The notes under the pieces are model-generated. The model searched no databases. It worked only from the letters and a program-made list of their open reading frames with translations, and was not told the DNA's origin. A stretch of 64,000 nucleotides of DNA from Dyella jiangningensis (GTDB lineage Bacteria; Pseudomonadota; Gammaproteobacteria; Xanthomonadales; Rhodanobacteraceae): NCBI RefSeq assembly GCF_003264855.1, contig NZ_NFZS01000001.1:1860001-1924000 (forward strand), given 5' to 3'. The translations under genes were made by a program, and so were the position numbers. This document shows, piece after piece, positions 1 to 64,000 of the stretch. How positions within the stretch are numbered: the stretch's first letter is position 1; each line of letters opens with the position of its first letter.

Positions 1-473
1 GGCGGATTGAGCACGTCCGGCTTCCACGCCGGATCGCCCGCGTGGCCGAACCAGATCTTGATGTCGTACGGCGTGCGCGCGTTCGCGCGGACATTGGGCA
101 GGCCCAGCAGCAACTGCCAGCGGCCCGGGCGGATGGCGCCGGGCAGGTACGAGGGCGTGGCGTCGGTGGCCGACACCGTGAACAGGCGTTTGGTGCCGCC
201 GCTCCAGCCGCGAAAGCCATCCTGGCCGCGGAAGCCATCGGGACCGAGCAGGCCGAGGTCGATGGTGGTGTGGTCGGTCTTGTTGTCGTAGTCGAACTGC
301 ACGGTGATGCGCGTGGTCCCGGCGGGCACGTCGAAAGGCACCGGGCGATAGGTCTGGTTGTCCTTGCCCGTCACTTCGCCATGCAGGTTGAGGTCGGGTT
401 TGTCCGTGGCATCGGCGTGGGCCAGCGAGGCAGCAGCGAGAGCCAGCAGGAGCAGGGCAAGGTGACGGCGCAT
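1..473 (-). CDS. N-terminal part of a secreted CehA/McbA-like (PHP-type) metallohydrolase, cut by window edge
   Basis: The first 157 codons are in the window; the 3' end lies off the left edge. The protein starts MRRHLALLLLALAAASLAHA, a Sec signal peptide with an AHA cleavage site. Then comes a beta-rich N-terminal module ending in RPGRWQLLLGLPNVRANARTPYD. That module resembles the domain that precedes the PHP phosphoesterase domain in CehA/McbA-family hydrolases, but the catalytic domain itself is outside the window, so the hydrolase call is inference from the N-terminal style. The ATG at 471-473 shares one base with the TGA of the upstream phospholipase gene (TGATG), so translation is coupled. 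It is the third gene of the operon that starts with the TonB-dependent receptor. It could instead be another beta-sandwich secreted protein. Confidence 0.6.
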   Translation of the reverse strand, partial: MRRHLALLLLALAAASLAHADATDKPDLNLHGEVTGKDNQTYRPVPFDVPAGTTRITVQFDYDNKTDHTTIDLGLLGPDGFRGQDGFRGWSGGTKRLFTVSATDATPSYLPGAIRPGRWQLLLGLPNVRANARTPYDIKIWFGHAGDPAWKPDVLNP

Positions 474-1639
474 CAGGGGTGTCCTTGCGGCGAACGGGCT
501 GCCGCTTTGAGGCGTGGCGTGCAGCGTGCCACCGCTGCATCGGGAAGGGTGACGCGATAAGCGCCCAAGCGCGCATCGGGAACCATGTAATCCGTCGATA
601 CGTATTGCGCGCCGCTGGCGAATGCGGCTTCGCGACGGCTCGTGTCATTGCGACGTGCTTCGCGCGTATCGGCGTCGGCGCGCGTGCGTACCATGTAGCC
701 GGCGTCGACGTCGCGACGGATGCGTTCGCCTTCGGCCAGCGGATCGTTGAGCGTCAGGTAGGCCGCCGCGGGCGACTGCTCGTCGGTGTTGACGAAGGCC
801 ACGCGTCCTTCGAGCGAATGCCGGGCGCCGCGATAGGTCGCCACCTTGGCGGCGTCCTCGTCCAGCACGAAGAACACCTTGCCGCGTGCACTCCCCAGCG
901 TCGGCCATTGGCCGGCGAGCACCGCGTCGCGAAGCGTGGACCGCTTGCCCTGCACGTCGTCGGGAACGATGAGTTCGTTCGGCGCGAACACGCTGCGTAT
1001 CTCCGTGTCCATCGCGTCGAACGCCGCCGCGGTGAAGGGCAGGGGATCCACGGCGCCGGGGCCGCCATGTCCATCCTTGGCATTGAGCAGCAACATGATG
1101 GGTACGTGCCGCGGATGGTCCAGCGACCAGCGGCGGATGATCCTCAGGCAGTCGACGAACACCTGGCAGGAGCTGCGGAAATCGATATCCGCCAGATGCA
1201 TCACCTTGAAGCCTGGCTTGCCCATGTCCGCAGCGACCCCGGCTGGCCACGGCGACGTCGCATAGCCCTTGCGCAACGCACCCGGCGGATGCGCGTAGCG
1301 ACCGCCTTGCGGGTCGTAGTAGACATCCAGTTCCAGCGTGCGCGCACCACGATTCAGCTGCACATCGAGCGGCGGGTGCGCGTAGTCGAGGCCTTCGGCA
1401 CCGCGCGGATCGCGGGCATGGTGCGCCGCCCATTCCTCGGGCGGCATCGCCTGCTTGTAGCTGTTGTGCGTGCCGATCGCCTGCAACTGGTTCATGTGCA
1501 GCGTGCGATCGAGCGTGGCGATGTCACATCCCGTCGCGGGACGCTCCAGATCGCACGAGGAGTGCGCGATGGCCAGGGCAGGGCTCAAGACGAGCCCTGC
1601 CACCAGCCACTTCCATCGACATGTCGTTGCGACGGTCAT
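473..1639 (-). CDS. Secreted Ca2+-dependent phosphatidylinositol phospholipase C-like phosphodiesterase
   Basis: A 388-residue protein with an N-terminal hydrophobic export signal (about residues 9-25, ending ALAIAHS). The catalytic histidine motif of PI-PLC-type TIM barrels is visible as QAIGTHNSYK (His58). Acidic residues of a metal site follow in TLELDVYYD (Glu103, Asp105), and a second conserved histidine lies in VMHLADIDF (His148). This matches the Ca2+-dependent PI-PLC1-like family, which cleaves glycerophosphodiester head groups by acid-base catalysis. The natural substrate here is unknown. It would act in the periplasm or outside the cell. The gene starts 3 bp after the TonB-receptor stop codon and its own stop overlaps the next ATG, so all three form one operon. 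The Pho-like array upstream suggests a job in phosphate scavenging (inference). Confidence 0.8.
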   Translation of the reverse strand: MTVATTCRWKWLVAGLVLSPALAIAHSSCDLERPATGCDIATLDRTLHMNQLQAIGTHNSYKQAMPPEEWAAHHARDPRGAEGLDYAHPPLDVQLNRGARTLELDVYYDPQGGRYAHPPGALRKGYATSPWPAGVAADMGKPGFKVMHLADIDFRSSCQVFVDCLRIIRRWSLDHPRHVPIMLLLNAKDGHGGPGAVDPLPFTAAAFDAMDTEIRSVFAPNELIVPDDVQGKRSTLRDAVLAGQWPTLGSARGKVFFVLDEDAAKVATYRGARHSLEGRVAFVNTDEQSPAAAYLTLNDPLAEGERIRRDVDAGYMVRTRADADTREARRNDTSRREAAFASGAQYVSTDYMVPDARLGAYRVTLPDAAVARCTPRLKAAARSPQGHP

Positions 1640-1642
1640 CCG

Positions 1643-4171
1643 TCAGAAACGGTACATGATCGCGAAGCGATACGCGCGGCCGAGGATCGGGCGGGCGATG
1701 AAGGTGTTCGCACCGGCGTCGGCACTCTGCAATTCGCCAGCGCGCGGGTTGCCCTCGGTGAGGCCCAGCGAGTTGGTGAGGTTGTCGCCGTAGAGGTACA
1801 GCGAGCAGTGCTGCGACACGTCGTAGCGCGCGCTGGCGCTCCACACGTCGTACGAGGGCAGGCGTACCGAGTTGGCGGTGTCGACGAAACGCTCGCCTTC
1901 GTATTCGTATGCCACCTGCAGGCGCAGCTTGCCATTCAGCAGGTTCACGCCTGGCACCACGCGGTAGCTCACCTTCGGCACGCGAATCAGCTGGTTGCCC
2001 ACATAATCGCGCAGCACCGGCGCGCCGTTGACGATTTCGGTGTAGCGCAGGCCCTGGTACGTCGGATCCTGGTACGTCGCGGTCAACTGCACGTCGAAGA
2101 ACTGGCTCGGGAACCACGAACCTTCCAGTTCCAGGCCCTTGGTCTTGGTGTCCGCGTAGCCCTGCTGCACCGTGGAGGAGTTGGACGTGGCGTTGAACAC
2201 GTAATTGCTGAAGCCGACGTTGTTGTACTTGGTGTAGAACGCCGTGGCGTACACGTCGAACTGGCGGTCGGTGTATTTGTAGCCGACCTCACCCAGGTCC
2301 ATGGTCTGCGTGATCGGCGTGGCCGTGGGGCTGGTGATGTAAGAGCTCAGGTTCGGCAGGCGGAAGGTCGGCGTCCAGCGGGCGAACACACCCGAGTTCG
2401 GCGAGAACTGCCAGTTCGCGCCCAGCGTCCAGCCCAGCTTGCTGAAGGTGTGGTCGTAAGGCACGAACACGCCGGTGCCGTTGAGGATGTTCGACGTGGC
2501 GAAGGTGCCCTGGTTCACCGTCTGCTTGGTCTCGGTCTGGCCGCGCGTGTTCACCTGTTCCCAGCGCGCACCGCCATCGATGCGCAGGTTGTCCGTCACC
2601 TGCCATTCGTCGGAGAGATAGAACGCATTGGTGGTGGACTTGCCGCCAGCGTGCTCCCACTCGTAGCCATAGCGGTAGATGCCGTTGTCGGTGAGCTTGG
2701 CGATCGGCTGGCCGGCCGCATTCACCGCAACCAGGTCGAGCAGGCGCGCATTGTCCTGTGCGTCCGTCAGCGCCACCGAGGAGTAGCGGCTGAAGTCCTG
2801 GTTGAAATGCGCGTAGTAGTAACCGAACGTCACGTCATGCGTCTGGCCGCCCAGTTCGAACTTGCGCAGGATGCGCGTGTCGTTGTCGAACTCGTTCACC
2901 GGCATCGTCACGCCGCGCAGGCCCGCCTGCACCACCAGCGCGTTGCCGTTCTGGTTGGCGAGGTTGAACACCTGGCTCGGGTTGTCCACGTAGCGCAGCT
3001 GCAGGCCGGCGGTACCTGCCGGCAGATAGCTGTTCACGGCCTTCTGCGCCGTCGCGAGGAAGGCCGTACCGCTGGAAAGCGCATTGGGGAACACGCCGTT
3101 GCGCTGCGTCTGCGTGTTGGAATAGCGGAACGATTCGGCCAGCTTCCAGTCGTCGATCAGGTCATGGTCGAACTTGATGGTGACCTGGTCGCGCTTGACG
3201 TGCGTGCCTTCGGTGTTGTCGAAGTTGTACAGGCTGCCGTCGCCCATCTTCATCTGGATGTGCTCGGTCTCCGGACCGGCCAGCGTGCCGTAGTTGCCAT
3301 CGAAGCCGGGCACGGCGCGGATGTCGCCGTTGGGCAGCGTGCGCATCGGGATGCCCAGATACAGCGCCACCTTGTCGTCCATGTGCTTGTAGTCGACGCT
3401 GAAGCTGCCGTTCTCGAACTGCTTGGCGAGGTTGATGCGGATCTGGCCGCCGTCGTTGGCCGGGAACTTCGGATCGCGGATGCCGTTGTCCTTGCGATAG
3501 AAGCCGCCCATGCCGAGCTTCCAGCCGTCGCCCACCGGCGTGCCGACCCAGAAGTCGCCGCGCTCCATGCCGTAGTCGCCCACGGTGAACTTGAACAGGC
3601 CTTCGGCGGTATCGCCCACCTGGCGCGGAATGAAGTTGATCGCGCCCGCCGGTGCGTTGGAATAGAACACCGACGACGGACCGCCACGCACCACTTCGAT
3701 GCGCTCGATGGTTTCATCGAGGCGGAACGCCTGGTCGGCATTGAGGTAGCCGAGCGCCGGATCATGCTGCACCGGCACGCCGTCTTCGAGCAGGTTCACC
3801 GAACCATAGCCGTCCACCGGGATGCCGCGCGCGCGGATGTTGCCGCTGGCTTCGCCGCCGGAGGCTTCCACCCAGAAGCCCGGCACCGACTTCATCGCCT
3901 CGGTCACCGAGGTCGGGGCCTGCATGCGCAGGCGGTCTTCGTCGATGGTGGTGATGGAATAGCTGGTCTCGGCCTTGGTACGCACGTCGACACCGGAGCG
4001 CGCTGTCACCACGATGCCATCGAGGTTCTTGGCCTTGTCCTTGTCGGCCTGCATCTTCTTGGTGTCGTTGTCGGGCGCGGACGCATCCTGTGCGTGCAGC
4101 GCGATGCTGCACAGGCTGACGGAGGCGAACAGGGCGAGGCGAATGGCGTGGGAGATGGGGCGGCAATGCAC
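1643..4171 (-). CDS. TonB-dependent outer-membrane receptor
   Basis: 842 residues with a GTG start at 4171, preceded by GGAG at 7-nt spacing. There is a signal peptide ending SIALHAQ. The plug domain covers about residues 60-190, with the typical VTEAMKSVPGFWVE and RIEVVRGGPSSVFYSNAPAGAINFI signatures. A long 22-strand barrel region follows and ends in the terminal aromatic FAIMYRF needed for BAM-mediated insertion. The receptor imports a ligand across the outer membrane using TonB energy. The ligand cannot be read from sequence. Its operon partners are a PI-PLC-like diesterase and a CehA/McbA-like protein, and the promoter region carries Pho-box-like repeats, so an organophosphate or phosphodiester product is a reasonable guess rather than a siderophore. 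No FecR/FecI-type signalling domain is seen. Confidence 0.88.
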   Translation of the reverse strand: MHCRPISHAIRLALFASVSLCSIALHAQDASAPDNDTKKMQADKDKAKNLDGIVVTARSGVDVRTKAETSYSITTIDEDRLRMQAPTSVTEAMKSVPGFWVEASGGEASGNIRARGIPVDGYGSVNLLEDGVPVQHDPALGYLNADQAFRLDETIERIEVVRGGPSSVFYSNAPAGAINFIPRQVGDTAEGLFKFTVGDYGMERGDFWVGTPVGDGWKLGMGGFYRKDNGIRDPKFPANDGGQIRINLAKQFENGSFSVDYKHMDDKVALYLGIPMRTLPNGDIRAVPGFDGNYGTLAGPETEHIQMKMGDGSLYNFDNTEGTHVKRDQVTIKFDHDLIDDWKLAESFRYSNTQTQRNGVFPNALSSGTAFLATAQKAVNSYLPAGTAGLQLRYVDNPSQVFNLANQNGNALVVQAGLRGVTMPVNEFDNDTRILRKFELGGQTHDVTFGYYYAHFNQDFSRYSSVALTDAQDNARLLDLVAVNAAGQPIAKLTDNGIYRYGYEWEHAGGKSTTNAFYLSDEWQVTDNLRIDGGARWEQVNTRGQTETKQTVNQGTFATSNILNGTGVFVPYDHTFSKLGWTLGANWQFSPNSGVFARWTPTFRLPNLSSYITSPTATPITQTMDLGEVGYKYTDRQFDVYATAFYTKYNNVGFSNYVFNATSNSSTVQQGYADTKTKGLELEGSWFPSQFFDVQLTATYQDPTYQGLRYTEIVNGAPVLRDYVGNQLIRVPKVSYRVVPGVNLLNGKLRLQVAYEYEGERFVDTANSVRLPSYDVWSASARYDVSQHCSLYLYGDNLTNSLGLTEGNPRAGELQSADAGANTFIARPILGRAYRFAIMYRF

Positions 4172-4304
4172 GGGTCTGCTCCAGTGGGGGATCGAGCCGT
4201 GCGTTCGTATGCATTTCCGTCCGCTGCGTCATGCGACGCCGCAGAAATGCGTGTCTAAATCGATTCAAATCCTGAACCAGACAAGCCCTGCACAGCGGGC
4301 CGGA

Positions 4305-4364
4305 AGACTAGGCATGCCGAGTGACAAGTTCGTGCGAAAAGCGTGACAGTTTCTTGCGAAAACT
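4305..4364 (-). promoter_or_regulatory. Four 11-bp-phased direct repeats resembling a PhoB (Pho) box, with -10 element
   Basis: On the plus strand GTGACAA (4321), GTGCGAA (4332), GTGACAG (4343) and TTGCGAA (4354) begin exactly 11 bp apart. Read on the minus strand, two of them give CTGTCAC and TTGTCAC, close to the PhoB half-site CTGTCAT. The last half-site ends 10 bp before TAGTCT (4305-4310), a plausible -10, which is the geometry of PhoB-activated promoters. It faces the TonB-receptor operon. The rest of the 365-bp gap 4172-4536 holds nothing else I can name. Confidence 0.6.
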
Positions 4365-4536
4365 TTGATATTTGCTACGGAACGGCGACAGGTGTGATGC
4401 GGTTGGCACTGCGGAGCGTAACGGCGCATCGCTGCACGTATACGCGCCGATGCAAATGTCGTGGTTCGATGACTTCATGCACAGGCGTGTCCGTGGTGGT
4501 GCGTGCACGCTGCACGGGTCCACAGGGAGATCGTCC

Positions 4537-5274
4537 ATGCGCGTGCGCACGCTGGGATTCCTGATCATCGCCGGCGTCGCGTCCGCGCCATCAGCCTTCG
4601 CCGGCGAGGCGCCCAAGGCGTTGCGGGAAGAACTGCTGCGCACGACGCAGGCCCTGGTCGACGCACTGCCCACGGGCGACAGGGACGTCTGGGAGAAATC
4701 GCTCACCGACGATGCCGTGATCATCGACGAGTTCGGCCGCATTGCGCACAAGGCCGATACGGTGGCGTCGATCCACGCATTCCCGAAAGGGCTCTCGGGC
4801 AGCATCGAACTGCGCGATCCGCACGTGCAGCAGTACGGCGACACCGCGATCCTTCAGGTGGAGGAATACGAGCGCGAAACAGTGTTCGGCCAGCCGCTGG
4901 TGGTGCGCTATGAGTCCTTGCTCACCTTCGTGAAGCAGTCCGGTGCTTGGAAGCTGGCCGGCTACGAGGACGTCACGCTGCCCACCGAGCCGCCGAAACT
5001 CACGGTAACCGGCCTTACCCTGGGCGATTACCAAGGCAGCTATCGCTATGCGCCCGACCGCATCTGGACGGTCAGCCACGAACAGGGCGAGTTGCACGTG
5101 CTCGCCCGACCAGGCGCAAAGCCGAACCTGCTGCAGCCGATCGGCAAGGACATCTTCATGGGCAGCGATGACGAGCGGAATCTCTTCATCTTCCGCCGTG
5201 GCGCCGACGGCAAGGTCAATGCGCTGATCGAGCGGCGCAAGTTCAACGACCTGCGCCTGGACCGTACGGGCTAG
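4537..5274 (+). CDS. Exported protein with SnoaL/DUF4440-like domain
   Basis: 245 residues from ATG 4537, chosen because AGGGAGA sits at 4523-4529 and because the protein then begins with a good signal peptide (MRVRTLGFLIIAGVASAPSAFA). The mature N-terminal half (about residues 25-150) has the pattern of a cone-shaped NTF2/SnoaL fold: a helix ending WEKSLTDDAVIIDEFGR, then strands through AILQVEEYERE and LLTFVKQSGAWKLAGYEDV. Members of this fold range from isomerases to scaffold proteins, and no catalytic set is clear. The C-terminal half (about 160-245) is a second beta-rich module of unknown family. The gene runs towards the TetR gene, with 4 bp between their stop codons. The function is unknown; location is probably periplasmic. 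Confidence 0.75.
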   Translation: MRVRTLGFLIIAGVASAPSAFAGEAPKALREELLRTTQALVDALPTGDRDVWEKSLTDDAVIIDEFGRIAHKADTVASIHAFPKGLSGSIELRDPHVQQYGDTAILQVEEYERETVFGQPLVVRYESLLTFVKQSGAWKLAGYEDVTLPTEPPKLTVTGLTLGDYQGSYRYAPDRIWTVSHEQGELHVLARPGAKPNLLQPIGKDIFMGSDDERNLFIFRRGADGKVNALIERRKFNDLRLDRTG

Positions 5275-5278
5275 CGCC

Positions 5279-5890
5279 TCACGAAGGAAAGAACGTGGCG
5301 CTGAACATCGCACTCAGCAACTGCTGGGCGCGCTGGTCGGACAGCTCGTTGGGCATGGAGTCGTTGAAGAAGCGCACGCCATCGATGAGCGCCATGGTGC
5401 CGAACGCAAGATCGGTGGCCGGCGCCGGCAGCGTCTTGCCCATCAGCGCGCAGAACTTCTCGATGAAGTACGCGATCACATCGCGCTTTTCCAGGCACAT
5501 CGCGTTGAGGCGGGCGCGAAAACGCGCATCGCGCATCGCCTGCAGGCGGGCCTCGGCCCACAGGATGTAGCTGTTGTCGCCGCAATAGGCCTGCACGTAG
5601 AACTGCGCGAGCTTCTTCTGCATGTCTTCGATCGACAGCTTTGAATCGAGGATCTCCTGCAGGCCCTGCTGGATATCGGCGTGGTCGCGCTTCAGCAGCT
5701 CGATGAACAGGTCGTTCTTGCTCTTGAAGTTCGAATAGAACGCGCCGCGGGTGTAACCGGCATGGGCAGCGATGTCCTCCACGCTGGTGGCGGCCAGACC
5801 TTTCTTGGCGATGACGACGGCCGCCGCCTCCAGCAGGCGCTGGCGGGTCTGGTCGCGGCTTTCTTCCCGGGTCAATCGCTTGCGTGCCAT
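5279..5890 (-). CDS. TetR/AcrR-family repressor of the adjacent RND efflux operon
   Basis: 203 residues. The N-terminal helix-turn-helix is canonical: ATSVEDIAAHAGYTRGAFYSNFKSKNDLF lies at about residues 33-62 in two adjoining segments. The remaining 140 residues form the helical ligand-binding and dimer domain (with QKKLAQFYVQAYCGDNSYI and FIEKFCALMGKTL). The gene is divergent from the RND operon; 150 bp separate the two starts and contain nested palindromes, so it most likely represses both itself and the pump and lets go on binding a drug-like effector. This is the standard arrangement for AcrR/TtgR-type regulators. The effector is not predictable. Confidence 0.9.
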   Translation of the reverse strand: MARKRLTREESRDQTRQRLLEAAAVVIAKKGLAATSVEDIAAHAGYTRGAFYSNFKSKNDLFIELLKRDHADIQQGLQEILDSKLSIEDMQKKLAQFYVQAYCGDNSYILWAEARLQAMRDARFRARLNAMCLEKRDVIAYFIEKFCALMGKTLPAPATDLAFGTMALIDGVRFFNDSMPNELSDQRAQQLLSAMFSATFFPS

Positions 5891-5926
5891 GGGCGGATGG
5901 TAGCACGGGGTCTACAGCCTGCATCG

Positions 5927-5968
5927 GAATACACTTGCGATTTCAAATACAGAGTTGTATTTGTATTC
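5927..5968. promoter_or_regulatory. Nested palindromic operator between tetR and RND operon
   Basis: AAATACA (5945-5951) and TGTATTT (5956-5962) form a perfect dyad with a 4-bp centre. A wider pair, GAATACA (5927-5933) and TGTATTC (5962-5968), uses the same words. The array sits midway between the two divergent starts, as expected for a TetR-family operator. Confidence 0.7.
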
Positions 5969-6040
5969 GCCGCTGAATTGATCTCCCCGTGCCGGCCACC
6001 CCTGCCGGCCGTCCCCAGGCATCCCATGCAGGAGTGGCTC

Positions 6041-7171
6041 GTGACTTTCCGTAGTGATTCCCCGGCCGGCGTCCCGGCCCGATACCGATGGCTGCCGCTC
6101 GCGTTGGCCGTCGCCGCCTTGCTTTCCGCCTGCGGGAAGGGAAAGCCGGAGGCCGAAGCGGCGCGGCCGGTCATCGCCTCGCCGGTACAGCTCGCCGATG
6201 GGCAGACCCAGCAGCCCTATCCGGGCGAAGTGCACGCCCGTTATGAAATGCCGCTGTCGTTCCGCATCGGCGGCCAGCTGGTGGCGCGCCAAGCCCATCT
6301 GGGTGACACGGTGAAGAAAGGGCAGGTGCTGGCGCAGCTGGACGATGCCGACGCAGCCCGCTCCCAGACGTCGGCGGCGGCAGCACTGGAGGCGGCGGAG
6401 CACCGCCTCACCTTTGCGACACAGCTGCGCGACCGCGACGAGGCCCAGGCGAAGCAGAACCTGATCAGTCAGCTGCAGTTGGACCAGACGCACGATGCGT
6501 ACGCCTCGGCGCGGGCGGCGCGTGACCAGGCGAAGCAGCAACTGGCGCTGGCGCAGAACCAGTCGCGCTACACCTCGCTGGTCGCCGACCGCGACGGCAG
6601 CATCACCAGCGAGCAGGCCGACGTGGGGCAGGTGGTGGCGGCGGGCCAACCTGTATTCGGCTTCGCGTGGTCCGGCGATCGCGACGTGTTCCTCGACGTG
6701 CCCGAAGACCGGCTCGCCGGTATCAGCGTGGGACAACCGGCGACGGTGACCCTGCTGGCGCTGCCGGGCAAGGCCTTCGCGGGCCACGTGCGCGATATCG
6801 CGCCGGCAGCCGATCCGCAGTCGCGCACCTATCGCATCAAGCTCGCGATCGACCAGCCTGATGAGCACCTGCGGCTAGGCATGACGGCCCAGGTCAGCCT
6901 TGCGTCGTCGAACACGGCGCACGGCGTGCGTCTCCCGGCCACGGCCTTGTTCCACCAGGGCGAGAAGCCTGCCGTATGGGTGGTGCGTCCGAACGACGGG
7001 ACGCTCGAACTGCGTCCGGTGTCCGTGCTGCGCTACGGCGAGCGCGACGTGCTGGTGGGCGAGGGATTGCACGCGGGCGAGCGCGTAGTGATGCAGGGCG
7101 TGCATACGGTGTCCGCCGGCGAGAAGGTCCAGCCCATCGCTCCGCCGCATCCGGAGGACGCGCCGCTATGA
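6041..7171 (+). CDS. RND efflux periplasmic adaptor lipoprotein (membrane fusion protein)
   Basis: 376 residues from GTG 6041. This start has AGGAG at 6030-6034 with 6-nt spacing, better than the in-frame ATG at 6026, which lacks a Shine-Dalgarno. The signal ends in the lipobox LLSACGKG, so the protein is anchored in the inner membrane by lipid, as AcrA/MexA are. The order is barrel strand, lipoyl half (SFRIGGQLVARQAHLGDTVKKGQVLAQLD), alpha-hairpin (AAALEAAEHRL through QAKQQLALAQNQ), second lipoyl half (ADVGQVVAAGQPVFGF), beta-barrel and membrane-proximal domain. It joins the pump to the outer-membrane factor. It ends in ATGA overlap with the pump gene. Confidence 0.93.
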   Translation: MTFRSDSPAGVPARYRWLPLALAVAALLSACGKGKPEAEAARPVIASPVQLADGQTQQPYPGEVHARYEMPLSFRIGGQLVARQAHLGDTVKKGQVLAQLDDADAARSQTSAAAALEAAEHRLTFATQLRDRDEAQAKQNLISQLQLDQTHDAYASARAARDQAKQQLALAQNQSRYTSLVADRDGSITSEQADVGQVVAAGQPVFGFAWSGDRDVFLDVPEDRLAGISVGQPATVTLLALPGKAFAGHVRDIAPAADPQSRTYRIKLAIDQPDEHLRLGMTAQVSLASSNTAHGVRLPATALFHQGEKPAVWVVRPNDGTLELRPVSVLRYGERDVLVGEGLHAGERVVMQGVHTVSAGEKVQPIAPPHPEDAPL

Positions 7172-10100
7172 ATGGGGAGGGCCACTTCAATCTCTCCGCG
7201 TGGACGCTGCGGCACCAGTCGCTGGTGTTCTTCCTGATGGTGATGGTGACGCTGTTCGGCCTGCTGTCGTACAGCCGTCTGTCCCAATCGGAAGATCCGC
7301 CGTTCACCTTCAAGGTGATGGTGATCCAGACCTTCTGGCCCGGCGCCGACGCCAAACAGGTGCAGGAGCAGGTGACCGACCGCATCTCGCGCAAGCTGCA
7401 GGAAACGCCGTCGATCGACTTCCTGCGCAGCTATTCGCGCCCGGGCGAATCGCTGATCTTCTTCAACATCAAGGATTCCGCTCCTGCGTCCAGCGTGCCC
7501 GACACGTGGTACCAGGTACGCAAGAAGGTGGGCGACATCGCCGTGCAGTTGCCGCAAGGTGTGCAGGGGCCGTTCTTCAACGACGAGTTCGGCGACGTCT
7601 ACACCAACATCTACGCGCTCGAAGGCGACGGCTTCTCGCCGGCGCAGCTGCACGACTACGCCGACCAGCTGCGCGCCGAACTGCTGCGCGTGCCGGGCGT
7701 GGGCAAGGTCGATTTCCTTGGCGACCAGAACCAGCACGTGTATATCGAGGTGACGAACGCGCGGCTGTCCAAACTCGGCATCAGTCCGCAGCAGCTGGCG
7801 CAGGCGATCAACCAGCAGAACGCGGTGGCGGCGGCCGGCGTGCTGACCACGGCGGACGACCGCGTGTACGTCCGGCCCACCGGCCAGTTCGACAACGTCG
7901 ATGCGCTGCGCGACATGCTGCTGCACATCGGCAGCCAGACCTTCCGGCTGGGCGACATCGCCACCATCCACAAGGGTTACGACGATCCACCGAGCCAGCA
8001 GGTGCGCTTCATGGCGCAGCCGGTGCTTGGCATCGGTGTCACCATGCAACCGGGCGGCGACGTGATCCGTCTCGGCAAGGCGCTGGATACGGCCACAGCC
8101 ACGTTGCAGAAGCGCCTGCCGGCCGGCCTGAAGTTGTCCGAAGTCACGAGCATGCCGCATGCGGTATCGCATTCGGTGGACGATTTCCTGGAGTCGGTGG
8201 CCGAAGCGGTGGGCATCGTGCTGCTGGTGAGCCTGCTGAGCCTCGGTTTTCGCACCGGCATGGTGGTGGTGATCTCCATTCCGTTCGTGCTGGCGGCCAC
8301 GGCGTTGGGCATGGAGCTGTTCGGCATCGGCCTGCACAAGGTGTCGCTGGGCACGCTGGTGCTCGCGCTGGGCCTGCTGGTGGACGACGCGATCATTGCG
8401 GTCGAGATGATGTCGGTGAAGCTGGAGCAGGGCTGGACCCGCGTGCGCGCCGCCGCGTTTGCCTATACCAGCACGGCGTTCCCCATGCTTACCGGCACCC
8501 TGGTGACGGTGTCAGGCTTCCTTCCGATCGCACTGGCCAAGTCCGGTACGGGCGAATACACGCGCTCGATCTTCGAAGTGTCCGCCATCGCCTTGCTGGT
8601 GTCGTGGCTGGCGGCGGTGGTCGTGATCCCGTTGCTGGGCTATCACATGCTGCCGGAACACCATCAACGTGCGAAGCCCGGCGAGGAGTGGTGGGCGCGC
8701 TGGCTGCCGCAGCACTGGAACGACACGCGTCGCGCACGCGCCGCGGCGATCGTGCACCACGAAGGCGACATCGAGATCTACGAGACGCCGTTCTACCTGC
8801 GATTCCGCCGATGGCTTGGTTTCTGCCTCAGGAACCGCTTCCTGGTGCTGGGCGCGACGGTGGCGTTGTTCATGGTGGCGTTGGCCGGGTTCGGCCTGGT
8901 GCCGAAGCAGTTCTTCCCCAGCTCGGACCGGCCGGAACTGCTGGTCGACCTGCGGCTGCCCGAGGGCGCCTCGTTCGACGCCACGCTGACCCAGGTGAAG
9001 CGCTTCGAAGCTGCCATCAAGGACCGCAAGGAGATTGCCAACTACGTGAGCTTCGTCGGTTCCGGTGCGCCGCGCTTCTACCTGCCATTGGACCAGCAGC
9101 TCGGGCAGCCGAACTTCGCGCAGTTCGTGATTACCGCCAAGGATGTCGAGCAGCGCGAGCAATTGGCGCGCTATCTCGATGGCATGCTGCCGCGCGACTT
9201 CGCCGCTGTCCGTACGCGCGTGAGCCGGCTGGAGAACGGTCCGCCGGTCGGCTTCCCGGTGCAGTTCCGCGTGCAAGGTGACGACATCGCCACCGTGCGT
9301 CGCATCGCCGACCAGGTGGCCGGCGTGATGCGCGCCGATCCGCAGACACGCAACGTGCAGTTCGACTGGGACGAGCCAGGGGAACGCTCGGTCCGATTCG
9401 AGATCGACCAGCACAAGGCGCGCCAGCTCGGCATCAGCTCGCAGGATGTCGCCGGCTTCCTCGCCATGACCTTGTCGGGCACTACCGTGACGCAGTACCG
9501 CGAGCGGGACAAGCTGATCGCGGTGGACCTGCGTGCGCCAAAGGCGGACCGCGTGCATCCGGACCAGATCGAGCGGCTGGCGATACCCACGCCGAGCGGC
9601 ACGGCGATCCCGCTGTCGCAGTTGGGCCACGTCACGTATGGCCTGGAATATGGCGTGATCTGGGAGCGCGATCGCCAGCCCACCATCAATGTGCAGTCCG
9701 ACATCCGCAGTGGCGCACAGGGCCTGGATGTCACCAACGCCATCGACAGGAAGCTGGGCGACATCCGCAACCAGTTGCCGGTGGGTTATCGCATCGAGGT
9801 CGGTGGTTCGGTCGAGCAGAACCAGAAGGCGCAGGGGTCGATCAATGCGCAGATGCCGCTGATGGCGATCGCCGTGCTCACCCTGCTGATGATCCAGCTG
9901 CAAAGCTTCGGCCGCACCTTCATGGTGGTGCTGACCGCGCCGCTGGGATTGATCGGCGTGATCGGTTCGCTGCTGCTGTTCCATCAGCCATTCGGTTTTG
10001 TGGCGATGCTCGGGACGATCGCGATGCTGGGCATCATCATGCGCAACTCGGTGATCCTGGTGGACCAGATCGAGCAGGACATCCGGGCCGGCCATCCGCG

Positions 10101-10338
10101 CTGGGAGGCGATCATCGGCGCCACCGTGCGGCGCTTCCGCCCGATCACGCTCACCGCCGCCGCGGCCGTGCTGGCGCTGATCCCGCTGTTGCGCAGCAAC
10201 TTCTTCGGGCCGATGGCCACCGCGCTGATGGGCGGCATCACCGGCGCCACGATTCTCACCCTGTTCTATCTGCCGGCGCTGTATGCGGCGTGGTTTCGCG
10301 TACGTGCCGACGAACCCGCGCAGGAGGTCGCGCCATGA
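7168..10338 (+). CDS. RND family multidrug efflux pump, inner-membrane subunit
   Basis: 1056 residues, the normal size for a hydrophobe/amphiphile RND pump. TM1 is near the N-terminus (QSLVFFLMVMVTLFGLLSY). Two large periplasmic loops and twelve TM helices follow in the usual duplicated plan. TM4 carries the proton-relay aspartates in LGLLVDDAIIAVEMM, and the second half has LIGVIGSLLLF and MLGIIMRNSVILVDQIEQD. The pump takes substrates from the periplasm or membrane using proton motive force. It is translationally coupled on both sides (ATGA overlaps at 7168 and 10335). The sequence is nearer the TriC/MuxB-like branch than AcrB in feel, but I cannot confirm that without a tree. Regulation is probably by the divergent TetR protein. 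Confidence 0.94.
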   Translation: MNGEGHFNLSAWTLRHQSLVFFLMVMVTLFGLLSYSRLSQSEDPPFTFKVMVIQTFWPGADAKQVQEQVTDRISRKLQETPSIDFLRSYSRPGESLIFFNIKDSAPASSVPDTWYQVRKKVGDIAVQLPQGVQGPFFNDEFGDVYTNIYALEGDGFSPAQLHDYADQLRAELLRVPGVGKVDFLGDQNQHVYIEVTNARLSKLGISPQQLAQAINQQNAVAAAGVLTTADDRVYVRPTGQFDNVDALRDMLLHIGSQTFRLGDIATIHKGYDDPPSQQVRFMAQPVLGIGVTMQPGGDVIRLGKALDTATATLQKRLPAGLKLSEVTSMPHAVSHSVDDFLESVAEAVGIVLLVSLLSLGFRTGMVVVISIPFVLAATALGMELFGIGLHKVSLGTLVLALGLLVDDAIIAVEMMSVKLEQGWTRVRAAAFAYTSTAFPMLTGTLVTVSGFLPIALAKSGTGEYTRSIFEVSAIALLVSWLAAVVVIPLLGYHMLPEHHQRAKPGEEWWARWLPQHWNDTRRARAAAIVHHEGDIEIYETPFYLRFRRWLGFCLRNRFLVLGATVALFMVALAGFGLVPKQFFPSSDRPELLVDLRLPEGASFDATLTQVKRFEAAIKDRKEIANYVSFVGSGAPRFYLPLDQQLGQPNFAQFVITAKDVEQREQLARYLDGMLPRDFAAVRTRVSRLENGPPVGFPVQFRVQGDDIATVRRIADQVAGVMRADPQTRNVQFDWDEPGERSVRFEIDQHKARQLGISSQDVAGFLAMTLSGTTVTQYRERDKLIAVDLRAPKADRVHPDQIERLAIPTPSGTAIPLSQLGHVTYGLEYGVIWERDRQPTINVQSDIRSGAQGLDVTNAIDRKLGDIRNQLPVGYRIEVGGSVEQNQKAQGSINAQMPLMAIAVLTLLMIQLQSFGRTFMVVLTAPLGLIGVIGSLLLFHQPFGFVAMLGTIAMLGIIMRNSVILVDQIEQDIRAGHPRWEAIIGATVRRFRPITLTAAAAVLALIPLLRSNFFGPMATALMGGITGATILTLFYLPALYAAWFRVRADEPAQEVAP

Positions 10339-11801
10339 TCCCCAAGTTGCACATGACACTGCTGGCCGCCGCCGTCATGTTGGCCGGCTGCTCGTTCGCA
10401 CCCTCGACCAAGCCGCCCGCGCCGCCGTCGCCGGAGCACTATGCGGTGGCGCCCACGCCTGCAGGCAGCGTGGAAGCGGGCGGCGTAGCGCAGCACTTCG
10501 ACACCGCCAAGCATCCCGTGCCCGACTGGTGGCGGCTATATGGCTCGGACACACTCGATGCCTGGGTGGACGAAGGCTTGCGCAACAACGCCTCCCTGGA
10601 TGCCACGCGGCATACGCTCGAAGCGGCGCACCAGCAGTTCCGCGCCCAGGTGGGCAACACGGCATGGCCGTCGCTGGATGCGCAGGGACAGGCGAGCCGC
10701 CAGCGCGATCTCGGGCTGCCGAAGCTCGGGCCGCCGACCAGCATCTACAACGTCTACGCCGGCCAGCTGAGCCTCAACTACACCTTCGACTTGTTTGGCG
10801 CGACGCGCTACGGCATCAGGCAGACGGCGGCGCAGGTGGACCAGCAGGCGTTCCAGCTCGATGGCGCGCGGCGTGCACTGGCAGCGAACATCGTGATCAC
10901 CGCTGTCAATGCATCCTCGCTGTCCGAGCAGTTGGCTGCATCCACGCGACTCGCCGCCTTGGCGCATGAGCAGGCCGAACTCACGGAGAAATCCTACGCG
11001 CTCGGCGCGGCCTCACATGACGATGTGCTCACGGCGCAACAGAACGCTGCCGCGCTCGATGCATCGCTGCCGCCGCTGCGATTCCAGGTCGAACGAACGC
11101 GGCATCTGCTCGCGGTGCTGATGGGCCGTACGCCCGACCAGGCGCCCGAACCGCTGCCGCTGGCGCAACTGACATTGCCCGACCACGTGCCGGTGAGCGT
11201 GCCATCCGAACTGCTGAGCCAGCGCCCGGACGTGCGGGCAGCGGAAGCCGCGGTGCAGGCGGCGTCGGCGCAGGTCGGTGTCGCCACGGCCAATATGTTT
11301 CCACATGTCTCGCTGTCGGCGTCGCTGGGCTCGGCGTCCTTCAAGGACTCGCAACTCTTTACAGGTTCCACTTCGATCTGGGGCGTGGGCTTGTCGCTCG
11401 CACAACCGATCTTCCACGGCGGGGCCTTGCGTGCGCAGCGCAAGGCTGCGATCGCCGAGTACGACGCCAGCGTCTCGCAATACCGGCAGACGGTGCTCAA
11501 CGCCTTCCAGAATGTCGCCGACACGCTCATCGCGTTGCAGCAGGATGCGCTCGCGCTGCAGGCCGCGCAGGCGGCTTCCGCGGCGGCCGGGCAGTCGCAT
11601 GCCGATACGCGGTCGCGCTATCGATTGGGCGCCGTGTCGTACCCGGCCACCTTGCTCAGCGAGCAGCGTTGGCAGAACGCGCGACTGGCGGACATCCAGG
11701 CAGCGGCCGCGCGCTTGATCGACACGGCGGCGCTCTATCAGGCCATGGGCGAGCCGCTGGAGACAAAGCAGGACGTGGCGCGTAACGAAGCCGCCCGGTG
11801 A
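10335..11801 (+). CDS. Outer-membrane efflux lipoprotein, NodT/OprM family
   Basis: 488 residues with a lipoprotein signal MIPKLHMTLLAAAVMLAGCSF. Two TolC-type repeats follow, each with long alpha-barrel helices: QLAASTRLAALAHEQAELTE with SYALGAASHDDVLTAQ in the first, and NVADTLIALQQDALALQAAQ with RYRLGAVSYPATLLSEQ in the second. The conserved junction PSELLSQRPDVRAAEAAVQA lies at about residues 293-312. It forms the trimeric exit duct of the tripartite pump. Its ATG overlaps the pump stop codon by four bases. A strong inverted repeat follows the gene. Confidence 0.94.
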   Translation: MIPKLHMTLLAAAVMLAGCSFAPSTKPPAPPSPEHYAVAPTPAGSVEAGGVAQHFDTAKHPVPDWWRLYGSDTLDAWVDEGLRNNASLDATRHTLEAAHQQFRAQVGNTAWPSLDAQGQASRQRDLGLPKLGPPTSIYNVYAGQLSLNYTFDLFGATRYGIRQTAAQVDQQAFQLDGARRALAANIVITAVNASSLSEQLAASTRLAALAHEQAELTEKSYALGAASHDDVLTAQQNAAALDASLPPLRFQVERTRHLLAVLMGRTPDQAPEPLPLAQLTLPDHVPVSVPSELLSQRPDVRAAEAAVQAASAQVGVATANMFPHVSLSASLGSASFKDSQLFTGSTSIWGVGLSLAQPIFHGGALRAQRKAAIAEYDASVSQYRQTVLNAFQNVADTLIALQQDALALQAAQAASAAAGQSHADTRSRYRLGAVSYPATLLSEQRWQNARLADIQAAAARLIDTAALYQAMGEPLETKQDVARNEAAR

Positions 11802-11807
11802 GCCATT

Positions 11808-11854
11808 CGCGTATCGACGCCATGCTGGCGGTGCCAGGATGACGTCGATACGCG
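11808..11854. terminator. Inverted repeat between convergent transcripts
   Basis: CGCGTATCGACG (11808-11819) pairs perfectly with CGTCGATACGCG (11843-11854). It lies just after the outer-membrane factor stop and before the stop of the convergent cytochrome b561 gene. No T-run follows, so it may act as a weak bidirectional or Rho-assisted terminator. Confidence 0.5.
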
Positions 11855-11870
11855 CAGTGACGCCCGCTTC

Positions 11871-12479
11871 TCAGGGGGAGGGCGGCGTGGCATCGCCTTC
11901 GTCCGTCGCCACGTTTCGTGGCGGTTCCAGCGGCGCGTCATGGTGCGGGAATCCGACGGTCATGCTGGGAAACACGTCGTCGCGGCGGATCAGCGCGTGA
12001 TAGAGCGCGGCGCCCATGTGCCCGAGGATGGTGAGGAAGAACAGATAGGCCACATAGCGATGCGCTTCACGCAGCCAGGCGAACAGCGCGCCGTTCGCCG
12101 GAGCGATCGGCGGCAGATGCCATGCATGTCCCAGCATGACCGGATAGCCGCCCGCCGACAGCATCGCCCAGCCGATCAGCGGCATCGCGAGCATCAAGCC
12201 ATAAAGCACCCAGTGCGACGCGTGCGCCACGAACTGCATCAACGCGGGCATGTCCGCTGGCAGGGCCGGCGGCCTGAAGCGCAGGCGCACGCCGATGCGG
12301 ATCAGGGCCAGCACGAAAATGGCAGCGCCGAGCGGCCGGTGGAGTGCGAGCAGCCATTGGTGCTTTTCGGAAACCGTCGTCACCATGCCGACGCCAACGA
12401 ACAACATCGCCAGAATCAGCAAGGCCATGGTCCAGTGCAGCAGGCGCGCGAGCGGATGGAAGGCTTGGGGCGCGTTCAT
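11871..12479 (-). CDS. Cytochrome b561-type di-haem membrane protein
   Basis: 202 residues with four TM helices. Histidines that can ligate two b haems are in HPLARLLHWTMALLI (N-terminus), LALHRPLGAAIFVLAL, HASHWVLYGLMLAMP and AHRYVAYLFFLTILGHMGAALYH, the standard bacterial cytochrome b561 pattern. It probably passes electrons between the quinone pool and a periplasmic partner. The ATG at 12477-12479 overlaps the end of the catalase-like gene by four bases. This pairing suggests that the b-type cytochrome supplies electrons to the membrane-tethered peroxidase (inference from context; such pairs are common in proteobacteria). Confidence 0.9.
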   Translation of the reverse strand: MNAPQAFHPLARLLHWTMALLILAMLFVGVGMVTTVSEKHQWLLALHRPLGAAIFVLALIRIGVRLRFRPPALPADMPALMQFVAHASHWVLYGLMLAMPLIGWAMLSAGGYPVMLGHAWHLPPIAPANGALFAWLREAHRYVAYLFFLTILGHMGAALYHALIRRDDVFPSMTVGFPHHDAPLEPPRNVATDEGDATPPSP

Positions 12480-13552
12480 CGCGTCTGCTCCTGCTTGGAC
12501 GCGGCATGGGCCGCGCCGGGTATGTGGGCTTCTTCGCTGGTGCGACGGAGGTACGAATCGGCGTAGGCGGCCGAGCGCGCGGCGAGCAAGGGATCGTCCG
12601 AGACCTCGATGCCATCGGGCAGCACGGTCGGGTCGTAGTTGATGTCGCGGCACGGACCGCTTTCCTGCGGTTGTTCGCTCTGGATGACCAGCGTGCCGGC
12701 ATCGATCGTGGTGCGATCGTCAGGCCATGCCTTGGTCGCGTCGTTGGTAGGGTCACCGGGCGCCGCCAGCGTCACCATCAGGTGCCAGCGCAGCGGACCT
12801 GCGGCGAGGCGCGTGCGCAGGTCACTGGCGAGATAGTCGGTGTCGCCGGCTGGGCCAGGGGCAGCGTCTTTCGTTTCCGGCACGACCTGCCAGCGCACGG
12901 CGTGACGCTCGCCCTTGGCGTCAACGAAATAGAACGCGTCAAGCGCGCTGTAGCTTTCGGTGGCGTAGCTCGCCGATGGCTTGGCCGTCTTGATCCAGGC
13001 GAGGAAAGGGCCTGCCTCCGGGTGTGCACCGAAGAACGCCTTGAGCCGCGCGGGATCCGGCTTCCCGGTCGCAGGATCGGGCTGGCTTGCCTGCAACTGT
13101 TCGTAGAAGGCCTGCGGCGTCGCTACCGGGAACACCGGCATGCTGTTCATGCCGGTGCGCCACTGCTGGCCGTTCGCCAGTGCAAAGCGCAGCGCGAAGC
13201 TGCGGATCGGCACGCTGCCGTCGGGCGCATACGGGTTGCCGCCGGGGAGGGCGAAGCGCCCGACCACGGGCGTGCGCTCCGCGGTGAAGACGCTGGCTTT
13301 CGAATAGGGCGTGGCGGCACCGTTGCCTTCGAAATAGCCGGCTACGCAAACGCCCTTGGCATGGTTGCGACGAAATCCGGGATGCACGCCGCCATTGGCC
13401 TGCAGGGCATCCACGATGCGTTGCGGGGTGAGTCGATGCGGGGTGAGCCATCCGCCGACGGCACCGAAGGCCAGCGCGAGCAATACAACGGCGGCGCCGA
13501 TGGCGCACCAGCGCCAGAACAGGTGCGAAGGCTTGCGGGAGGGGGTGGGCAT
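12476..13552 (-). CDS. Catalase-family (SrpA-like) haem peroxidase, membrane-anchored
   Basis: 358 residues. A single N-terminal TM segment (about residues 12-34, CAIGAAVVLLALAFGAVGGWL) precedes a short catalase core, shorter than the roughly 480-residue monofunctional catalases. The distal histidine is in FRRNHAKGVCVAGYF (His64). The proximal haem ligand is probably Tyr330 in RSAAYADS, with Arg326 four residues before it, as in the catalase fold. Family members are peroxidases with weak or no catalase activity. The TM helix places the enzyme on the periplasmic side. It is co-transcribed with a cytochrome b561 gene. A 138-bp gap separates it from the next gene upstream; no clear sigma-70 promoter is visible in it. 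Confidence 0.88.
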   Translation of the reverse strand: MPTPSRKPSHLFWRWCAIGAAVVLLALAFGAVGGWLTPHRLTPQRIVDALQANGGVHPGFRRNHAKGVCVAGYFEGNGAATPYSKASVFTAERTPVVGRFALPGGNPYAPDGSVPIRSFALRFALANGQQWRTGMNSMPVFPVATPQAFYEQLQASQPDPATGKPDPARLKAFFGAHPEAGPFLAWIKTAKPSASYATESYSALDAFYFVDAKGERHAVRWQVVPETKDAAPGPAGDTDYLASDLRTRLAAGPLRWHLMVTLAAPGDPTNDATKAWPDDRTTIDAGTLVIQSEQPQESGPCRDINYDPTVLPDGIEVSDDPLLAARSAAYADSYLRRTSEEAHIPGAAHAASKQEQTR

Positions 13553-13690
13553 GAGGGCTCCGGACGAAGAAGTCTCCCTTATCTTCGTCCGTCGAACCCG
13601 AAGGTTACGTCACGACGCCACCTGTGCCTGATGGCGCGGCGATGCCCGAGGTGCCATCGAGGCGACCCGGGCCACCGGCCGCGCCGGCGT

Positions 13691-15145
13691 TCAACCCTTT
13701 GCCGCGGCGGCATTCCACGCAGCGACCTTCTTCCGGGTGTCCTCCAGCATGCCGTCCAGCGCCTTGCGGTCGTAGACGTGGCCGCGAAGGATCACGGTGT
13801 CGATGGCGCGGGTGGCGTTGATGTCCTGCAGCGGGTTGCGATCCAGCAGCACCAGGTCGGCGGCCTTGCCCGTCGACACCGCACCGTAGCGATCGAGCTT
13901 GCCGAACCACGCCGGGCCGGCGCGGGTAGCCGAAGACAGTGCCTGGTCCGGGGTCAGCCCGTTCTGCACGAACACGGTCAGTTCGTCGTGCAGGCCGATG
14001 CCCGGGTAGTCGAACGAGTTGAGGAAGCCGGCATCGGTGCCCGCCATGATCGTCACGCCCGCCTGCTGCAGCATCGGCAGCACCTTGGTCAGGTGTTCGT
14101 AGTGCGCGTGCCGTGCCGCAACCTGCTCGGGCGTGGCCTTGGCGGCGCGCTCGATACGCCAGTCATACGTCTTGCGCAGCTTGGGGCCGATGTAGGCCAG
14201 GTAGGGATCATTGGCGTGGTTGTCGCTGTCGAGGAAATCGAGCACGCGGCCGCCGTTGAGGGTGGGCGTCACATACACGCCCTTGTCGGCCAGGTGCCGG
14301 TAGGCGGTCATCGCCGTGGAAGGATCAAAGCCCGCGTCCAGCCGGCGATTGGCTTCGGCGCGGTTGATCTTGCCGGCAGCGAAATCGGCGGAAATCGCCG
14401 CCTCGTCCTTCACGCCCGCCTTGTAGGCGTAGTCGAGATGCTCGATGGAGCTGATGCCCGCATCCACGGCCTGTTCGACGGTCAGGGCCATGGGGATGTG
14501 GCCCGAAGAACGAATGCCGAAGCTTTTCGCCTGCGATACCGCATAGAGGAACAGCTGCGGATCGAGCGTGCTGTCGGTGATCTTCACGAAGTCCACCCGG
14601 TCCTTCTTCAACCGGACAAACGCGGCATCGACGTCCGCCTTGCTGCCGACTTCGATGGTGCCTTTCCACACCGGATGGATGCCCTCGATCTTCGCGCCGG
14701 AGGTGAAGAGCTGCGGCCCGAACAGCGTGCCCTTGGCGATCTCGCCGCGCCATTGCAGCACCTGCTCGGGCAGGTCGCCGGAGCAGTCGCGGATGGTGGT
14801 GATGCCGTGCGCGATATAAAGCGGCAGCAGCGCCTTGTTCTCGTCGATCAGGTCCGGGCCGCCACCGAAGTGCACGTGCATGTCCCACAGGCCGGGGATC
14901 AGGAAACGTCCCTTGCCGTCGACGGTCTGCGCGGCCGTCCAGGATTTGGCGATCTCCGCATCGGATCCGACCGCGATGATATCGGCGCCGCGCAACACGA
15001 CGGCCTGGTCGGCGACGCTGCGGGCGTGCTCGACATCGATCACCGTGGCATGGCGAATCATTACGTCGCCCTGCGAGCGCTCCGCATGGGCAGGCGCAGT
15101 GAAGGCGATCAGCAGGGCGATGGCGCTGGCGAGAGACTTCTTCAT
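13691..15145 (-). CDS. Secreted amidohydrolase (imidazolonepropionase/prolidase-like, COG1228 type)
   Basis: 484 residues from ATG 15145, where an AAGGAAA lies upstream and a signal peptide begins (MKKSLASAIALLIAFTAPAHA). The TIM-barrel metal ligands are visible in order: DMHVHF (His90, His92), a lysine for carbamylation in VDFVKITDS, histidines in RSSGHIP and ISSIEHLDY, and the aspartate in IMAGTDAGF. Secreted members of this group act on dipeptides, N-acyl amino acids or ring amides; the actual substrate cannot be told. It is divergent from a LysR-type gene, the usual layout for a regulator of its neighbour. The 118 bp between the starts should hold the shared operator. Confidence 0.85.
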   Translation of the reverse strand: MKKSLASAIALLIAFTAPAHAERSQGDVMIRHATVIDVEHARSVADQAVVLRGADIIAVGSDAEIAKSWTAAQTVDGKGRFLIPGLWDMHVHFGGGPDLIDENKALLPLYIAHGITTIRDCSGDLPEQVLQWRGEIAKGTLFGPQLFTSGAKIEGIHPVWKGTIEVGSKADVDAAFVRLKKDRVDFVKITDSTLDPQLFLYAVSQAKSFGIRSSGHIPMALTVEQAVDAGISSIEHLDYAYKAGVKDEAAISADFAAGKINRAEANRRLDAGFDPSTAMTAYRHLADKGVYVTPTLNGGRVLDFLDSDNHANDPYLAYIGPKLRKTYDWRIERAAKATPEQVAARHAHYEHLTKVLPMLQQAGVTIMAGTDAGFLNSFDYPGIGLHDELTVFVQNGLTPDQALSSATRAGPAWFGKLDRYGAVSTGKAADLVLLDRNPLQDINATRAIDTVILRGHVYDRKALDGMLEDTRKKVAAWNAAAAKG

Positions 15146-15263
15146 CGGTTGGATTTTCCTTGGCGCGTCCGTCAGGCGCGGCCATGCGTGGGAAAGGCAT
15201 GTTTGCCGGGCGTGGCTGACCATGTTAGACACCGTTCCATCCATTGAGTAGGTAAATATTCGA

Positions 15264-16145
15264 ATGGCTACCAGTGCAAAATCGAATAGGGCCTTGTTCG
15301 AGCTCGACCTCCTGCGCGCGATGGTCACAGTGGCCGATTGCGGCAGCTTCACGACGGCATCGGCGCGACTGCATTCCACCCAATCCACAGTGAGCCAGAA
15401 GGTGCGCCGGCTGGAGGAGATGGCCGGGCACCAGTTGCTGGTGCGCGGCAAGGGCGACGTGCGGCCGACCGATGCGGGCGAAACCGTGCTGGCCTATGCG
15501 CGACGGATGCTCACGCTCAACGACGAATTGCTGGATGCGCTGGCCGGCGCCGACGTCGCGGTGACCGTGCGCCTGGGCGTGCCCGAGGATTTCGCGGCGG
15601 GTCGCACCACGCAACTGCTCGCCGCCTTCAACCGCAAGCATCCCCGCGTGAAGCTCGAAGTCACCACCGGACTCAGTCGCGACCTGGCGGGCAGCTACGA
15701 TCGTGGCGAACTGGATCTGATACTCATCAAGCAACGACGCAACAGTCGCGAGGCCGTTGCTCGCTGGCCCGAGAGCATGCGCTGGATCGACAGCGCGAAG
15801 AGTCCCGCCTTCGCACTCGATCCCGTGCCGCTGGTCGCGTTCCCGCCGCGCGGGCTCTATCGCGACGAGATGATCAAGGTAGTGGAGGGCATGGGACGTC
15901 GCTGGCGCATCAGCTTCACCAGCTCGAGCCTGTCCGGCATCCAGTCGGCCGTGGCGGGCGGACTCGGCATCAGCCTGCTGCCCGCGCGCGCCGTCACGGC
16001 GGAGCACGCGGTGCTGACGCGCAGGCAGGGTTTCCCGGCGATCGACACCATGGACATCGCGCTTCTCTACCGCCCGACCGCTGATCCTGTCGTGCAGGAA
16101 CTGGGGCGTGAACTGGGCCGCATGCTGGACCGCTTCAGGGCGTAG
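15264..16145 (+). CDS. LysR-family transcriptional regulator
   Basis: 293 residues. The N-terminal winged helix-turn-helix is canonical: LDLLRAMVTVADCGSFTTAS with QSTVSQKVRRLEEMAGHQL (about residues 15-60). A periplasmic-binding-protein-like effector domain follows from about residue 95 (VRLGVPEDFAAGRTTQLLAAF, then GIQSAVAGGLGISLLPARAV). It probably controls the divergent amidohydrolase gene, and perhaps also the cytosine-deaminase-like gene that converges on it from the right. The effector is unknown. The 108 bp after its stop codon show no strong terminator. Confidence 0.9.
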   Translation: MATSAKSNRALFELDLLRAMVTVADCGSFTTASARLHSTQSTVSQKVRRLEEMAGHQLLVRGKGDVRPTDAGETVLAYARRMLTLNDELLDALAGADVAVTVRLGVPEDFAAGRTTQLLAAFNRKHPRVKLEVTTGLSRDLAGSYDRGELDLILIKQRRNSREAVARWPESMRWIDSAKSPAFALDPVPLVAFPPRGLYRDEMIKVVEGMGRRWRISFTSSSLSGIQSAVAGGLGISLLPARAVTAEHAVLTRRQGFPAIDTMDIALLYRPTADPVVQELGRELGRMLDRFRA

Positions 16146-16253
16146 CCGGCGGGCGCGCCACCGCCGTGGAGGTTCACGCCGTGCCACGGTGACGGCGAGC
16201 CCGCCGAACTCGGTTGTCGGCGGGCATCCCACGCCGCAGGCAGACAGGAGAAA

Positions 16254-17453
16254 TCAGTTCACGTGCTCAAACAGGCGTGTGCCCTCGTCACCCCTGCCGA
16301 TTTCGCCGCGACGCACGATGGTCCGCCGGGAGGGCATGCCGGCCACGGCCGCCGCGCCGTTCGGCGCGTCGATCACCAGGAAGGTCGCCTCGTTGCCGGC
16401 ATGCAGGCCGTAATCGCGCATGCCGAGCACGGCCGCACCCGCCGACGTGGCCATGTCCAGCGCGACGAGCAGGTCCTGGTCCGTGTAGAAGCCTGAGCGA
16501 TAGCCGATCATGTTCGCGCGCTGGAGCATGTCGCCGTTACCGTACGGCCACCACGCATCGCGAATATTGTCGTTGCCGGCGAACACGTGCACGCCCGCTG
16601 CACGAAGGCGGAGCACCGGCGGAAACGGACGATCGCCCGGTGCATTGGTCATGATGGCTACGTCCGCATCGGCCAGCACCGTGGCGATGCGATCGACCAC
16701 GTCCACCGGCACTTCACCGAGCGCATACGCATGGCTGACCGCGACGCGGCCAGCCATGCCAAGCGCCCGCGTGCGTTCGGCAATGCGCTGCAACTGCTCG
16801 ATGCCATGCATGCCGGGTTCGTGCAGATGGATGTCGACCTTGACGCCACGCCTCTCGGCAATGCCGAACACGACATCCAACTGGCCATCCGCGTCGCCGT
16901 CGAACGTGGTCGGGTCGATGCCGCCGATGACGGTCGCGCCTTCGCGCATGGCCGCATCGAGCAGGGCCGCGGTTCCCGGGCATGACATCACGCCGGCCTG
17001 CGGAAACGCCACGATCTCGATAGCGACGCGGTCGAGCCACTGACTGCGCGCTTGCATCACCGCGTGCAGATGATCCAGGCCCGTGGTGGCATCCACGTCG
17101 ACATGACAGCGCATCGCCACGGTGCCGAACGCCGCCGCCTGCTCGATGAGGGCGAGTGCGCGCTCCTCCATCGGTCGCGCCCGCGCGAGCAGCGCCTTCT
17201 CCGCGGCAAGCCGGTCGCGCAGCGCATGCGCCTCGATGTGCGGCCGCCATGCATCGCCCACGAAGCTCTTGTCGAGGTGGATATGGCCATCGACAAAGCC
17301 GGGCATCACCAGGCGGCCGCCCAGGTCGACGATGTCACCGAATGCATGCCCGGGCGTATCGTCCCCGATATCGACGAAGTGACCGTCCTTCACGGCCAGG
17401 CGCAGGGGTTCACCGTGGATATCCACGGCGTTGTGAAACAGGCGATCCAACAT
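16254..17453 (-). CDS. Cytosine-deaminase-like amidohydrolase (CodA/AtzC superfamily)
   Basis: 399 residues, no signal peptide, so cytoplasmic. The metal site is seen in FVDGHIHLDKSF (His57, His59), the middle histidine in VDIHLHEPG, the catalytic histidine in RVAVSHAYALG and the aspartate in FAGNDNIRDAWWPYGNGDML. That last segment is the hallmark of the cytosine deaminase branch, where the E. coli enzyme has a similar DPWxPxG stretch. The family includes true cytosine deaminases and enzymes for s-triazine or other N-heterocycles, so the substrate is uncertain. No codB-like permease is adjacent. Upstream, ATTG-GAT-CAAT (17566-17576) is a small dyad in an AT-rich stretch that may be its promoter region. 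Confidence 0.82.
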   Translation of the reverse strand: MLDRLFHNAVDIHGEPLRLAVKDGHFVDIGDDTPGHAFGDIVDLGGRLVMPGFVDGHIHLDKSFVGDAWRPHIEAHALRDRLAAEKALLARARPMEERALALIEQAAAFGTVAMRCHVDVDATTGLDHLHAVMQARSQWLDRVAIEIVAFPQAGVMSCPGTAALLDAAMREGATVIGGIDPTTFDGDADGQLDVVFGIAERRGVKVDIHLHEPGMHGIEQLQRIAERTRALGMAGRVAVSHAYALGEVPVDVVDRIATVLADADVAIMTNAPGDRPFPPVLRLRAAGVHVFAGNDNIRDAWWPYGNGDMLQRANMIGYRSGFYTDQDLLVALDMATSAGAAVLGMRDYGLHAGNEATFLVIDAPNGAAAVAGMPSRRTIVRRGEIGRGDEGTRLFEHVN

Positions 17454-17647
17454 GGTGCGGTCCCGTGGCTGTCATGACCAGTGGACACGACGCTCTTCGG
17501 CGCGGCAGGTCATGGGGAAGAGAACATCACGGTAGGGCCGGACGGAGCCATTCGCAAATTAAATGATTGGATCAATGCTATTCGTAAATGAAATATGCGT
17601 CGACACAGGCATGGGCATTCGCCGCCCCCGGAGGCTTGCAAAGTCGT

Positions 17648-18235
17648 CTAAGCCGACTCGACGAGGTTGACGCAGGTGGCACGCAGATGACGCAGCAGGG
17701 TGCGGGGGTGGACGCCGAAGTGGTGGGCGGCTTTCGCGAGGGCCCAATGTTCCTCCCGCATGAGGCGTTGGGCTTCGTGGCATTGGGCAGCGGTGAGCGA
17801 TGGCTGCCGTCCCATGCGCCGCCCTTGCGCGCGCGCTGCGGCCATTCCCGCACGCGTGCGCTCGCTTATGAGCGACCGTTCGAATTCGGCCAGCGCGGCC
17901 ATCATGTGGAAAACCAGGCGTCCGCCTGCCGAACTGGTGTCGATGTTCTCGGTCACCGACTGGAAGCGCACGTGTCGCCGGCCCAGTTTTTCGAGCAGCG
18001 TCACCAGGTGCGACAGCGAGCGGCCCAGTCGGTCCAGTCGCCATACGACGAGCTTGTCGCCGGCCCGCAGCGATACCAGGGCACGATCCAGGCCTTGTCG
18101 CGAATGCAGCGCCCCGGAGACGCCGTGGTCCGTGAAGATCTTCTCGCAACCCAGGCGCTCGAGCGCCTGTATCTGCAGGGCGAGGCTCTGGTCTTCGGTG
18201 GAAACGCGTGCATACCCGATCGTCTTGCTGGACAT
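17648..18235 (-). CDS. Serine recombinase (resolvase/invertase family)
   Basis: 195 residues from ATG 18235, preceded by GGGA at 6-nt spacing. The catalytic domain begins IGYARVSTEDQSLALQ (nucleophile Ser12), with the arginine motif VVWRLDRLGRSLSHL and the long E-helix region FHMMAALAEFERSLISERTRAGMAAA. The C-terminal helix-turn-helix is ALAKAAHHFGVHPRTLLRHLR. The size matches Tn3 resolvases and Pin/Hin invertases rather than large serine integrases. No transposase lies beside it, so it is solitary: either a remnant of a transposon or a local DNA-switching enzyme. Paired inverted sites lie about 90 bp upstream of its start, and a phase-variable type of gene (a trimeric adhesin) follows. Confidence 0.88.
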   Translation of the reverse strand: MSSKTIGYARVSTEDQSLALQIQALERLGCEKIFTDHGVSGALHSRQGLDRALVSLRAGDKLVVWRLDRLGRSLSHLVTLLEKLGRRHVRFQSVTENIDTSSAGGRLVFHMMAALAEFERSLISERTRAGMAAARAQGRRMGRQPSLTAAQCHEAQRLMREEHWALAKAAHHFGVHPRTLLRHLRATCVNLVESA

Positions 18236-18322
18236 GGTCATTCCCGCGAGCGCTGTTGTTCCTTCAACCGATCTCCGCGATGTCAAGCGGACCCAGACAG
18301 CATGCGCTCATCTTGTTGACAG

Positions 18323-18419
18323 AAGGGTTCCTTTGCGTCGGAGGCCTGCATTCTGCGGCAGGCTCCGTGATGTCAGGGCTAAAACGCCCTGGCGGGATGC
18401 TCACAAAAAAGGAACCCTT
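18323..18419. repeat. Paired inverted 12-bp sites near the recombinase
   Basis: AAGGGTTCCTTT (18323-18334) and its exact reverse complement AAAGGAACCCTT (18408-18419) are 73 bp apart. Each copy is itself a small dyad (AAGG-NNN-CCTT) with an asymmetric centre (GTT in one, AAC in the other), as crossover sites of small serine recombinases often are. Between them lie two more stems: GGAGG-CCTGC with GCAGG-CTCC, and CAGGGC with GCCCTG. It could also be a structured RNA or terminator. Confidence 0.45.
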
Positions 18420-18561
18420 GTGTGCAAGACACATGGGAATGAGAGAGCACTGCTTCGCAGCGGGGAACACCTCTTGGCCGTGATCGCGGCATCCATCGAA
18501 CGAGAGTTGATCGAGAAACCGCCGCGCACGCGGTGGAAGCATGATTTTCCCCGGGAGCGTG

Positions 18562-18599
18562 CGCCAAATTTTTGGCGTTTTCATTTAGACGTCTAAATG
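18562..18599. promoter_or_regulatory. Two adjacent palindromes, operator-like
   Basis: CGCCAAA-TT-TTTGGCG (18562-18577) is followed 4 bp later by the perfect 18-bp palindrome CATTTAGACGTCTAAATG (18582-18599). Their closeness and AT-rich setting suggest protein-binding sites. No adjacent regulator identifies the protein. Confidence 0.4.
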
Positions 18600-18720
18600 C
18601 GCTCGCGTATGTAGCCGTCGGTTAGTGATGTGCTTCGCATATTTATACGCGGACCACTTCTCATTTGCGGCGGGGTGATTAAGATCCCCGTAAGCCCGGT
18701 TCCCCGGAAGAATGGCTTTT

Positions 18721-18737
18721 GCATGACGTCGTCATGC
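18721..18737. promoter_or_regulatory. Palindrome GCATGACG-T-CGTCATGC
   Basis: Perfect 8-bp arms around one base. A further half-site CATGACG occurs about 25 bp downstream (near 18760). Probably an operator, function unknown. Confidence 0.35.
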
Positions 18738-19189
18738 GCGGAAAAGCGCACTCCAGGGCGCATGACGGAGCTTTCGGTTGCGGATGCTTACAGGGGGCAT
18801 CGAAGCGGAATTCCTGTTGCGTGTAGAGCATGCTTGAACGAAGTCGCCAGGCGCGACCTCGCCGGATGCTTTGCGCCGTTCGCTGGATCCGCCGGTGCAT
18901 CCTCGGGATCGAGAGGCCATGATCGTGTTGCGCATGCAGTCCTGTACGTCGATGTCTCGCCCGGTCGCGTGCATGCATGTCGCGCTCGACCGGCAAGTCG
19001 TCGGCGGCGCCACGGTTCGCTTCGATATCCCAGCATCTGCACACGCAGTTTGCCGTGCCGGCAGGCGCGGTGCGGGCGCATGATGGTCTTGCGAATGCAC
19101 CGGCGGCGCCTGAAGGAGCCTTCCCTGGACGGGAAGTGGCATACGAATCGGACACGTATCCACCAGACGGATGAGGCAAGGGAGCATCG

Positions 19190-19312
19190 ATGATGCAATC
19201 GATAAGATCGACGGCCATCCACAGGACGCTCGACTACATGGAACCGTCCTGGCGAGACGATCCCGCATGCCTGTACGGCGGCCCCGACGAACGGCTCTGG
19301 CGGCCCGAATAA
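19190..19312 (+). CDS. Possible 40-residue protein with strong ribosome-binding site
   Basis: ATG at 19190 is preceded by AAGGGAG (19178-19184) at 5-nt spacing. The frame reads MMQSIRSTAIHRTLDYMEPS, then an acidic, aromatic tail ending LWRPE, and stops with TAA. It matches no family I know. The evidence is only the Shine-Dalgarno and the open frame, so it may be fortuitous. Confidence 0.25.
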   Translation: MMQSIRSTAIHRTLDYMEPSWRDDPACLYGGPDERLWRPE

Positions 19313-19483
19313 TCGCGCTCCGGTAGCACCTGCAGTCTTCGAATCTTGCATGGCTTCGTGGCATGCAAGCGGTCTCGGTCGCGCGGAATCCGGCACGACC
19401 GACCGGCGTAACGAGCACATCGAGTAGACGAAGTCACAGGCGCTCGAAGAGCCAGGGCACTCGCCATCAACGAAACCACGCGC

Positions 19484-19588
19484 GTGTGGAGCTTGTTGAA
19501 GCTTCACGCCACGGGCGTGTGCGCGCTGGTGTTTTCGCTTGTGCTCGTGGCCTTCGGCTCCTGCCCCCCACCCAAGGAGATGGTATGA
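19484..19588 (+). CDS. Possible tiny lipoprotein-like peptide, translationally coupled to the adhesin
   Basis: A short frame reads MWSLLKLHATGVCALVFSLV, then LVAFGSCPPPKEMV, and ends in a TGA that overlaps the adhesin ATG (ATGA at 19585-19588). It is a basic start, a hydrophobic stretch and a lipobox-like FGSC, leaving a mature peptide of only eight residues. The start shown is GTG 19484; TTG 19496, preceded by GGAG, gives a 30-residue version with a more typical MKLH start. Its last codons contain the adhesin's own Shine-Dalgarno AAGGAGA. It may be a real small lipoprotein or a leader peptide whose translation controls adhesin synthesis. Confidence 0.35.
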   Translation: MWSLLKLHATGVCALVFSLVLVAFGSCPPPKEMV

Positions 19589-22500
19589 ACAAGATCCATG
19601 GCAAGGTTTGGAGCCACCAGCTGCAACAGCTCGTGGTGGTCTCGGAATTGGCCACGTGTCGTCGTGGCGGCGCGAGCGAAGGCGGCGACGTGCGCCGACG
19701 TTCGTTGGGTCGGCTGAGCGCGGGCATCTTTGCCGCGATGGCGGCGTTTGGATGGATGGGATGGACACCCTCGGCGCACGCGCAGACGGTGGATTGCAGT
19801 CTCAACCCATTCAATGTGTACAGCGGCACCGCCTCCTGCATGGGCTATCAATCCGCGGCCAGCGGCACGGGCGCCACCGCTCTCGGCTCGCTTGCGCACG
19901 CCAATGTGCTTGGCACGCTGGCGGTGGGCTACAACTCGCTCGCGAATGCCCAGAACGGCATTTCGCTGGGATTTCAGGCCTACACCGCGGGCGTCAACTC
20001 GATCTATCTGGGCGCACGAACGGGCCCGACCACCGGTGCGTTGGCGGACAGCACCATTGCACTCGGCACGGATGTCACCGCATCAGGCACGGGCGGCATC
20101 AGCGTGGGTGCGACCTCGAAGGCCCTCGCCGGAAATGCCGTTGCCATCGGCGTGTCCAGCGGTGTCGACGCCAACTCCGGCAATAGCGTGGCGATCGGCC
20201 CCGCGGCCGGCGTGAGCAAGGCCATCAATTCGGTCGCCATCGGTTCGTCCGCCCTCGCGAGCACCGGGCAATCCGTAGCGCTGGGTGCGTTCACCAAGGC
20301 AAGCGGAGAGGGAGCCGCAGCACTCGGTCTGGGCTCGCAAAGCCTAAGCACCCACGCCACCGCCGTTGGCTGGCAGGCGTATGCGACGGGACTCAATGCG
20401 GTGTACCTCGGTGCACGCAGCACCGGCACGGGCGCATCGGCGGAGTCGTCCGTCGCCATCGGCACCGACGTGAACACGGCAGGCGCCTACGCCATCGGCA
20501 TGGGCCTTCAGGCCAGCGCGAGCCAGGCGCAGGCCATCGCCATCGGCTACACGACACACGCTTCAGGGCTTGCGTCCATCGCGATCGGTGGCGACTCCAC
20601 CGCGGGCGCCAATGCCTCGGGCGACAATGCGACATCCATCGGTACCCGCTCCAGCGCCACGGCCGCCAATGCGGCAGCGCTCGGCTACGACGTGCACGCC
20701 ATCGGCAACAACTCCGCAGCCTTCGGCGTCAGTACGAGCGCAAACGGCGCGGGTGCGATAGCGCTGGGCAACGGCTCGGCCGCGTCCGGCACCAATTCGG
20801 TGGTGCTCGGTACCACCACCACGGCCAGCCAGGTCAACGACATCGCCGTAGGCGCGGTGGCCACGGCCTCCGGCGGGGCATCGACCGCCATCGGTGCGCT
20901 GGCCACTGCTTCAGCGGTACAAGCGCTGGCGGTTGGTGACGCGACCAAGGCATCGGGCGTGCGCGCCGCCGCGATTGGCCCGAGTTCGCAAGCGCTGGCC
21001 GCTTCGACGGTGGCCTTGGGCGATACCAACACCGTCGCCGCCGCTGCAGGCGCCGGCTCCATCGCCGGCGGCCACAACTCGCAGGTGCTCGGCGGCCTTG
21101 GCGCCGTTGCGCTCGGCGAAGCACAGACCGCCACCGGCAACGGCGCCGTGGCGATCGGCGACCCCAATACCGCCAACGGCAACGGCGCCGTGGCGATGGG
21201 TTCCAACAACATCGCTGCGGGCGATGCCGCCGGCACCACGGCCGCGGATGGCGCCGTAGCCATCGGTAACAGCAACCAGGCCATCGGCCAGGGTTCGGTG
21301 GCATTGGGCAACACCAGCCAGGCGCTGGCGGCGGGCGCGGTCGCGTTCGGCAACGCGGCTATCGCAAACCACGCCAACGACGTGGCGCTGGGCTCCGGCT
21401 CGACCACGGCCACCGCAGTCGGTACGCCGAACTACACGATCGCCGGCACCACCTATAGCTTCGCCGGCACCACGCCAGCCAGCACGGTCAGCGTGGGCAC
21501 GAGCGGCGCCGAGCGCACCATCACCAACGTGGCGGCGGGACGCATCTCCGGCGGCAGTACCGACGCCATCAACGGCTCGCAGTTGTATGCGACCAATCTT
21601 GCACTGGAATCGCTGAGCAATAGCGTGACGGCCGATGCCACGCATTACTACAGCGTCAACGATGGGGGCACGCAGGGCAGCAACTTCGCCAACAACGGCG
21701 CACTGGGCGTGAACTCGCTCGCCGCGGGCGTCGGCGCATCGACCACGGCCGACGCGACGAATGCGGTGGCGATCGGCTTCTCCTCCGTCGCGCAGGGCGG
21801 CACGGCCGTGTCTATCGGCGGCAGCAACACGGCGTACGGCCCTGGCGTGCTGGCGATGGGCAGCAGCAACTTTGCCGGCAGGAACACGATCAATACCGGC
21901 ACCACCACCGGTGCCGTGGCGCTGGGTTCCGGCAACACGGCGAGTGATGCGGTCATCGTTTCGCGCAACCAGTTGCTTTCCGCCGGCAACGGCGCCGTGT
22001 CGATCGGCCAGGGCAACACCGCCACGGGCACCGGCTCGATCGCGATGGGCTACGGCTCGGCGGCCAAGGTCACCGTTTCCGTTGGCGGAGCCATCAACTG
22101 GGGCACGATCGCGATGGGTTATCAGACGGTCGCCAACAGCGGTTCGGTCGCGCTGGGCAGCGGTGCCAATGCGAACCAGCAGTCCGTCACCATCGGCGTC
22201 AACACCAAGGGCATAGCCGATGTGGTTGCGCTCGGTTCGAACGCACAGGGCAACGTCCAGTCGATTGCGATCGGCAAGGGTGCACAGGCTGATCTGGTGA
22301 CCATCGGCTCGCAAACCACGGCTGCAAGCATCGCGATCGGTGCAGGGGCCAACGTGGCCATGAGTGTCGCAGGCGACATCGGCGGCATGGTGGCGCTGGG
22401 ACAAGGTGCGACCGTGACGCGCAGCTCAGGCATTGCGCTGGGCAGCAGCACCAATGTGTCGGCTGTGCAGGGCCTGGCCGTGGGTTTGCGCGCTACAACC

Positions 22501-25500
22501 TCGGGCACCAACGGCACGGCGGTCGGCGTCGACAGCAAGGCGGCCGGCAGCAATGCCGTCGCCGTCGGCAATGGCGCGCAGGCCAACGGTGCACAGTCGA
22601 TCAGCATCGGCACGGGCAATATCGTGACCGGCGACAACTCGGGTGCGTTCGGTGATCCGAACACTGTCAACGGCACGGGTTCGTATGCCTTCGGCAACAA
22701 CAACACGGTCGGCGCGAACAACGCCTTCGTGCTGGGCAACAACGTCACCATTGCTGCGGGTCTCGACGGTTCGGTGGCGCTGGGCAACAACAGCACGGTG
22801 GCGGCGGCCAACCCGGTGTCGAACATCGTCATCAACGGCACCACCTATAACTTCGCCGGCACCAGTCCGGCCAGCGTGGTGAGCGTGGGTGCGGGCGGTG
22901 CGGAGCGCCAGATCACCAACGTGGCGGCAGGCCAGGTGAGTGGCAGCAGCACCGACGCCATCAACGGCTCGCAGTTGAACGCGACCAACCTTGCGCTGGA
23001 ATCGCTCAGCACCGCCGTCACGGCGGGCGCCACGCATTACTACAGCGTCAACGATGGCGGCACGCAGGGCGGCAATTACGCCAACAACGGCGCGACCGGG
23101 CTGAATGCGTTGGCCGCAGGTGTCGACTCGACCGCTACGGCCGATCGCAGCACGGCGCTGGGCCAGGGCACGGGCGTGTCGGTACTGGGCGGCGTGGCGC
23201 TGGGTGCCGGAGCGGTGTCCGATCGTGCGATCGCGCCGACCTCGGGCTCGATCATCGTCGGCACCAACCTCATTCCGTACAACACCACGGACCGCAACCT
23301 GCTCGGCGCCGTTTCGGTGGGCAACAGTACGGACTTCCGCCAGATCACCAACCTGGCCGATGGTACGCAGGACCAGGATGCGGTGAGCCTGCGCCAGCTG
23401 AAGGGTGCGATGAGCTCGTTCTCGGTCACGCCGATCAAATACTTCCACGCCAATTCAGCCGCTTCGGATTCCGCGGCGATGGGTGCGGAGTCGGTCGCCA
23501 TCGGTCCGCAGACCACGGTGAACGGTGACAACGGCATCGGCATGGGCAACGGCGCCATCGTGCAGCAGACCGCGCCGGGCGGCACGGCGATCGGCCAGAA
23601 CGCGACGGTGAACCTCGCCGACGGCGTGGCACTGGGTACCAATGCGACATCCAACGGCATCCAGGCGATGGCGCTGGGTGCCGGTTCGCAGGCGGCATTT
23701 GCCGGCAGCGTGGCGCTGGGCGCGGGTTCATCCACGGACACGGCGGTGGGTACGGCCACGGGCATCGTCAATGGCCAGACCTACAACTTCGCCGGCACCA
23801 CGCCGGGCTCCACGGTGAGCGTGGGCAGCGTGGGCGCGGAGCGCACCATTACCAATGTCGCCGCCGGACGCATCGACCGGAACAGCACCGACGCGATCAA
23901 CGGCTCGCAGCTGTTCGCCACCAACCAGGCGATCGGTACGGTGGGCACCAGCGTCACCAACCTGGGCAACACGGTGACCAACCTCGGCACGTCCATCGCC
24001 AACAGCTACGGCGGCAGCACCACTTACGATCCGGCGACGGGCACGTTGAGCACCAGCATCAACTATGGCGGCAACACCTACAGCTCGCTGCAGCAGGTCT
24101 TCAACCAGATCGAAACCGGCGGCATCAAGTACTTCCACGCCAACTCCAACCTCGCCGATTCGTTGGCCACCGGCGTGAACAGCGTGGCGGTGGGGCCGGT
24201 GTCCACCGCCGGTGCGGACAACGCGGTATCGATCGGCCATGGCGCCACCGCGAGTACCAACGTGGGCGACGTGGCGCTGGGCGCGGGCAGCGTCACGGGC
24301 GCGGTGGTCCAGACCGGCGGCGGCACCATCGATAGCCACACGTACAGCTACGCCGGCGCCATGCCGACCAGCACGGTAAGCGTGGGTACGGTGGGCAACG
24401 AGCGCACCATCACCAACGTGGCGGCGGGGCAGGTGAACGGCAACAGCACCGACGCGATCAACGGTTCGCAGCTATTCGCCACCAACCAGGCGGTGGAAAA
24501 CCTCAGCAGCACCGTGACCGCGAACGCCATCCACTACTACAGCGTCAACGATGGCGGCACGCAGGGCGGCAACTACGCCAACAACGGCGCCACCGGCGTC
24601 AACGCGCTGGCGGCCGGCGTGGGCTCCAGCGCAACGGCCGACAGCGGTACCGCAGTCGGCCAGAACAGTGGCGTATCGGTGTTGGGAGGCGTGGCGCTGG
24701 GCTCGGGTGCGGTGTCGGATCGCCCCATCGCACCGACGTCCGGTTCAATCCTGGTCGGCACGAACGTGGTGCCGTACAACACGACGGATCGCAACCTGCT
24801 CGGTGCGGTGTCGGTGGGCAATGCCACCGACTTCCGCCAGATCACCAACGTCGCGGACGGTACGCTCGATCAGGACGCGGTGACGCTGCGCCAGCTGAAG
24901 GGCGCGATGAGTTCGTTCTCGGTCACGCCAATCAAGTACTTCCACGCCAACTCCACCGCTTCCGATTCGCTGGCGGCGGGCGCGGAGTCGGTCGCCGTCG
25001 GTCCGCAGACCACGGTGAACGGTGACAACGGCATCGGCATGGGCAATGGCGCGATCGTGCAGCAGACAGCACCGGGCGGTACGGCGATCGGCCAGAACGC
25101 CACGGTGAACCTCGCCGACGGCGTGGCACTGGGTACCAATGCCACATCCAACGGCATCCAGGCGATGGCGCTGGGCGCAGGCACGCAGGCCGCGTTCGCC
25201 GGCAGCGTGGCGCTGGGTGCGGGCTCGGTCACCGATGGGCCCGTCGCCACCACCGGCGTGACGCTCAATGGCACGGCCTATACGTTCGCGGGCACGACGC
25301 CGGGCTCGACGGTGAGCGTGGGCGCGGTGGGGGCGGAGCGAACGCTGACCAATCTCGCGGCCGGTCGCATCAGCAATATCAGCACCGATGCGATCAATGG
25401 CTCGCAGCTGTATGTCACCAACCAGACGCTGGAGCAGCTGTACTCGCAGCTCACCAACCTGTCGCAAACGGTGAACAACCTGCCGAACAACAACGGAGGT

Positions 25501-26127
25501 GGCAACGGTGGCGTCGGCACCACCATCAACACGTACCAGACCAGCGGAGACAACAACAGCTCGGCCTCGGCCTCCGGCAACAACTCGACGGCGGCGGGCG
25601 GCGGTTCGGTGGCTTCGGGCAACAACAGCACGGCCGTGGGTGCGAACTCGAGCGCGACCGGCGACAACAGCGTGGCGATCGGCTCGGGTTCGGTGGCGAC
25701 CAGCGCCAACACGGTGTCGGTCGGTTCGGTCGGTCACGAACGCACCATCACCAATGTGGCCACGGGCGTGAATGCGACGGACGCAGTGAACGTGGGCCAG
25801 CTGAGCGACGCGATCGCCAACGCCAAGGACTGGTCGAAGAACTACACCGACCAGCGTTTTGAATCCGTGGATCGCGACCTCAATCGCATCGGCAATCGCG
25901 CCAACGCGGGTGTCGCATCGGCCATGGCGATGGCGAGCCTGCCGCAGGCCTACCAGCCCAACCAGAGTTCGGCGGGCGTGGCCTTCGGCACGTTCCACGG
26001 CGAGACCAGCATCGCCGTGGGCATGTCGACCGTCACCGAAAGCGGACGCTACATCTTCAAGCTCAACGCCACCACCAATACGCGTGGCGATGCCGGCGCC
26101 GGCGTCGGCGCCGGCATGGTGTGGTGA
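19585..26127 (+). CDS. YadA-type trimeric autotransporter adhesin
   Basis: 2180 residues from ATG 19585, preceded by AAGGAGA (19574-19580). It starts with the extended signal peptide of this family (ESPR: MNKIHGKVWSHQLQQLVVVS) and a late hydrophobic core ending TPSAHA, cleavage about residue 66. The passenger is built of dozens of YadA head repeats (patterns such as SVAIG, AVALG, NATAIG at about 14-16 residue spacing). Neck modules read GAERTITNVAAG then STDAINGSQL and occur several times, and KYFHANS connectors occur three times. The last 90 or so residues form the YadA membrane anchor (AGVASAMAMASLPQ to GAGMVW), which makes one 12-strand barrel per trimer. It is exported by the type Vc route and binds surfaces or host molecules. 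It lies beside a serine recombinase and an AT-rich island. Confidence 0.95.
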   Translation: MNKIHGKVWSHQLQQLVVVSELATCRRGGASEGGDVRRRSLGRLSAGIFAAMAAFGWMGWTPSAHAQTVDCSLNPFNVYSGTASCMGYQSAASGTGATALGSLAHANVLGTLAVGYNSLANAQNGISLGFQAYTAGVNSIYLGARTGPTTGALADSTIALGTDVTASGTGGISVGATSKALAGNAVAIGVSSGVDANSGNSVAIGPAAGVSKAINSVAIGSSALASTGQSVALGAFTKASGEGAAALGLGSQSLSTHATAVGWQAYATGLNAVYLGARSTGTGASAESSVAIGTDVNTAGAYAIGMGLQASASQAQAIAIGYTTHASGLASIAIGGDSTAGANASGDNATSIGTRSSATAANAAALGYDVHAIGNNSAAFGVSTSANGAGAIALGNGSAASGTNSVVLGTTTTASQVNDIAVGAVATASGGASTAIGALATASAVQALAVGDATKASGVRAAAIGPSSQALAASTVALGDTNTVAAAAGAGSIAGGHNSQVLGGLGAVALGEAQTATGNGAVAIGDPNTANGNGAVAMGSNNIAAGDAAGTTAADGAVAIGNSNQAIGQGSVALGNTSQALAAGAVAFGNAAIANHANDVALGSGSTTATAVGTPNYTIAGTTYSFAGTTPASTVSVGTSGAERTITNVAAGRISGGSTDAINGSQLYATNLALESLSNSVTADATHYYSVNDGGTQGSNFANNGALGVNSLAAGVGASTTADATNAVAIGFSSVAQGGTAVSIGGSNTAYGPGVLAMGSSNFAGRNTINTGTTTGAVALGSGNTASDAVIVSRNQLLSAGNGAVSIGQGNTATGTGSIAMGYGSAAKVTVSVGGAINWGTIAMGYQTVANSGSVALGSGANANQQSVTIGVNTKGIADVVALGSNAQGNVQSIAIGKGAQADLVTIGSQTTAASIAIGAGANVAMSVAGDIGGMVALGQGATVTRSSGIALGSSTNVSAVQGLAVGLRATTSGTNGTAVGVDSKAAGSNAVAVGNGAQANGAQSISIGTGNIVTGDNSGAFGDPNTVNGTGSYAFGNNNTVGANNAFVLGNNVTIAAGLDGSVALGNNSTVAAANPVSNIVINGTTYNFAGTSPASVVSVGAGGAERQITNVAAGQVSGSSTDAINGSQLNATNLALESLSTAVTAGATHYYSVNDGGTQGGNYANNGATGLNALAAGVDSTATADRSTALGQGTGVSVLGGVALGAGAVSDRAIAPTSGSIIVGTNLIPYNTTDRNLLGAVSVGNSTDFRQITNLADGTQDQDAVSLRQLKGAMSSFSVTPIKYFHANSAASDSAAMGAESVAIGPQTTVNGDNGIGMGNGAIVQQTAPGGTAIGQNATVNLADGVALGTNATSNGIQAMALGAGSQAAFAGSVALGAGSSTDTAVGTATGIVNGQTYNFAGTTPGSTVSVGSVGAERTITNVAAGRIDRNSTDAINGSQLFATNQAIGTVGTSVTNLGNTVTNLGTSIANSYGGSTTYDPATGTLSTSINYGGNTYSSLQQVFNQIETGGIKYFHANSNLADSLATGVNSVAVGPVSTAGADNAVSIGHGATASTNVGDVALGAGSVTGAVVQTGGGTIDSHTYSYAGAMPTSTVSVGTVGNERTITNVAAGQVNGNSTDAINGSQLFATNQAVENLSSTVTANAIHYYSVNDGGTQGGNYANNGATGVNALAAGVGSSATADSGTAVGQNSGVSVLGGVALGSGAVSDRPIAPTSGSILVGTNVVPYNTTDRNLLGAVSVGNATDFRQITNVADGTLDQDAVTLRQLKGAMSSFSVTPIKYFHANSTASDSLAAGAESVAVGPQTTVNGDNGIGMGNGAIVQQTAPGGTAIGQNATVNLADGVALGTNATSNGIQAMALGAGTQAAFAGSVALGAGSVTDGPVATTGVTLNGTAYTFAGTTPGSTVSVGAVGAERTLTNLAAGRISNISTDAINGSQLYVTNQTLEQLYSQLTNLSQTVNNLPNNNGGGNGGVGTTINTYQTSGDNNSSASASGNNSTAAGGGSVASGNNSTAVGANSSATGDNSVAIGSGSVATSANTVSVGSVGHERTITNVATGVNATDAVNVGQLSDAIANAKDWSKNYTDQRFESVDRDLNRIGNRANAGVASAMAMASLPQAYQPNQSSAGVAFGTFHGETSIAVGMSTVTESGRYIFKLNATTNTRGDAGAGVGAGMVW
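23036..25228 (+). repeat. Two long in-frame direct repeats inside the adhesin gene
   Basis: About 695 bp at 23036-23731 recur at 24533-25228, an offset of 1497 bp (499 codons). The encoded segments, from the YYSVNDGGTQGGNYANNGAT connector through KYFHANS to QAAFAGSVALGAGS, are almost identical. A third, more diverged copy of the connector starts near 21645. Recombination between copies would remove or add 499 residues without a frameshift. Confidence 0.85.
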
Positions 26128-26141
26128 GGGAGGACGCAACC

Positions 26142-26969
26142 ATGAATCGCATCGAAGGAATCCAGCACATGCACGTCTCCTTGAAAACACTGATCGCTGC
26201 TTCGCTCGCACTCGCGATGGCCGCCTGCGGCAACGTCAGCCAACAGGTGGCGAAGGACGGCGGCTCGGCCGGCGAACTGGTGTGGCCATCACCGGAAAGC
26301 GTTACGCCCATGCACAAGGGCGGCACGTTCCCGAATCTGGCGAACTTGCGCCAGGTGAAGGCCGGGTTCAACAAGCAGCAGGTGTCGGACCTCATCGGCT
26401 ATCCGCATTTCAGCGAAGGTGTGTGGGGCGTGCGCGAATGGAACTACGTGTTCCATTTTCGAAACGCCGACAACGACGACGTGATGACCTGCCAGTACAA
26501 GGTGCTGTTCGATGAAAACAAGCTCGCGCGCAGCTTCTACTGGAAGCCCGAGTCGTGCGCCGGCGTGCTGAAGGAAACCGTGCCTGCACCTTCCGTCGCC
26601 ACACCCAAGCCGCGCGTGTTTTCAGGCGATGCGCTGTTTGCGTTCGACAGTGCAGAGCTGTCGGAAGGCGGTCGCCAGGCGCTGGATGACCTGGCCGATG
26701 AACTGAACGGACAGGGCCACGCGTTTCGTGACGTTCGCATCGCAGGCTATACGGATCGGCTGGGCTCCCATGCATACAACCAGGAGCTGTCCGAACGCCG
26801 CGCGCGCGCCGTGCGGGAATACCTGGTGACCCGCGGCGTGGCGAGCAGCCTGATAACGGCCAGAGGTTATGGCGAGTCCGATCCGGTGAAGGATTGCGGG
26901 GACGAGCGGCGTGAAGCCTTGATCGCCTGCCTCGCACCCAACCGGCGTGTCGAGGTCATACTGCGGTAA
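26142..26969 (+). CDS. Lipoprotein with BamE/SmpA-like and OmpA (peptidoglycan-binding) domains
   Basis: 275 residues from ATG 26142, with GGGAGGA upstream. An alternative ATG at 26169 has AAGGAA at 8-nt spacing and gives the more usual short signal MHVSLKTLIAASLALAMAAC. Both lead to lipobox AMAAC. About residues 60-145 resemble the SmpA/OmlA fold (KAGFNKQQVSDLIGYPHFSE, VREWNYVFHF). The C-terminal OmpA domain is clear: LFAFDSAELSEGGRQALDDL, VRIAGYTDRLGSHAYNQELS, ERRARAVREYL, LITARGYGESDPV and NRRVEVILR. It should anchor to the outer membrane and grip peptidoglycan. It starts 14 bp after the adhesin stop, so it is very probably co-expressed and helps export or stabilise the trimer (inference). 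Confidence 0.88.
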   Translation: MNRIEGIQHMHVSLKTLIAASLALAMAACGNVSQQVAKDGGSAGELVWPSPESVTPMHKGGTFPNLANLRQVKAGFNKQQVSDLIGYPHFSEGVWGVREWNYVFHFRNADNDDVMTCQYKVLFDENKLARSFYWKPESCAGVLKETVPAPSVATPKPRVFSGDALFAFDSAELSEGGRQALDDLADELNGQGHAFRDVRIAGYTDRLGSHAYNQELSERRARAVREYLVTRGVASSLITARGYGESDPVKDCGDERREALIACLAPNRRVEVILR

Positions 26970-27001
26970 CACTCGTTCGCAACATCGGAAAGTCGAATGC
27001 A

Positions 27002-27036
27002 ACGGCAGGGCCCCATGATCATCCGGGCCCTGTCGT
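27002..27036. terminator. Stem-loop after adhesin/lipoprotein operon
   Basis: ACGGCAGGGCCC (27002-27013) pairs with GGGCCCTGTCGT (27025-27036) with one mismatch and an 11-nt loop. It follows the lipoprotein stop by 32 bp and has only a short T-rich tail, so termination may be partial. Confidence 0.55.
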
Positions 27037-27254
27037 TCATCTCGATTCGAACCGTGTCATGCGAACTTCGCTGTTCAGTCATCTCACGCATCCTCGCGAT
27101 GGCGCGCACCGGCGAAGGTGGCGTGACGGTCTCGCCAATGAACTGAACGAGAAACCGTATCGGCGCTGAACCAAGACATCGAGGCAGGCGCCGGGCAAGA
27201 CTTTTCCGTCCGGTCAGCGACTACTCTTGGTCCGTCCCTCGTTCTGCCGGTGTC

Positions 27255-27373
27255 GACGCATCGATGAATCGACGCGTCTGCTGGCCGCTTCGTCGAGGGG
27301 CGAAAGAGCACGACAACCAGTGCCGACGCGTGGGGTGGGGGACCACCTAGGCGATATAACGGATCGCGTTATA
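27255..27373. promoter_or_regulatory. Two dyads upstream of the methyltransferase gene
   Basis: GACGCATCGAT-GA-ATCGACGCGTC (27255-27278, one mismatch) and TATAACG-GATCG-CGTTATA (27355-27373, perfect arms) lie in the 415-bp gap before the gene. The second ends against the Shine-Dalgarno AGGAG (27373-27377) and could act as an operator or as an mRNA hairpin hiding the ribosome site. The remainder of the gap (26970-27384), apart from the terminator, shows nothing else. Confidence 0.4.
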
Positions 27374-27384
27374 GGAGCGCTGTC

Positions 27385-28071
27385 ATGAAAGAGCTGATCA
27401 AGCGGATACCGGTCATCGGTCCCGTTGCGCGCAGTGTCTACCAGCGTCTGATACATCCGGCCAAACCGTTTCATGGCTCCGAGGATTACTGGATCGCGCG
27501 CTACCGCAACGGCGGCAATTCCGGCGCGGGCTCCTATAACCGTCTCGCCGAATTCAAGGCGGAAGTGCTCAACGAGTTCGTTGCCAGCCACGACATCCGC
27601 GACGTGATCGAATTCGGTTGCGGCGACGGCAACCAATTGGCGCTCGCCCGCTATCCTTCCTATCTTGGCTTCGATGTGAGTCCGCACGCGATCGAACGTT
27701 GCACACGCCGCTTCGCCGGCGATGCCGGCAAGTCGTTCATGCTGGTGCATGACTACATGGGACAGACCGCCCAGCTCGCGCTTTCGCTGGACGTGATCTA
27801 CCACCTCACCGAAGACGAGGTGTACGAAACCTACATGCGCACCTTGTTTGGCGCGGCGCGCGATTACGTCGTGATCTATTCCTCCGACATCGACCAGCCA
27901 AACACGCCGAGCGCACACGTCCGCCACCGCCAGTTCAGTGCGTGGGTGCGCGCCAACGCGCCGGGCTGGCGCCTGCTGCGACACATACCCAACCGGCATC
28001 CCTACGCTGGCGACAACGACACGGGCTCGCTCGCCGATTTCTACATCTACGGAAAGGGCAGCGTGACCTGA
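27385..28071 (+). CDS. Class I SAM-dependent methyltransferase, substrate unknown
   Basis: 228 residues. The SAM-binding glycine motif is VIEFGCGDGNQLAL (about residues 72-85), followed by an acidic strand end in YLGFDVSPHAIERC and a motif IV-like LDVIYHLTEDEVYE. The C-terminal part resembles methyltransferases found in cell-surface polysaccharide loci, but no sugar or glycan gene is nearby here. It starts with a basic helix MKELIKRIPVIGPVARSVYQ that could touch the membrane. It stands alone, with 415 bp upstream and 119 bp downstream. The start has AGGAG 7 nt upstream. Confidence 0.8.
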   Translation: MKELIKRIPVIGPVARSVYQRLIHPAKPFHGSEDYWIARYRNGGNSGAGSYNRLAEFKAEVLNEFVASHDIRDVIEFGCGDGNQLALARYPSYLGFDVSPHAIERCTRRFAGDAGKSFMLVHDYMGQTAQLALSLDVIYHLTEDEVYETYMRTLFGAARDYVVIYSSDIDQPNTPSAHVRHRQFSAWVRANAPGWRLLRHIPNRHPYAGDNDTGSLADFYIYGKGSVT

Positions 28072-28152
28072 TCGGCTCGCCTCGCAAGCAAGGGTGACGC
28101 GGGCAGGGCGGTGCGTTGCAGCCGGGGCCTGCTTCGCGTGGAGAGCAGGGGC

Positions 28153-28184
28153 TTGACTCTGGACCTTGATCAAAGGTCTAGACT
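28153..28184 (+). promoter_or_regulatory. MerR-type promoter with 20-bp spacer and internal dyad
   Basis: -35 TTGACT (28153-28158) and -10 TAGACT (28179-28184) are separated by 20 bp, the overlong spacing typical of MerR-activated promoters. The spacer holds the dyad GACCTT-GATCA-AAGGTC (28162-28178), matching the operator style of CueR-like regulators. The -10 lies only 6 bp before the merR ATG, so the transcript should start at or next to the start codon. Confidence 0.85.
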
Positions 28185-28190
28185 TGACCC

Positions 28191-28616
28191 ATGAACACTC
28201 CCCAGACCCCCATGACCATCGGTGCCGTCGCCAAGCGCGTCGGCGTGGCGATCGACACCATCCGCTATTACGAGCGTGAAGGGCTGCTGCCTGAGCCGCT
28301 GCGGCGAGCGTCGGGTTATCGCAGCTACGACGAGGGCGCGGTGCGGCAGTTGCGCTTCATCCGGCGCGCGAAGGATCTCGGCTTCACGCTGGACGAAATC
28401 CGCGACCTGCTGGCGCTTTCCGCCGACCGCCAGCGTGGCGTGAAGGCAGTGAAGAAGCGGGCGCAGGAACGCCTGGCCGCCATCGATGAGCGTATCGCCG
28501 AGCTCACCCGCGTCCGCGACGGACTGGAGCAACTCATCGATGCCTGCCCGGGTCATGGCTCGCCGGAGCAGTGCCCGATCCTGCGTGCGCTGGCCGATCA
28601 GGAGGGTGATGCATGA
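28191..28616 (+). CDS. MerR-family heavy-metal-responsive regulator (CueR-like)
   Basis: 141 residues. The N-terminal winged helix is canonical ([20 protein letters not shown] at residues 8-27, then EREGLLPEP), followed by the dimer helix ([20 protein letters not shown]). The metal loop near the C-terminus is [13 protein letters not shown], two cysteines eight residues apart, close to the Cys-x7-Cys of CueR. It would sense Cu(I) or a similar metal and untwist its own overlong promoter, switching on itself and the ATPase whose ATG overlaps its stop codon (ATGA, 28613-28616). Because the -10 is so close, the mRNA is probably leaderless; an internal ATG at 28212 is the alternative start. Confidence 0.88.
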
Positions 28617-31048
28617 GCATGGAGAAGCACGCCTGCTGCAGCGCGAAGGACGCGGCGCCCGCGCCTGCCGCGCAATCCTGCTGTGGTGGCGCATCGACGG
28701 CAGCGGGGCATGAGCAGCATCATCACGATCACGGACATCACCACGACCAGGCCGCGCATACGGTGAAGGATCCTGTTTGCGGCATGACGGTGGATCCGCA
28801 AAAGACGCCGCACAGCCTGGAGCACCGCGACCACACGTATTACTTCTGCGCACAGCGCTGCAAGGACAAGTTCCAGGTCGACCCCCAGCGTTATCTCGAA
28901 CCTCAGCCTGAACCTTCGCCCGGATTGGCCGGTGCCATCTACACCTGCCCGATGCATCCGGAAGTGCAGCAGGTCGGCCCGGGGCATTGCCCGAAATGCG
29001 GCATGGCGCTGGAACCGATGATGCCCAGCCTCGACGAGGACGACGGACACGAACTGCGCAGCATGTCGCGCCGCTTCTGGGCATTGGCGGTGTTGACCTT
29101 GCCGGTCTTCCTGCTGGCGATGGGTCCGCACCTGTTCGGTTGGCATTGGCCGTCGCCGTGGGATGGCGTGGCCGCCTGGTCCGAAGCAGCGCTCGCCACC
29201 GTGGTGGTGCTGTGGGGTGGCGCGCCGTTCTTTGCGCGCGGCTGGCGTTCGCTCAAGCCGTGGTCGCCCAATATGTACACACTGATCGCTCTGGGCACGG
29301 GTGTGGCGTGGGTCTACAGCGCGGTGGCCTTCCTGGCGCCCGCGCTGTTTCCCGAAGGCTTCCATGACATGCACGGGCGCGTGGGCGTGTATTTCGAATC
29401 GGCCGCCGTCATCGTCACCCTGGTGACGCTCGGCGATTTCCTCGAGCTGCGTGCGCGCAGGCGTACCAGTGCGGCACTCAAGGGCCTGCTGGAACTTGCC
29501 CCCAAGACCGCGCGCCGCGTGGATGCCGATGGCAGCGAGCACGATGTGCCGCTCGATGACGTGCATGGCGGCGACACATTGCGCGTGCGTCCGGGCGAAA
29601 AGGTACCGGTGGATGGCGTGGTGCTGGATGGCCGCAGCCATGTGGACGAATCGATGCTGACCGGCGAGCCGTTACCCGTCGCCAAGGGACGGGACGACCA
29701 GCTCACTGGCGGCACGCTCAACCAGGATGGCGCCCTGCTGATGCGCGCGGAAAAGGTCGGCGCGGAAACCATGCTGGCGCAGATCGTCACGCTGGTGGCG
29801 CAGGCGCAGCGCAGCAAGGCGCCGCTGCAGCGCGTGGCCGATCGCGTCGCGTCGTGGTTCGTTCCTGCAGTGGTGGCCGTGGCGGCATGGGCTTTCGCGC
29901 TGTGGGCCTGGCTGGGACCCGATCTGAAGCTGGCCTATGCACTGATCGCCGCGGTGTCGGTACTGATCATTGCGTGTCCGTGTGCGCTTGGCCTTGCCAC
30001 ACCCATCTCCATCATGGTGGCCAGCGGACGTGCCGCGCAGAACGGTGTGTTGTTCCGCGATGCGGCCGCGATCGAGGCGTTGCGCGACATCGATACGCTG
30101 GTGGTGGACAAGACCGGCACGCTCACCGAAGGCAAGCCTGCCCTGAAGGATGTGGTGAGTCTCGGCGCGTATCCGTTCGACCAGCTGCTGGCGCTCGCAG
30201 CCGCGCTGGAGAAGCCCAGCGAGCATCCCCTGGCGCGTGCGATCGTCGACGGTGCGCAGTCGCGCGGTATCCGTGCTCCGGCAGTGGAGGATTTCCGCTC
30301 GGTCACCGGTGCGGGCGTCGCGGGTTCGGTGCAGGGGCATCCCGTGGCGCTGGGCAATCGGCAGATGCTGGCGAATATGGGCATCACTGCGGATGCGTCG
30401 GCGCTCGAAAAAGCCGATGCCATGCGTGCCGAAGGCGCGACGGTGATGTTCATCGTGGTCGATGGCGCGCTGGCCGGTTTGATCGCCGTCGCCGATCGCG
30501 TGAAGGCAAGCACGCCGCAGGCGATCAGCGACCTGCACGCGGCCGGCCTGCGCATCGTGATGCTGACCGGCGACAACACCATCACCGCGAAGGCCGTGGC
30601 CGGTTCGCTCGGCATCGACGAGGTGCACGCCGACGTCTCGCCTGCCGACAAGGCCGCGGTGATCCGGTCTCTGCGGGCGGAAGGCCGTCGCGTGGCGATG
30701 GCAGGCGACGGCATCAACGATGCCCCGGCGCTCGCGGTGGCCGACGTGGGCATCGCGATGGGCGGCGGCACCGACATCGCGATGGAGAGCGCGCAGGTCA
30801 CGCTGGTGAAGGGCGAGTTGACCGCCATCGTGCGTGCGCGTGCGCTGTCGCGGGCTGCCGTGCGCAATATCCGGCAGAACCTGTTCTTCGCCTTTGTCTA
30901 CAACGCGGTGGGCGTGCCGCTGGCGGCTGGCGTGCTGTATCCGTTGTTTGGTGTGATGCTCTCGCCCATGGTGGCGGCGCTGGCGATGAGCCTGTCGTCG
31001 GTCTCGGTGGTCGGCAATGCGCTGCGCCTGCGGCGTAGCCAGCTGTGA
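28613..31048 (+). CDS. copA: P1B-type copper-exporting ATPase with YHS and heavy-metal-binding N-terminus
   Basis: 811 residues. The N-terminus is cysteine- and histidine-rich ([24 protein letters not shown]). It is followed by a YHS domain ([10 protein letters not shown] to [12 protein letters not shown], about residues 54-90) and a heavy-metal-binding box (YTCPMHPEV and [10 protein letters not shown], about 109-137). The membrane CPC motif is C455-P456-C457 in [13 protein letters not shown]. The phosphorylated aspartate is D499 in DKTGTLTEG, and the hinge is [11 protein letters not shown]. It lacks a classic N-terminal HMA (GMxCxxC) domain; the YHS and His-rich parts take its place. It pumps Cu(I), possibly Ag(I), out of the cytoplasm. 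The MerR gene upstream is in the same operon. Confidence 0.92.
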
Positions 31049-31112
31049 TGATTGTCACCCGCGATGATTGACGGCCAGCCCTGCCGCGCAGGCGAGGCCA
31101 TACGGAAGATGA

Positions 31113-31138
31113 CTCCCGCACCAAAGGGGTGCGGGAGG
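31113..31138 (+). promoter_or_regulatory. Hairpin overlapping the ribosome-binding site of the small downstream gene
   Basis: CTCCCGCACC (31113-31122) pairs perfectly with GGTGCGGGAG (31128-31137) around a 5-nt loop. The 3' arm contains the GGGAGG that serves as Shine-Dalgarno for the ATG at 31146. It could be a translational switch, or a terminator without a T-run after the ATPase gene. Confidence 0.5.
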
Positions 31139-31145
31139 GCATCAC

Positions 31146-31304
31146 ATGAACATCGTCAACGACACCCGCAGCACGCTTGAAAAACACCTGCCGCTGCTGC
31201 TGGGCCTGCTGGTCGCGCTGCTTGCCGGCCGCGCCTTGAAGAAAATGTTCTGGACCGCGTTTGGCATGTACTGGGCGTTGCGCGCCAGCGGCATCCATTT
31301 CTGA
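31146..31304 (+). CDS. Small single-helix membrane protein (52 residues)
   Basis: ATG 31146 has GGGAGGG at 7-nt spacing. The protein is polar at the start (MNIVNDTRSTLEKHLP), has one hydrophobic helix (LLLGLLVALLAG), a basic step (RALKK) and an aromatic tail (MFWTAFGMYWALRASGIHF). I do not recognise the family. It lies 97 bp after the copper ATPase gene on the same strand and may belong to its transcript, in which case a role as a small membrane partner is possible. The hydrophobic profile and the good Shine-Dalgarno make it likelier real than chance. Confidence 0.55.
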   Translation: MNIVNDTRSTLEKHLPLLLGLLVALLAGRALKKMFWTAFGMYWALRASGIHF

Positions 31305-31431
31305 TCCCGCCGGGCAGCTTCCGGCATCTGGCGGCCAGCCGTGGCAGCGCGCCTCGTGCGAAGGGACGGCACTGCGTCGCGGGGCAGCCATGCTTTAAGC
31401 TGTGTGACCCGATTTACCGCCGGATGCCGCC

Positions 31432-31839
31432 ATGCCGACCAGCATCGCCCTCATCGAGAGTTACTACGACGCCTTCAACCGCGGCGACTGGGAGGCCATG
31501 CTGGGCCATCTCGCCGAGGACGTGGCGCACGACATCAACCAGGGACATCGCGAGACCGGGCTGGATACGTTCCGCCGTTTCCTCGGGCGCATGAACCGCT
31601 GCTATCGCGAACGGCTGCGCGACATCAGCGTGATGGCCAACGCCGACGGCAGCCGCGTCGCGGCCGAATACGTGGTGCACGGCGAATACCTGGCCGACGA
31701 CGAAGGCCTGCCGCCGGCGCGTGGCCAGCGTTACGTGCTGCCGGGCGGCGCGTTCTTCGACATCCGCGACGGCCGCATTGCGCGTGTCACCAACTATTAC
31801 AACCTGCAGGACTGGATCGCCCAGGTGACGGGCGCCTGA
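31432..31839 (+). CDS. SnoaL-like/ketosteroid-isomerase-related protein
   Basis: 135 residues with the NTF2-like cone fold: starting helix IALIESYYDAFNRGDWEAML, then LAEDVAHDINQGHRETG, and strands ending FFDIRDGRIARVTNYYNLQDWIAQV. This is the family often annotated as ketosteroid isomerase-related protein. No isomerase Tyr/Asp pair can be assigned with certainty and the substrate is unknown. It is cytoplasmic. It forms a tight run with the acetyltransferase (3-bp gap) and folC (overlap), so these are probably one transcript. Confidence 0.82.
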   Translation: MPTSIALIESYYDAFNRGDWEAMLGHLAEDVAHDINQGHRETGLDTFRRFLGRMNRCYRERLRDISVMANADGSRVAAEYVVHGEYLADDEGLPPARGQRYVLPGGAFFDIRDGRIARVTNYYNLQDWIAQVTGA

Positions 31840-31842
31840 TCG

Positions 31843-32460
31843 ATGACCGTCCGCGTCATTGCCAGCATGGGACAAGGAGTGCGTCCGTACCTGGATGCGC
31901 TGGCACGGCTGCGCATAAGTGTGTTCCGCGACTATCCCTATCTGTACGACGGCGACATGTCGTACGAGCATCGTTACCTCGAAGCCTATGCACGCTCGCG
32001 ACGCAGCGTGTTCGTGCTGGCGCTGGATGGCGACGAAGTCGTCGGCTGCTCGACCGGCATCCCGTTGGCGGACGAGGTGGCGGCTATCCAGCAGCCTTTC
32101 GTGGAGCGAGGCATGTTGCTCAACGAAGTGTTCTACTTCGGCGAATCGGTGTTGCTGCCGGCGTACCGCGGGCAGGGCATCGGCCATCGCTTCTTCGACC
32201 TGCGCGAATCGCATGCGCGGCACCAGGGTGGTTTCCGCTGGACGGCATTCTGCGCGGTGGAGCGCGCGCCGAACGACCCCCGACGCCCACTCGATCACCG
32301 CGCCAATGACCCGTTCTGGACCAAGCGCGGCTACCGGCGCCAGGACGACATGTTCTGCACGCTGGACTGGACCGAGATCGACGCGGTGGAGCCCTCGGCT
32401 CATCGCCTGCGTTTCTGGCTGCGCCCCCTCAATGCCGATCTGACGAATTCCTCCGCATGA
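31843..32460 (+). CDS. GNAT-family N-acetyltransferase
   Basis: 205 residues. The acetyl-CoA-binding signature is visible in SVLLPAYRGQGIGHRFFDLR (about residues 102-121; R/Q-x-x-G-x-G/A type). It is preceded by strands VFVLALDGDEVVGCSTGIPL and followed by RWTAFCAVERAPND and a C-terminal aromatic segment (FWTKRGYRRQDDMFCTLDW). It transfers an acetyl group to an amine, but the acceptor cannot be deduced. The stop codon overlaps the folC ATG by four bases. Confidence 0.85.
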   Translation: MTVRVIASMGQGVRPYLDALARLRISVFRDYPYLYDGDMSYEHRYLEAYARSRRSVFVLALDGDEVVGCSTGIPLADEVAAIQQPFVERGMLLNEVFYFGESVLLPAYRGQGIGHRFFDLRESHARHQGGFRWTAFCAVERAPNDPRRPLDHRANDPFWTKRGYRRQDDMFCTLDWTEIDAVEPSAHRLRFWLRPLNADLTNSSA

Positions 32461-33752
32461 CTCGCACCCTCGACGAATGGCTGGCCTATCAGGAACGCGT
32501 GAACGTGCGCAGCATCGAGCTCGGCCTCGATCGCGTGCGCGCCGTATGGCAGGCCATGGGGGCGCCCGCACCGGCCCGGCGCGTGATCACGGTCGGCGGC
32601 ACCAACGGCAAGGGCTCCACCGTGGCGCTGCTGGAAAGCATGCTTGCCGCGGCGGGCCAGCGCGTCGGCTGCTATACCTCGCCGCATCTGCTGCACTACC
32701 GCGAGCGCGTGCGCATCGAGGGCGTGGACGCATCGGATGACGCGCTGATCGCCAGCTTCGAACGCATCGAAGCGGCACGTGGCGAGATCCCGTTGACCTA
32801 TTTCGAGTTCGGCACGCTCGCCGCATTGGATCTGTTCGCTCGCGCCAACCTGGACGTCGCCGTGCTGGAAGTGGGGCTGGGTGGTCGCCTGGATGCGGTG
32901 AACATCATCGACGCGGATATCTCCATCATCACCACGGTCGACCTGGACCATATGGATTGGCTGGGGCCCGATCGCGACAGCATCGGCGTCGAGAAGGCCG
33001 GGATTGCGCGCGCGGATCGGCCGGCCATCGTCGGTGAGACCGAGCCACCGAAGGGGCTGCTCGACGCCCTGCAGCGTATCGGCGCGCAGGTGCAACGCGC
33101 TGGCGTGGATTTTTCCGTGGAACACCTTGCCGAACGCGGCTGGCGCTGGGCCCACGTCGACGGCACCGACATGCAACTGCCCGATCCCGCACTGGCCGCG
33201 CCGGTGCAATACGCCAACGCCGCCGCCGCCGTCGCGGCGATTCATGCGCTGCAGGCAAGCGATGAGGCCGCTGCTGCCATCAATCTGGAGACGATCGCTG
33301 CCGCTGGACTTCGAACGGTCCACGTGGCGGCCCGCCTGCAATCGCTGGGCGGCGATCCTGCCTTGGTGGTGGACGTCGGGCACAACCCCCAGGCTGCCCG
33401 TGCATTGGCGGAATGGCTGGATGCCCATCCGGGTGGGCGCGTGCACGCGGTCTACGGCGCGCTGTCGGACAAGGACGTGGGCGGCGTGATCCGCGCGCTG
33501 GGTTCGCGCATCGATCACTGGCATCTGGCGGGACTCGAGAAGGACACGCCACGTGGCCTGCCTTCCAGCGTGTTGCTGGATCAGCTGCTGCTGGCGCTGC
33601 CCAAGGCGCGCTACGACATCCACGAAGATGTGCGTTCGGCGTTGTCGGCCGCTCGCGCCACGGCCCGCGCCGGCGAACGCGTGCTTGCTTTCGGCTCGTT
33701 CTTCGTTGCCTCCGCGGTGCTTGCTGAATCGAAAGGTCCGCTTTCGGCCTGA
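32457..33752 (+). CDS. folC: Bifunctional dihydrofolate synthase / folylpolyglutamate synthase
   Basis: 431 residues, the normal length. The ATP P-loop is TVGGTNGKGSTVALLE (about residues 41-56), the Mur-ligase-type central domain has TYFEFGTLAALDLF, VAVLEVGLGGRLDAVN and IITTVDLDHMDWLG, and the C-terminal domain has ALVVDVGHNPQAARALA. It adds L-glutamate to dihydropteroate and then to reduced folates in the cytoplasm. Downstream come a SPOR protein, cvpA and purF, the same order as E. coli folC-dedD-cvpA-purF, which supports the call. Confidence 0.95.
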   Translation: MTRTLDEWLAYQERVNVRSIELGLDRVRAVWQAMGAPAPARRVITVGGTNGKGSTVALLESMLAAAGQRVGCYTSPHLLHYRERVRIEGVDASDDALIASFERIEAARGEIPLTYFEFGTLAALDLFARANLDVAVLEVGLGGRLDAVNIIDADISIITTVDLDHMDWLGPDRDSIGVEKAGIARADRPAIVGETEPPKGLLDALQRIGAQVQRAGVDFSVEHLAERGWRWAHVDGTDMQLPDPALAAPVQYANAAAAVAAIHALQASDEAAAAINLETIAAAGLRTVHVAARLQSLGGDPALVVDVGHNPQAARALAEWLDAHPGGRVHAVYGALSDKDVGGVIRALGSRIDHWHLAGLEKDTPRGLPSSVLLDQLLLALPKARYDIHEDVRSALSAARATARAGERVLAFGSFFVASAVLAESKGPLSA

Positions 33753-33769
33753 ACAGCGGGCGGGGCAGG

Positions 33770-33775
33770 TATAAT
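33770..33775 (+). promoter_or_regulatory. Consensus -10 element before the SPOR-protein gene
   Basis: TATAAT at 33770-33775 is a perfect sigma-70 -10 in a GC-rich setting, 38 bp before the TTG start. No good -35 lies 16-18 bp upstream, so it is either a weak or an activated promoter, or chance. Confidence 0.3.
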
Positions 33776-33813
33776 CGCGCCCGTTCCCGCACCCCTGTCG
33801 TTTGGAGCCTGTC

Positions 33814-34869
33814 TTGAAAACACGTCTGCTGGGCGCTGCCGTGCTCATCGCACTGGCTGTACTGATCGTGCCGATGCTCTTCTCCAGCAATCCGCCCAGC
33901 ACGAGTGGCGATGAAACGGTCAGCCTGGCGATTCCGCCGGCGCCCGATCGCGATCTGCAGACCAAGACCATGAGCCTGACGCCTGGTGCGACCCCGGCTT
34001 CCGCCGCATCGGCCGCGCCCAAGCCGGCCGTGCAGACGCCGACGCCCGCGCCGACCGCGGCGCCGGTGGGCACGTCCGACCAGCTCGCTACGGTGAATAT
34101 CGCTTCCAATCGTCCCAAGGATGTGGAAACCGATCCCACCGCCGGCCAGAAGCCCGAGCCGACCACGGTCACCCGGCCGGGCTCGAGCGCGTCGCAGCCG
34201 GTGATTCCGGCGCAGGGCAAGGCGGACACGACCGCCGCCCCCGCCAAGACGACCGCTTCCATGGCGGCAATTCCGTCGGCGACGCCCGCCGCGCCGCCGG
34301 CAACGGCTGCCCACGGCCAGTACTCGCTCAATCTCAGCGCCTATGCGTCGAGCGCCAGCGCGCAGAGCCTCATTCAGCGCGTGCGCGGACTGGGCTACCC
34401 GGCTTCGGGCCGCAGCATCAGCCAGGGCGGCAAGCAGCTCACCCTGGTGACCGCCGGTCCGTTCGAGTCGCGCGCTGCGGCTGAAGCGGCCCGCCTGAAG
34501 ATCACCCAGACCATTCCGGGCGCGCCGGCTCATCTTGAGAGCAGCGCCAGCACGCCGACCCAGGACGATCCGGCTCCGGCCGCCAAGCCCGCCGGTTCGA
34601 CTGCCGCCACGCCGGCCGCGGGCAGTTCCAAGCCGGGCGGTTGGGCCGTGCAGATCGCCGCGATGGGCAGCCAGGCCGACGCCAATGCGCTGCGCGACAA
34701 GCTGCGTGCGAACGGTTTCGACGGCTACGTGGATACGGTGAACGCAAGCGGCAAGCAGCTGTGGCGCGTGCGCGCCGGCCCGCAGACCCAGCGCGCCGAT
34801 GCGGTCCGCATCCGCGATGAGATCAAGACCAAGATGGGCGTGGACGGCAACGTTGTCAGCGCTCCGTGA
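33814..34869 (+). CDS. Membrane-anchored SPOR-domain protein (DedD-like)
   Basis: 351 residues from TTG 33814, chosen because GGAG sits 6 nt upstream and the protein then begins MKTRLLGAAVLIALAVLIVP, an inner-membrane anchor. A long Ala/Pro/Thr-rich periplasmic linker (about residues 30-170) follows. Two SPOR-type modules are present: one from YSLNLSAYASSASAQSLIQR to LVTAGPFESRAAAEAA, and one from GWAVQIAAMGSQADANALRD to WRVRAGPQTQRADAV at the C-terminus. SPOR domains bind denuded glycan strands at the septum, so this is a cell-division protein. The two SPOR copies are more than E. coli DedD has. The place between folC and cvpA matches dedD. Confidence 0.85.
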   Translation: MKTRLLGAAVLIALAVLIVPMLFSSNPPSTSGDETVSLAIPPAPDRDLQTKTMSLTPGATPASAASAAPKPAVQTPTPAPTAAPVGTSDQLATVNIASNRPKDVETDPTAGQKPEPTTVTRPGSSASQPVIPAQGKADTTAAPAKTTASMAAIPSATPAAPPATAAHGQYSLNLSAYASSASAQSLIQRVRGLGYPASGRSISQGGKQLTLVTAGPFESRAAAEAARLKITQTIPGAPAHLESSASTPTQDDPAPAAKPAGSTAATPAAGSSKPGGWAVQIAAMGSQADANALRDKLRANGFDGYVDTVNASGKQLWRVRAGPQTQRADAVRIRDEIKTKMGVDGNVVSAP

Positions 34870-34896
34870 ACCTGAATCCATCGAGACGCTGACCCG

Positions 34897-35502
34897 GTGA
34901 ATTGGGCCGACTACATCATTCTCGCGGTGCTGGCCCTCTCGGTCTTGATCGGGCTGTGGCGTGGCCTCATTTCCGAGGTGTTGGCGCTGGCGATCTGGGT
35001 CGCGGCGTTCTGGGTGGCGTGGACGTTCGGTCCCAGCGTGGCCGGGTATTTCGAACACAGCATCCAGCTGCCGTCGGCGCGGATCCTGGTGGGATACGGC
35101 ATCTGTTTTCTTGCCGTGCTGATTGCCGGGGCGCTGTTGCGCTTCCTGGTCAGCAAGCTGATCGAGGGCACCGGATTGTCCGGTACCGATCGCCTGCTGG
35201 GCATGGTGTTCGGGTTCGTCCGCGGCGTGTTGCTGGTGACGCTTGCGGTGTTCCTGCTCGGGTTTACCGCGTTCACGCGGGACCCGTGGTGGAACGAATC
35301 GGCGTTACTGCCGCAGTTCAAGGGAATGGCTGCGTGGCTGGGAGAGAGGGTGCCGGATAGTGTCCGCCATTACCTCAATCCTCCAGCCTTGCTGGACCAT
35401 TTGCCCGCCTTGCCGGCGGGAGCACCGGGCGCTTCACCAGCGACCGGGCACCAGACCCATCCGGCGGCCGCATCCACGGCCGCTCCGGCAACGACTCACT
35501 AA
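34897..35502 (+). CDS. cvpA: CvpA-family inner-membrane protein
   Basis: 201 residues from GTG 34897. Four TM helices occupy about residues 5-135: [42 protein letters not shown]-type [20 protein letters not shown], and [18 protein letters not shown] Pro/Ala/Thr-rich tail follows. CvpA is needed for colicin V production in E. coli and is linked to envelope homeostasis; its biochemical role is not settled. It lies directly before purF with a 16-bp gap, as in many gammaproteobacteria, so the two are co-transcribed. Confidence 0.9.
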
Positions 35503-35518
35503 TTACGGGCTTTCAACC

Positions 35519-36994
<1,476 letters not shown>

Positions 36995-37011
36995 TCGCAA
37001 GAGTCAAATAC

Positions 37012-37094
37012 TGTAGGAGCGCACCCAGTGCGCGACCGCAGGGCGGCGGTATATCCGCTCCGTGAGGCTATCGCGCACTGGGTGCGCTCCTACA
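37012..37094. repeat. REP-like palindromic pair
   Basis: TGTAGGAGCGCACCCAGTGC begins at 37012 and its inverted copy ends at 37094, making a long stem with a roughly 35-bp unpaired middle. The same element occurs at 38117, 41935, 42085, 44803, 44912, 45021 and 60374, always between genes. Such elements are typical REP/BIME sequences of Xanthomonadaceae and pseudomonads. Confidence 0.9.
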
Positions 37095-37112
37095 GTAGAG
37101 CTATCTCGCGCC

Positions 37113-37925
37113 ATGACCGCCGACCTCCACGCCGCCGCCAAGCGCTGCCTCGACGCCACCGATCCGTCGGAAAAGCTGCGCCTGACGCACGCGACGTGGG
37201 AAGCTTTCCTCGCCGGCGAGCTTCATCCCACAGCGTCGTCGCCGGCGCCCGAACCCATCGGAGCACCCGGCCGGCCGGACCGTCCGCAACTCGTGCCCCA
37301 ACGGCAGGTGCCGCATCGCGGCCTCGGCACGGCGGAAGGTCGCGCCGCGTTGGTGCATGCCGTGGCGCATATCGAATTCAACGCGATAAATCTTGCCTGG
37401 GATGCGGTCTATCGCTTCCGCGACAAGCCGCTCGAGTATTACCGTGACTGGGCCAGTTGCGCGCACGACGAGGCACGCCATTTCGCCATGCTGTCCGGGC
37501 GCCTCGCCGAACTCGGCCACGCCTATGGCGACTTCGACGCCCACAACGGCCTGTGGGAAATGGCAGAGAAGACCGCACACCACGACACCGCGCGCATGGC
37601 GCTGGTACCGCGGGTGCTGGAGGCGCGAGGACTCGACGTTACCCCGGGCATGATCGATCGCCTGCTTTCCGTGGGTGACGAGCGCACGGTGGCCATCCTC
37701 GAAGTCATCCTGCGCGAAGAAGTGGCGCATGTCGCAGCCGGTACACGCTGGTTCCGCCATTGCTGCGAACGCGATGGCCTCGACCCGCGCGAGACCTTCC
37801 TCGACTTGCTGCGCGACTACATGGGCCGCAACCTGCGCGGCCCGTTCAACCGTCCGGCACGCCTGGAAGCCGGCTTCGACCATGAAGAGCTCGACCGCCT
37901 GACCGAGCTGGCGCTGCAGAGCTGA
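37113..37925 (+). CDS. Ferritin-like DUF455 protein
   Basis: 270 residues from ATG 37113, right after the REP element. A four-helix di-iron bundle is suggested by carboxylate/histidine motifs: VAHIEFNAINLAWDAV, CAHDEARHFAMLSGRL (E-x-x-H), VPRVLEARGLDV and LREEVAHVAAGTRWF (E-x-x-H). This is the DUF455 family, found next to varied genes and sometimes linked to tRNA-modifying MiaE-like folds, but with no settled reaction. It is cytoplasmic, with no signal. It stands alone. Confidence 0.82.
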   Translation: MTADLHAAAKRCLDATDPSEKLRLTHATWEAFLAGELHPTASSPAPEPIGAPGRPDRPQLVPQRQVPHRGLGTAEGRAALVHAVAHIEFNAINLAWDAVYRFRDKPLEYYRDWASCAHDEARHFAMLSGRLAELGHAYGDFDAHNGLWEMAEKTAHHDTARMALVPRVLEARGLDVTPGMIDRLLSVGDERTVAILEVILREEVAHVAAGTRWFRHCCERDGLDPRETFLDLLRDYMGRNLRGPFNRPARLEAGFDHEELDRLTELALQS

Positions 37926-37944
37926 CGGGGCCGCTTCGCGGCCG

Positions 37945-38088
37945 CATGCCGATGCGAGTGCGGCGAAGCCAGGATCCTTGGGCGCAGACATCACCACGAC
38001 ACCGAAGGACATTCCCGGCATCGGGCGTTACGCGATGTTGCGTGACCCGCAGGGTGCGCGGCTTGCGCTGTTTTTGCCGAACCGCTGA
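37945..38088 (+). pseudogene. C-terminal remnant of a VOC (glyoxalase-like) family gene
   Basis: In frame with the TGA at 38086-38088, the DNA encodes HADASAAKPGSLGADITTTP, then KDIPGIGRYAMLRDPQGARL and ALFLPNR. This is the typical last beta-alpha-beta module of VOC proteins (G-A-x-I...DIPGIGR...DPQGA...F). No start codon or N-terminal module is present; the ferritin-like gene ends just 20 bp upstream. The rest of the gene has been lost. Confidence 0.7.
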
Positions 38089-38116
38089 AGCACCTGCTTC
38101 ACCTGCAGGCTTCAAC

Positions 38117-38199
38117 TGTAGGAGCGCACCCAGTGCGCGACCGCGGAGTTTCGGCGGCACAGCTTCGTAGGCTTTTCGCGCACTGGGTGCGCTCCTACA
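38117..38199. repeat. REP-like palindromic pair
   Basis: Second complete copy of the window's REP pair, between the VOC remnant and the tRNA terminator. Its outer arms match those at 37012-37094 over about 23 bp; the middle differs. Confidence 0.9.
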
Positions 38200-38225
38200 G
38201 GTGGCGTCTTGCAAAAACAGGCAAC

Positions 38226-38253
38226 AAAAAAGCCGGCACAAGGCCGGCTTTTT
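38226..38253. terminator. Bidirectional intrinsic terminator
   Basis: AAAAAGCCGGC (38227-38237) and GCCGGCTTTTT (38243-38253) form a GC stem flanked by A and T runs on both sides. It ends the tRNA-Pro transcript on the minus strand and anything arriving from the left on the plus strand. Confidence 0.85.
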
Positions 38254-38264
38254 CATCGAATCTT

Positions 38265-38341
38265 TGGTCGGGGTGACATGATTCGAACATGCGACTTCTA
38301 CGTCCCGAACGTAGCGCTCTACCAGGCTGAGCTACACCCCG
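38265..38341 (-). tRNA. tRNA-Pro (anticodon CGG)
   Basis: The minus strand folds as a 77-nt cloverleaf with encoded CCA. The acceptor stem is CGGGGTG with CACCCCG, the D arm is AGCTCAGCCTGGTAGAGC, the anticodon stem is CTACG/CGTAG around loop TTCGGGA (anticodon CGG), and the T loop is TTCGAAT. It reads proline codon CCG, the common one in GC-rich genomes. The terminator at 38226-38253 follows. Confidence 0.97.
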
Positions 38342-38542
38342 TGGGAGCCGCGTATCTTAATGACCTTCCCGGACCTTGGCAACAGGATTGTGAAATTTTT
38401 TCGTCATGCGGTCCGGAGTGCCTTTCCAGGGTCGTTCGGCAGAGGCTCCAGGGCGGCCTTCTGCTAACCTATACGGCTCTGTCGGACCCATCGCCATCTG
38501 GCGGTTTCCCGACGCTTTTCTCATCGTTTAGCAGAGGATTTC

Positions 38543-39916
38543 ATGGCGCTTACCCCGGCCCGTACCATGCCCGGCGTGCTCGAGCTGCTGCCGCTCGACC
38601 AGATCGCGTTCCAGCGCATGCTCGACGTGATCCGCCGCAACTATGAGCGCTTTGGTTTCCTGCCGGTCGAGACGCCGGTGATCGAATACTCTGACGTGCT
38701 GCTGACCAAGACCGGCGGCGAGACGGAGCGCCAGGTCTATTTCGTGCAGTCCACCGGCGCGCTGGAGCAGGGCGAGAAGCCCGAGCTGGCGCTGCGCTTC
38801 GACCTCACCGTGCCGCTGGCCCGCTACGTGGCCGAACACGAGCACGACCTGTCGTTCCCGTTCCGCCGCTACCAGATGCAGCGCGTGTACCGCGGCGAGC
38901 GCGCCCAGCGCGGCCGCTTCCGCGAGTTCTACCAGTGCGACATCGACGTGATCGGCAAGGACGGCCTGTCGGTCCGCTATGACGCCGAGCTTCCCGCGGT
39001 GATCTACAGCGTGTTCCGCGAACTCAACATCGGTGCGTTCACCATCCAGCTCAACAACCGCAAGCTGATGCGTGGCTTCTTCGAAAGCCTGGGTGTCACC
39101 GATGGCGAGCAGCAGACGCTGGTGCTGCGCGAAGTGGACAAGCTCGACAAGCGCGGCGCCGACTACGTGCGCGACACGCTTACCGGCGAGCAGTTCGGCC
39201 TGAGTGCCGAGGTGGCGCAGAAAATCCTCGACTTCGTGCAGGTGCGCTCAACCTCGCTGCAGGATGCGTTCGACAAGCTCGACGCGCTGGGCTCCGGCCC
39301 CGAATCGATGGAGCAGGGCCGCGCTGAACTGAAGGAAGTGCTCGGCCTGATCCGCGACTTCGGCGTGCCGGAAACGCACTACGTGCTGAACCTGTCGATC
39401 GCGCGCGGCCTGGACTACTACACCGGCACCGTCTACGAGACCACGCTCAACGATCATCCGCAGATCGGTTCGATCTGTTCGGGCGGCCGCTACGAAAACC
39501 TGGCCAGCCAGTACACCAAGTCGAAGCTGCCGGGCGTGGGCATTTCCATTGGCCTCACGCGACTTTACTGGCAGCTGCGCGATGCCGGGCTGATCGCTAC
39601 CAGCCAAAGCACGGTCGACGTGCTGGTGACGCAAATGGACGCGGCGCAGATGCCGGCTTACCTCGCTCTCGCCAACGAGCTGCGCTCGGCAGGCATCGCC
39701 ACCGAAGTCGTGCTGGAAGGCGGCAAGCTCGGCAAGCAGTTCAAATACGCCGATCGCGCGGGCATCCGCTTCGTGGTCGTGCTGGGCGAGGACGAGATCG
39801 CCAAGGGCGTGGTCACCGTGAAGGACCTGCGTCGCGAAGACCAGTTCGAGGTATCGCGCGCCGAGTTGATCAAGTCGCTGCGCGTGGAACTGGCGCAGGC
39901 CGAAATCGGTCGCTGA
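38543..39916 (+). CDS. hisS: Histidyl-tRNA synthetase
   Basis: 457 residues. Class II motifs are visible: [18 protein letters not shown] with [15 protein letters not shown] (motif 1 region), [20 protein letters not shown] with [11 protein letters not shown] (motif 2) and [13 protein letters not shown] (motif 3). The HisRS-specific segment [13 protein letters not shown] is present. The anticodon-binding domain follows from about residue 355 (DVLVTQMD to [13 protein letters not shown]). It charges tRNA-His. The 200 bp between tRNA-Pro and this start hold no other gene. Confidence 0.96.
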
Positions 39917-40000
39917 TCCGTCGCGCTTGAAGCGAAGGCCGCGCCGGCTGGGCGCGGCCGCACCACCTCAACAGATGGCCCGTCCGGGCTGGAGCAAGGC

Positions 40001-41893
40001 ATGACCGCAAAGACGATACTCCTGGACGGCAACAGCCTCACCCGCGAGCAACTGGTGGCCGTGGCGCGCCAGGGCCTGCGCGTGGCGCTGGATGAAACGC
40101 AGCTCAAGCGCGTGCAGCGCGCGGCGGATTTCCTTGCCGACAAGGTGAGCTGCGGCGAGCCGACCTACGGCGTCACCACGGGTTTCGGCAGCAATGCCGA
40201 CAAGCTGCTGGGCGCGCATCGCCTGCGTGATGAACTGCCGGGTGGCAACCCCGACAAGCCGGAAGGCACGCTGCTGGAAGAACTGCAGCACAACCTCATC
40301 ACCACGCACGCGGTGTGCGTGGGCAAGCCGTTCGCGCCGGACGTGGTGCGCGCGATGCTGGTGATCCGCATCAACACGCTGATGCGTGGCCACTCGGGTA
40401 TTCGCGTGGAGACGCTGAAGGCACTCACCGCGATGCTCAATGCCGACATCGTGCCGGTGGTGCCGGAGAAGGGCTCGGTGGGCGCCAGCGGCGATCTTGC
40501 GCCGCTTTCGCATCTGGCCATCGTGTTGCTGGGTGGTGGCGAGGCGTTCTACCAGGGCGAGCGACTGCCGGGCGCCGAAGCGCTGAAGCGCGCGGGCCTG
40601 TCGCCCATCCGCCTGTCGTTCAAGGAGGGCCTCGCGCTCAACAACGGCACGGCGCAGATGCTCGCCACGGGCGCGCTGGCACTGGACGACCTGGAGCATC
40701 TGCTCGAGCTGGCGGATCTCGCCGCCGCGATGACGCTCGATGCGTTCGCCGGACGCAGCGGCGCGCTGCGCCCCGAGGTACACGCCTTGCGCCCGCATCC
40801 CGGACAGGTGGATACGGCCGCCCATGTGCGCGATCTGCTCGAAGGCAGCACGCTGGTGGACATTCCCTATCACCTGGTGCCGCGCTTCAAGCAATGGACG
40901 GCCGACTCGTGGACCGATGCGGCCGACCAGGCGCTCACCTTCGACATCGGCTGGGATTGGGTGCCCGCCAACCAGCGGCATGGCCGCGAGGCGTTCTACG
41001 CGCGCTTCCTGCCGTTCAGGGGCGGCAAGAAGCACCAGCCGCAGGACGCGTACTGCCTGCGCTGCATGCCGCAGGTGCATGGCGCGGTGCGCGATGCCTG
41101 GGCACAGGCCTGCCGCGTGATCGACATCGAGCTCAACGCTGTTACCGACAATCCGCTGATCTTCCCTGACGCCGAGAACGCGCAGTTCATCGAAGAGCAG
41201 GTCATCTCCGCGGGCCATTTCCATGGCATGCCGCTGGCGCTGGCGATGAGCTATGTGAAGGCGGCGATCCCGGTGCTCGCTTCCATCTCCGAGCGTCGCC
41301 TCAACAAGCTGGTCGATCCGGCCACCAACGACGGCCTGCCGGCCTTCCTTACCGGCAATGAAGACGGCACCGATTCGGGCTTCATGATCGTGCAGTACAC
41401 CGCTGCAGCGCTGGTGAACGACCTCGCCACGCGCGCGCATCCGGCCAGCGTGTACTCGGTGCCGACCAGTGCGAACGCGGAAGACCACGTGTCCATGGGC
41501 GCCAACGAGGCGCGCCACGTGCTGGAGATGATGGAAGACCTCGGCCACGTGATCTCGCTGGAGCTCTACACCGCGGCGCAGGCGCTCGATTTCCGTCAGG
41601 CCATGCTCAACGCGGCGTGTCGCCTGGCATCGCGTGGCGACTGGCAGGCATTGGCGGGCAAGGTGTCCAACGCACCGCGCGAAGGTCATCCGCATTACGC
41701 GCAGTTCGTCGCCGAAGTGCAGCAGCTGACCCAGGCGCTGGCGAGCGTGGGCGACTTCCACGCGGGCGAAGCCGTGCGCAAGGCGCACGATGTCCTGCGC
41801 GAGCACATCGGTTTCATGGCGCGCGACCGCGCGATGGATGGTGACGTGCGCACGGTGTGCGAGCTGGTGCGCCAGCGTGTGTTCACCGCATAA
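40001..41893 (+). CDS. hutH: Histidine ammonia-lyase-like MIO enzyme with extra insertion
   Basis: 630 residues, about 120 longer than usual bacterial HutH. The MIO cofactor triad is Ala162-Ser163-Gly164 in GSVGASGDLAPLSH. The substrate-selecting segment is ELQHNLITTHAV (a Thr-His where HAL has Ser-His), and ANAEDHVSMGAN keeps the glutamate typical of histidine rather than phenylalanine or tyrosine lyases. So histidine to urocanate is the best guess. An insertion of roughly 60 residues (about 285-345, with QWTADSWTDAADQALTFDIG) precedes the conserved PQDAYCLRCMPQVHGA. No hutU, hutI or hutG is nearby, so it is isolated from the degradation pathway. A tyrosine or other aromatic lyase role cannot be ruled out. 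Confidence 0.75.
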   Translation: MTAKTILLDGNSLTREQLVAVARQGLRVALDETQLKRVQRAADFLADKVSCGEPTYGVTTGFGSNADKLLGAHRLRDELPGGNPDKPEGTLLEELQHNLITTHAVCVGKPFAPDVVRAMLVIRINTLMRGHSGIRVETLKALTAMLNADIVPVVPEKGSVGASGDLAPLSHLAIVLLGGGEAFYQGERLPGAEALKRAGLSPIRLSFKEGLALNNGTAQMLATGALALDDLEHLLELADLAAAMTLDAFAGRSGALRPEVHALRPHPGQVDTAAHVRDLLEGSTLVDIPYHLVPRFKQWTADSWTDAADQALTFDIGWDWVPANQRHGREAFYARFLPFRGGKKHQPQDAYCLRCMPQVHGAVRDAWAQACRVIDIELNAVTDNPLIFPDAENAQFIEEQVISAGHFHGMPLALAMSYVKAAIPVLASISERRLNKLVDPATNDGLPAFLTGNEDGTDSGFMIVQYTAAALVNDLATRAHPASVYSVPTSANAEDHVSMGANEARHVLEMMEDLGHVISLELYTAAQALDFRQAMLNAACRLASRGDWQALAGKVSNAPREGHPHYAQFVAEVQQLTQALASVGDFHAGEAVRKAHDVLREHIGFMARDRAMDGDVRTVCELVRQRVFTA

Positions 41894-41934
41894 GGGCGAG
41901 CCGTACCGGACGCGCTCCTACATTACATTTTCCT

Positions 41935-42237
41935 TGTAGGAGCGCACCCAGTGCGCGATTCAACCTCGCCACAGTCCGCGCCGTGTCTGCCAGCCATCCA
42001 CCAGCCACAGCAGGATGAGCACGATCACCAGATGCTGCGCGAGGCCGGGCGGCAAAATCCCTCCACATCGCCAGCACCCACATCTGTAGGAGCGCACCCA
42101 GTGCGCGATTCAACCTCGCCGCCGCCCACGCCTTAGCTACGAAGCCGCCCATCCCAGCCACAGCAGGATGAGCACGATCAGCAGCTTCTGCATGAGGCCG
42201 GGCGGCAGGCCTTTCCACAGCGCCAGCATCCACATCT
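41935..42237. repeat. Tandem duplication: REP half-element plus the 3' end of the DUF998-like gene
   Basis: Unit 1 (41935-42084) and unit 2 (42085-42237) both begin TGTAGGAGCGCACCCAGTGC, continue GCGATTCAACCTCGCC, and then carry the antisense of the membrane-protein gene's tail (AGCCACAGCAGGATGAGCAC in both). Unit 2 contains the real 3' end of the gene at 42137. Unit 1 is a diverged copy that no longer codes. Confidence 0.8.
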
Positions 42238-42730
42238 GCACGAAGGCGAGCCAGGCAAGCACCACGCCGGCTCGCCGTTTGCGTACGCCTTCCTCTCGCT
42301 GCCAGCGCGACGACCACAGCAGCATGCCCATGACCAGGCAAAGGAAGGTGGCCTGTGCCGCCAGGCCATGCAGCAGTCGCGCAAGGTTTTCCTGCGCCGT
42401 GTTCTCGAACAGCACGGTATGGGCCACGACCGGCAAGGCCAGCGCGGCGACCATGAAGAGCATGCTGGCCAGTGCGCTGCGCTGGGCACGCAAGGTGGCG
42501 CGATAGCCCGCGAACGCGAACACGGCAAGGGATGCGGCCATCAGGTCGTAGGCGCCGCGCAGGCAGGCGCCGCCGGGACCGCGCAGATACGTGCTGAGCG
42601 GCATCGCCATGGGGTCGAGATCGGTGCGGGTGAACTGCAACGCGCCGGCGGTCAGTGCAAAGGCCACAACTGCGGCGTACAGCAGGGCGATGGATAGTCG
42701 TTGCAGTGGTGCAGGGCGGGTGCTTTCCAT
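42137..42730 (-). CDS. DUF998-like multi-pass membrane protein
   Basis: 197 residues from ATG 42730, six predicted TM helices: LSIALLYAAVVAFALTAGAL, LMAASLAVFAFAGYRATL, SMLFMVAALALPVVAHTVLF, LAAQATFLCLVMGMLLWSS, VVLAWLAFVQMWMLALW and LLIVLILLWLGWA. The size and helix pattern fit the DUF998 family, whose function is unknown. It lies 20 bp downstream of the MFS exporter gene and may be its third operon member. The last 30 or so codons are duplicated downstream together with a REP half-element. Confidence 0.72.
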   Translation of the reverse strand: MESTRPAPLQRLSIALLYAAVVAFALTAGALQFTRTDLDPMAMPLSTYLRGPGGACLRGAYDLMAASLAVFAFAGYRATLRAQRSALASMLFMVAALALPVVAHTVLFENTAQENLARLLHGLAAQATFLCLVMGMLLWSSRWQREEGVRKRRAGVVLAWLAFVQMWMLALWKGLPPGLMQKLLIVLILLWLGWAAS

Positions 42731-42750
42731 CGCTGTCCTTGCCTTGGTCT

Positions 42751-44262
42751 CTAGTCGGCCGCGGTGGCCGGCGCGTGGTGATGATCGCGCAACGGATGTT
42801 CCGGCATCAGCAGGATCAATAGAAATGCGCAGGCGATCACGCAGGTGCCTACCAGGAACGTCGTGGCGATGGCGTGCCGGTAAAGCGGCGCCGCGAGACT
42901 CGCTGCATTCGACAAGGTTGCCGCCGTGCCCTCGCCGGGCAGGGGCATGACGCCAGGTGCACCGCCCTGGGCGCGAAGCTGCCATGTCAGGATCGCGCCG
43001 GAACCCGCGACACCGACCAGACCGCCAAGTGAGCGGAAGAACGCCAGCGTCGCGGTGCCGACGCCGCGATGGATCGGTGCCAACGCGTTCTGCACGGCGA
43101 TGGTCATGTTCGGCATCACCAGTCCAAGGCCGAGACCCAGTGCGAGAATGGCGGGCTCGATCACCACCAGGCTCTGCGATGTCGCTGCTCCCCAGGTCAG
43201 CACGGCAAACGCCAGCGTGGCTGCTGCCAGGCCAGTGATCTGTGCGGGCTTGTAGCGCCCCGCGCGCAGCAGCACGCGACCGTTGAACAGCGACGATGCC
43301 GCCATGCCCATCATCAGCGGTCCGATCAGCAGGCCGGACCTGGCCGGGCTCGCGCCCATCACCAACTGGAAGAACAGCGGGAAAAACAGGCTGGCGCCCA
43401 TCAGGCCCATGAAGGTCAACGCCATCACCGAGCTGGCGATGACGAACAGCCGGTTGTGGAACAGGCCCAGCGGAAGCACCGGTTCCGGCTCATGTTGCAC
43501 GTGGTGCACGAACAGCACGCCGCACACCAGCGCGAGGAGCGCCATGCCTGTGAGCGGCGTCGAGAACCACGACCAGGTCGAGCCGCCCAGGGTCAGCACC
43601 AGCAGGAAGGCGACCGTCGCCACCGTCATCAGCACCGAGCCGATGTAGTCGATGCGTCGCGCGTGCAGCGGCGTGTATTGCCGCAAGGCGCGACCGATCA
43701 TCACCATGGCTACCGCGCCCACGGGCAGGTTGATGTAGAAGATCCAGTGCCACGACAGCAGGTCAGTGATGACGCCGCCGAGCAATGGGCCCAGCACGCT
43801 GCAGATGGCGAAGATCGCGGCGATCACGCCCTGCCAGCGGCCGCGGCGGGTCGGCGTGAGCATGTCGCCGATGATGATCTGCGCCAGCGGAACCAGGCCG
43901 CCCGCGCCCAGGCCTTGCACGGCGCGGAACACGATCAGCTCGACCAGGTTGCGCGAGGCGCCGCTCAGCACCGAGCCGAGCAGGAAAGTGATCACCGCCA
44001 CGTAGACCATCGGCTTGCGGCCATACTGATCGCTGAGCTTGCCGTACAGCGGCATGGTCGCGGTGGATGCGAGCACGTACGCGGTCACCACCCACGACAG
44101 ATGGTTGATGCCGCCGAGGTCGCTGACGATGCGCGGCAAGGCGGTGGCGACGATGCTCTGGTCGATGGCGCCGAGCGCCAGCATGATGATCAGGCCGATG
44201 AAGACCTGGCGTATCTCGCGCTCGGTGGGGGCGATGGTGGTGTCGGTGTGTGGGGACGTCAT
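42751..44262 (-). CDS. MFS drug exporter, DHA2 (EmrB/QacA) family, 14 TM
   Basis: 503 residues. The N-terminus shows IGLIIMLALGAIDQSIVATALPRIVSDLG (in two adjoining helices; the D-x-T/S-I-V motif of DHA2 drug transporters), then WVVTAYVLASTATMPLYGKL and SDQYGRKPM (the motif A loop), and AVQGLGAGGLVPLAQIIIGD (motif C-like). Fourteen TM helices can be drawn. It exports hydrophobic drugs by proton antiport. The marR gene stop overlaps its ATG by four bases, so it is controlled by that repressor. No EmrA-like adaptor is present, so it probably works alone or with a distant partner. Confidence 0.9.
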   Translation of the reverse strand: MTSPHTDTTIAPTEREIRQVFIGLIIMLALGAIDQSIVATALPRIVSDLGGINHLSWVVTAYVLASTATMPLYGKLSDQYGRKPMVYVAVITFLLGSVLSGASRNLVELIVFRAVQGLGAGGLVPLAQIIIGDMLTPTRRGRWQGVIAAIFAICSVLGPLLGGVITDLLSWHWIFYINLPVGAVAMVMIGRALRQYTPLHARRIDYIGSVLMTVATVAFLLVLTLGGSTWSWFSTPLTGMALLALVCGVLFVHHVQHEPEPVLPLGLFHNRLFVIASSVMALTFMGLMGASLFFPLFFQLVMGASPARSGLLIGPLMMGMAASSLFNGRVLLRAGRYKPAQITGLAAATLAFAVLTWGAATSQSLVVIEPAILALGLGLGLVMPNMTIAVQNALAPIHRGVGTATLAFFRSLGGLVGVAGSGAILTWQLRAQGGAPGVMPLPGEGTAATLSNAASLAAPLYRHAIATTFLVGTCVIACAFLLILLMPEHPLRDHHHAPATAAD

Positions 44263-44693
44263 AGATCCAGTTCGTTCAGGGCCGGAATGGCGGCGCGGAT
44301 GGCGTTCCGCGACTCGGCGGGAAGATTGGCCAGCGCTTGCGCAAGCCGGTCGGTGCGCCGTTTGCGATGGGCGTCGATGGCGTCGTTTCCTTGGCGGGTG
44401 GCGACAAGGCCCACGCGGCGACGATCACCGGACGCCGCGTCGGTGCGTTCCACCAGCCCCGCAGCCACCATCGCGTTGATGTGGCCGCTGATGGTCGGGC
44501 TGCGCAGGTTCTCCTGTCGTGCGAGATCGCCGACGCCGATGCCGGGTTGGTCGATGATCGCGATCAACAACTGCTTGCGCAGAGGCGGGATGCCGTCGTC
44601 GTGGGCATCGCGGCGCAGCTGCCGGTAGATCCGCCGCAGCGGCGTGCGCAGTTCTTCGGCCAGCAGGCGGGCCTCGCCAGTCATCGGGGACAT
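44259..44693 (-). CDS. MarR-family transcriptional repressor
   Basis: 144 residues. The winged helix-turn-helix is visible in PLRKQLLIAIIDQPGIGVGD, LARQENLRSPTISGHINAMV and AAGLVERTDAASGDRRRVGL (recognition helix and wing with the usual D-x-R-R). Flanking helices make the dimer. It should bind the dyad in its own promoter and silence itself and the downstream exporter until a phenolic or drug ligand binds. The ATG used is at 44691-44693; a second ATG at codon 4 is possible. Confidence 0.9.
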   Translation of the reverse strand: MSPMTGEARLLAEELRTPLRRIYRQLRRDAHDDGIPPLRKQLLIAIIDQPGIGVGDLARQENLRSPTISGHINAMVAAGLVERTDAASGDRRRVGLVATRQGNDAIDAHRKRRTDRLAQALANLPAESRNAIRAAIPALNELDL

Positions 44694-44711
44694 CGCGGAC
44701 TCTCCACCTTA

Positions 44712-44738
44712 ATAGGTAGGCTACCTATCTAATATAGC
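44712..44738 (-). promoter_or_regulatory. MarR operator and -10 of the exporter operon
   Basis: ATAGGTA-GGC-TACCTAT (44712-44728) is a perfect 7-bp dyad. On the minus strand it directly follows TATATT (44733-44738), a good -10, so a bound repressor would cover the transcription start. Confidence 0.7.
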
Positions 44739-44802
44739 TGGTCTGGCGGGAGGATGGATACGTGCCCGGCGCAGTAATGGGTGCGTTCTGCGTTTTTTTC
44801 CT

Positions 44803-45101
44803 TGCAGGAGTCCACCCAGTGGGCGACCGCGGCGCATCGGCGTTGCCGCTTCGTAGGCTTATCGCGCACTGGGTGTGCTGCTACAGGAGAGGCGAATGCC
44901 CGGAATCCCGTTGTAGGAGCCCACCCAGTGGGCGACCGCGGCGCATCGGTGTTACCGCTTCGTAGGCTTATCGCGCACTGGGTGCGCTCCTACAGGAGAG
45001 GCGAATGCCCGGATTCCCGTTGTAGGAGCCCGCCCTGTGGGCGGCCGCGGCGTATCGGCGTTACGGCTACATAGGCTTGTCACACGCAAGGTGTGTGTCC
45101 C
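44803..45101. repeat. Three tandem REP-pair units
   Basis: Units begin at 44803, 44912 and 45021, spaced 109 bp. Each has the TGTAGGAGC(C/T)CACCCAGTG arm, a middle with GGCGCATCGG, and (in the first two) the inverted arm followed by AGGAGAGGCGAATGCCCGGA. The third unit is diverged and its inverted arm is eroded. They fill most of the 559-bp gap 44694-45252; the remainder is the two flanking promoters. Confidence 0.88.
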
Positions 45102-45192
45102 CACGCAGTGCAGTTGCGCGATTCGCAGGAAATCACGGCGGTCGTTGCGGATCACTCGCTTGATGGCGCAACAGGGTGTTCCGCATGCCCGG

Positions 45193-45249
45193 TTGCTGCG
45201 CTGCGTCGCGTCGCGTATGATGCGCTCCATTGTATTAACTCATTAGTAC
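45193..45249 (+). promoter_or_regulatory. Promoter and TrpR-like operator of the his operon
   Basis: TTGCTG (45193-45198), a 17-bp spacer and TATGAT (45216-45221) make a good sigma-70 promoter. Between the expected start site and the ATG (45253) lies GTATTAACTCATTAGTAC (45232-45249), an imperfect dyad with GTA...TAC ends like the TrpR operator (GTACTAG...CTAGTAC). It is probably the site where the regulator gene product represses the whole operon. Confidence 0.65.
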
Positions 45250-45252
45250 ATT

Positions 45253-45600
45253 ATGAAGCGCCGATCGCTCGATCCTGAAACCCCCGCGGAGTCCGCTGAG
45301 CTCAGTCTCTGCGAGGCTTTGCTCTCGCTGAAGAACGCCGAGGAGATGTCTGCGTTCCTGCACGACCTGTGCACGCCGGCCGAGCTGGAGGTGCTGGTCG
45401 ATCGCTGGCGGGTAGTGCCGTACCTGCTCGACGGCGTGGCGTATCGCGAGATCCACGAGCGCACGGCGGTGAGCATCACCACCATCGGGCGTGTGGCGCG
45501 TTTCCTCAATCAGGGCAATGGCGGCTATCTCGCCGCCGCCGCCCGCGCTGCGCGTCGCCGTGCGGCCGGCAAGGCAACAAGCAAGAAGGCAAAGGCATGA
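45253..45600 (+). CDS. TrpR/YerC-family regulator of histidine biosynthesis
   Basis: 115 residues. The TrpR-type helical core is seen in LCEALLSLKNAEEMSAFLHD, LCTPAELEVLVDRWRVVPYL and the helix-turn-helix LDGVAYREIHERTAVSITTIGRVARFL (in two pieces around residue 75). A short lysine- and alanine-rich tail follows. It belongs to the YerC/YecD branch, often found heading his genes, and a his-repressor role has been proposed for such proteins in Xanthomonadales. The co-repressor is presumably histidine (inference). Its stop overlaps the hisG ATG by four bases, so it is made with the enzymes and limits them by autoregulation. Confidence 0.82.
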   Translation: MKRRSLDPETPAESAELSLCEALLSLKNAEEMSAFLHDLCTPAELEVLVDRWRVVPYLLDGVAYREIHERTAVSITTIGRVARFLNQGNGGYLAAAARAARRRAAGKATSKKAKA

Positions 45601-46490
45601 AACCGCGGGATCGACTTCGTATAGCGATGCAGAAATCCGGCCGGCTCACCGAACCGGCGCTGGAGCTGCTCAACCGTTGCGGGCTCTCGTTCCGCCAGAG
45701 CCGCGACAAGCTGTTCCTGTTCGGCGAGGGCGAGCCCGTCGACCTGCTGCTGGTGCGCGACGACGACATTCCCGGGTTGATCGCGCAGGGCGTGTGCGAC
45801 CTGGGCATCGTGGGCCGCAACGTGCTCAGCGAATTCCAGTACACCGCCGGGCGCGAAGGGCCGGCGCTGGCCGAATGGCGGTCATTGGGCTTCGGTCGTT
45901 GCCGCCTGTCCATCGCGGTGCCGCAGGAGCTCGACTATCGCGAGCCGGCGCAGTTGCAGGGCTTGCGTATCGCCACGTCGTATCCGGGCCTGCTGGGCGA
46001 ATGGCTGCGCACCCAGGGCGTGGATGCCGGTGTGGTGACGTTGGCCGGTTCGGTGGAAATCGCGCCGCGTCTGGGCACCGCCGATGCCATCTGTGATCTC
46101 GTGCAGAGCGGCGGCACGCTGGTGGCGAACCAGTTGCGCGAAGCCGATGTGTTGCTGGAGAGCGAGGCCGTGCTCGCCGGCCCCGAGGCGCTGCCCACCG
46201 ACGAGCGTGGCGACATGATCGATCTGCTGCTGAAGCGCCTCGACGGGGTGATCCAGGTGCGCGAGTCACGGCTCCTGCTACTGCAGACCTCGCGCAATGC
46301 GCTGGATGCGGTGATCCGCCTGCTGCCTGGCGGCCCGCAACCGACCTTGCTTCCCGTCGCCGGTCAGCCGGACCAGTTGATGCTGCAGGCGCTGTGTGCG
46401 GGCGAGGTCAGCTGGCGACAGCTCGAAGAAATCAAGAAGGCCGGTGCGCGCGAGATGTTCGTGCTGCCGGTGGAGAAGATGCTTGCGTGA
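45597..46490 (+). CDS. hisG: ATP phosphoribosyltransferase, long form
   Basis: 297 residues from ATG 45597, overlapping the regulator stop. The catalytic domains contain LRIAMQKSGRLTEPALELL, LLLVRDDDIPGLIAQGVCDL and GIVGRNVLSE. The PRPP-binding loop region is TLAGSVEIAPRLGTADAICD, followed by LVQSGGTLVANQLR. A regulatory C-terminal ACT-like domain (about residues 220-297) makes it the long, histidine-inhibited form that needs no HisZ. It performs the first step of histidine synthesis. Confidence 0.95.
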   Translation: MKPRDRLRIAMQKSGRLTEPALELLNRCGLSFRQSRDKLFLFGEGEPVDLLLVRDDDIPGLIAQGVCDLGIVGRNVLSEFQYTAGREGPALAEWRSLGFGRCRLSIAVPQELDYREPAQLQGLRIATSYPGLLGEWLRTQGVDAGVVTLAGSVEIAPRLGTADAICDLVQSGGTLVANQLREADVLLESEAVLAGPEALPTDERGDMIDLLLKRLDGVIQVRESRLLLLQTSRNALDAVIRLLPGGPQPTLLPVAGQPDQLMLQALCAGEVSWRQLEEIKKAGAREMFVLPVEKMLA

Positions 46491-46517
46491 TGCAGGCGGA
46501 CTGAAAGGTAGACCGTG

Positions 46518-47825
46518 ATGAACCGCCTCGATTGGAATGCACTCGACAACGCGGCGCGCCGCGCGGCGCTGGCCCGTCCCGCGCAATCGCGCGCCGAGAC
46601 GCTGCGCAACGGCGTGGAGCAGATCATCGCGCGTGTGCGCGCCGACGGTGATCAGGCCTTGCGCGAACTGAGCGCCCGTTACGACCGCTGTACGCTCGAC
46701 GTCATTGAGGTTTCCTCGCAGGAAATCGACGAAGCCGAAGCGCGCCTGGCGCCGACCTTGAAGGCCGCCATCGACGAGGCCGCCGCACGCATCGAGGCGT
46801 TCCACCGCGTCGCGGCTCCGCAGCCCGTGGCGCTGGACACGGCCCGTGGCGTTCGCGTCGAGCGCGTACTTCGCGCGATCAATCGCGTTGGTCTCTATGT
46901 ACCCGCCGGCAGCGCACCCTTGCCATCCACCGCCCTCATGTTGGGTGTGCCCGCACGCATCGCCGGCTGCACCGAGGTCGTGCTGTGTTCGCCGGCGCGT
47001 GCCGATGGCCGCTGCGACGAGGCAGTGCTGTACGCGGCGCGCATCACGGGCGTGCACAAGGTGTTCAAGCTGGGCGGCGCTCAGGCGATTGCGGCGATGG
47101 CCTATGGCACCGAATCGGTGCCCAAGTGCGACAAGCTGTTTGGGCCCGGCAACGCCTGGGTGACCGAGGCGAAGCTGCAGGTGTCGGCCGATCCGGACGG
47201 CGCCGCCATCGACATGCCGGCAGGCCCTTCGGAGGTCCTGGTGATCGCGGACGACAAGGCGAACGCAACTTTCGTCGCCGCCGATCTGCTGTCCCAGGCC
47301 GAGCATGGTCCGGATTCGCAGGTGATCCTGCTCAGCCCATCGCCAACGTTGCTGGATGCGGTGGAGGCGGAAGTGGAGCGGCAGTGCGCCTTGCTGCCGC
47401 GCGCGGATATCGCCCGGCAGGCCTTGTCGCAAAGCCGCCTGATCGCCGTGTCGTCGCTGGCGCAGGCGGTGGAGGTGAGCAATCGTTACGCGCCCGAACA
47501 CCTGATCGTGCAGGCGGAGCAGCCGCGTGATCTGCTGGATGCCGTGACCAGCGCCGGTTCGGTGTTCCTTGGTGCATGGACGCCCGAATCGGTGGGCGAC
47601 TACTGCAGCGGCAGCAACCATGTGCTGCCGACCTACGGTTATGCACGCAGTTACAGCGGCGTGTCCGTGGCGAGCTTCCAGAAGCAGATCACCGTGCAGG
47701 AGCTGTCGCCGGCCGGGTTGCGCGAAATCGGCCCCTGCACGGCAACCCTCGCGGCGGCCGAGCAACTGGAGGCGCATCGCCGGGCCGTCACGCTGCGGCT
47801 GGCAGCGCTGGAGACGGCAGCATGA
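46518..47825 (+). CDS. hisD: Histidinol dehydrogenase
   Basis: 435 residues from ATG 46518 (a GTG three bases earlier is also possible; AAAGG lies at 46504-46508). Signatures include [70 protein letters not shown] and the zinc-ligand region [12 protein letters not shown]. It catalyses the last two NAD-dependent oxidations from histidinol to histidine. The stop overlaps hisC by four bases. Confidence 0.96.
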
Positions 47826-48883
47826 GCATCGTGGACCTCGCACGCCCGGAGATCCGCGCGATGCAGCCGTATTCCTCAGCGCGCATGGAGGCAAGTGGCG
47901 GCGCGATCCTGCTCAACGCCAACGAATCGTCCTGGGCGCCGCCCGGCGACGATGCGCTCGATTGCAACCGCTATCCCGATCCGCAGCCGCCCGCCTTGAT
48001 CGAAGCGCTGGCGGCGCTCTACGGCGTGCGTCCGGCGCAGGTGCTGGTGGGGCGGGGCAGCGACGAGGCGATCGACCTGCTGGTGCGCGCGTTCTGCCGT
48101 GCCGGCGAGGACGCCATCGCGATCCAGCCGCCAACGTTCGGCATGTATGCGGTATCCGCGCGTATCCAGAATGCCGCGGTGCTGGAGATCCCATTGGCCG
48201 ATGATTTCTCGCTGGACGTGGACGCCGTGCTGGCTGCGCTGACGCCGGCGGTGAAGCTGGTCTTCGTGTGCACGCCGAACAACCCCACTGGCCAGAAGGT
48301 GACGCTGGCCCAGGTGGAGCGCCTCGCGCAGGCGCTCGCGGGGCGTGCCCTGCTGGTGGCGGACGAGGCCTATATCGAGTTCGCCGACACGCCGAGCGTG
48401 GCGCCGCTGATCGATCGCTATGACAACCTGGCCGTATTGCGCACGCTGTCGAAGGCGTGGGCGCTGGCGGGCGCCCGCATCGGCGCCCTGCTGGCGAATG
48501 AAGAGGTGATCGCGCTGCTCCGTCGCATCATCGCGCCGTACCCGCTTCCACGTCCGTGCGTGGCGTTGGCGCTGCAGGCATTGTCGGCGCAAGGCCAGGT
48601 GCAAGCGCGCAAGCATGTCGCCATCGTGCGCGAGCAGCGCGAGCGGATGGCCAAGGCCTTGGCGGCACTGCCTGGCGTGCGCGATGTGCTGCCGTCGCAG
48701 GCGAATTTCCTGGCGGTGCGGCTGGACGATCCCGCCACCGTCTACCAGCGCCTGCTGGCCGCCGGCATCGTGGTGCGCGACGTGCGTCGCTACCCGGGGC
48801 TGGGTGACGCGCTGCGCATCACCATCGGTACCGAGGGCGAGAACGACCGCGTGCTCGCCGTGCTTCAGGACATCTACGCATGA
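47822..48883 (+). CDS. hisC: Histidinol-phosphate aminotransferase
   Basis: 353 residues from ATG 47822. The fold type I PLP enzyme shows [57 protein letters not shown] and the PLP lysine in [18 protein letters not shown]. It transfers an amino group from glutamate to imidazole-acetol phosphate. It is the third enzyme gene in the operon, coupled by overlaps on both sides. Confidence 0.96.
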
Positions 48884-49944
48884 GCCGCAAGATTCTGTTC
48901 ATCGATCGCGACGGTTGCCTCATCGAGGAACCGGAGGATTTCCAGATCGACAGCTTCGAGAAGTTTGCGCTGCTGCCGGGTGTGATCGCCGCGTTGCAGC
49001 GCATCGTGGCCAGTGGCTACGAACTGGTGATGGTGACCAACCAGGACGGTCTCGGCACCGACAGCTTCCCCGAAGCGCATTTCGCGGGGCCGCACGCGTT
49101 GCTGATGCGCATACTCTCCTCGCAGGGCATCAAGGTGCGCGAGGTGTTGATCGACCGCAGCTTTGCGCATGAGAACCTTGACACGCGCAAGCCGGGCGTG
49201 GGCATGTTGCGCCATTACCTCGCGGACGACGGCTGGAGCCGTGCGGCCTCGGCGATGGTGGGCGATCGCGAAACCGACCTTCAGTTTGCCGCGAACATGG
49301 GCGTGCGCGGTTTTCGCGTCGGCCCGCAGGGCCTGGCCTGGGACGAGATCGCGCACCGGTTGCTCGATGCGCCGCGCATGGCGACGGTGGAGCGCAACAC
49401 GCGCGAGACGCGCATCACCGTCAGCGTGAACCTGGACAAGACCGCCGAGCCGCAGATCCACACCGGGCTGGGTTTCTTCGATCACATGCTGGAGCAGATC
49501 GGCAAGCACGGCGGTTTTGCGCTGGCCCTGGGCTGCGATGGCGACACACACATCGACGAGCATCACACCATCGAAGACTGCGCGCTCGCGCTTGGACAGG
49601 CCTTGCGACAGGCGCTAGGCGACAAGCGCGGCATCGGCCGCTATGGTTTCGTGTTGCCGATGGATGAGTCGCAAGCCAGTGCCGCGCTCGACCTGTCCGG
49701 ACGTCCGTACTTCGTCTTCGAAGGACAGTTCCCCCGCGAGCGCGTGGGTGACGTGCCGACGGAACTCGTGCCGCATTTCTTCCGCTCGCTGTGCGAGACA
49801 CTGGGCGCCAACCTGCACCTGAGCGTGCAGGGCCACAATGCGCACCACATGGTGGAAGCCTGCTTCAAGGTAGTGGCGCGTACGTTGCGCCAGGCCATCC
49901 GCCGCGAAGGCAGTGACCTGCCAAGCACCAAGGGAGCGCTGTAA
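48880..49944 (+). CDS. hisB: Bifunctional histidinol-phosphatase / imidazoleglycerol-phosphate dehydratase
   Basis: 354 residues. The N-terminal HAD phosphatase has [20 protein letters not shown] (nucleophile Asp8 region) and [17 protein letters not shown]. The C-terminal IGP dehydratase, from about residue 168, has [50 protein letters not shown] and [17 protein letters not shown] with its metal histidines. The fused form is typical of enterics and xanthomonads. Its TAA shares a base with the hisH ATG. Confidence 0.96.
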
Positions 49945-50534
49945 TGAGCGTGGTGCTGGTCGATGCAGGTGGCACCAATATTGGATCGGTGCGTTACGCC
50001 TTGCAGCGCCTCGGGGCCGAGGCCGCGTTGACGTCCGACGCCGAGGCCATCCGCACGGCGGACAAGGTGATACTCCCCGGCGTGGGTGCCGCCGGTCCCG
50101 GCATGGCGCGCCTGAACGAGCTGGGGCTGGTCGAGCTGATGCGCTCGCTCACGCAGCCGGTGCTCGGCGTCTGCCTTGGCATGCAGTTGCTGTGCGAACG
50201 GTCGGAAGAAGGCGATACCGAATGTCTCGGCGTCGTGCCCGCCACCGTGCGCCGCTTCGTGGAGCAGCCGAACCTGCGCGTACCCCATATGGGATGGAAT
50301 CGCGTGCGTCAGCGGCGCGAGCATCCACTGCTGGATGGCCTGGGCGATGACGACTGGGCGTACTTCGTTCACAGCTATGCCGTGCCGATGGGCGACTATG
50401 CGTTGGCTTCCACCGATTACGGCGACGAGTTCGCCTGCGTGATCGCGCGTGGCAATTTCCATGGCATGCAGTTCCACCCGGAACGTTCGGCCAAGGTCGG
50501 CGCCCGCCTGCTGAAGAATTTCCTCGAGCTATGA
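49944..50534 (+). CDS. hisH: Imidazole glycerol phosphate synthase, glutaminase subunit
   Basis: 196 residues. Class I glutamine amidotransferase features are the nucleophile Cys in PVLGVCLGMQLLCERSEEG (about residue 77), the oxyanion region VILPGVGAAGPGMARL, and the histidine-glutamate pair in NFHGMQFHPERSAKVG. It feeds ammonia from glutamine to HisF. It overlaps hisA by four bases. Note that hisH and hisF are separated by hisA, the usual order. Confidence 0.96.
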   Translation: MSVVLVDAGGTNIGSVRYALQRLGAEAALTSDAEAIRTADKVILPGVGAAGPGMARLNELGLVELMRSLTQPVLGVCLGMQLLCERSEEGDTECLGVVPATVRRFVEQPNLRVPHMGWNRVRQRREHPLLDGLGDDDWAYFVHSYAVPMGDYALASTDYGDEFACVIARGNFHGMQFHPERSAKVGARLLKNFLEL

Positions 50535-51259
50535 ACTTCACCGTCATTCCCGCCATCGACCTGCGCGGCGGCCGCGTGGTACGCCTGAAACAGGGCGACT
50601 ACGCGCAGCAGACCACCTATGACTTCGACCCACGTGCTCAGGCCGGCAGCTACGCGCAGGCCGGCGCCGAGTGGCTGCACCTGGTGGACCTGGACGGCGC
50701 CCGTGGCGGTAGCCTGGAAAACCTCGCCGTGATCGAAGCGATCGCGCGCGACGGCATGCGCATCCAGGCGGGCGGCGGCGTTCGTTCCGAAGCGGACGTG
50801 CAGCGCCTGTTCGACGCGGGCGTATCGCGCGTCGTGGTGGGCAGCTTGGCGATCCGCGAGCCGGAGCGCGTGGTCGGCTGGTTTTCGACCCACGGTGCCG
50901 GCCGCATCACCCTGGCGCTGGATACGCTGCAGCAGGATGGCGCATGGCGCCTGCCCAGTGCGGGTTGGACCGAAACCGAGTCGCGCACGCTGGATGAGCT
51001 GGCGCCGTGGTACGCCGCGCAGGGTGCGCAACACCTGCTGTGCACGGACATCCATCGCGATGGCATGCTCGCCGGCTTCAACCTGGACCTTTATCGCCAC
51101 CTGGCGGCCACGGTGCCGAGCCTGGCAGTGCAGGCTTCCGGCGGCGTGCGTTCGCTGGACGATATCCGCGCCGCACGCGAGGCCGGCGCAAAGGGCGTGA
51201 TCCTCGGGCGCGCCTTGCTGGAAGGGCGCTTCACCGTGCAGGAGGCCTTGGCATGCTGA
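50531..51259 (+). CDS. hisA: ProFAR isomerase (phosphoribosylformimino-AICAR-P isomerase)
   Basis: 242 residues, a TIM barrel with [20 protein letters not shown] (catalytic Asp8 region), [52 protein letters not shown] (second catalytic Asp) and [18 protein letters not shown]. It opens the ribose ring by an Amadori rearrangement. It overlaps the hisF start by seven bases. Confidence 0.95.
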
Positions 51260-52023
51260 GTCGCCGCATCATTCCTTGCCTGGACGTGCGCGATGGCAAG
51301 GTCGTCAAGGGCGTGCGTTTCCGCGATCACGTCGTGATGGGCGAAATCGTCGACCTCGCGCTGCGCTATCGCGACGAGGGCGCGGACGAACTGGTGTTCT
51401 ACGACATCACCGCCAGCCCCGAAGGGCGCAGCGTCGACCGCGGATGGGTCGAGCGTGTCGCGAGCGTCATCGATATCCCCTTTTGCGTGGCGGGCGGCAT
51501 CCGCAGCGTGGAAGAGGCGAGGGCCGTGCTGCATGCGGGGGCGGACAAGATCTCCGTCAACTCGCCCGCACTGGAACGACCGGAACTGATCGACGAACTC
51601 GCGGCCGCCTTCGGCGTGCAGTGCGTGGTGGTCGGCGTGGACAGCCTGCGCGATGCGGACGGTGAATGGCGCGTGCGCCAGTACACCGGCGATCCGACGC
51701 GGACGCAGGCCTTGCCGCGCCGCACGCTGGACTGGATCGAGGAAGCGCAGCGGCGCGGCGCCGGCGAAATCGTGCTCAACTGCATGGGCAGCGATGGCGT
51801 AAGGCAGGGTTACGACCTGGAGCAGCTGTCGGCCGTGCGCGCGTTGTGCCGTGTGCCGCTGGTGGCGTCGGGTGGCGCTGGCGCGTCGGAGCACTTCCGC
51901 GACGCCTTCGCGCAGTCGGACGTGGACGGCGCGCTTGCAGCCAGCGTGTTCCACTCCGGTGCCATCGCGATACCTGTCTTGAAACAGTCGCTGGCGGCGT
52001 GGGGCATCCACGTCAGGCCTTAG
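51253..52023 (+). CDS. hisF: Imidazole glycerol phosphate synthase, cyclase subunit
   Basis: 256 residues from ATG 51253. A TIM barrel with [20 protein letters not shown] (catalytic Asp), [53 protein letters not shown] and [20 protein letters not shown] (second catalytic Asp). It joins ammonia from HisH to PRFAR and releases AICAR, which goes back to purine synthesis. Confidence 0.96.
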
Positions 52024-52062
52024 TATCGATCGACGCACTTTGCACTTTTCCGGACACCTACG

Positions 52063-52692
52063 ATGACTTCCACTCTCGATCCCGCGCAACTCGATTGGGC
52101 CAAGGGCGCAGGCCTGCTGCCGGTCGTCGTGCAGCACTGGCTGACCGGCGAAGTGTTGATGCTGGGCTACATGAATGCCGATGCGCTGGCGACGACCCAG
52201 GCCATCGGCCATGTGACTTTCTTCAGTCGCAGCAAGCAGCGCCTGTGGACCAAGGGTGAAACGTCCGGGCATGTGCTGGTGCTGAAGTCGCTGCGCGTCG
52301 ATTGCGATGCGGACACGCTGCTGGTGCTTGCAGAGCCGCACGGGCCGACCTGCCACAAGGGCACCAGCAGTTGCTTCGGCGACGATGTGCGCCCCGCGGC
52401 CGGCTTCCTTGCCGAGCTGGATGCGCTGGTGGCGCAGCGATATGCCGAGCGGCCCGAAGGAAGCTATACGACGCGGCTGTTCGAAGACGGTATCCGCCGC
52501 ATGGCGCAGAAGGTCGGTGAGGAAGGCGTGGAGACCGCGCTCGCCGCCGTCGCGCAGGACGACGATGCATTGCTTGGCGAAGCGGCCGATCTGGTGTTTC
52601 ACCTGCTGGTGACACTGCGTGCCCGCGGCCTGGGCCTCTCCGATGTGGCAGGCGTGCTCGCGCAGCGCCATGCGGAACGCCATTCGCACTGA
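52063..52692 (+). CDS. hisIE: Bifunctional PR-AMP cyclohydrolase / PR-ATP pyrophosphatase
   Basis: 209 residues. The N-terminal HisI part has GLLPVVVQHWLTGEVLMLGY, MNADALATTQAIGHVTFFSR, SRSKQRLWTKGETSG and the metal region DCDADTLLVL and PHGPTCHKGTSSCFG. The C-terminal HisE part (from about residue 118) has EGSYTTRLFEDGIRRMAQKV and GEEGVETALAA. It is the last gene of the operon, separated from hisF by 39 bp; a stem-loop follows. Confidence 0.95.
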   Translation: MTSTLDPAQLDWAKGAGLLPVVVQHWLTGEVLMLGYMNADALATTQAIGHVTFFSRSKQRLWTKGETSGHVLVLKSLRVDCDADTLLVLAEPHGPTCHKGTSSCFGDDVRPAAGFLAELDALVAQRYAERPEGSYTTRLFEDGIRRMAQKVGEEGVETALAAVAQDDDALLGEAADLVFHLLVTLRARGLGLSDVAGVLAQRHAERHSH

Positions 52693-52695
52693 GAG

Positions 52696-52721
52696 GCCTC
52701 ATAACCTCCCGGGAATGAGGC
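52696..52721 (+). terminator. Stem-loop at the end of the his operon
   Basis: GCCTCAT (52696-52702) pairs with ATGAGGC (52715-52721) and an inner CCC-GGG can add to the stem. No T-run follows. The remaining 220 bp up to 52946 show only a weak open frame and no promoter I can defend. Confidence 0.45.
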
Positions 52722-52946
52722 GCGCTGCAATCCGACGGACGGCTAGCGTCACCTTAACGGTGCCTGTGTTTGATTCTGCATCACGCACGAAGGCACACGT
52801 CGTGAATGCGGATGACGGCTGGACGTCCGTACAGCCCAAGTCGTGAAGGTGGTTTTCACCCGTGATGTCCAGCGAGGGGAGCGTGGCCGGTTGACCCGTC
52901 GTCGTCGGGTCGTCCGGCTTCATGTCCGCAGTCCGAGGAGCGAGTG

Positions 52947-54350
52947 ATGGCTGATATCGCAGTGATCGGTGGTGGGGCAGCGGGCGCAGCCGCGTTTGGC
53001 GAATTGCTGGCGCAGTACGACGCCGGCACGGTGCATTGGATCGTCGGGCAGCAGGCGCCGGGACGTGGCGTTGCCTATGCGACGGGCGACGACAGGCATC
53101 TGTTGAATGTGCGCGCATCAGGCATGGGCGTGTTCCACGAGCATGCGGAGGATTTCATCCAGCATGCCTCGCGCCAGCTCGGCCAGGTAAAAGGTACGGA
53201 TTTCCTTCCGCGCCGACTGTTCGGCGATTTCATCCAGGCACAGGTTGGCGCGCGCATCGATGCGGCTCGGCGCGCAGGGCGAAGCTTTCGCATCCATCCG
53301 GGCAGCGCGCGCGAAGTGCTGGCCCGCGCCGAAGGCGGTTACGCGGTGCGCGTGGGAGCGGATCGCTGGCTCGACGTCTCACGGGTGGTACTGGCGATCG
53401 GTGCGTTGTCGCAGCGTCCGCTGCGCACGGTATCGACCACGGCATTGGCCGGCGGCGCGTACGAGCTCGATCCGTGGCGGCTCGATCGTCATCCGAAACC
53501 ACCGCGACGCATCGTGGTCATCGGCACGGGCCTCACGGCCGTCGATACCTTGCTCTCGGCCGCCGTGCGATGGCCGCATGCGGAGCTGATAGCCGTTTCG
53601 CGCCATGGCTTGTGGCCTTTCACGCACTCTGCACTGCCGCTGGCCCCCTATGCACGCCAGGAGGAACTCAACCAGGCATTGCTGGGCAGCTGTGGCCCCG
53701 CCCAGATGCTTCGTCATGTTCGGCGTGCGATGGCGGACGCGCCGGAGACGGACTGGCGCAGTCTCGTCGACGGCATGCGCCCCATCAACGCGCTGCTCTG
53801 GCAGGGCATGAGCCATGCGCGGCGGCGGCAGTTCTTGCGGCATGCGCGCTGGATCTGGGAGGCCGCGCGTCACCGCATGGCACCCGCGTCCGGCGAGGCC
53901 ATCCATCAATGGCAGGAGGAAGGAAGACTGCAGGTGCTCGCGTCGCGCGTGCTTGATGTCGACGGCACGTCACCCTTGCAGCTCACGCTGCGCGAGCGCG
54001 CGACCCAGCTCGTGACGACGATCGAGGCGGACCTGGTGATTCAGGCGACGGGCCTGGATACGGCGGTCGCGTACGGTGCGCATGAGCTACTTGCGCAGTT
54101 GTTGCGCGATGGCCTCGCGGTAGCCGACCCCTTGCAGCTGGGTGTTTCCGCGCAAGCGGATGGGCAACTGGTCGATGCCCGCGGCGCGCCCCTTCCCGGC
54201 CTCTACGCGATCGGATCGCTGCTCCGCGGCAACTTGTGGGAATGTACCGCCATGCCGGAAATCCGCGCGGCAGCGCACCGATTGGCGGTACAGCTGGCGA
54301 CGGCGGGAAGGGCGGGTGGTCCGCGCGAGAGCGCCAGCGAGGGCTCGTGA
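52947..54350 (+). CDS. FAD/NAD(P)-binding oxidoreductase (COG4529-like)
   Basis: 467 residues from ATG 52947, with GAGGAG 6 nt upstream. An N-terminal FAD-binding Rossmann motif reads IAVIGGGAAGAAAFGELLAQ, followed by QAPGRGVAYATGDDRHLLNV and RASGMGVF, which is the hallmark of the group with COG4529 proteins (FAD enzymes with an N-terminal G-x-G-x-A-Y-x-T-x-H-L-L-N motif). A second dinucleotide motif, IVVIGTGLTAVDTLLSA, lies at about residue 190. The reaction is unknown. It sits 125 bp before the sulfate transporter genes on the same strand, so a part in sulfur metabolism is possible but unproven. Confidence 0.8.
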   Translation: MADIAVIGGGAAGAAAFGELLAQYDAGTVHWIVGQQAPGRGVAYATGDDRHLLNVRASGMGVFHEHAEDFIQHASRQLGQVKGTDFLPRRLFGDFIQAQVGARIDAARRAGRSFRIHPGSAREVLARAEGGYAVRVGADRWLDVSRVVLAIGALSQRPLRTVSTTALAGGAYELDPWRLDRHPKPPRRIVVIGTGLTAVDTLLSAAVRWPHAELIAVSRHGLWPFTHSALPLAPYARQEELNQALLGSCGPAQMLRHVRRAMADAPETDWRSLVDGMRPINALLWQGMSHARRRQFLRHARWIWEAARHRMAPASGEAIHQWQEEGRLQVLASRVLDVDGTSPLQLTLRERATQLVTTIEADLVIQATGLDTAVAYGAHELLAQLLRDGLAVADPLQLGVSAQADGQLVDARGAPLPGLYAIGSLLRGNLWECTAMPEIRAAAHRLAVQLATAGRAGGPRESASEGS

Positions 54351-54411
54351 AGGGCGCGCCAGTGGCTTTGCACTGATTTCACGCATGGCGATGCCATGAG
54401 GTTATGCCATA

Positions 54412-54445
54412 TTGCGATTTCGCAAACGCATGGCGGCCCGATAAT
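54412..54445 (+). promoter_or_regulatory. Dyad and possible -10 before the sulfate transporter
   Basis: TTGCGA-TT-TCGCAA (54412-54425) is a perfect dyad, followed by GATAAT (54440-54445) as a candidate -10, 30 bp before the sbp start. In gammaproteobacteria this operon is usually activated by CysB; whether this dyad is its site is not shown. Confidence 0.4.
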
Positions 54446-54475
54446 CTGGTCGTTCGTGCCATCGCAGGAGACGTC

Positions 54476-55477
54476 ATGAAGAAGCTCGTTCCGTGCCTGG
54501 TGGCGCTCGCCGGCGCTCTGCTGGCGGCCAGCGTGGCAGCCAAGGATGTCACCCTGCTCAATGTTTCCTACGATCCGACGCGCGAACTGTATCGGGATAT
54601 CAACAACGCGTTCGCCGCGCAGTGGAAGGCACAGCATGGCGACAGCGTGACCGTCCAGATGTCGCATGGTGGGTCCGGCAAGCAGGCGCGCTCGGTCGTC
54701 GATGGCCTGCCCGCCGACGTGGTCACGCTCGCGCTCGCCTACGACATCGATGCCGTGGCCGATCATGGGCTGATTGCCAAGACCTGGCAGACGCGACTGC
54801 CGGACAACGCATCGCCCTATACCTCCGCCATCGTGTTCCTGGTGCGCAAGGGCAATCCCAAGGGCATCAGGGATTGGGCCGACCTCGTGCGTCCCGGCGT
54901 GCAGGTGGTGACGCCCAATCCGAAGTCGTCCGGCGGCGCACGCTGGAACTTCCTGGCCGCGTGGGGCTATGCGTTGAAGCAACCGGGCGGCAACGAGGCC
55001 AAGGCCAGGGCGTATGTGCAGGAGTTGTACAAGCACGTGCCGGTACTCGACACCGGGGCGCGCGGCGCCACCAATACCTTCGCGCAGCGAGGCATCGGCG
55101 ATGTGCTGATTGCATGGGAAAACGAAGCGTTGCTTGCGCAGCGGCAACTCGGCAAGGACAAGTTCGACATCGTGGTGCCGTCGGTGACCATCCTCGCCGA
55201 GCCACCGGTCGCGGTGGTCGACGCGAACGCGGACAAACACGGTACGCGCGCCGTCGCGGAGGCGTACGTGCAGTTCCTCTATACACCGCAGGGCCAGGAG
55301 ATCGCGGCAAAGAACTACTATCGCCCGCGCTCGCCGGAGGTAGCCGCGCGCTATGCGGGGCAATTCCCGGCCACGCACACGTTCACCATCAGCGAGCTGT
55401 TTGGCGACTGGCGGCAGGCGCAGGCGAAATTCTTCGCCGAGGGCGCCATCTTCGACCAGTTGGGCGCAGGGCGTTGA
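54476..55477 (+). CDS. sbp: Periplasmic sulfate-binding protein
   Basis: 333 residues from ATG 54476, AGGAG 5 nt upstream. The signal peptide is [20 protein letters not shown]. The mature protein starts [20 protein letters not shown], the Sbp/CysP opening, with sulfate-contacting segments [35 protein letters not shown] and [20 protein letters not shown]. It delivers sulfate or thiosulfate to CysTWA. cysT begins 4 bp after the stop. The gene is the first of the operon. Confidence 0.95.
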
Positions 55478-55481
55478 TGCC

Positions 55482-56306
55482 ATGCGAAAGCAGGTGCTGC
55501 CCGGCTTTGGTCTCAGTTTCGGCTATGCGCTGACTTACCTGGGGCTGATCGTTCTGCTGCCGCTGGCTGCGTTGGCCTGGAAGGCGACCGGCATCGGCGT
55601 TCATGGATTGATCCAGTTGCTGTCCGGTCCACGCACGTTGGCGGCGCTTCGGCTAAGCCTGTTCGGCGCCGTGCTGGCGGCTTTGATCAACGCCGTGGTG
55701 GGACTGCTGATCGGCTGGGTGCTGGTGCGTTATCGCTTTCCCGGGCGGCGCCTGTTCGATGCACTGGTGGATCTGCCATTCGCATTGCCGACGGCGGTGG
55801 CGGGTATCGCGCTCACGACGCTGTATGCGCCCAACGGCTGGCTGGGACGATGGCTGGAGCCGCTGGGCATCAAGGTGGCGTACACGCCGGTCGGCGTGCT
55901 CGTCGCGATGGTGTTCGTCGGCTTCCCGTTCGTGGTGCGCACCTTGCAACCCGTGCTGGCGTCACTGGAGCGCGATGTGGAAGAAGCCGCCGAGAGCCTC
56001 GGTGCGCGTCGCTACCAGACCTTCTTCCGCGTGATCCTGCCGATGCTGGCGCCCACGCTGCTGACCGGCTTCGCGTTGGCATTGGCGCGCGCGGTGGGCG
56101 AGTACGGTTCGGTGATCTTCATCGCGGGCAACATTCCGATGCGCTCGGAAATCGCGCCGCTGCTGATCGTGCAGAAGCTCGAACAATTCGACTATGCCGG
56201 CGCTGCCGCGTTGGGTGTCGCGATGCTGCTGCTTTCCTTCCTGCTGCTGGTCCTGGTCGCTTTGCTCCAGCGCTGGAGCAACCGCTGGGCGGAGCGCGCC
56301 CAGTGA
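55482..56306 (+). CDS. cysT: Sulfate ABC transporter permease CysT (CysU)
   Basis: 274 residues from ATG 55482. Six TM helices; the cytoplasmic EAA loop that contacts the ATPase is [20 protein letters not shown] (about residues 166-185), followed by [20 protein letters not shown]. The N-terminal helix [19 protein letters not shown] and [20 protein letters not shown] are typical of CysT. It pairs with CysW as the membrane channel. The stop overlaps the cysW GTG start by four bases. Confidence 0.94.
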
Positions 56307-57166
56307 GCCGCGGCATGCGTTCGCGTTCGACCAGTTGGCCGCGTCGTCTCGGCCACGTCGCACTCATACTGCTCGCGCTGGCGTTCCTGGTCGCGTTCCT
56401 CTTAGCGCCGCTGGCCACCGTTTTTGCCGAGGCATTTCGCGACGGCGTGACGCCTTATCTCGCGGCCATCCGCCAGCCTGAAGCGCGTTCGGCCATTCGC
56501 CTGACCTTGCTGGTTGCCGTCATCGCCGTGCCGCTCAACGTGATCTTCGGCATCGCGGCCGCGTGGGCGATGACGCGCTTCGAATTCCGTGGCAAGACCT
56601 TGCTCGGCGCGCTCATCGACCTGCCGTTCTCGGTGTCCCCGGTCATTTCGGGCCTGGTCTACGTGCTGCTGTTCGGTGCGCAGGGCTGGTTTGGTCCCTG
56701 GCTGGATGCGCATGGCGTCAAGGTGATCTACGCGGTGCCGGGATTGGTGCTGGCGACGATCTTCATCACATTGCCGTTCGTGGCCCGCGAACTCATTCCC
56801 CTGATGGAGGCGCAGGGCAGCGAGGAAGAGGAGGCCGCACGCGTGCTGGGCGCCAGCGGCTGGCAGATGTTCTTCCGCGTCACCCTGCCCAACATCCGCT
56901 GGGCGCTGCTGTACGGCGTGCTCTTGTGCAACGCGCGCGCGATGGGTGAATTCGGCGCGGTATCGGTGGTGTCAGGCCACATCCGCGGACTGACCACCAC
57001 CATGCCGCTGGAAGTGGAGATGCGCTACAACGAATACGATTACGTGGGCGCTTTCGCCGTGGCTTCGCTGCTGGCGCTGCTGGCCCTGCTCACGCTGGCC
57101 GTGAAAACCCTGCTGGAATGGCGGTATGGTGACGAAATCGCCGCGCACGCGCCGGGCGGGCACTGA
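56303..57166 (+). CDS. cysW: Sulfate ABC transporter permease CysW
   Basis: 287 residues from GTG 56303 (an ATG at 56315 is possible). TM helices include [20 protein letters not shown] and [20 protein letters not shown]. The family signature [20 protein letters not shown] and the EAA loop [20 protein letters not shown] are clear. It forms the second half of the membrane channel. Directly after its stop comes a 268-bp palindromic element that splits the operon before cysA. Confidence 0.94.
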
Positions 57167-57433
57167 GAGCCTGTTCAATGTCTCCACGTAGCCCGCGTTG
57201 TTCATCCCAAGCGCCCTGTGAGCCGCCCGTAGCGCCGCGCCTGACTGGCCGTCAGGTCAAGCTGCGGGCGGCTCACAGGGCGCTTGGGGTGAACAACCCT
57301 CTGGGCCGGGTCTGTTTGCCCACAGTCCGGCGTCATCACTCAGTCGTGTACGGACGTACACTCCTTCGTTCTTCCTTGGTCTGCGTGCAAACAGCTTCCG
57401 GCGCGGGCCACGCGGAGACATTGAACAGGCTCT
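57166..57433. mobile_element. Nested palindromic element (MITE-like) between cysW and cysA
   Basis: Outer 20-bp inverted repeats AGAGCCTGTTCAATGTCTCC lie at 57166-57185 and 57414-57433. Inside is a long hairpin: 33-bp arms at 57197-57229 and 57265-57297 (one wobble pair), with a further stem CCTGAC/GTCAGG (57240-57256) in its loop. Other stems are GTGTACG/CGTACAC (57346-57361) and an imperfect one around CTGTTTGC (near 57312) and GCAAACAG (near 57387). There is no gene inside and no clear target-site duplication. It looks like a non-autonomous mobile element. Confidence 0.65.
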
Positions 57434-57443
57434 GGGGACATCC

Positions 57444-58562
57444 ATGACGCTCGAGCTGTCCCATCTGAACCGACGCTTCGCCGAATACCAGGCACTGGAC
57501 GATGTCAGCCTGCAGATCGCGCCCGGAGAGTTTCTTGCCTTGCTGGGACCATCCGGCTCAGGCAAGACAACGCTGCTCCGCATCCTCGCTGGCCTGGATT
57601 ACCCCGACACCGGCAGCGTGCTGAAGGATGGCAAGGACTTTCTCGCCACGAACGCGCGCGAGCGCAACATCGGCATGGTATTCCAGCATTACGCATTGTT
57701 CCGCCACCTCACCGTGCTGGAGAACATCGCGTTCGGCCTGCGCGTGCGGCCCTGGCGCAAGCGGCCGTCGCGAGCGGTGATCCGTGAGCGCGTGGAGCGC
57801 CTGCTCAAGCGCGTGCAACTGGATGGCCTCGGGCGCCGTTATCCGTCGCAGTTGTCGGGTGGCCAGCGCCAACGCGTGGCGCTGGCGCGCGCCTTGGCCG
57901 TGGAGCCGGACATGTTGCTGCTGGACGAACCGTTCGGTGCGCTGGATGCACAGGTCCGCGTCACCTTGCGTCGCTGGCTGCGCGAACTGCACGAGGAACT
58001 CGACCTCACCACCGTGTTCGTCACGCACGACCAGGAAGAGGCGCTGGAGCTGGCTGATCGCGTCGCCGTGATGAACAACGGTCGCGTGGAGCAGGTCGGG
58101 TCCCCGGAGATGATCTATCAACAGCCGGCCACGCCCTTCGTGTGCGAGTTCATCGGCAAGGTCAACCGCTTCATCGTGAGGCGCAACGGCACCGGATGGG
58201 CTGCCGGCGGATGGCAGCCTGGGGATGATCCCTGGCAGGGCCGATATCACGAAGCAGTGGCTTACGTGCGTCCTGAGCAGCTGCGCCTGGCGGTACCGGC
58301 TTCGCAACCGGCGTGGGAAGCGCGGCTGCGCCACATCTACCTGGCTGGTAGCGTGGCGCACCTCGAATTGCATGTGGAATCACTCGGCCAGCCGCTGGAA
58401 GCCGATATCGCCAGCGAGGATTTGTCGCGGCTGGGCCTGCATGCAGGCATGGAATTGCGCGTGGCGCCGCGCGGTGCCGTGTTGTTCCCGCGTGACGGGC
58501 AGGGCGCCACGCTCAACCACGAGCGTTGGATCTGGCACGCACGAAGCCCCGTGCCCGCCTGA
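57444..58562 (+). CDS. cysA: Sulfate ABC transporter ATPase CysA
   Basis: 372 residues. Walker A is [20 protein letters not shown] (about residues 33-52), the Q-loop is [20 protein letters not shown], the signature is [20 protein letters not shown], Walker B is [17 protein letters not shown] and the switch histidine is in [22 protein letters not shown]-terminal TOBE-like regulatory part follows from about residue 240. It powers sulfate uptake. The start lies 10 bp after the palindromic element, whose hairpin could reduce read-through from cysW. Confidence 0.95.
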
Positions 58563-58572
58563 GCGCGCGGCT

Positions 58573-59592
58573 TTACCGCGTCGGCAAGGCGTGGGCCGAT
58601 GGTGCCGGCTTGAACGCCACGACCGGCCCGGGCACGACGTGGCGGCGCCACTGGGCCAACTGGTCGGCGATACCCGCGCCTACGCTCATCTGCGGTTCGG
58701 AGGGCGTCAGCTTGTCCTTCGCTTCCCACTGCGTGATTTCGCGGGAAGCCTGTCGGAACGCCTCCATGAAATCCGGCGTGTGGTTGAGGCCGTCGACCAG
58801 CCAGGCGCGGCCGAAATAGGTGATGTCCGAATCGCTGCCGCAGCCGAACGAGCTGCGGTCCGCACGGGCGGCGGTGATCACCAGCGTGCCTGCGCCCTGC
58901 AGGGGAGGAACGAAGCCACCCGAGTAGCAGGCATTCACCACCACGACCTTCCACTTGAACGGGCGCTTGTGGAGGATGTCGGCCAGGTCCGGCGCGCCGA
59001 TCTGGTCCAGCGGCAGCGGGTCCATGTCGACCAGCAGGTTGTGGTCCTCGTCGCCATGCGTGGTCATGTACAGCAGCAGGATGTCCTCGTCGGGCTTCAT
59101 CACGTCGGCGAGCCCATCCAGCGCCGTTTCCAGGTTGCTCCACGACGCGAGCGGACGCTCGTCCAGCGAGGCCGGGTTGTTTTCCAGCACCATCACGTGC
59201 GTCGCCGCGCCGAAGCGCTGCGGAAACATCCTGGCGGCATATTCGGTTTCGTTGCGGAACACGTCTTCGCCGGCGTCGCCGCCGAACGCGAGCACATACA
59301 CGTTGGGCTGGCCGGCGACGCGTGGACCCAGGTTCGCCAGCGCCTTGTGCACCATGCCGCGCTGGGCATACATCACCTGTTCCGGCGACGGCGCATGCTG
59401 TGGCCAGTTGTCGGCCGAGTTGTCGGGCTCGTCGGTGCTCTGGTTATCGGCCGGCAACGCACTGCTGGTCGCGGCCGCGGCGTGATTGACGGCGGTGCCT
59501 GGTTCACCCGCTGGCGGCGCGTGCCGCGTCAGTCCCAACATGAGCAACACGCCGGCCGCGAAGGCGAGCAGGGCAGTCAGAGCGATACGCAT
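58573..59592 (-). CDS. Legumain/caspase-like cysteine peptidase (family C13)
   Basis: 339 residues. One N-terminal membrane or signal helix (IALTALLAFAAGVLLMLGL) is followed by a low-complexity Ala/Asp/Ser linker (about residues 25-70). The clan CD catalytic pair is visible: His179 in LLLYMTTHGDEDHN and Cys222 in KVVVVNACYSGGFVPPL, each after a hydrophobic strand. The opening strand NVYVLAFGGDAGEDVFRNET fits the C13 family, which in eukaryotes contains legumain and the GPI transamidase subunit. Bacterial members are poorly known; substrate and localisation (periplasm likely) are inference. It converges with cysA (10 bp) and lies 18 bp downstream of mtnC. Confidence 0.82.
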   Translation of the reverse strand: MRIALTALLAFAAGVLLMLGLTRHAPPAGEPGTAVNHAAAATSSALPADNQSTDEPDNSADNWPQHAPSPEQVMYAQRGMVHKALANLGPRVAGQPNVYVLAFGGDAGEDVFRNETEYAARMFPQRFGAATHVMVLENNPASLDERPLASWSNLETALDGLADVMKPDEDILLLYMTTHGDEDHNLLVDMDPLPLDQIGAPDLADILHKRPFKWKVVVVNACYSGGFVPPLQGAGTLVITAARADRSSFGCGSDSDITYFGRAWLVDGLNHTPDFMEAFRQASREITQWEAKDKLTPSEPQMSVGAGIADQLAQWRRHVVPGPVVAFKPAPSAHALPTR

Positions 59593-59610
59593 GGCGGGAG
59601 CCCGGGCAGG

Positions 59611-60297
59611 TCAGAGAACGATGGCGTCGAAATCGCGATAGGCAGGATGGCGCGGCGCGTCCGGCACCGTCAGCGGCTCGCGCAGCAGCCAGCCGGTCTG
59701 CAGGCCGGCGGCCTTGGCGGCATCCAGTTCTTCCACGATGTCGGACAGGAACAGGATATGGCCCGGCTGTTCGCCGATTGCCTCGGCGATCTTCTCGTAG
59801 GACGCGCGTTCGCGCTTGGCGCCGGTCTCGGTATCGAAGTAGCCGGAGAACAGCGGCCGAAGATCGCCCGCCTCGCTGTAGCCGAAGAACAACTTCTGCG
59901 CGGGCACCGAGCCGGACGAATACACGTAGAGGTGCAGGCCATCCGCGCGCCAGGCGTGCAGCCGCGCGGACACTTCCGGATACATGTGGGCCTGGTAGTC
60001 GCCGTTCTCGTAGCCGTCCTTCCAGATCATGCCCTGCAGCGCCTTGAGCGCCGTGGACTTGCGGTCCTCGTCGATCCAGCGCAGCAGCATCTCGATCACT
60101 TCCTGCCGCGAAGCTTCCACGATGCCGGCTTCCTTGGCCGCCTCGTGCAGCCAATGCTGCACCTCCGGCGTGTCGCCATGGGTTTCCACGAAGGCGGGCA
60201 GGCGCTCGCGGGCGTACGGAAACAGCACGTCCTTGACGAAGCGGATGGAACTGGTGGTGCCCTCGATGTCGGTAACGACGGCGCGGATGGTGGTCAT
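59611..60297 (-). CDS. mtnC: Acireductone synthase (enolase-phosphatase E1)
   Basis: 228 residues of the HAD superfamily. The nucleophile motif is AVVTDIEGTTSSIRFVKDVL (Asp10), with the characteristic E-G-T-T, then YSSGSVPAQKLFFGYSEAGD (motif II) and the acidic motif ILFLSDIVEELDAAKAAG. It converts 2,3-diketo-5-methylthiopentyl-1-phosphate to acireductone in the methionine salvage pathway. It belongs with mtnD and mtnB upstream, but a REP element sits between mtnD and mtnC (164-bp gap). Confidence 0.94.
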   Translation of the reverse strand: MTTIRAVVTDIEGTTSSIRFVKDVLFPYARERLPAFVETHGDTPEVQHWLHEAAKEAGIVEASRQEVIEMLLRWIDEDRKSTALKALQGMIWKDGYENGDYQAHMYPEVSARLHAWRADGLHLYVYSSGSVPAQKLFFGYSEAGDLRPLFSGYFDTETGAKRERASYEKIAEAIGEQPGHILFLSDIVEELDAAKAAGLQTGWLLREPLTVPDAPRHPAYRDFDAIVL

Positions 60298-60373
60298 GCG
60301 GGGAAACCAGGCTGCAGGGCAGACAAGCTTACCCGTGGCCGCGGCGCCCGGCGAGGGCCGACGTCACCTCTTC

Positions 60374-60446
60374 TGTAGGAGCGCACCCAGTGCGCGATCG
60401 GCGCGTCGATCTGCGAGACCGATCGCGCACTGGGTGCGCTCCTACA
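60374..60446. repeat. REP-like palindromic pair
   Basis: Another complete REP pair (arms start TGTAGGAGCGCACCCAGTGC) with a short middle, placed inside the mtn gene set between mtnD and mtnC. Confidence 0.9.
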
Positions 60447-60460
60447 GGGGGACGGGACGC

Positions 60461-61027
60461 TCAGGCTGCCTGCGCAGATCCGTGCGGCGTCATGCGCGGG
60501 AAACGCTGGGCGATGTCCTCGCCGGTGAAGTTCGCGACCCAGCCTTCCTTGTTGGTGAACAGGCGGATCGCCACGAAATACGGCGACTCGCTCATGTCGA
60601 ACCAGTGGCGGGTGCCGTCAGGCACGCCGATCAGGTCGCCCTGTTCGCACAGGATGTCGTAGACCTTGTCTCCCAGGTGCAAGGTGAACTGGCCAGCGCC
60701 GGCCACGAAGAAGCGGACTTCGTCTTCGCTGTGCGTGTGCTCGCTAAGGAACTTCTGGCGCAGCGTCGCGCGATCCGGATGGTCCGGTTTGAGGCTGATG
60801 ACGTCGACCGCCTGGTAGCCTTCTTCGGACATCAGGCGATCGATGTCGGCACGGTATGCCGCGATGACTTCGTCCTGGCTGGCGCCCGGCGCGATCGGCT
60901 GGCTGGCTTCCCACTGCTCGAAGCGCACGCCGGCCTTCGCCAGTTCGGTGGCGATCTCGGCGTGGTCGGTGTACACGCTCAGTGGAGCGTCGGGGCGGCT
61001 GTCCTGGAAAATACGCAGACGGCTCAT
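60461..61027 (-). CDS. mtnD: Acireductone dioxygenase
   Basis: 188 residues, a cupin. The metal ligands His97, His99 and Glu103 are in [18 protein letters not shown], and His141 is in [11 protein letters not shown]. It oxidises acireductone to the keto acid of methionine (with Fe) or to a shunt product (with Ni). Its ATG overlaps the mtnB stop by four bases, so the two are translated together. Confidence 0.95.
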
Positions 61028-61671
61028 GCGGAGAGTCTCCTCAGATCGAGTTCGCAGCCAAGCAGGAATTCCAGCGCCTCCAGATGGCGGCGCGTCTCGG
61101 CCATGTCACGGCCCCAGGTGTAGATGCCGTGACCGTTGATGAGATAGGCGTGCAGCGGCTTGCCGGCGTCGAGCCAGGCATCCACCTGTGCCACCAGCTC
61201 GGGCATGTGCTGGGTGTTGGGGAATACCGGGATCGCCAGTTCGGCGTCGTGGGTGGTTTGACCCGCGATGGCCTTCTGCAGTTCCCAGCCTTCCAGCTTT
61301 ACCACGCCTTCGCGCGCAAACAGACGCGAGGCCACGCTTTGCGTGCGCGAATGCGTGTGAAGCACGACATTCATCTCGGGCATGCGGCGATAGATCTGCG
61401 TATGCAGCTCGGTCTCCGCGCTGGGGCGGGCGGAAGTGCCGACCGCCTTGCCGTGCATGTCGATCACCATGATGTCGTCGCGACTCAGCTTGCCCTTGTC
61501 GCGTCCCGAGATCGTGATGGCGGCGTGTTCGCCATCCAGGCGCATGGAGAAATTGCTGCTGGTGGCGGGCGTCCATCCGGCTGCGGCCAATTCGCCCGCG
61601 GCAACGGCAATGGCATCGGCGCGCTCCGCGAACAGCTCGGCGGGAATCGTGGCGGGAAGGATCTGGCTCAT
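61024..61671 (-). CDS. mtnB: Methylthioribulose-1-phosphate dehydratase
   Basis: 215 residues from ATG 61671 (a TTG at 61689 is in frame, but family alignments start near MSQIL). It belongs to the class II aldolase-like fold: [14 protein letters not shown], zinc histidines in [17 protein letters not shown] (His105, His107) and a third in [16 protein letters not shown]. It dehydrates methylthioribulose-1-phosphate in methionine salvage. It is the first gene of the mtnBD(C) unit. No mtnA or mtnK is in the window. Confidence 0.94.
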
Positions 61672-61699
61672 GGGGTTATGGACGTCCAAATGAACGGCA

Positions 61700-61726
61700 A
61701 CTATACCACGGCGATTTCACGTCCAA
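61700..61726 (-). promoter_or_regulatory. Possible promoter of mtnB
   Basis: On the minus strand TTGGAC (61726-61721) and TATAGT (61705-61700) are separated by 15 bp, slightly short. The start site would lie about 20-25 bp before the mtnB ATG. No SAM riboswitch can be drawn in such a short leader. Confidence 0.4.
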
Positions 61727-61831
61727 TGCCGAAAATGCGATTCGTTCTCACGACTTATCCGCGAGGCTAGTAGCATGCGGAGAGATCCGCCACGGGCGTG
61801 GTGGATATTTTGTCGGACGGAGGTTGGACCA

Positions 61832-62167
61832 ATGTCGCATGAAAAAGATATCGAATCGCGTCGTCGCTTTCTCAAGGCTGCAGCGGGAACTGCCGCGGCC
61901 GCGGTGGTGATTGGTGGCGGCTTGCCGCGTTTCGCGCGTGCTGCGGACCTTCCCCACGTGGCTGAATCCGATCCGACGGCGAAGGCCCTCGGTTACGTCG
62001 AAGACGCCAGCAAGACGAGCGATGCGAAGCACAAGGCCGGCGACGACTGCGCCAACTGCCAGTTCTACTCCGGTGGTGCGACGGGTTACGGTCCGTGCCA
62101 GCTGTTCCCCGGCAAATCGGTCAATGCGAAGGGCTGGTGCGTGTCGCACGCGCCGAAGAAAGCCTGA
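61832..62167 (+). CDS. High-potential iron-sulfur protein (HiPIP)
   Basis: 111 residues from ATG 61832, with GGAGG 8 nt upstream. A twin-arginine signal SRRRFLKAAAGTAAAAVVIG (about residues 9-28) ends near ARA, so the protein is exported folded with its cluster. The four cluster cysteines are Cys73, Cys76, Cys89 and Cys103 (C-x2-C, then CQLFPG and GWCVSHA), as in HiPIP. It carries a [4Fe-4S] cluster in the 3+/2+ couple and passes electrons in the periplasm, e.g. from bc1 to an oxidase. It stands alone and is followed by a strong terminator. Confidence 0.93.
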   Translation: MSHEKDIESRRRFLKAAAGTAAAAVVIGGGLPRFARAADLPHVAESDPTAKALGYVEDASKTSDAKHKAGDDCANCQFYSGGATGYGPCQLFPGKSVNAKGWCVSHAPKKA

Positions 62168-62187
62168 CGCACGACACGGATCGATGC

Positions 62188-62218
62188 GAAGGCCGGCGAT
62201 CGCCGGCCTTCTTGTTTT
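62188..62218 (+). terminator. Intrinsic terminator of the HiPIP gene
   Basis: GAAGGCCGGCG (62188-62198) pairs with CGCCGGCCTTC (62201-62211), followed by TTGTTTTT. The stem is perfect and GC-rich, with a proper T-tail on the plus strand. Confidence 0.9.
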
Positions 62219-62513
62219 TGAGCGCTGCAATAAGGCGTGTGCCTCATGATCGATCAGTGCTTCGCATGAAGCATCGATCCGCATGCTCGCAACGACACCG
62301 CGATGACCTGATCTTCGCGCGAGCTTTATGCAACAAGGGAAGAACTCGGACCGAAGAACTCGGTGAGTAGAAGATGCTGCCCAGACGCGTCAGGCCGAGG
62401 AGCTGACCCGCCTGACGCGCCGGGCGGCAATCCGGGGCCCACTGCCAAGTGATCAACCCACGGAGCACAGATGATACTCCTGGAGGGCCGTTTTGGGGCC
62501 GGGCGGTCCTAAA

Positions 62514-62647
62514 TTTTTATCGAAAAAGTCTCGTTAAAACGATAAAAAACAATAACTTAAAAACACATTCGAGACTGGACCTCACGAATGTTCGGCAGGA
62601 AGCTTTCATTCGTTACGCCGGGTAGGGCATCGGCTACCCGGCGTTTT
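62514..62647 (+). ncRNA. Candidate structured RNA with pseudoknot and terminator-like hairpin
   Basis: In a strikingly AT-rich patch, TTTTTATCG (62514-62522) pairs with CGATAAAAA (62540-62548). AGTCTCG inside that loop (62527-62533) pairs with CGAGACT downstream (62569-62575), giving an H-type pseudoknot. ACGAATG (62584-62590) pairs with CATTCGT (62607-62613). The hairpin ACGCCGGGTAG/CTACCCGGCGT (62615-62644) followed by TTTT ends the series. The rest of the gap 62168-62661 has only a 9-bp inverted repeat (62388-62396 with 62413-62421) and a doubled GAAGAACTCGG (62341, 62356). No known RNA family is recognised. Confidence 0.35.
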
Positions 62648-62661
62648 CGGTGAAATTGCCG

Positions 62662-64000
62662 TCAGATCGACGAAGAATCGCTGTTTTGGCGGGCAGGCTG
62701 GCGATGGAGGCGGCTGTGGCGGATGCCATAGCCGAAGTAGATGGCCAGGCCCATGGCCGTCCAGACGATCATCAGCAACCAGTTGAACCAGCTCATGAAG
62801 GCCAGCAGGGCCAGGCAGCTGAGCACACCGGCCGGGCAGATCACCCATGCCCAGGGCACGCGGAAACCACGATGCAGTTCCGGCGAGGTATAGCGAAGGA
62901 TCAACACGCCCGCGCATACCGCGACGAACGCTATCAGCGTGCCCATCGAGGTCAGGTCGGCCAGCAGGTCGAGCGGGAACACGGCGGCGAGAATCGCGAT
63001 GCCGACACCGGTGATCACGGTGTTGATGTGTGGCGTGCGGTGCTTCGGATGGATGCGGTTGAACACCTTCGGCAGCAGGCCGTCGCGCGACATGATCATG
63101 AAGATGCGCGGCTGCGCGATGATCATCACCAGGATCACCGAGGACAGGCCGATCAGCGCGCCGATTTCCACCACGGTGCGCAGCCAGCCCAGCTCCGGAT
63201 GGCCCTTGATGGCGGTGACCACGGGCTCGCTGGTACCCAGGTCCGTGTACGAAGCCAGGCCCGTCAGCACGGCAGCCATGGCGAGGTAGAGGATGGTGCA
63301 GATCACCAGCGAGACCAGCGTGCCGAACGGCAGGTCACGCTGCGGGTTCTTGCATTCCTGCGCCGCGGTGGATGTCGCCTCGAAGCCGATATAGGCGAAG
63401 AACACCATGGCCGCGCCACGCATGATGCCGGACCAGCCGTACTTGCCCGGCCCCTGGTTTTCCGGGATGAACGGATGCCAGTTCGACGGATCGATGTAGC
63501 GATAGCCAGCGACCACCACGATGATGATCAGGCCGACCTTGAGGCCGACCATCAGCACGTTCAGGCCCGACGATTCGCGGATGCCGACGTAGCAGAGCCA
63601 GGTGAGCGCGAGCACGATCGCCACGGCCGGGAGATTCATGATGTGGCCGGTTGCGACCAGGTGCCCGTCGGTGAACGCCAGCGGCGCTTCAGTCAGGGCC
63701 TGCGGAAGATGGATGCCGAGCTGGTCGAGCAGGCTGGTGAAATAGCCCGTCCAACTGGCGGCGACCGCGGACGCGGAGATGCCGTATTCCAGCACCATGT
63801 TCCAGCCGATGAACCAGGCCACCAGTTCACCCAGCGTGGCGTATGCATAGGAATACGAACTGCCCGAGATCGGGATCAGCGTGGCGAACTCGGCATAGCA
63901 CAGCGCGGTGAAGCCGCTGCAGATCGCCGCGAGGATGAAGGAGATCAGCACCGCCGGGCCGGCGTGTTCCGCGGCTGCCTGGCCGGTAACGACGAAGATG
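62662..64000 (-). CDS. APC-superfamily amino-acid permease (CAT/YfnA-like), cut by window edge
   Basis: 446 residues are in the window; the frame stays open to base 64000, so the N-terminus lies outside. The visible start IFVVTGQAAAEHAGPAVLIS is the TM1 G-x-G-type region of cationic-amino-acid-transporter-like permeases, and TM2 follows with ALCYAEFATLIPISGSSYSYAY. About eleven further hydrophobic helices can be drawn, including GAAMVFFAYIGFEATSTAAQ (substrate-site TM6). A short polar tail ends QNSDSSSI. It imports amino acids with protons in the inner membrane; the specificity cannot be read. Downstream is the terminator-like hairpin at 62615-62644. Confidence 0.9.
   Translation of the reverse strand, partial: IFVVTGQAAAEHAGPAVLISFILAAICSGFTALCYAEFATLIPISGSSYSYAYATLGELVAWFIGWNMVLEYGISASAVAASWTGYFTSLLDQLGIHLPQALTEAPLAFTDGHLVATGHIMNLPAVAIVLALTWLCYVGIRESSGLNVLMVGLKVGLIIIVVVAGYRYIDPSNWHPFIPENQGPGKYGWSGIMRGAAMVFFAYIGFEATSTAAQECKNPQRDLPFGTLVSLVICTILYLAMAAVLTGLASYTDLGTSEPVVTAIKGHPELGWLRTVVEIGALIGLSSVILVMIIAQPRIFMIMSRDGLLPKVFNRIHPKHRTPHINTVITGVGIAILAAVFPLDLLADLTSMGTLIAFVAVCAGVLILRYTSPELHRGFRVPWAWVICPAGVLSCLALLAFMSWFNWLLMIVWTAMGLAIYFGYGIRHSRLHRQPARQNSDSSSI

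Follow-up and report, generated by a model that had tools for sequence, protein, structure and literature searches.

A probable Pho box before the TonB-dependent receptor operon of Dyella jiangningensis

Four short words set exactly 11 bp apart stand before a TonB-dependent receptor operon of Dyella jiangningensis, and they raise the question of whether the array is a Pho box, the operator of some other regulator, part of a divergent promoter, or a chance repeat. The window, that is, the whole stretch of 64,000 nucleotides that was analysed from a host genome of 4.76 Mb, contains the features listed below, in which the bits are scores of the half-site matrix described in a later section.

1..473, minus strand: start of the CehA/McbA-family metallohydrolase gene (profile match to NF038032), with a 1-bp overlap with the stop of the phospholipase gene; the remainder lies beyond the window, at L069:3968-5473
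473..1639, minus strand: Ca2+-dependent phosphoinositide phospholipase C (PI-PLC) family protein (domain match to PF16670), starting 3 bp past the stop of the receptor gene
1643..4171, minus strand: TonB-dependent receptor (domain matches to PF00593 and PF07715), the first gene of the operon, with GGAG followed by a GTG start
4305..4310, minus strand: −10-like hexamer TAGTCT, facing the TonB operon; TANNNT is found here in 18 of the 26 distinct loci, the window included
4311..4320, minus strand: spacer of 10 bp between the last half-site and the −10, the top-scoring gap of 5–15 in the TonB and PF04185 promoters
4321..4327, minus strand: strong half-site TTGTCAC, 9.2 bits by the matrix, closest to the −10
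4332..4338, minus strand: weak half-site TTCGCAC, 1.9 bits by the matrix
4343..4349, minus strand: strong half-site CTGTCAC, 8.2 bits by the matrix
4354..4360, minus strand: fourth phased word TTCGCAA, −2.65 bits, not PhoB-like by the matrix
4537..5274, plus strand: divergent gene of a DUF4440 protein, matched only in L001, L002, and L003 (= L019) of the 30 receptor loci

The array and the operon that it faces

On the minus strand, from 4360 to 4305, the window reads TTCGCAA GAAA CTGTCAC GCTT TTCGCAC GAAC TTGTCAC TCGGCATGCC TAGTCT, with gaps of 4 bp between the four half-sites, and a pitch of exactly 11 bp. The half-site starts given in the preliminary description of this DNA (4321, 4332, 4343, and 4354) are exact, as are the 10 bp that it placed between the array and the −10-like TAGTCT, and both of these elements point toward the leftward operon of the TonB receptor, the PI-PLC, and the CehA-type hydrolase. 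The same description regarded the four words as a Pho-box-like array, of which the phasing and two strong words stand, whereas, counted from the −10, the second word is weak, the fourth scores below zero, and the period of the repeat is 22 bp, rather than 11 bp.

The two strong words lie 22 bp apart, with the weak word between them, and the self-match at this offset reaches 18 of 22 bases, which is unique at that offset among 63,957 positions of the window (the next is 16). The self-match at an offset of 11 is unremarkable, with a best value of 14/33, a level reached by 2,338 positions. Six other offsets of the 53 that were tried (8–60) also have at least one place with a match of 18/22, and self-similarity alone is thus weak evidence, because these offsets have places that are as good. 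This is the point that favors a chance repeat, a reading that is scarcely credible, given the matrix rank and the conservation in relatives that are described below.

The receptor of the window shares 97% identity, over the best segment, with its counterparts in Dyella sp. EPa41 and D. jiangningensis, Dyella being a member of the Rhodanobacteraceae, and its name matches, which are weak and below the cut-off, hint at siderophores. The PI-PLC gene is the only PF16670 gene in the genome, and its product has two distant solved relatives, named by their depositors as phosphatidylinositol- or phosphoinositol-specific phospholipase C. The metallohydrolase matches NF038032 with 247.8 bits, against a cut-off of 80, and no Pfam match was found for this protein. 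Taken together, the domain matches of the products (PF16670, NF038032, and those of the TonB receptor) appear to be compatible with phosphorus acquisition. Of the 30 receptor loci, 29 carry a CehA-type gene downstream of the receptor, the fetched DNA of the 30th (L036) ending shortly past the PI-PLC gene, and the PI-PLC gene is present in 11 of the 30 (10 of the 26 distinct loci). Given these counts, the core module is formed by the receptor and the CehA-type enzyme, with the PI-PLC being optional.

A half-site matrix from the pstS promoters of the family

A search of 59 genomes of the Rhodanobacteraceae with the PstS of the window's genome was positive in 58 (E <= 1e-60); 30 loci were retrieved. 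The pstS promoters of 29 of these 30 loci contain one common array, approximately TTGTCAT-N4-CTGAAAC-N4-AACTCAT-N4-TTGCAAC-N10-TGAAAT; a shorter locus of the set, L051, was dropped because its slice missed the promoter. The 7-base matrix was derived from the 25 pstS promoters of genera other than that of the window, each contributing its four half-sites (effective number 6.7), and −10 and −35 frequency tables were used in the scoring. The best places of the matrix in the pstS (40.2) and phoB (25.6) promoters of E. coli K-12, and in the held-out pstS promoter of the window's genome (35.9), are all arrays of 11-bp pitch with 10 bp to the −10, and the candidate box of the genome's own phoB gene is weaker (15.1). 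The words before pstS and phoB in E. coli are taken here to be the PhoB operator, and the layout of these promoters suggests that the pstS words of the Rhodanobacteraceae are PhoB half-sites. The inverted layout of the genome's own pstS promoter (ATATGACA...TGTCATAT) was also considered as a separate type of site, and was rejected, given that other genera keep an 11-bp array beginning at its right half.

When the positions of the window are ranked by the half-sites without the −10, the window site is first of 127,944 by its nearest three half-sites, eighth of 127,966 by its nearest two, and second of 127,922 by all four. The preliminary description had proposed scoring the region with a PhoB matrix, and, with the PhoB-type matrix of the family and the −10 added (the outer half-sites being counted only if positive), the window site reaches 24.5, the highest score of 925,690 positions, followed by a runner-up of 20.2. 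These positions cover both strands of the window and of 20 further 20-kb segments of its genome, together 464 kb. Such a rank, obtained with half-sites from the pstS promoters of other genera, also speaks against a chance repeat.

The exact textbook form of the Pho box, TGTCAY-N5-TGTCAY, was found nowhere in the whole genome, pstS included, and TGTCAY-N16-TGTCAY-N9-12-TAGNCT, a pattern modelled on the window site, matches this site only. The looser pattern TGTCAY-N10-TANNNT has 12 matches in the genome, against five for the reversed pattern, and, among these 12, a further upstream half-site and a phosphorus-related gene are found together at the window site and before the gene of a PF04185 phosphoesterase, where the site is as follows:

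L079 / G000:C4:592091-592112: CTGTTAT-N4-CTGTCAC-N10-TATCGT before the PF04185 phosphoesterase gene (216.5 bits); pattern match, with the 11-bp pitch and 10-bp gap of the window site

Orthologs of this gene are present in 27 of the 59 family genomes, the copy of the window's genome included, and 19 of the 27 promoters score above the 95% point of the shuffles. The strict form is found in 14 of the 27, and in none (0/27) on the reverse strand.

Further places were observed in the course of these searches. At L081 (G000:C7:73332-73353), CTGCCAC-N4-CTGTCAT-N10-TAGCGT lies very near the start of a gene that is multicopper oxidase-like by eye, while L080 has ATGTAAA 22 bp upstream of the match, with no clear gene, and the match at L077 precedes a gene that is histidine phosphatase-like by eye, with no further half-site.

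The PhoB model TIGR02154 has 75 matches in the genome, one of which is over the cut-off, and PhoR is encoded beside this PhoB. The protein is 60% identical to the PhoB of E. coli, and a single residue differs between the two in the stretch VYVE(E/D)RTVDVHIRRLRK, which is presumed to hold the DNA-reading helix; a PhoB with this helix conserved is, in other words, present in the genome.

The abundance of such regulators, together with the alternating words, which are unlike those of textbook Pho boxes, would fit the control of the operon by another OmpR/PhoB-type response regulator that recognizes 11-bp direct repeats. This is nevertheless very unlikely, given that pstS, the reference Pho gene, and the phosphoesterase gene have similar half-sites with equal spacing, that the pstS-built matrix peaks on the pstS and phoB arrays of E. 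coli, and that the phosphate-type content of the operon disfavors a regulator of this kind. The words do depart from the textbook form, for which the preliminary description had offered the choice between a relaxed site and a different OmpR-type regulator, and the matrix matches at pstS, PF04185, and E. coli weaken the second of these options.

Recurrence of the array before orthologous receptor genes

The receptor loci comprise 10 named loci and 20 from the 59 family genomes (20/59 having the receptor at E <= 1e-100), which gives 30 loci, 26 of them distinct, including the window; the repeat loci L019, L022, L024, and L027 were left out of the pattern counts for distinct loci. It had been suggested that the same array be sought upstream of orthologous operons, and both the array and its spacing from the −10 do recur there. 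The motif N(C/T/G)GT(C/A)A(C/T)-N10-TANNNT precedes the receptor gene in the window and in 17 of the 25 distinct relatives (18/26 loci), and is found in 0/26 on the reverse strand, while GTCAY-N17-GTCAY before the same −10 is found in 14 of the 26, again with 0/26 on the reverse strand; both patterns were composed after the sequences had been seen. The matrix score, which depends less on hindsight, is above the pooled 95% point of the shuffles in 22 of the 30 loci, and in 18 of the 26 distinct ones. This conservation in relatives also stands against a chance repeat.

The two approaches select partly different loci. In L007, L008, L020, and L021, the motif is present and the score is not above the 95% point of the shuffles, while L010 and L028 pass this point at places with no good −10, and are probably chance passes for this reason. 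The strict promoter motif was not found in eight of the 26 distinct loci (L009, L010, L028, and L033–L037), two of which, L036 and L037, nevertheless have CTGACAT-N4-ACGACAT or GCAACAT-N10-TAGATT. A pitch of 11 scores highest of the pitches 8–15, and a gap of 10 highest of the gaps 5–15, both in the 23 receptor promoters used (of 30, with L019, L022, L024, L027, and L033–L035 left out) and in all 27 PF04185 promoters.

The receptors of L033, L034, and L035 have a longer N-terminus, with an STN-like signal-transducing domain by eye, and no strict motif was found within 1500 bp upstream of their genes. These receptors may be under another kind of control.

The individual places of the array are kept to different degrees. 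At the place of 4332..4338, 11 of the 18 loci that have the promoter motif show a word ending in GCRC, and GTCAY is found at the place of 4343..4349 in 14 of the 26 distinct loci, three others (L007, L023, and L025) having it 1 bp farther upstream. The fourth word, TTCGCAA, is found at its place only in the close clade of the window (L001, L002, and L003 = L019). Elsewhere, the fourth place is occupied by TTGAAAT (L029), TTGAAAC (L030 and L031), or GTGACAT (L032), which are PhoB-like by their matrix scores.

The restriction of TTCGCAA and the adjoining block to the clade with the divergent gene is the main support for another reading, in which part of the array serves the DUF4440 gene, with TTGCGAA (plus strand, 4354-4360) or GTGACA (4343-4348) acting as a rightward −35, and the fourth word falling in phase by coincidence. 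The plus-strand pair GTGACA-18-GATATT scores 11.3, in fact, the top value at 4340-4536 of the window, although the corresponding pair is lower in the three close relatives tried (5.9 in L001, 8.1 in L002, and 4.3 in L003), and the four best pairs of the window include none with TTGCGA. The PhoB-like words at the fourth place in L029–L032, and the retention of the other words of the array in relatives in which the divergent gene is not matched, also speak against this reading, which is considered unlikely, and which covers one or two words at most, so that it is compatible with a Pho box. The word TTCGCAA itself may be either a weak half-site or part of a divergent promoter. Neither chance nor a sigma-70 promoter for the divergent gene accounts for the array, and both explanations were rejected.

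Beyond the divergent gene, a TetR-type regulator gene (PF00440; 5279-5890, minus strand) separates the DUF4440 gene from a rightward region that includes an ACR_tran efflux protein (6976-10338).

Proposed mechanism and comparison with known systems

A Pho box, the form of which follows the available parts of PMC3131613, PMC3348028, and PMC4971064, consists of direct repeats of approximately 7 bp that resemble CTGTCAT, set at a pitch of 11 bp, and takes the place of the −35 some 10 bp before the −10. The window array has this pitch, with two strong words, one weak word, and one below zero, and its spacing from the −10 equals that of pstS in both E. coli and the family. Two adjacent near-consensus CTGTCAT repeats, the textbook arrangement, which is not needed in every known box, are not found here, given that 22 bp separate the strong words. 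In E. coli, the pstS box has the words CTGTCAT, CTGTCAT, CTTACAT, and CTGTCAC, followed by N10 and TATTTT, and shares the 11-bp pitch and the 10 bp to the −10 with the window, which differs in that only two of its half-sites, 22 bp apart, are strong, the one separating them being weak and the outermost scoring below zero. The pstS array of the family also has the same pitch and 10-bp gap, and three of its four words likewise depart from CTGTCAT, although the words themselves are different, as is the −10, which is similar to TGAAAT, rather than TAGTCT.

The array is thus very probably a Pho box, and the promoter that it forms would be activated by PhoB, and would drive an operon for phosphate scavenging. 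This reading is based on the sequence, the geometry, the conservation, a layout common to pstS and the PF04185 gene, and the presence of PhoB and PhoR, and the PhoB-type site that had been proposed before the operon is supported by the matrix rank, the recurrence in orthologs, and an operon content that appears to fit phosphate scavenging. The points that count against it are the weak second word, the fourth word below zero, the lack of a textbook repeat in the genome, the weak box of the genome's own phoB, and the eight of 26 loci without the strict motif. Judged by comparison of sequences, the site would be ordinary in kind and well supported.

The binding of PhoB, the induction at low phosphate, and the location and substrate of the enzymes are predictions. 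Under low phosphate, phosphorylated PhoB, encoded elsewhere in the genome, would bind the 11-bp-phased half-sites as tandem dimers, replace the −35 element, and recruit sigma-70 RNA polymerase to TAGTCT, as in E. coli, where, in the available parts of PMC4971064 and PMC3348028, PhoB is described as binding phased words as tandem dimers, and replacing the −35 contact. The leftward operon would then be turned on, providing a receptor and two hydrolases for a source of organic phosphorus. The TonB receptor would take up an organic phosphorus compound, or the products of its breakdown, and the partner enzymes would be a phosphodiesterase of the PI-PLC type and a metallohydrolase of the CehA/McbA type.

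Operons of related content have been described in other bacteria. The PhoB regulon of Caulobacter crescentus includes TonB-dependent receptors, a phospholipase C, and a phosphodiesterase (PMC11208175), and the likeness is one of description, rather than gene by gene, given that the part of PMC11208175 that was available names no operon with the make-up of that of the window. In Flavobacterium johnsoniae, the accessible text of PMC8115612 describes the induction of SusCD-like complexes and TonB-dependent transporters at low phosphate, and, in the PUSI cluster, a raised entry of a Ca2+-dependent PI-PLC, with pf16670 on an adjoining table row; these systems differ in being of the SusCD type, from the Bacteroidetes, and no CehA/McbA gene is mentioned in that text, which lists part of the PUSI cluster. 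In Xanthomonas, the uptake of sugar phosphodiesters by XanT-XanP (PMC12807533, in part) resembles the window operon in that a TonB-dependent transporter is co-transcribed with a phosphodiesterase in one transcript, although XanP is a 2H phosphoesterase, rather than a PI-PLC, and PhoB is absent from the main text of PMC12807533 as available.

A search of the literature, which covered open-licence papers, mostly by their titles and the starts of their abstracts, returned no description of this operon or of a Pho box in the Rhodanobacteraceae, and the term "pho box" does not occur in the accessible portion of PMC2996285. A working PhoB-type matrix is now available for a family for which none was found in this literature, consulted in part. 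The receptor is also pointed to phosphorus scavenging, which means that, besides siderophores, organic phosphorus compounds can be considered in the search for its ligand.

A more tentative proposal, which is possible rather than probable, is that the Pho operator of the family is of a relaxed type, on which PhoB dimers occupy alternating weak and strong half-sites (the strong ones 22 bp apart, and the middle one often ending in GCRC). Such an operator would control a module of the receptor and the CehA-type enzyme, with or without the PI-PLC, by which a specific organic phosphodiester, new as a bacterial source of phosphorus, would be imported and opened.

A separate element was observed upstream of some of the receptor promoters. 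In eight distinct relatives (L004, L005, L007, L020, L021, L023, L025, and L026), the 14-bp palindrome TTTRGACGTCYAAA ends 31–39 bp before the last half-site, while it lies farther upstream in L031, and is absent from the promoters of the window's clade. This palindrome has five sites in the window's genome, against none for the reversed-pattern control, and is found at 18584-18597 of the window, upstream of a long repetitive ORF (19363-26127) that is adhesin-like by eye.
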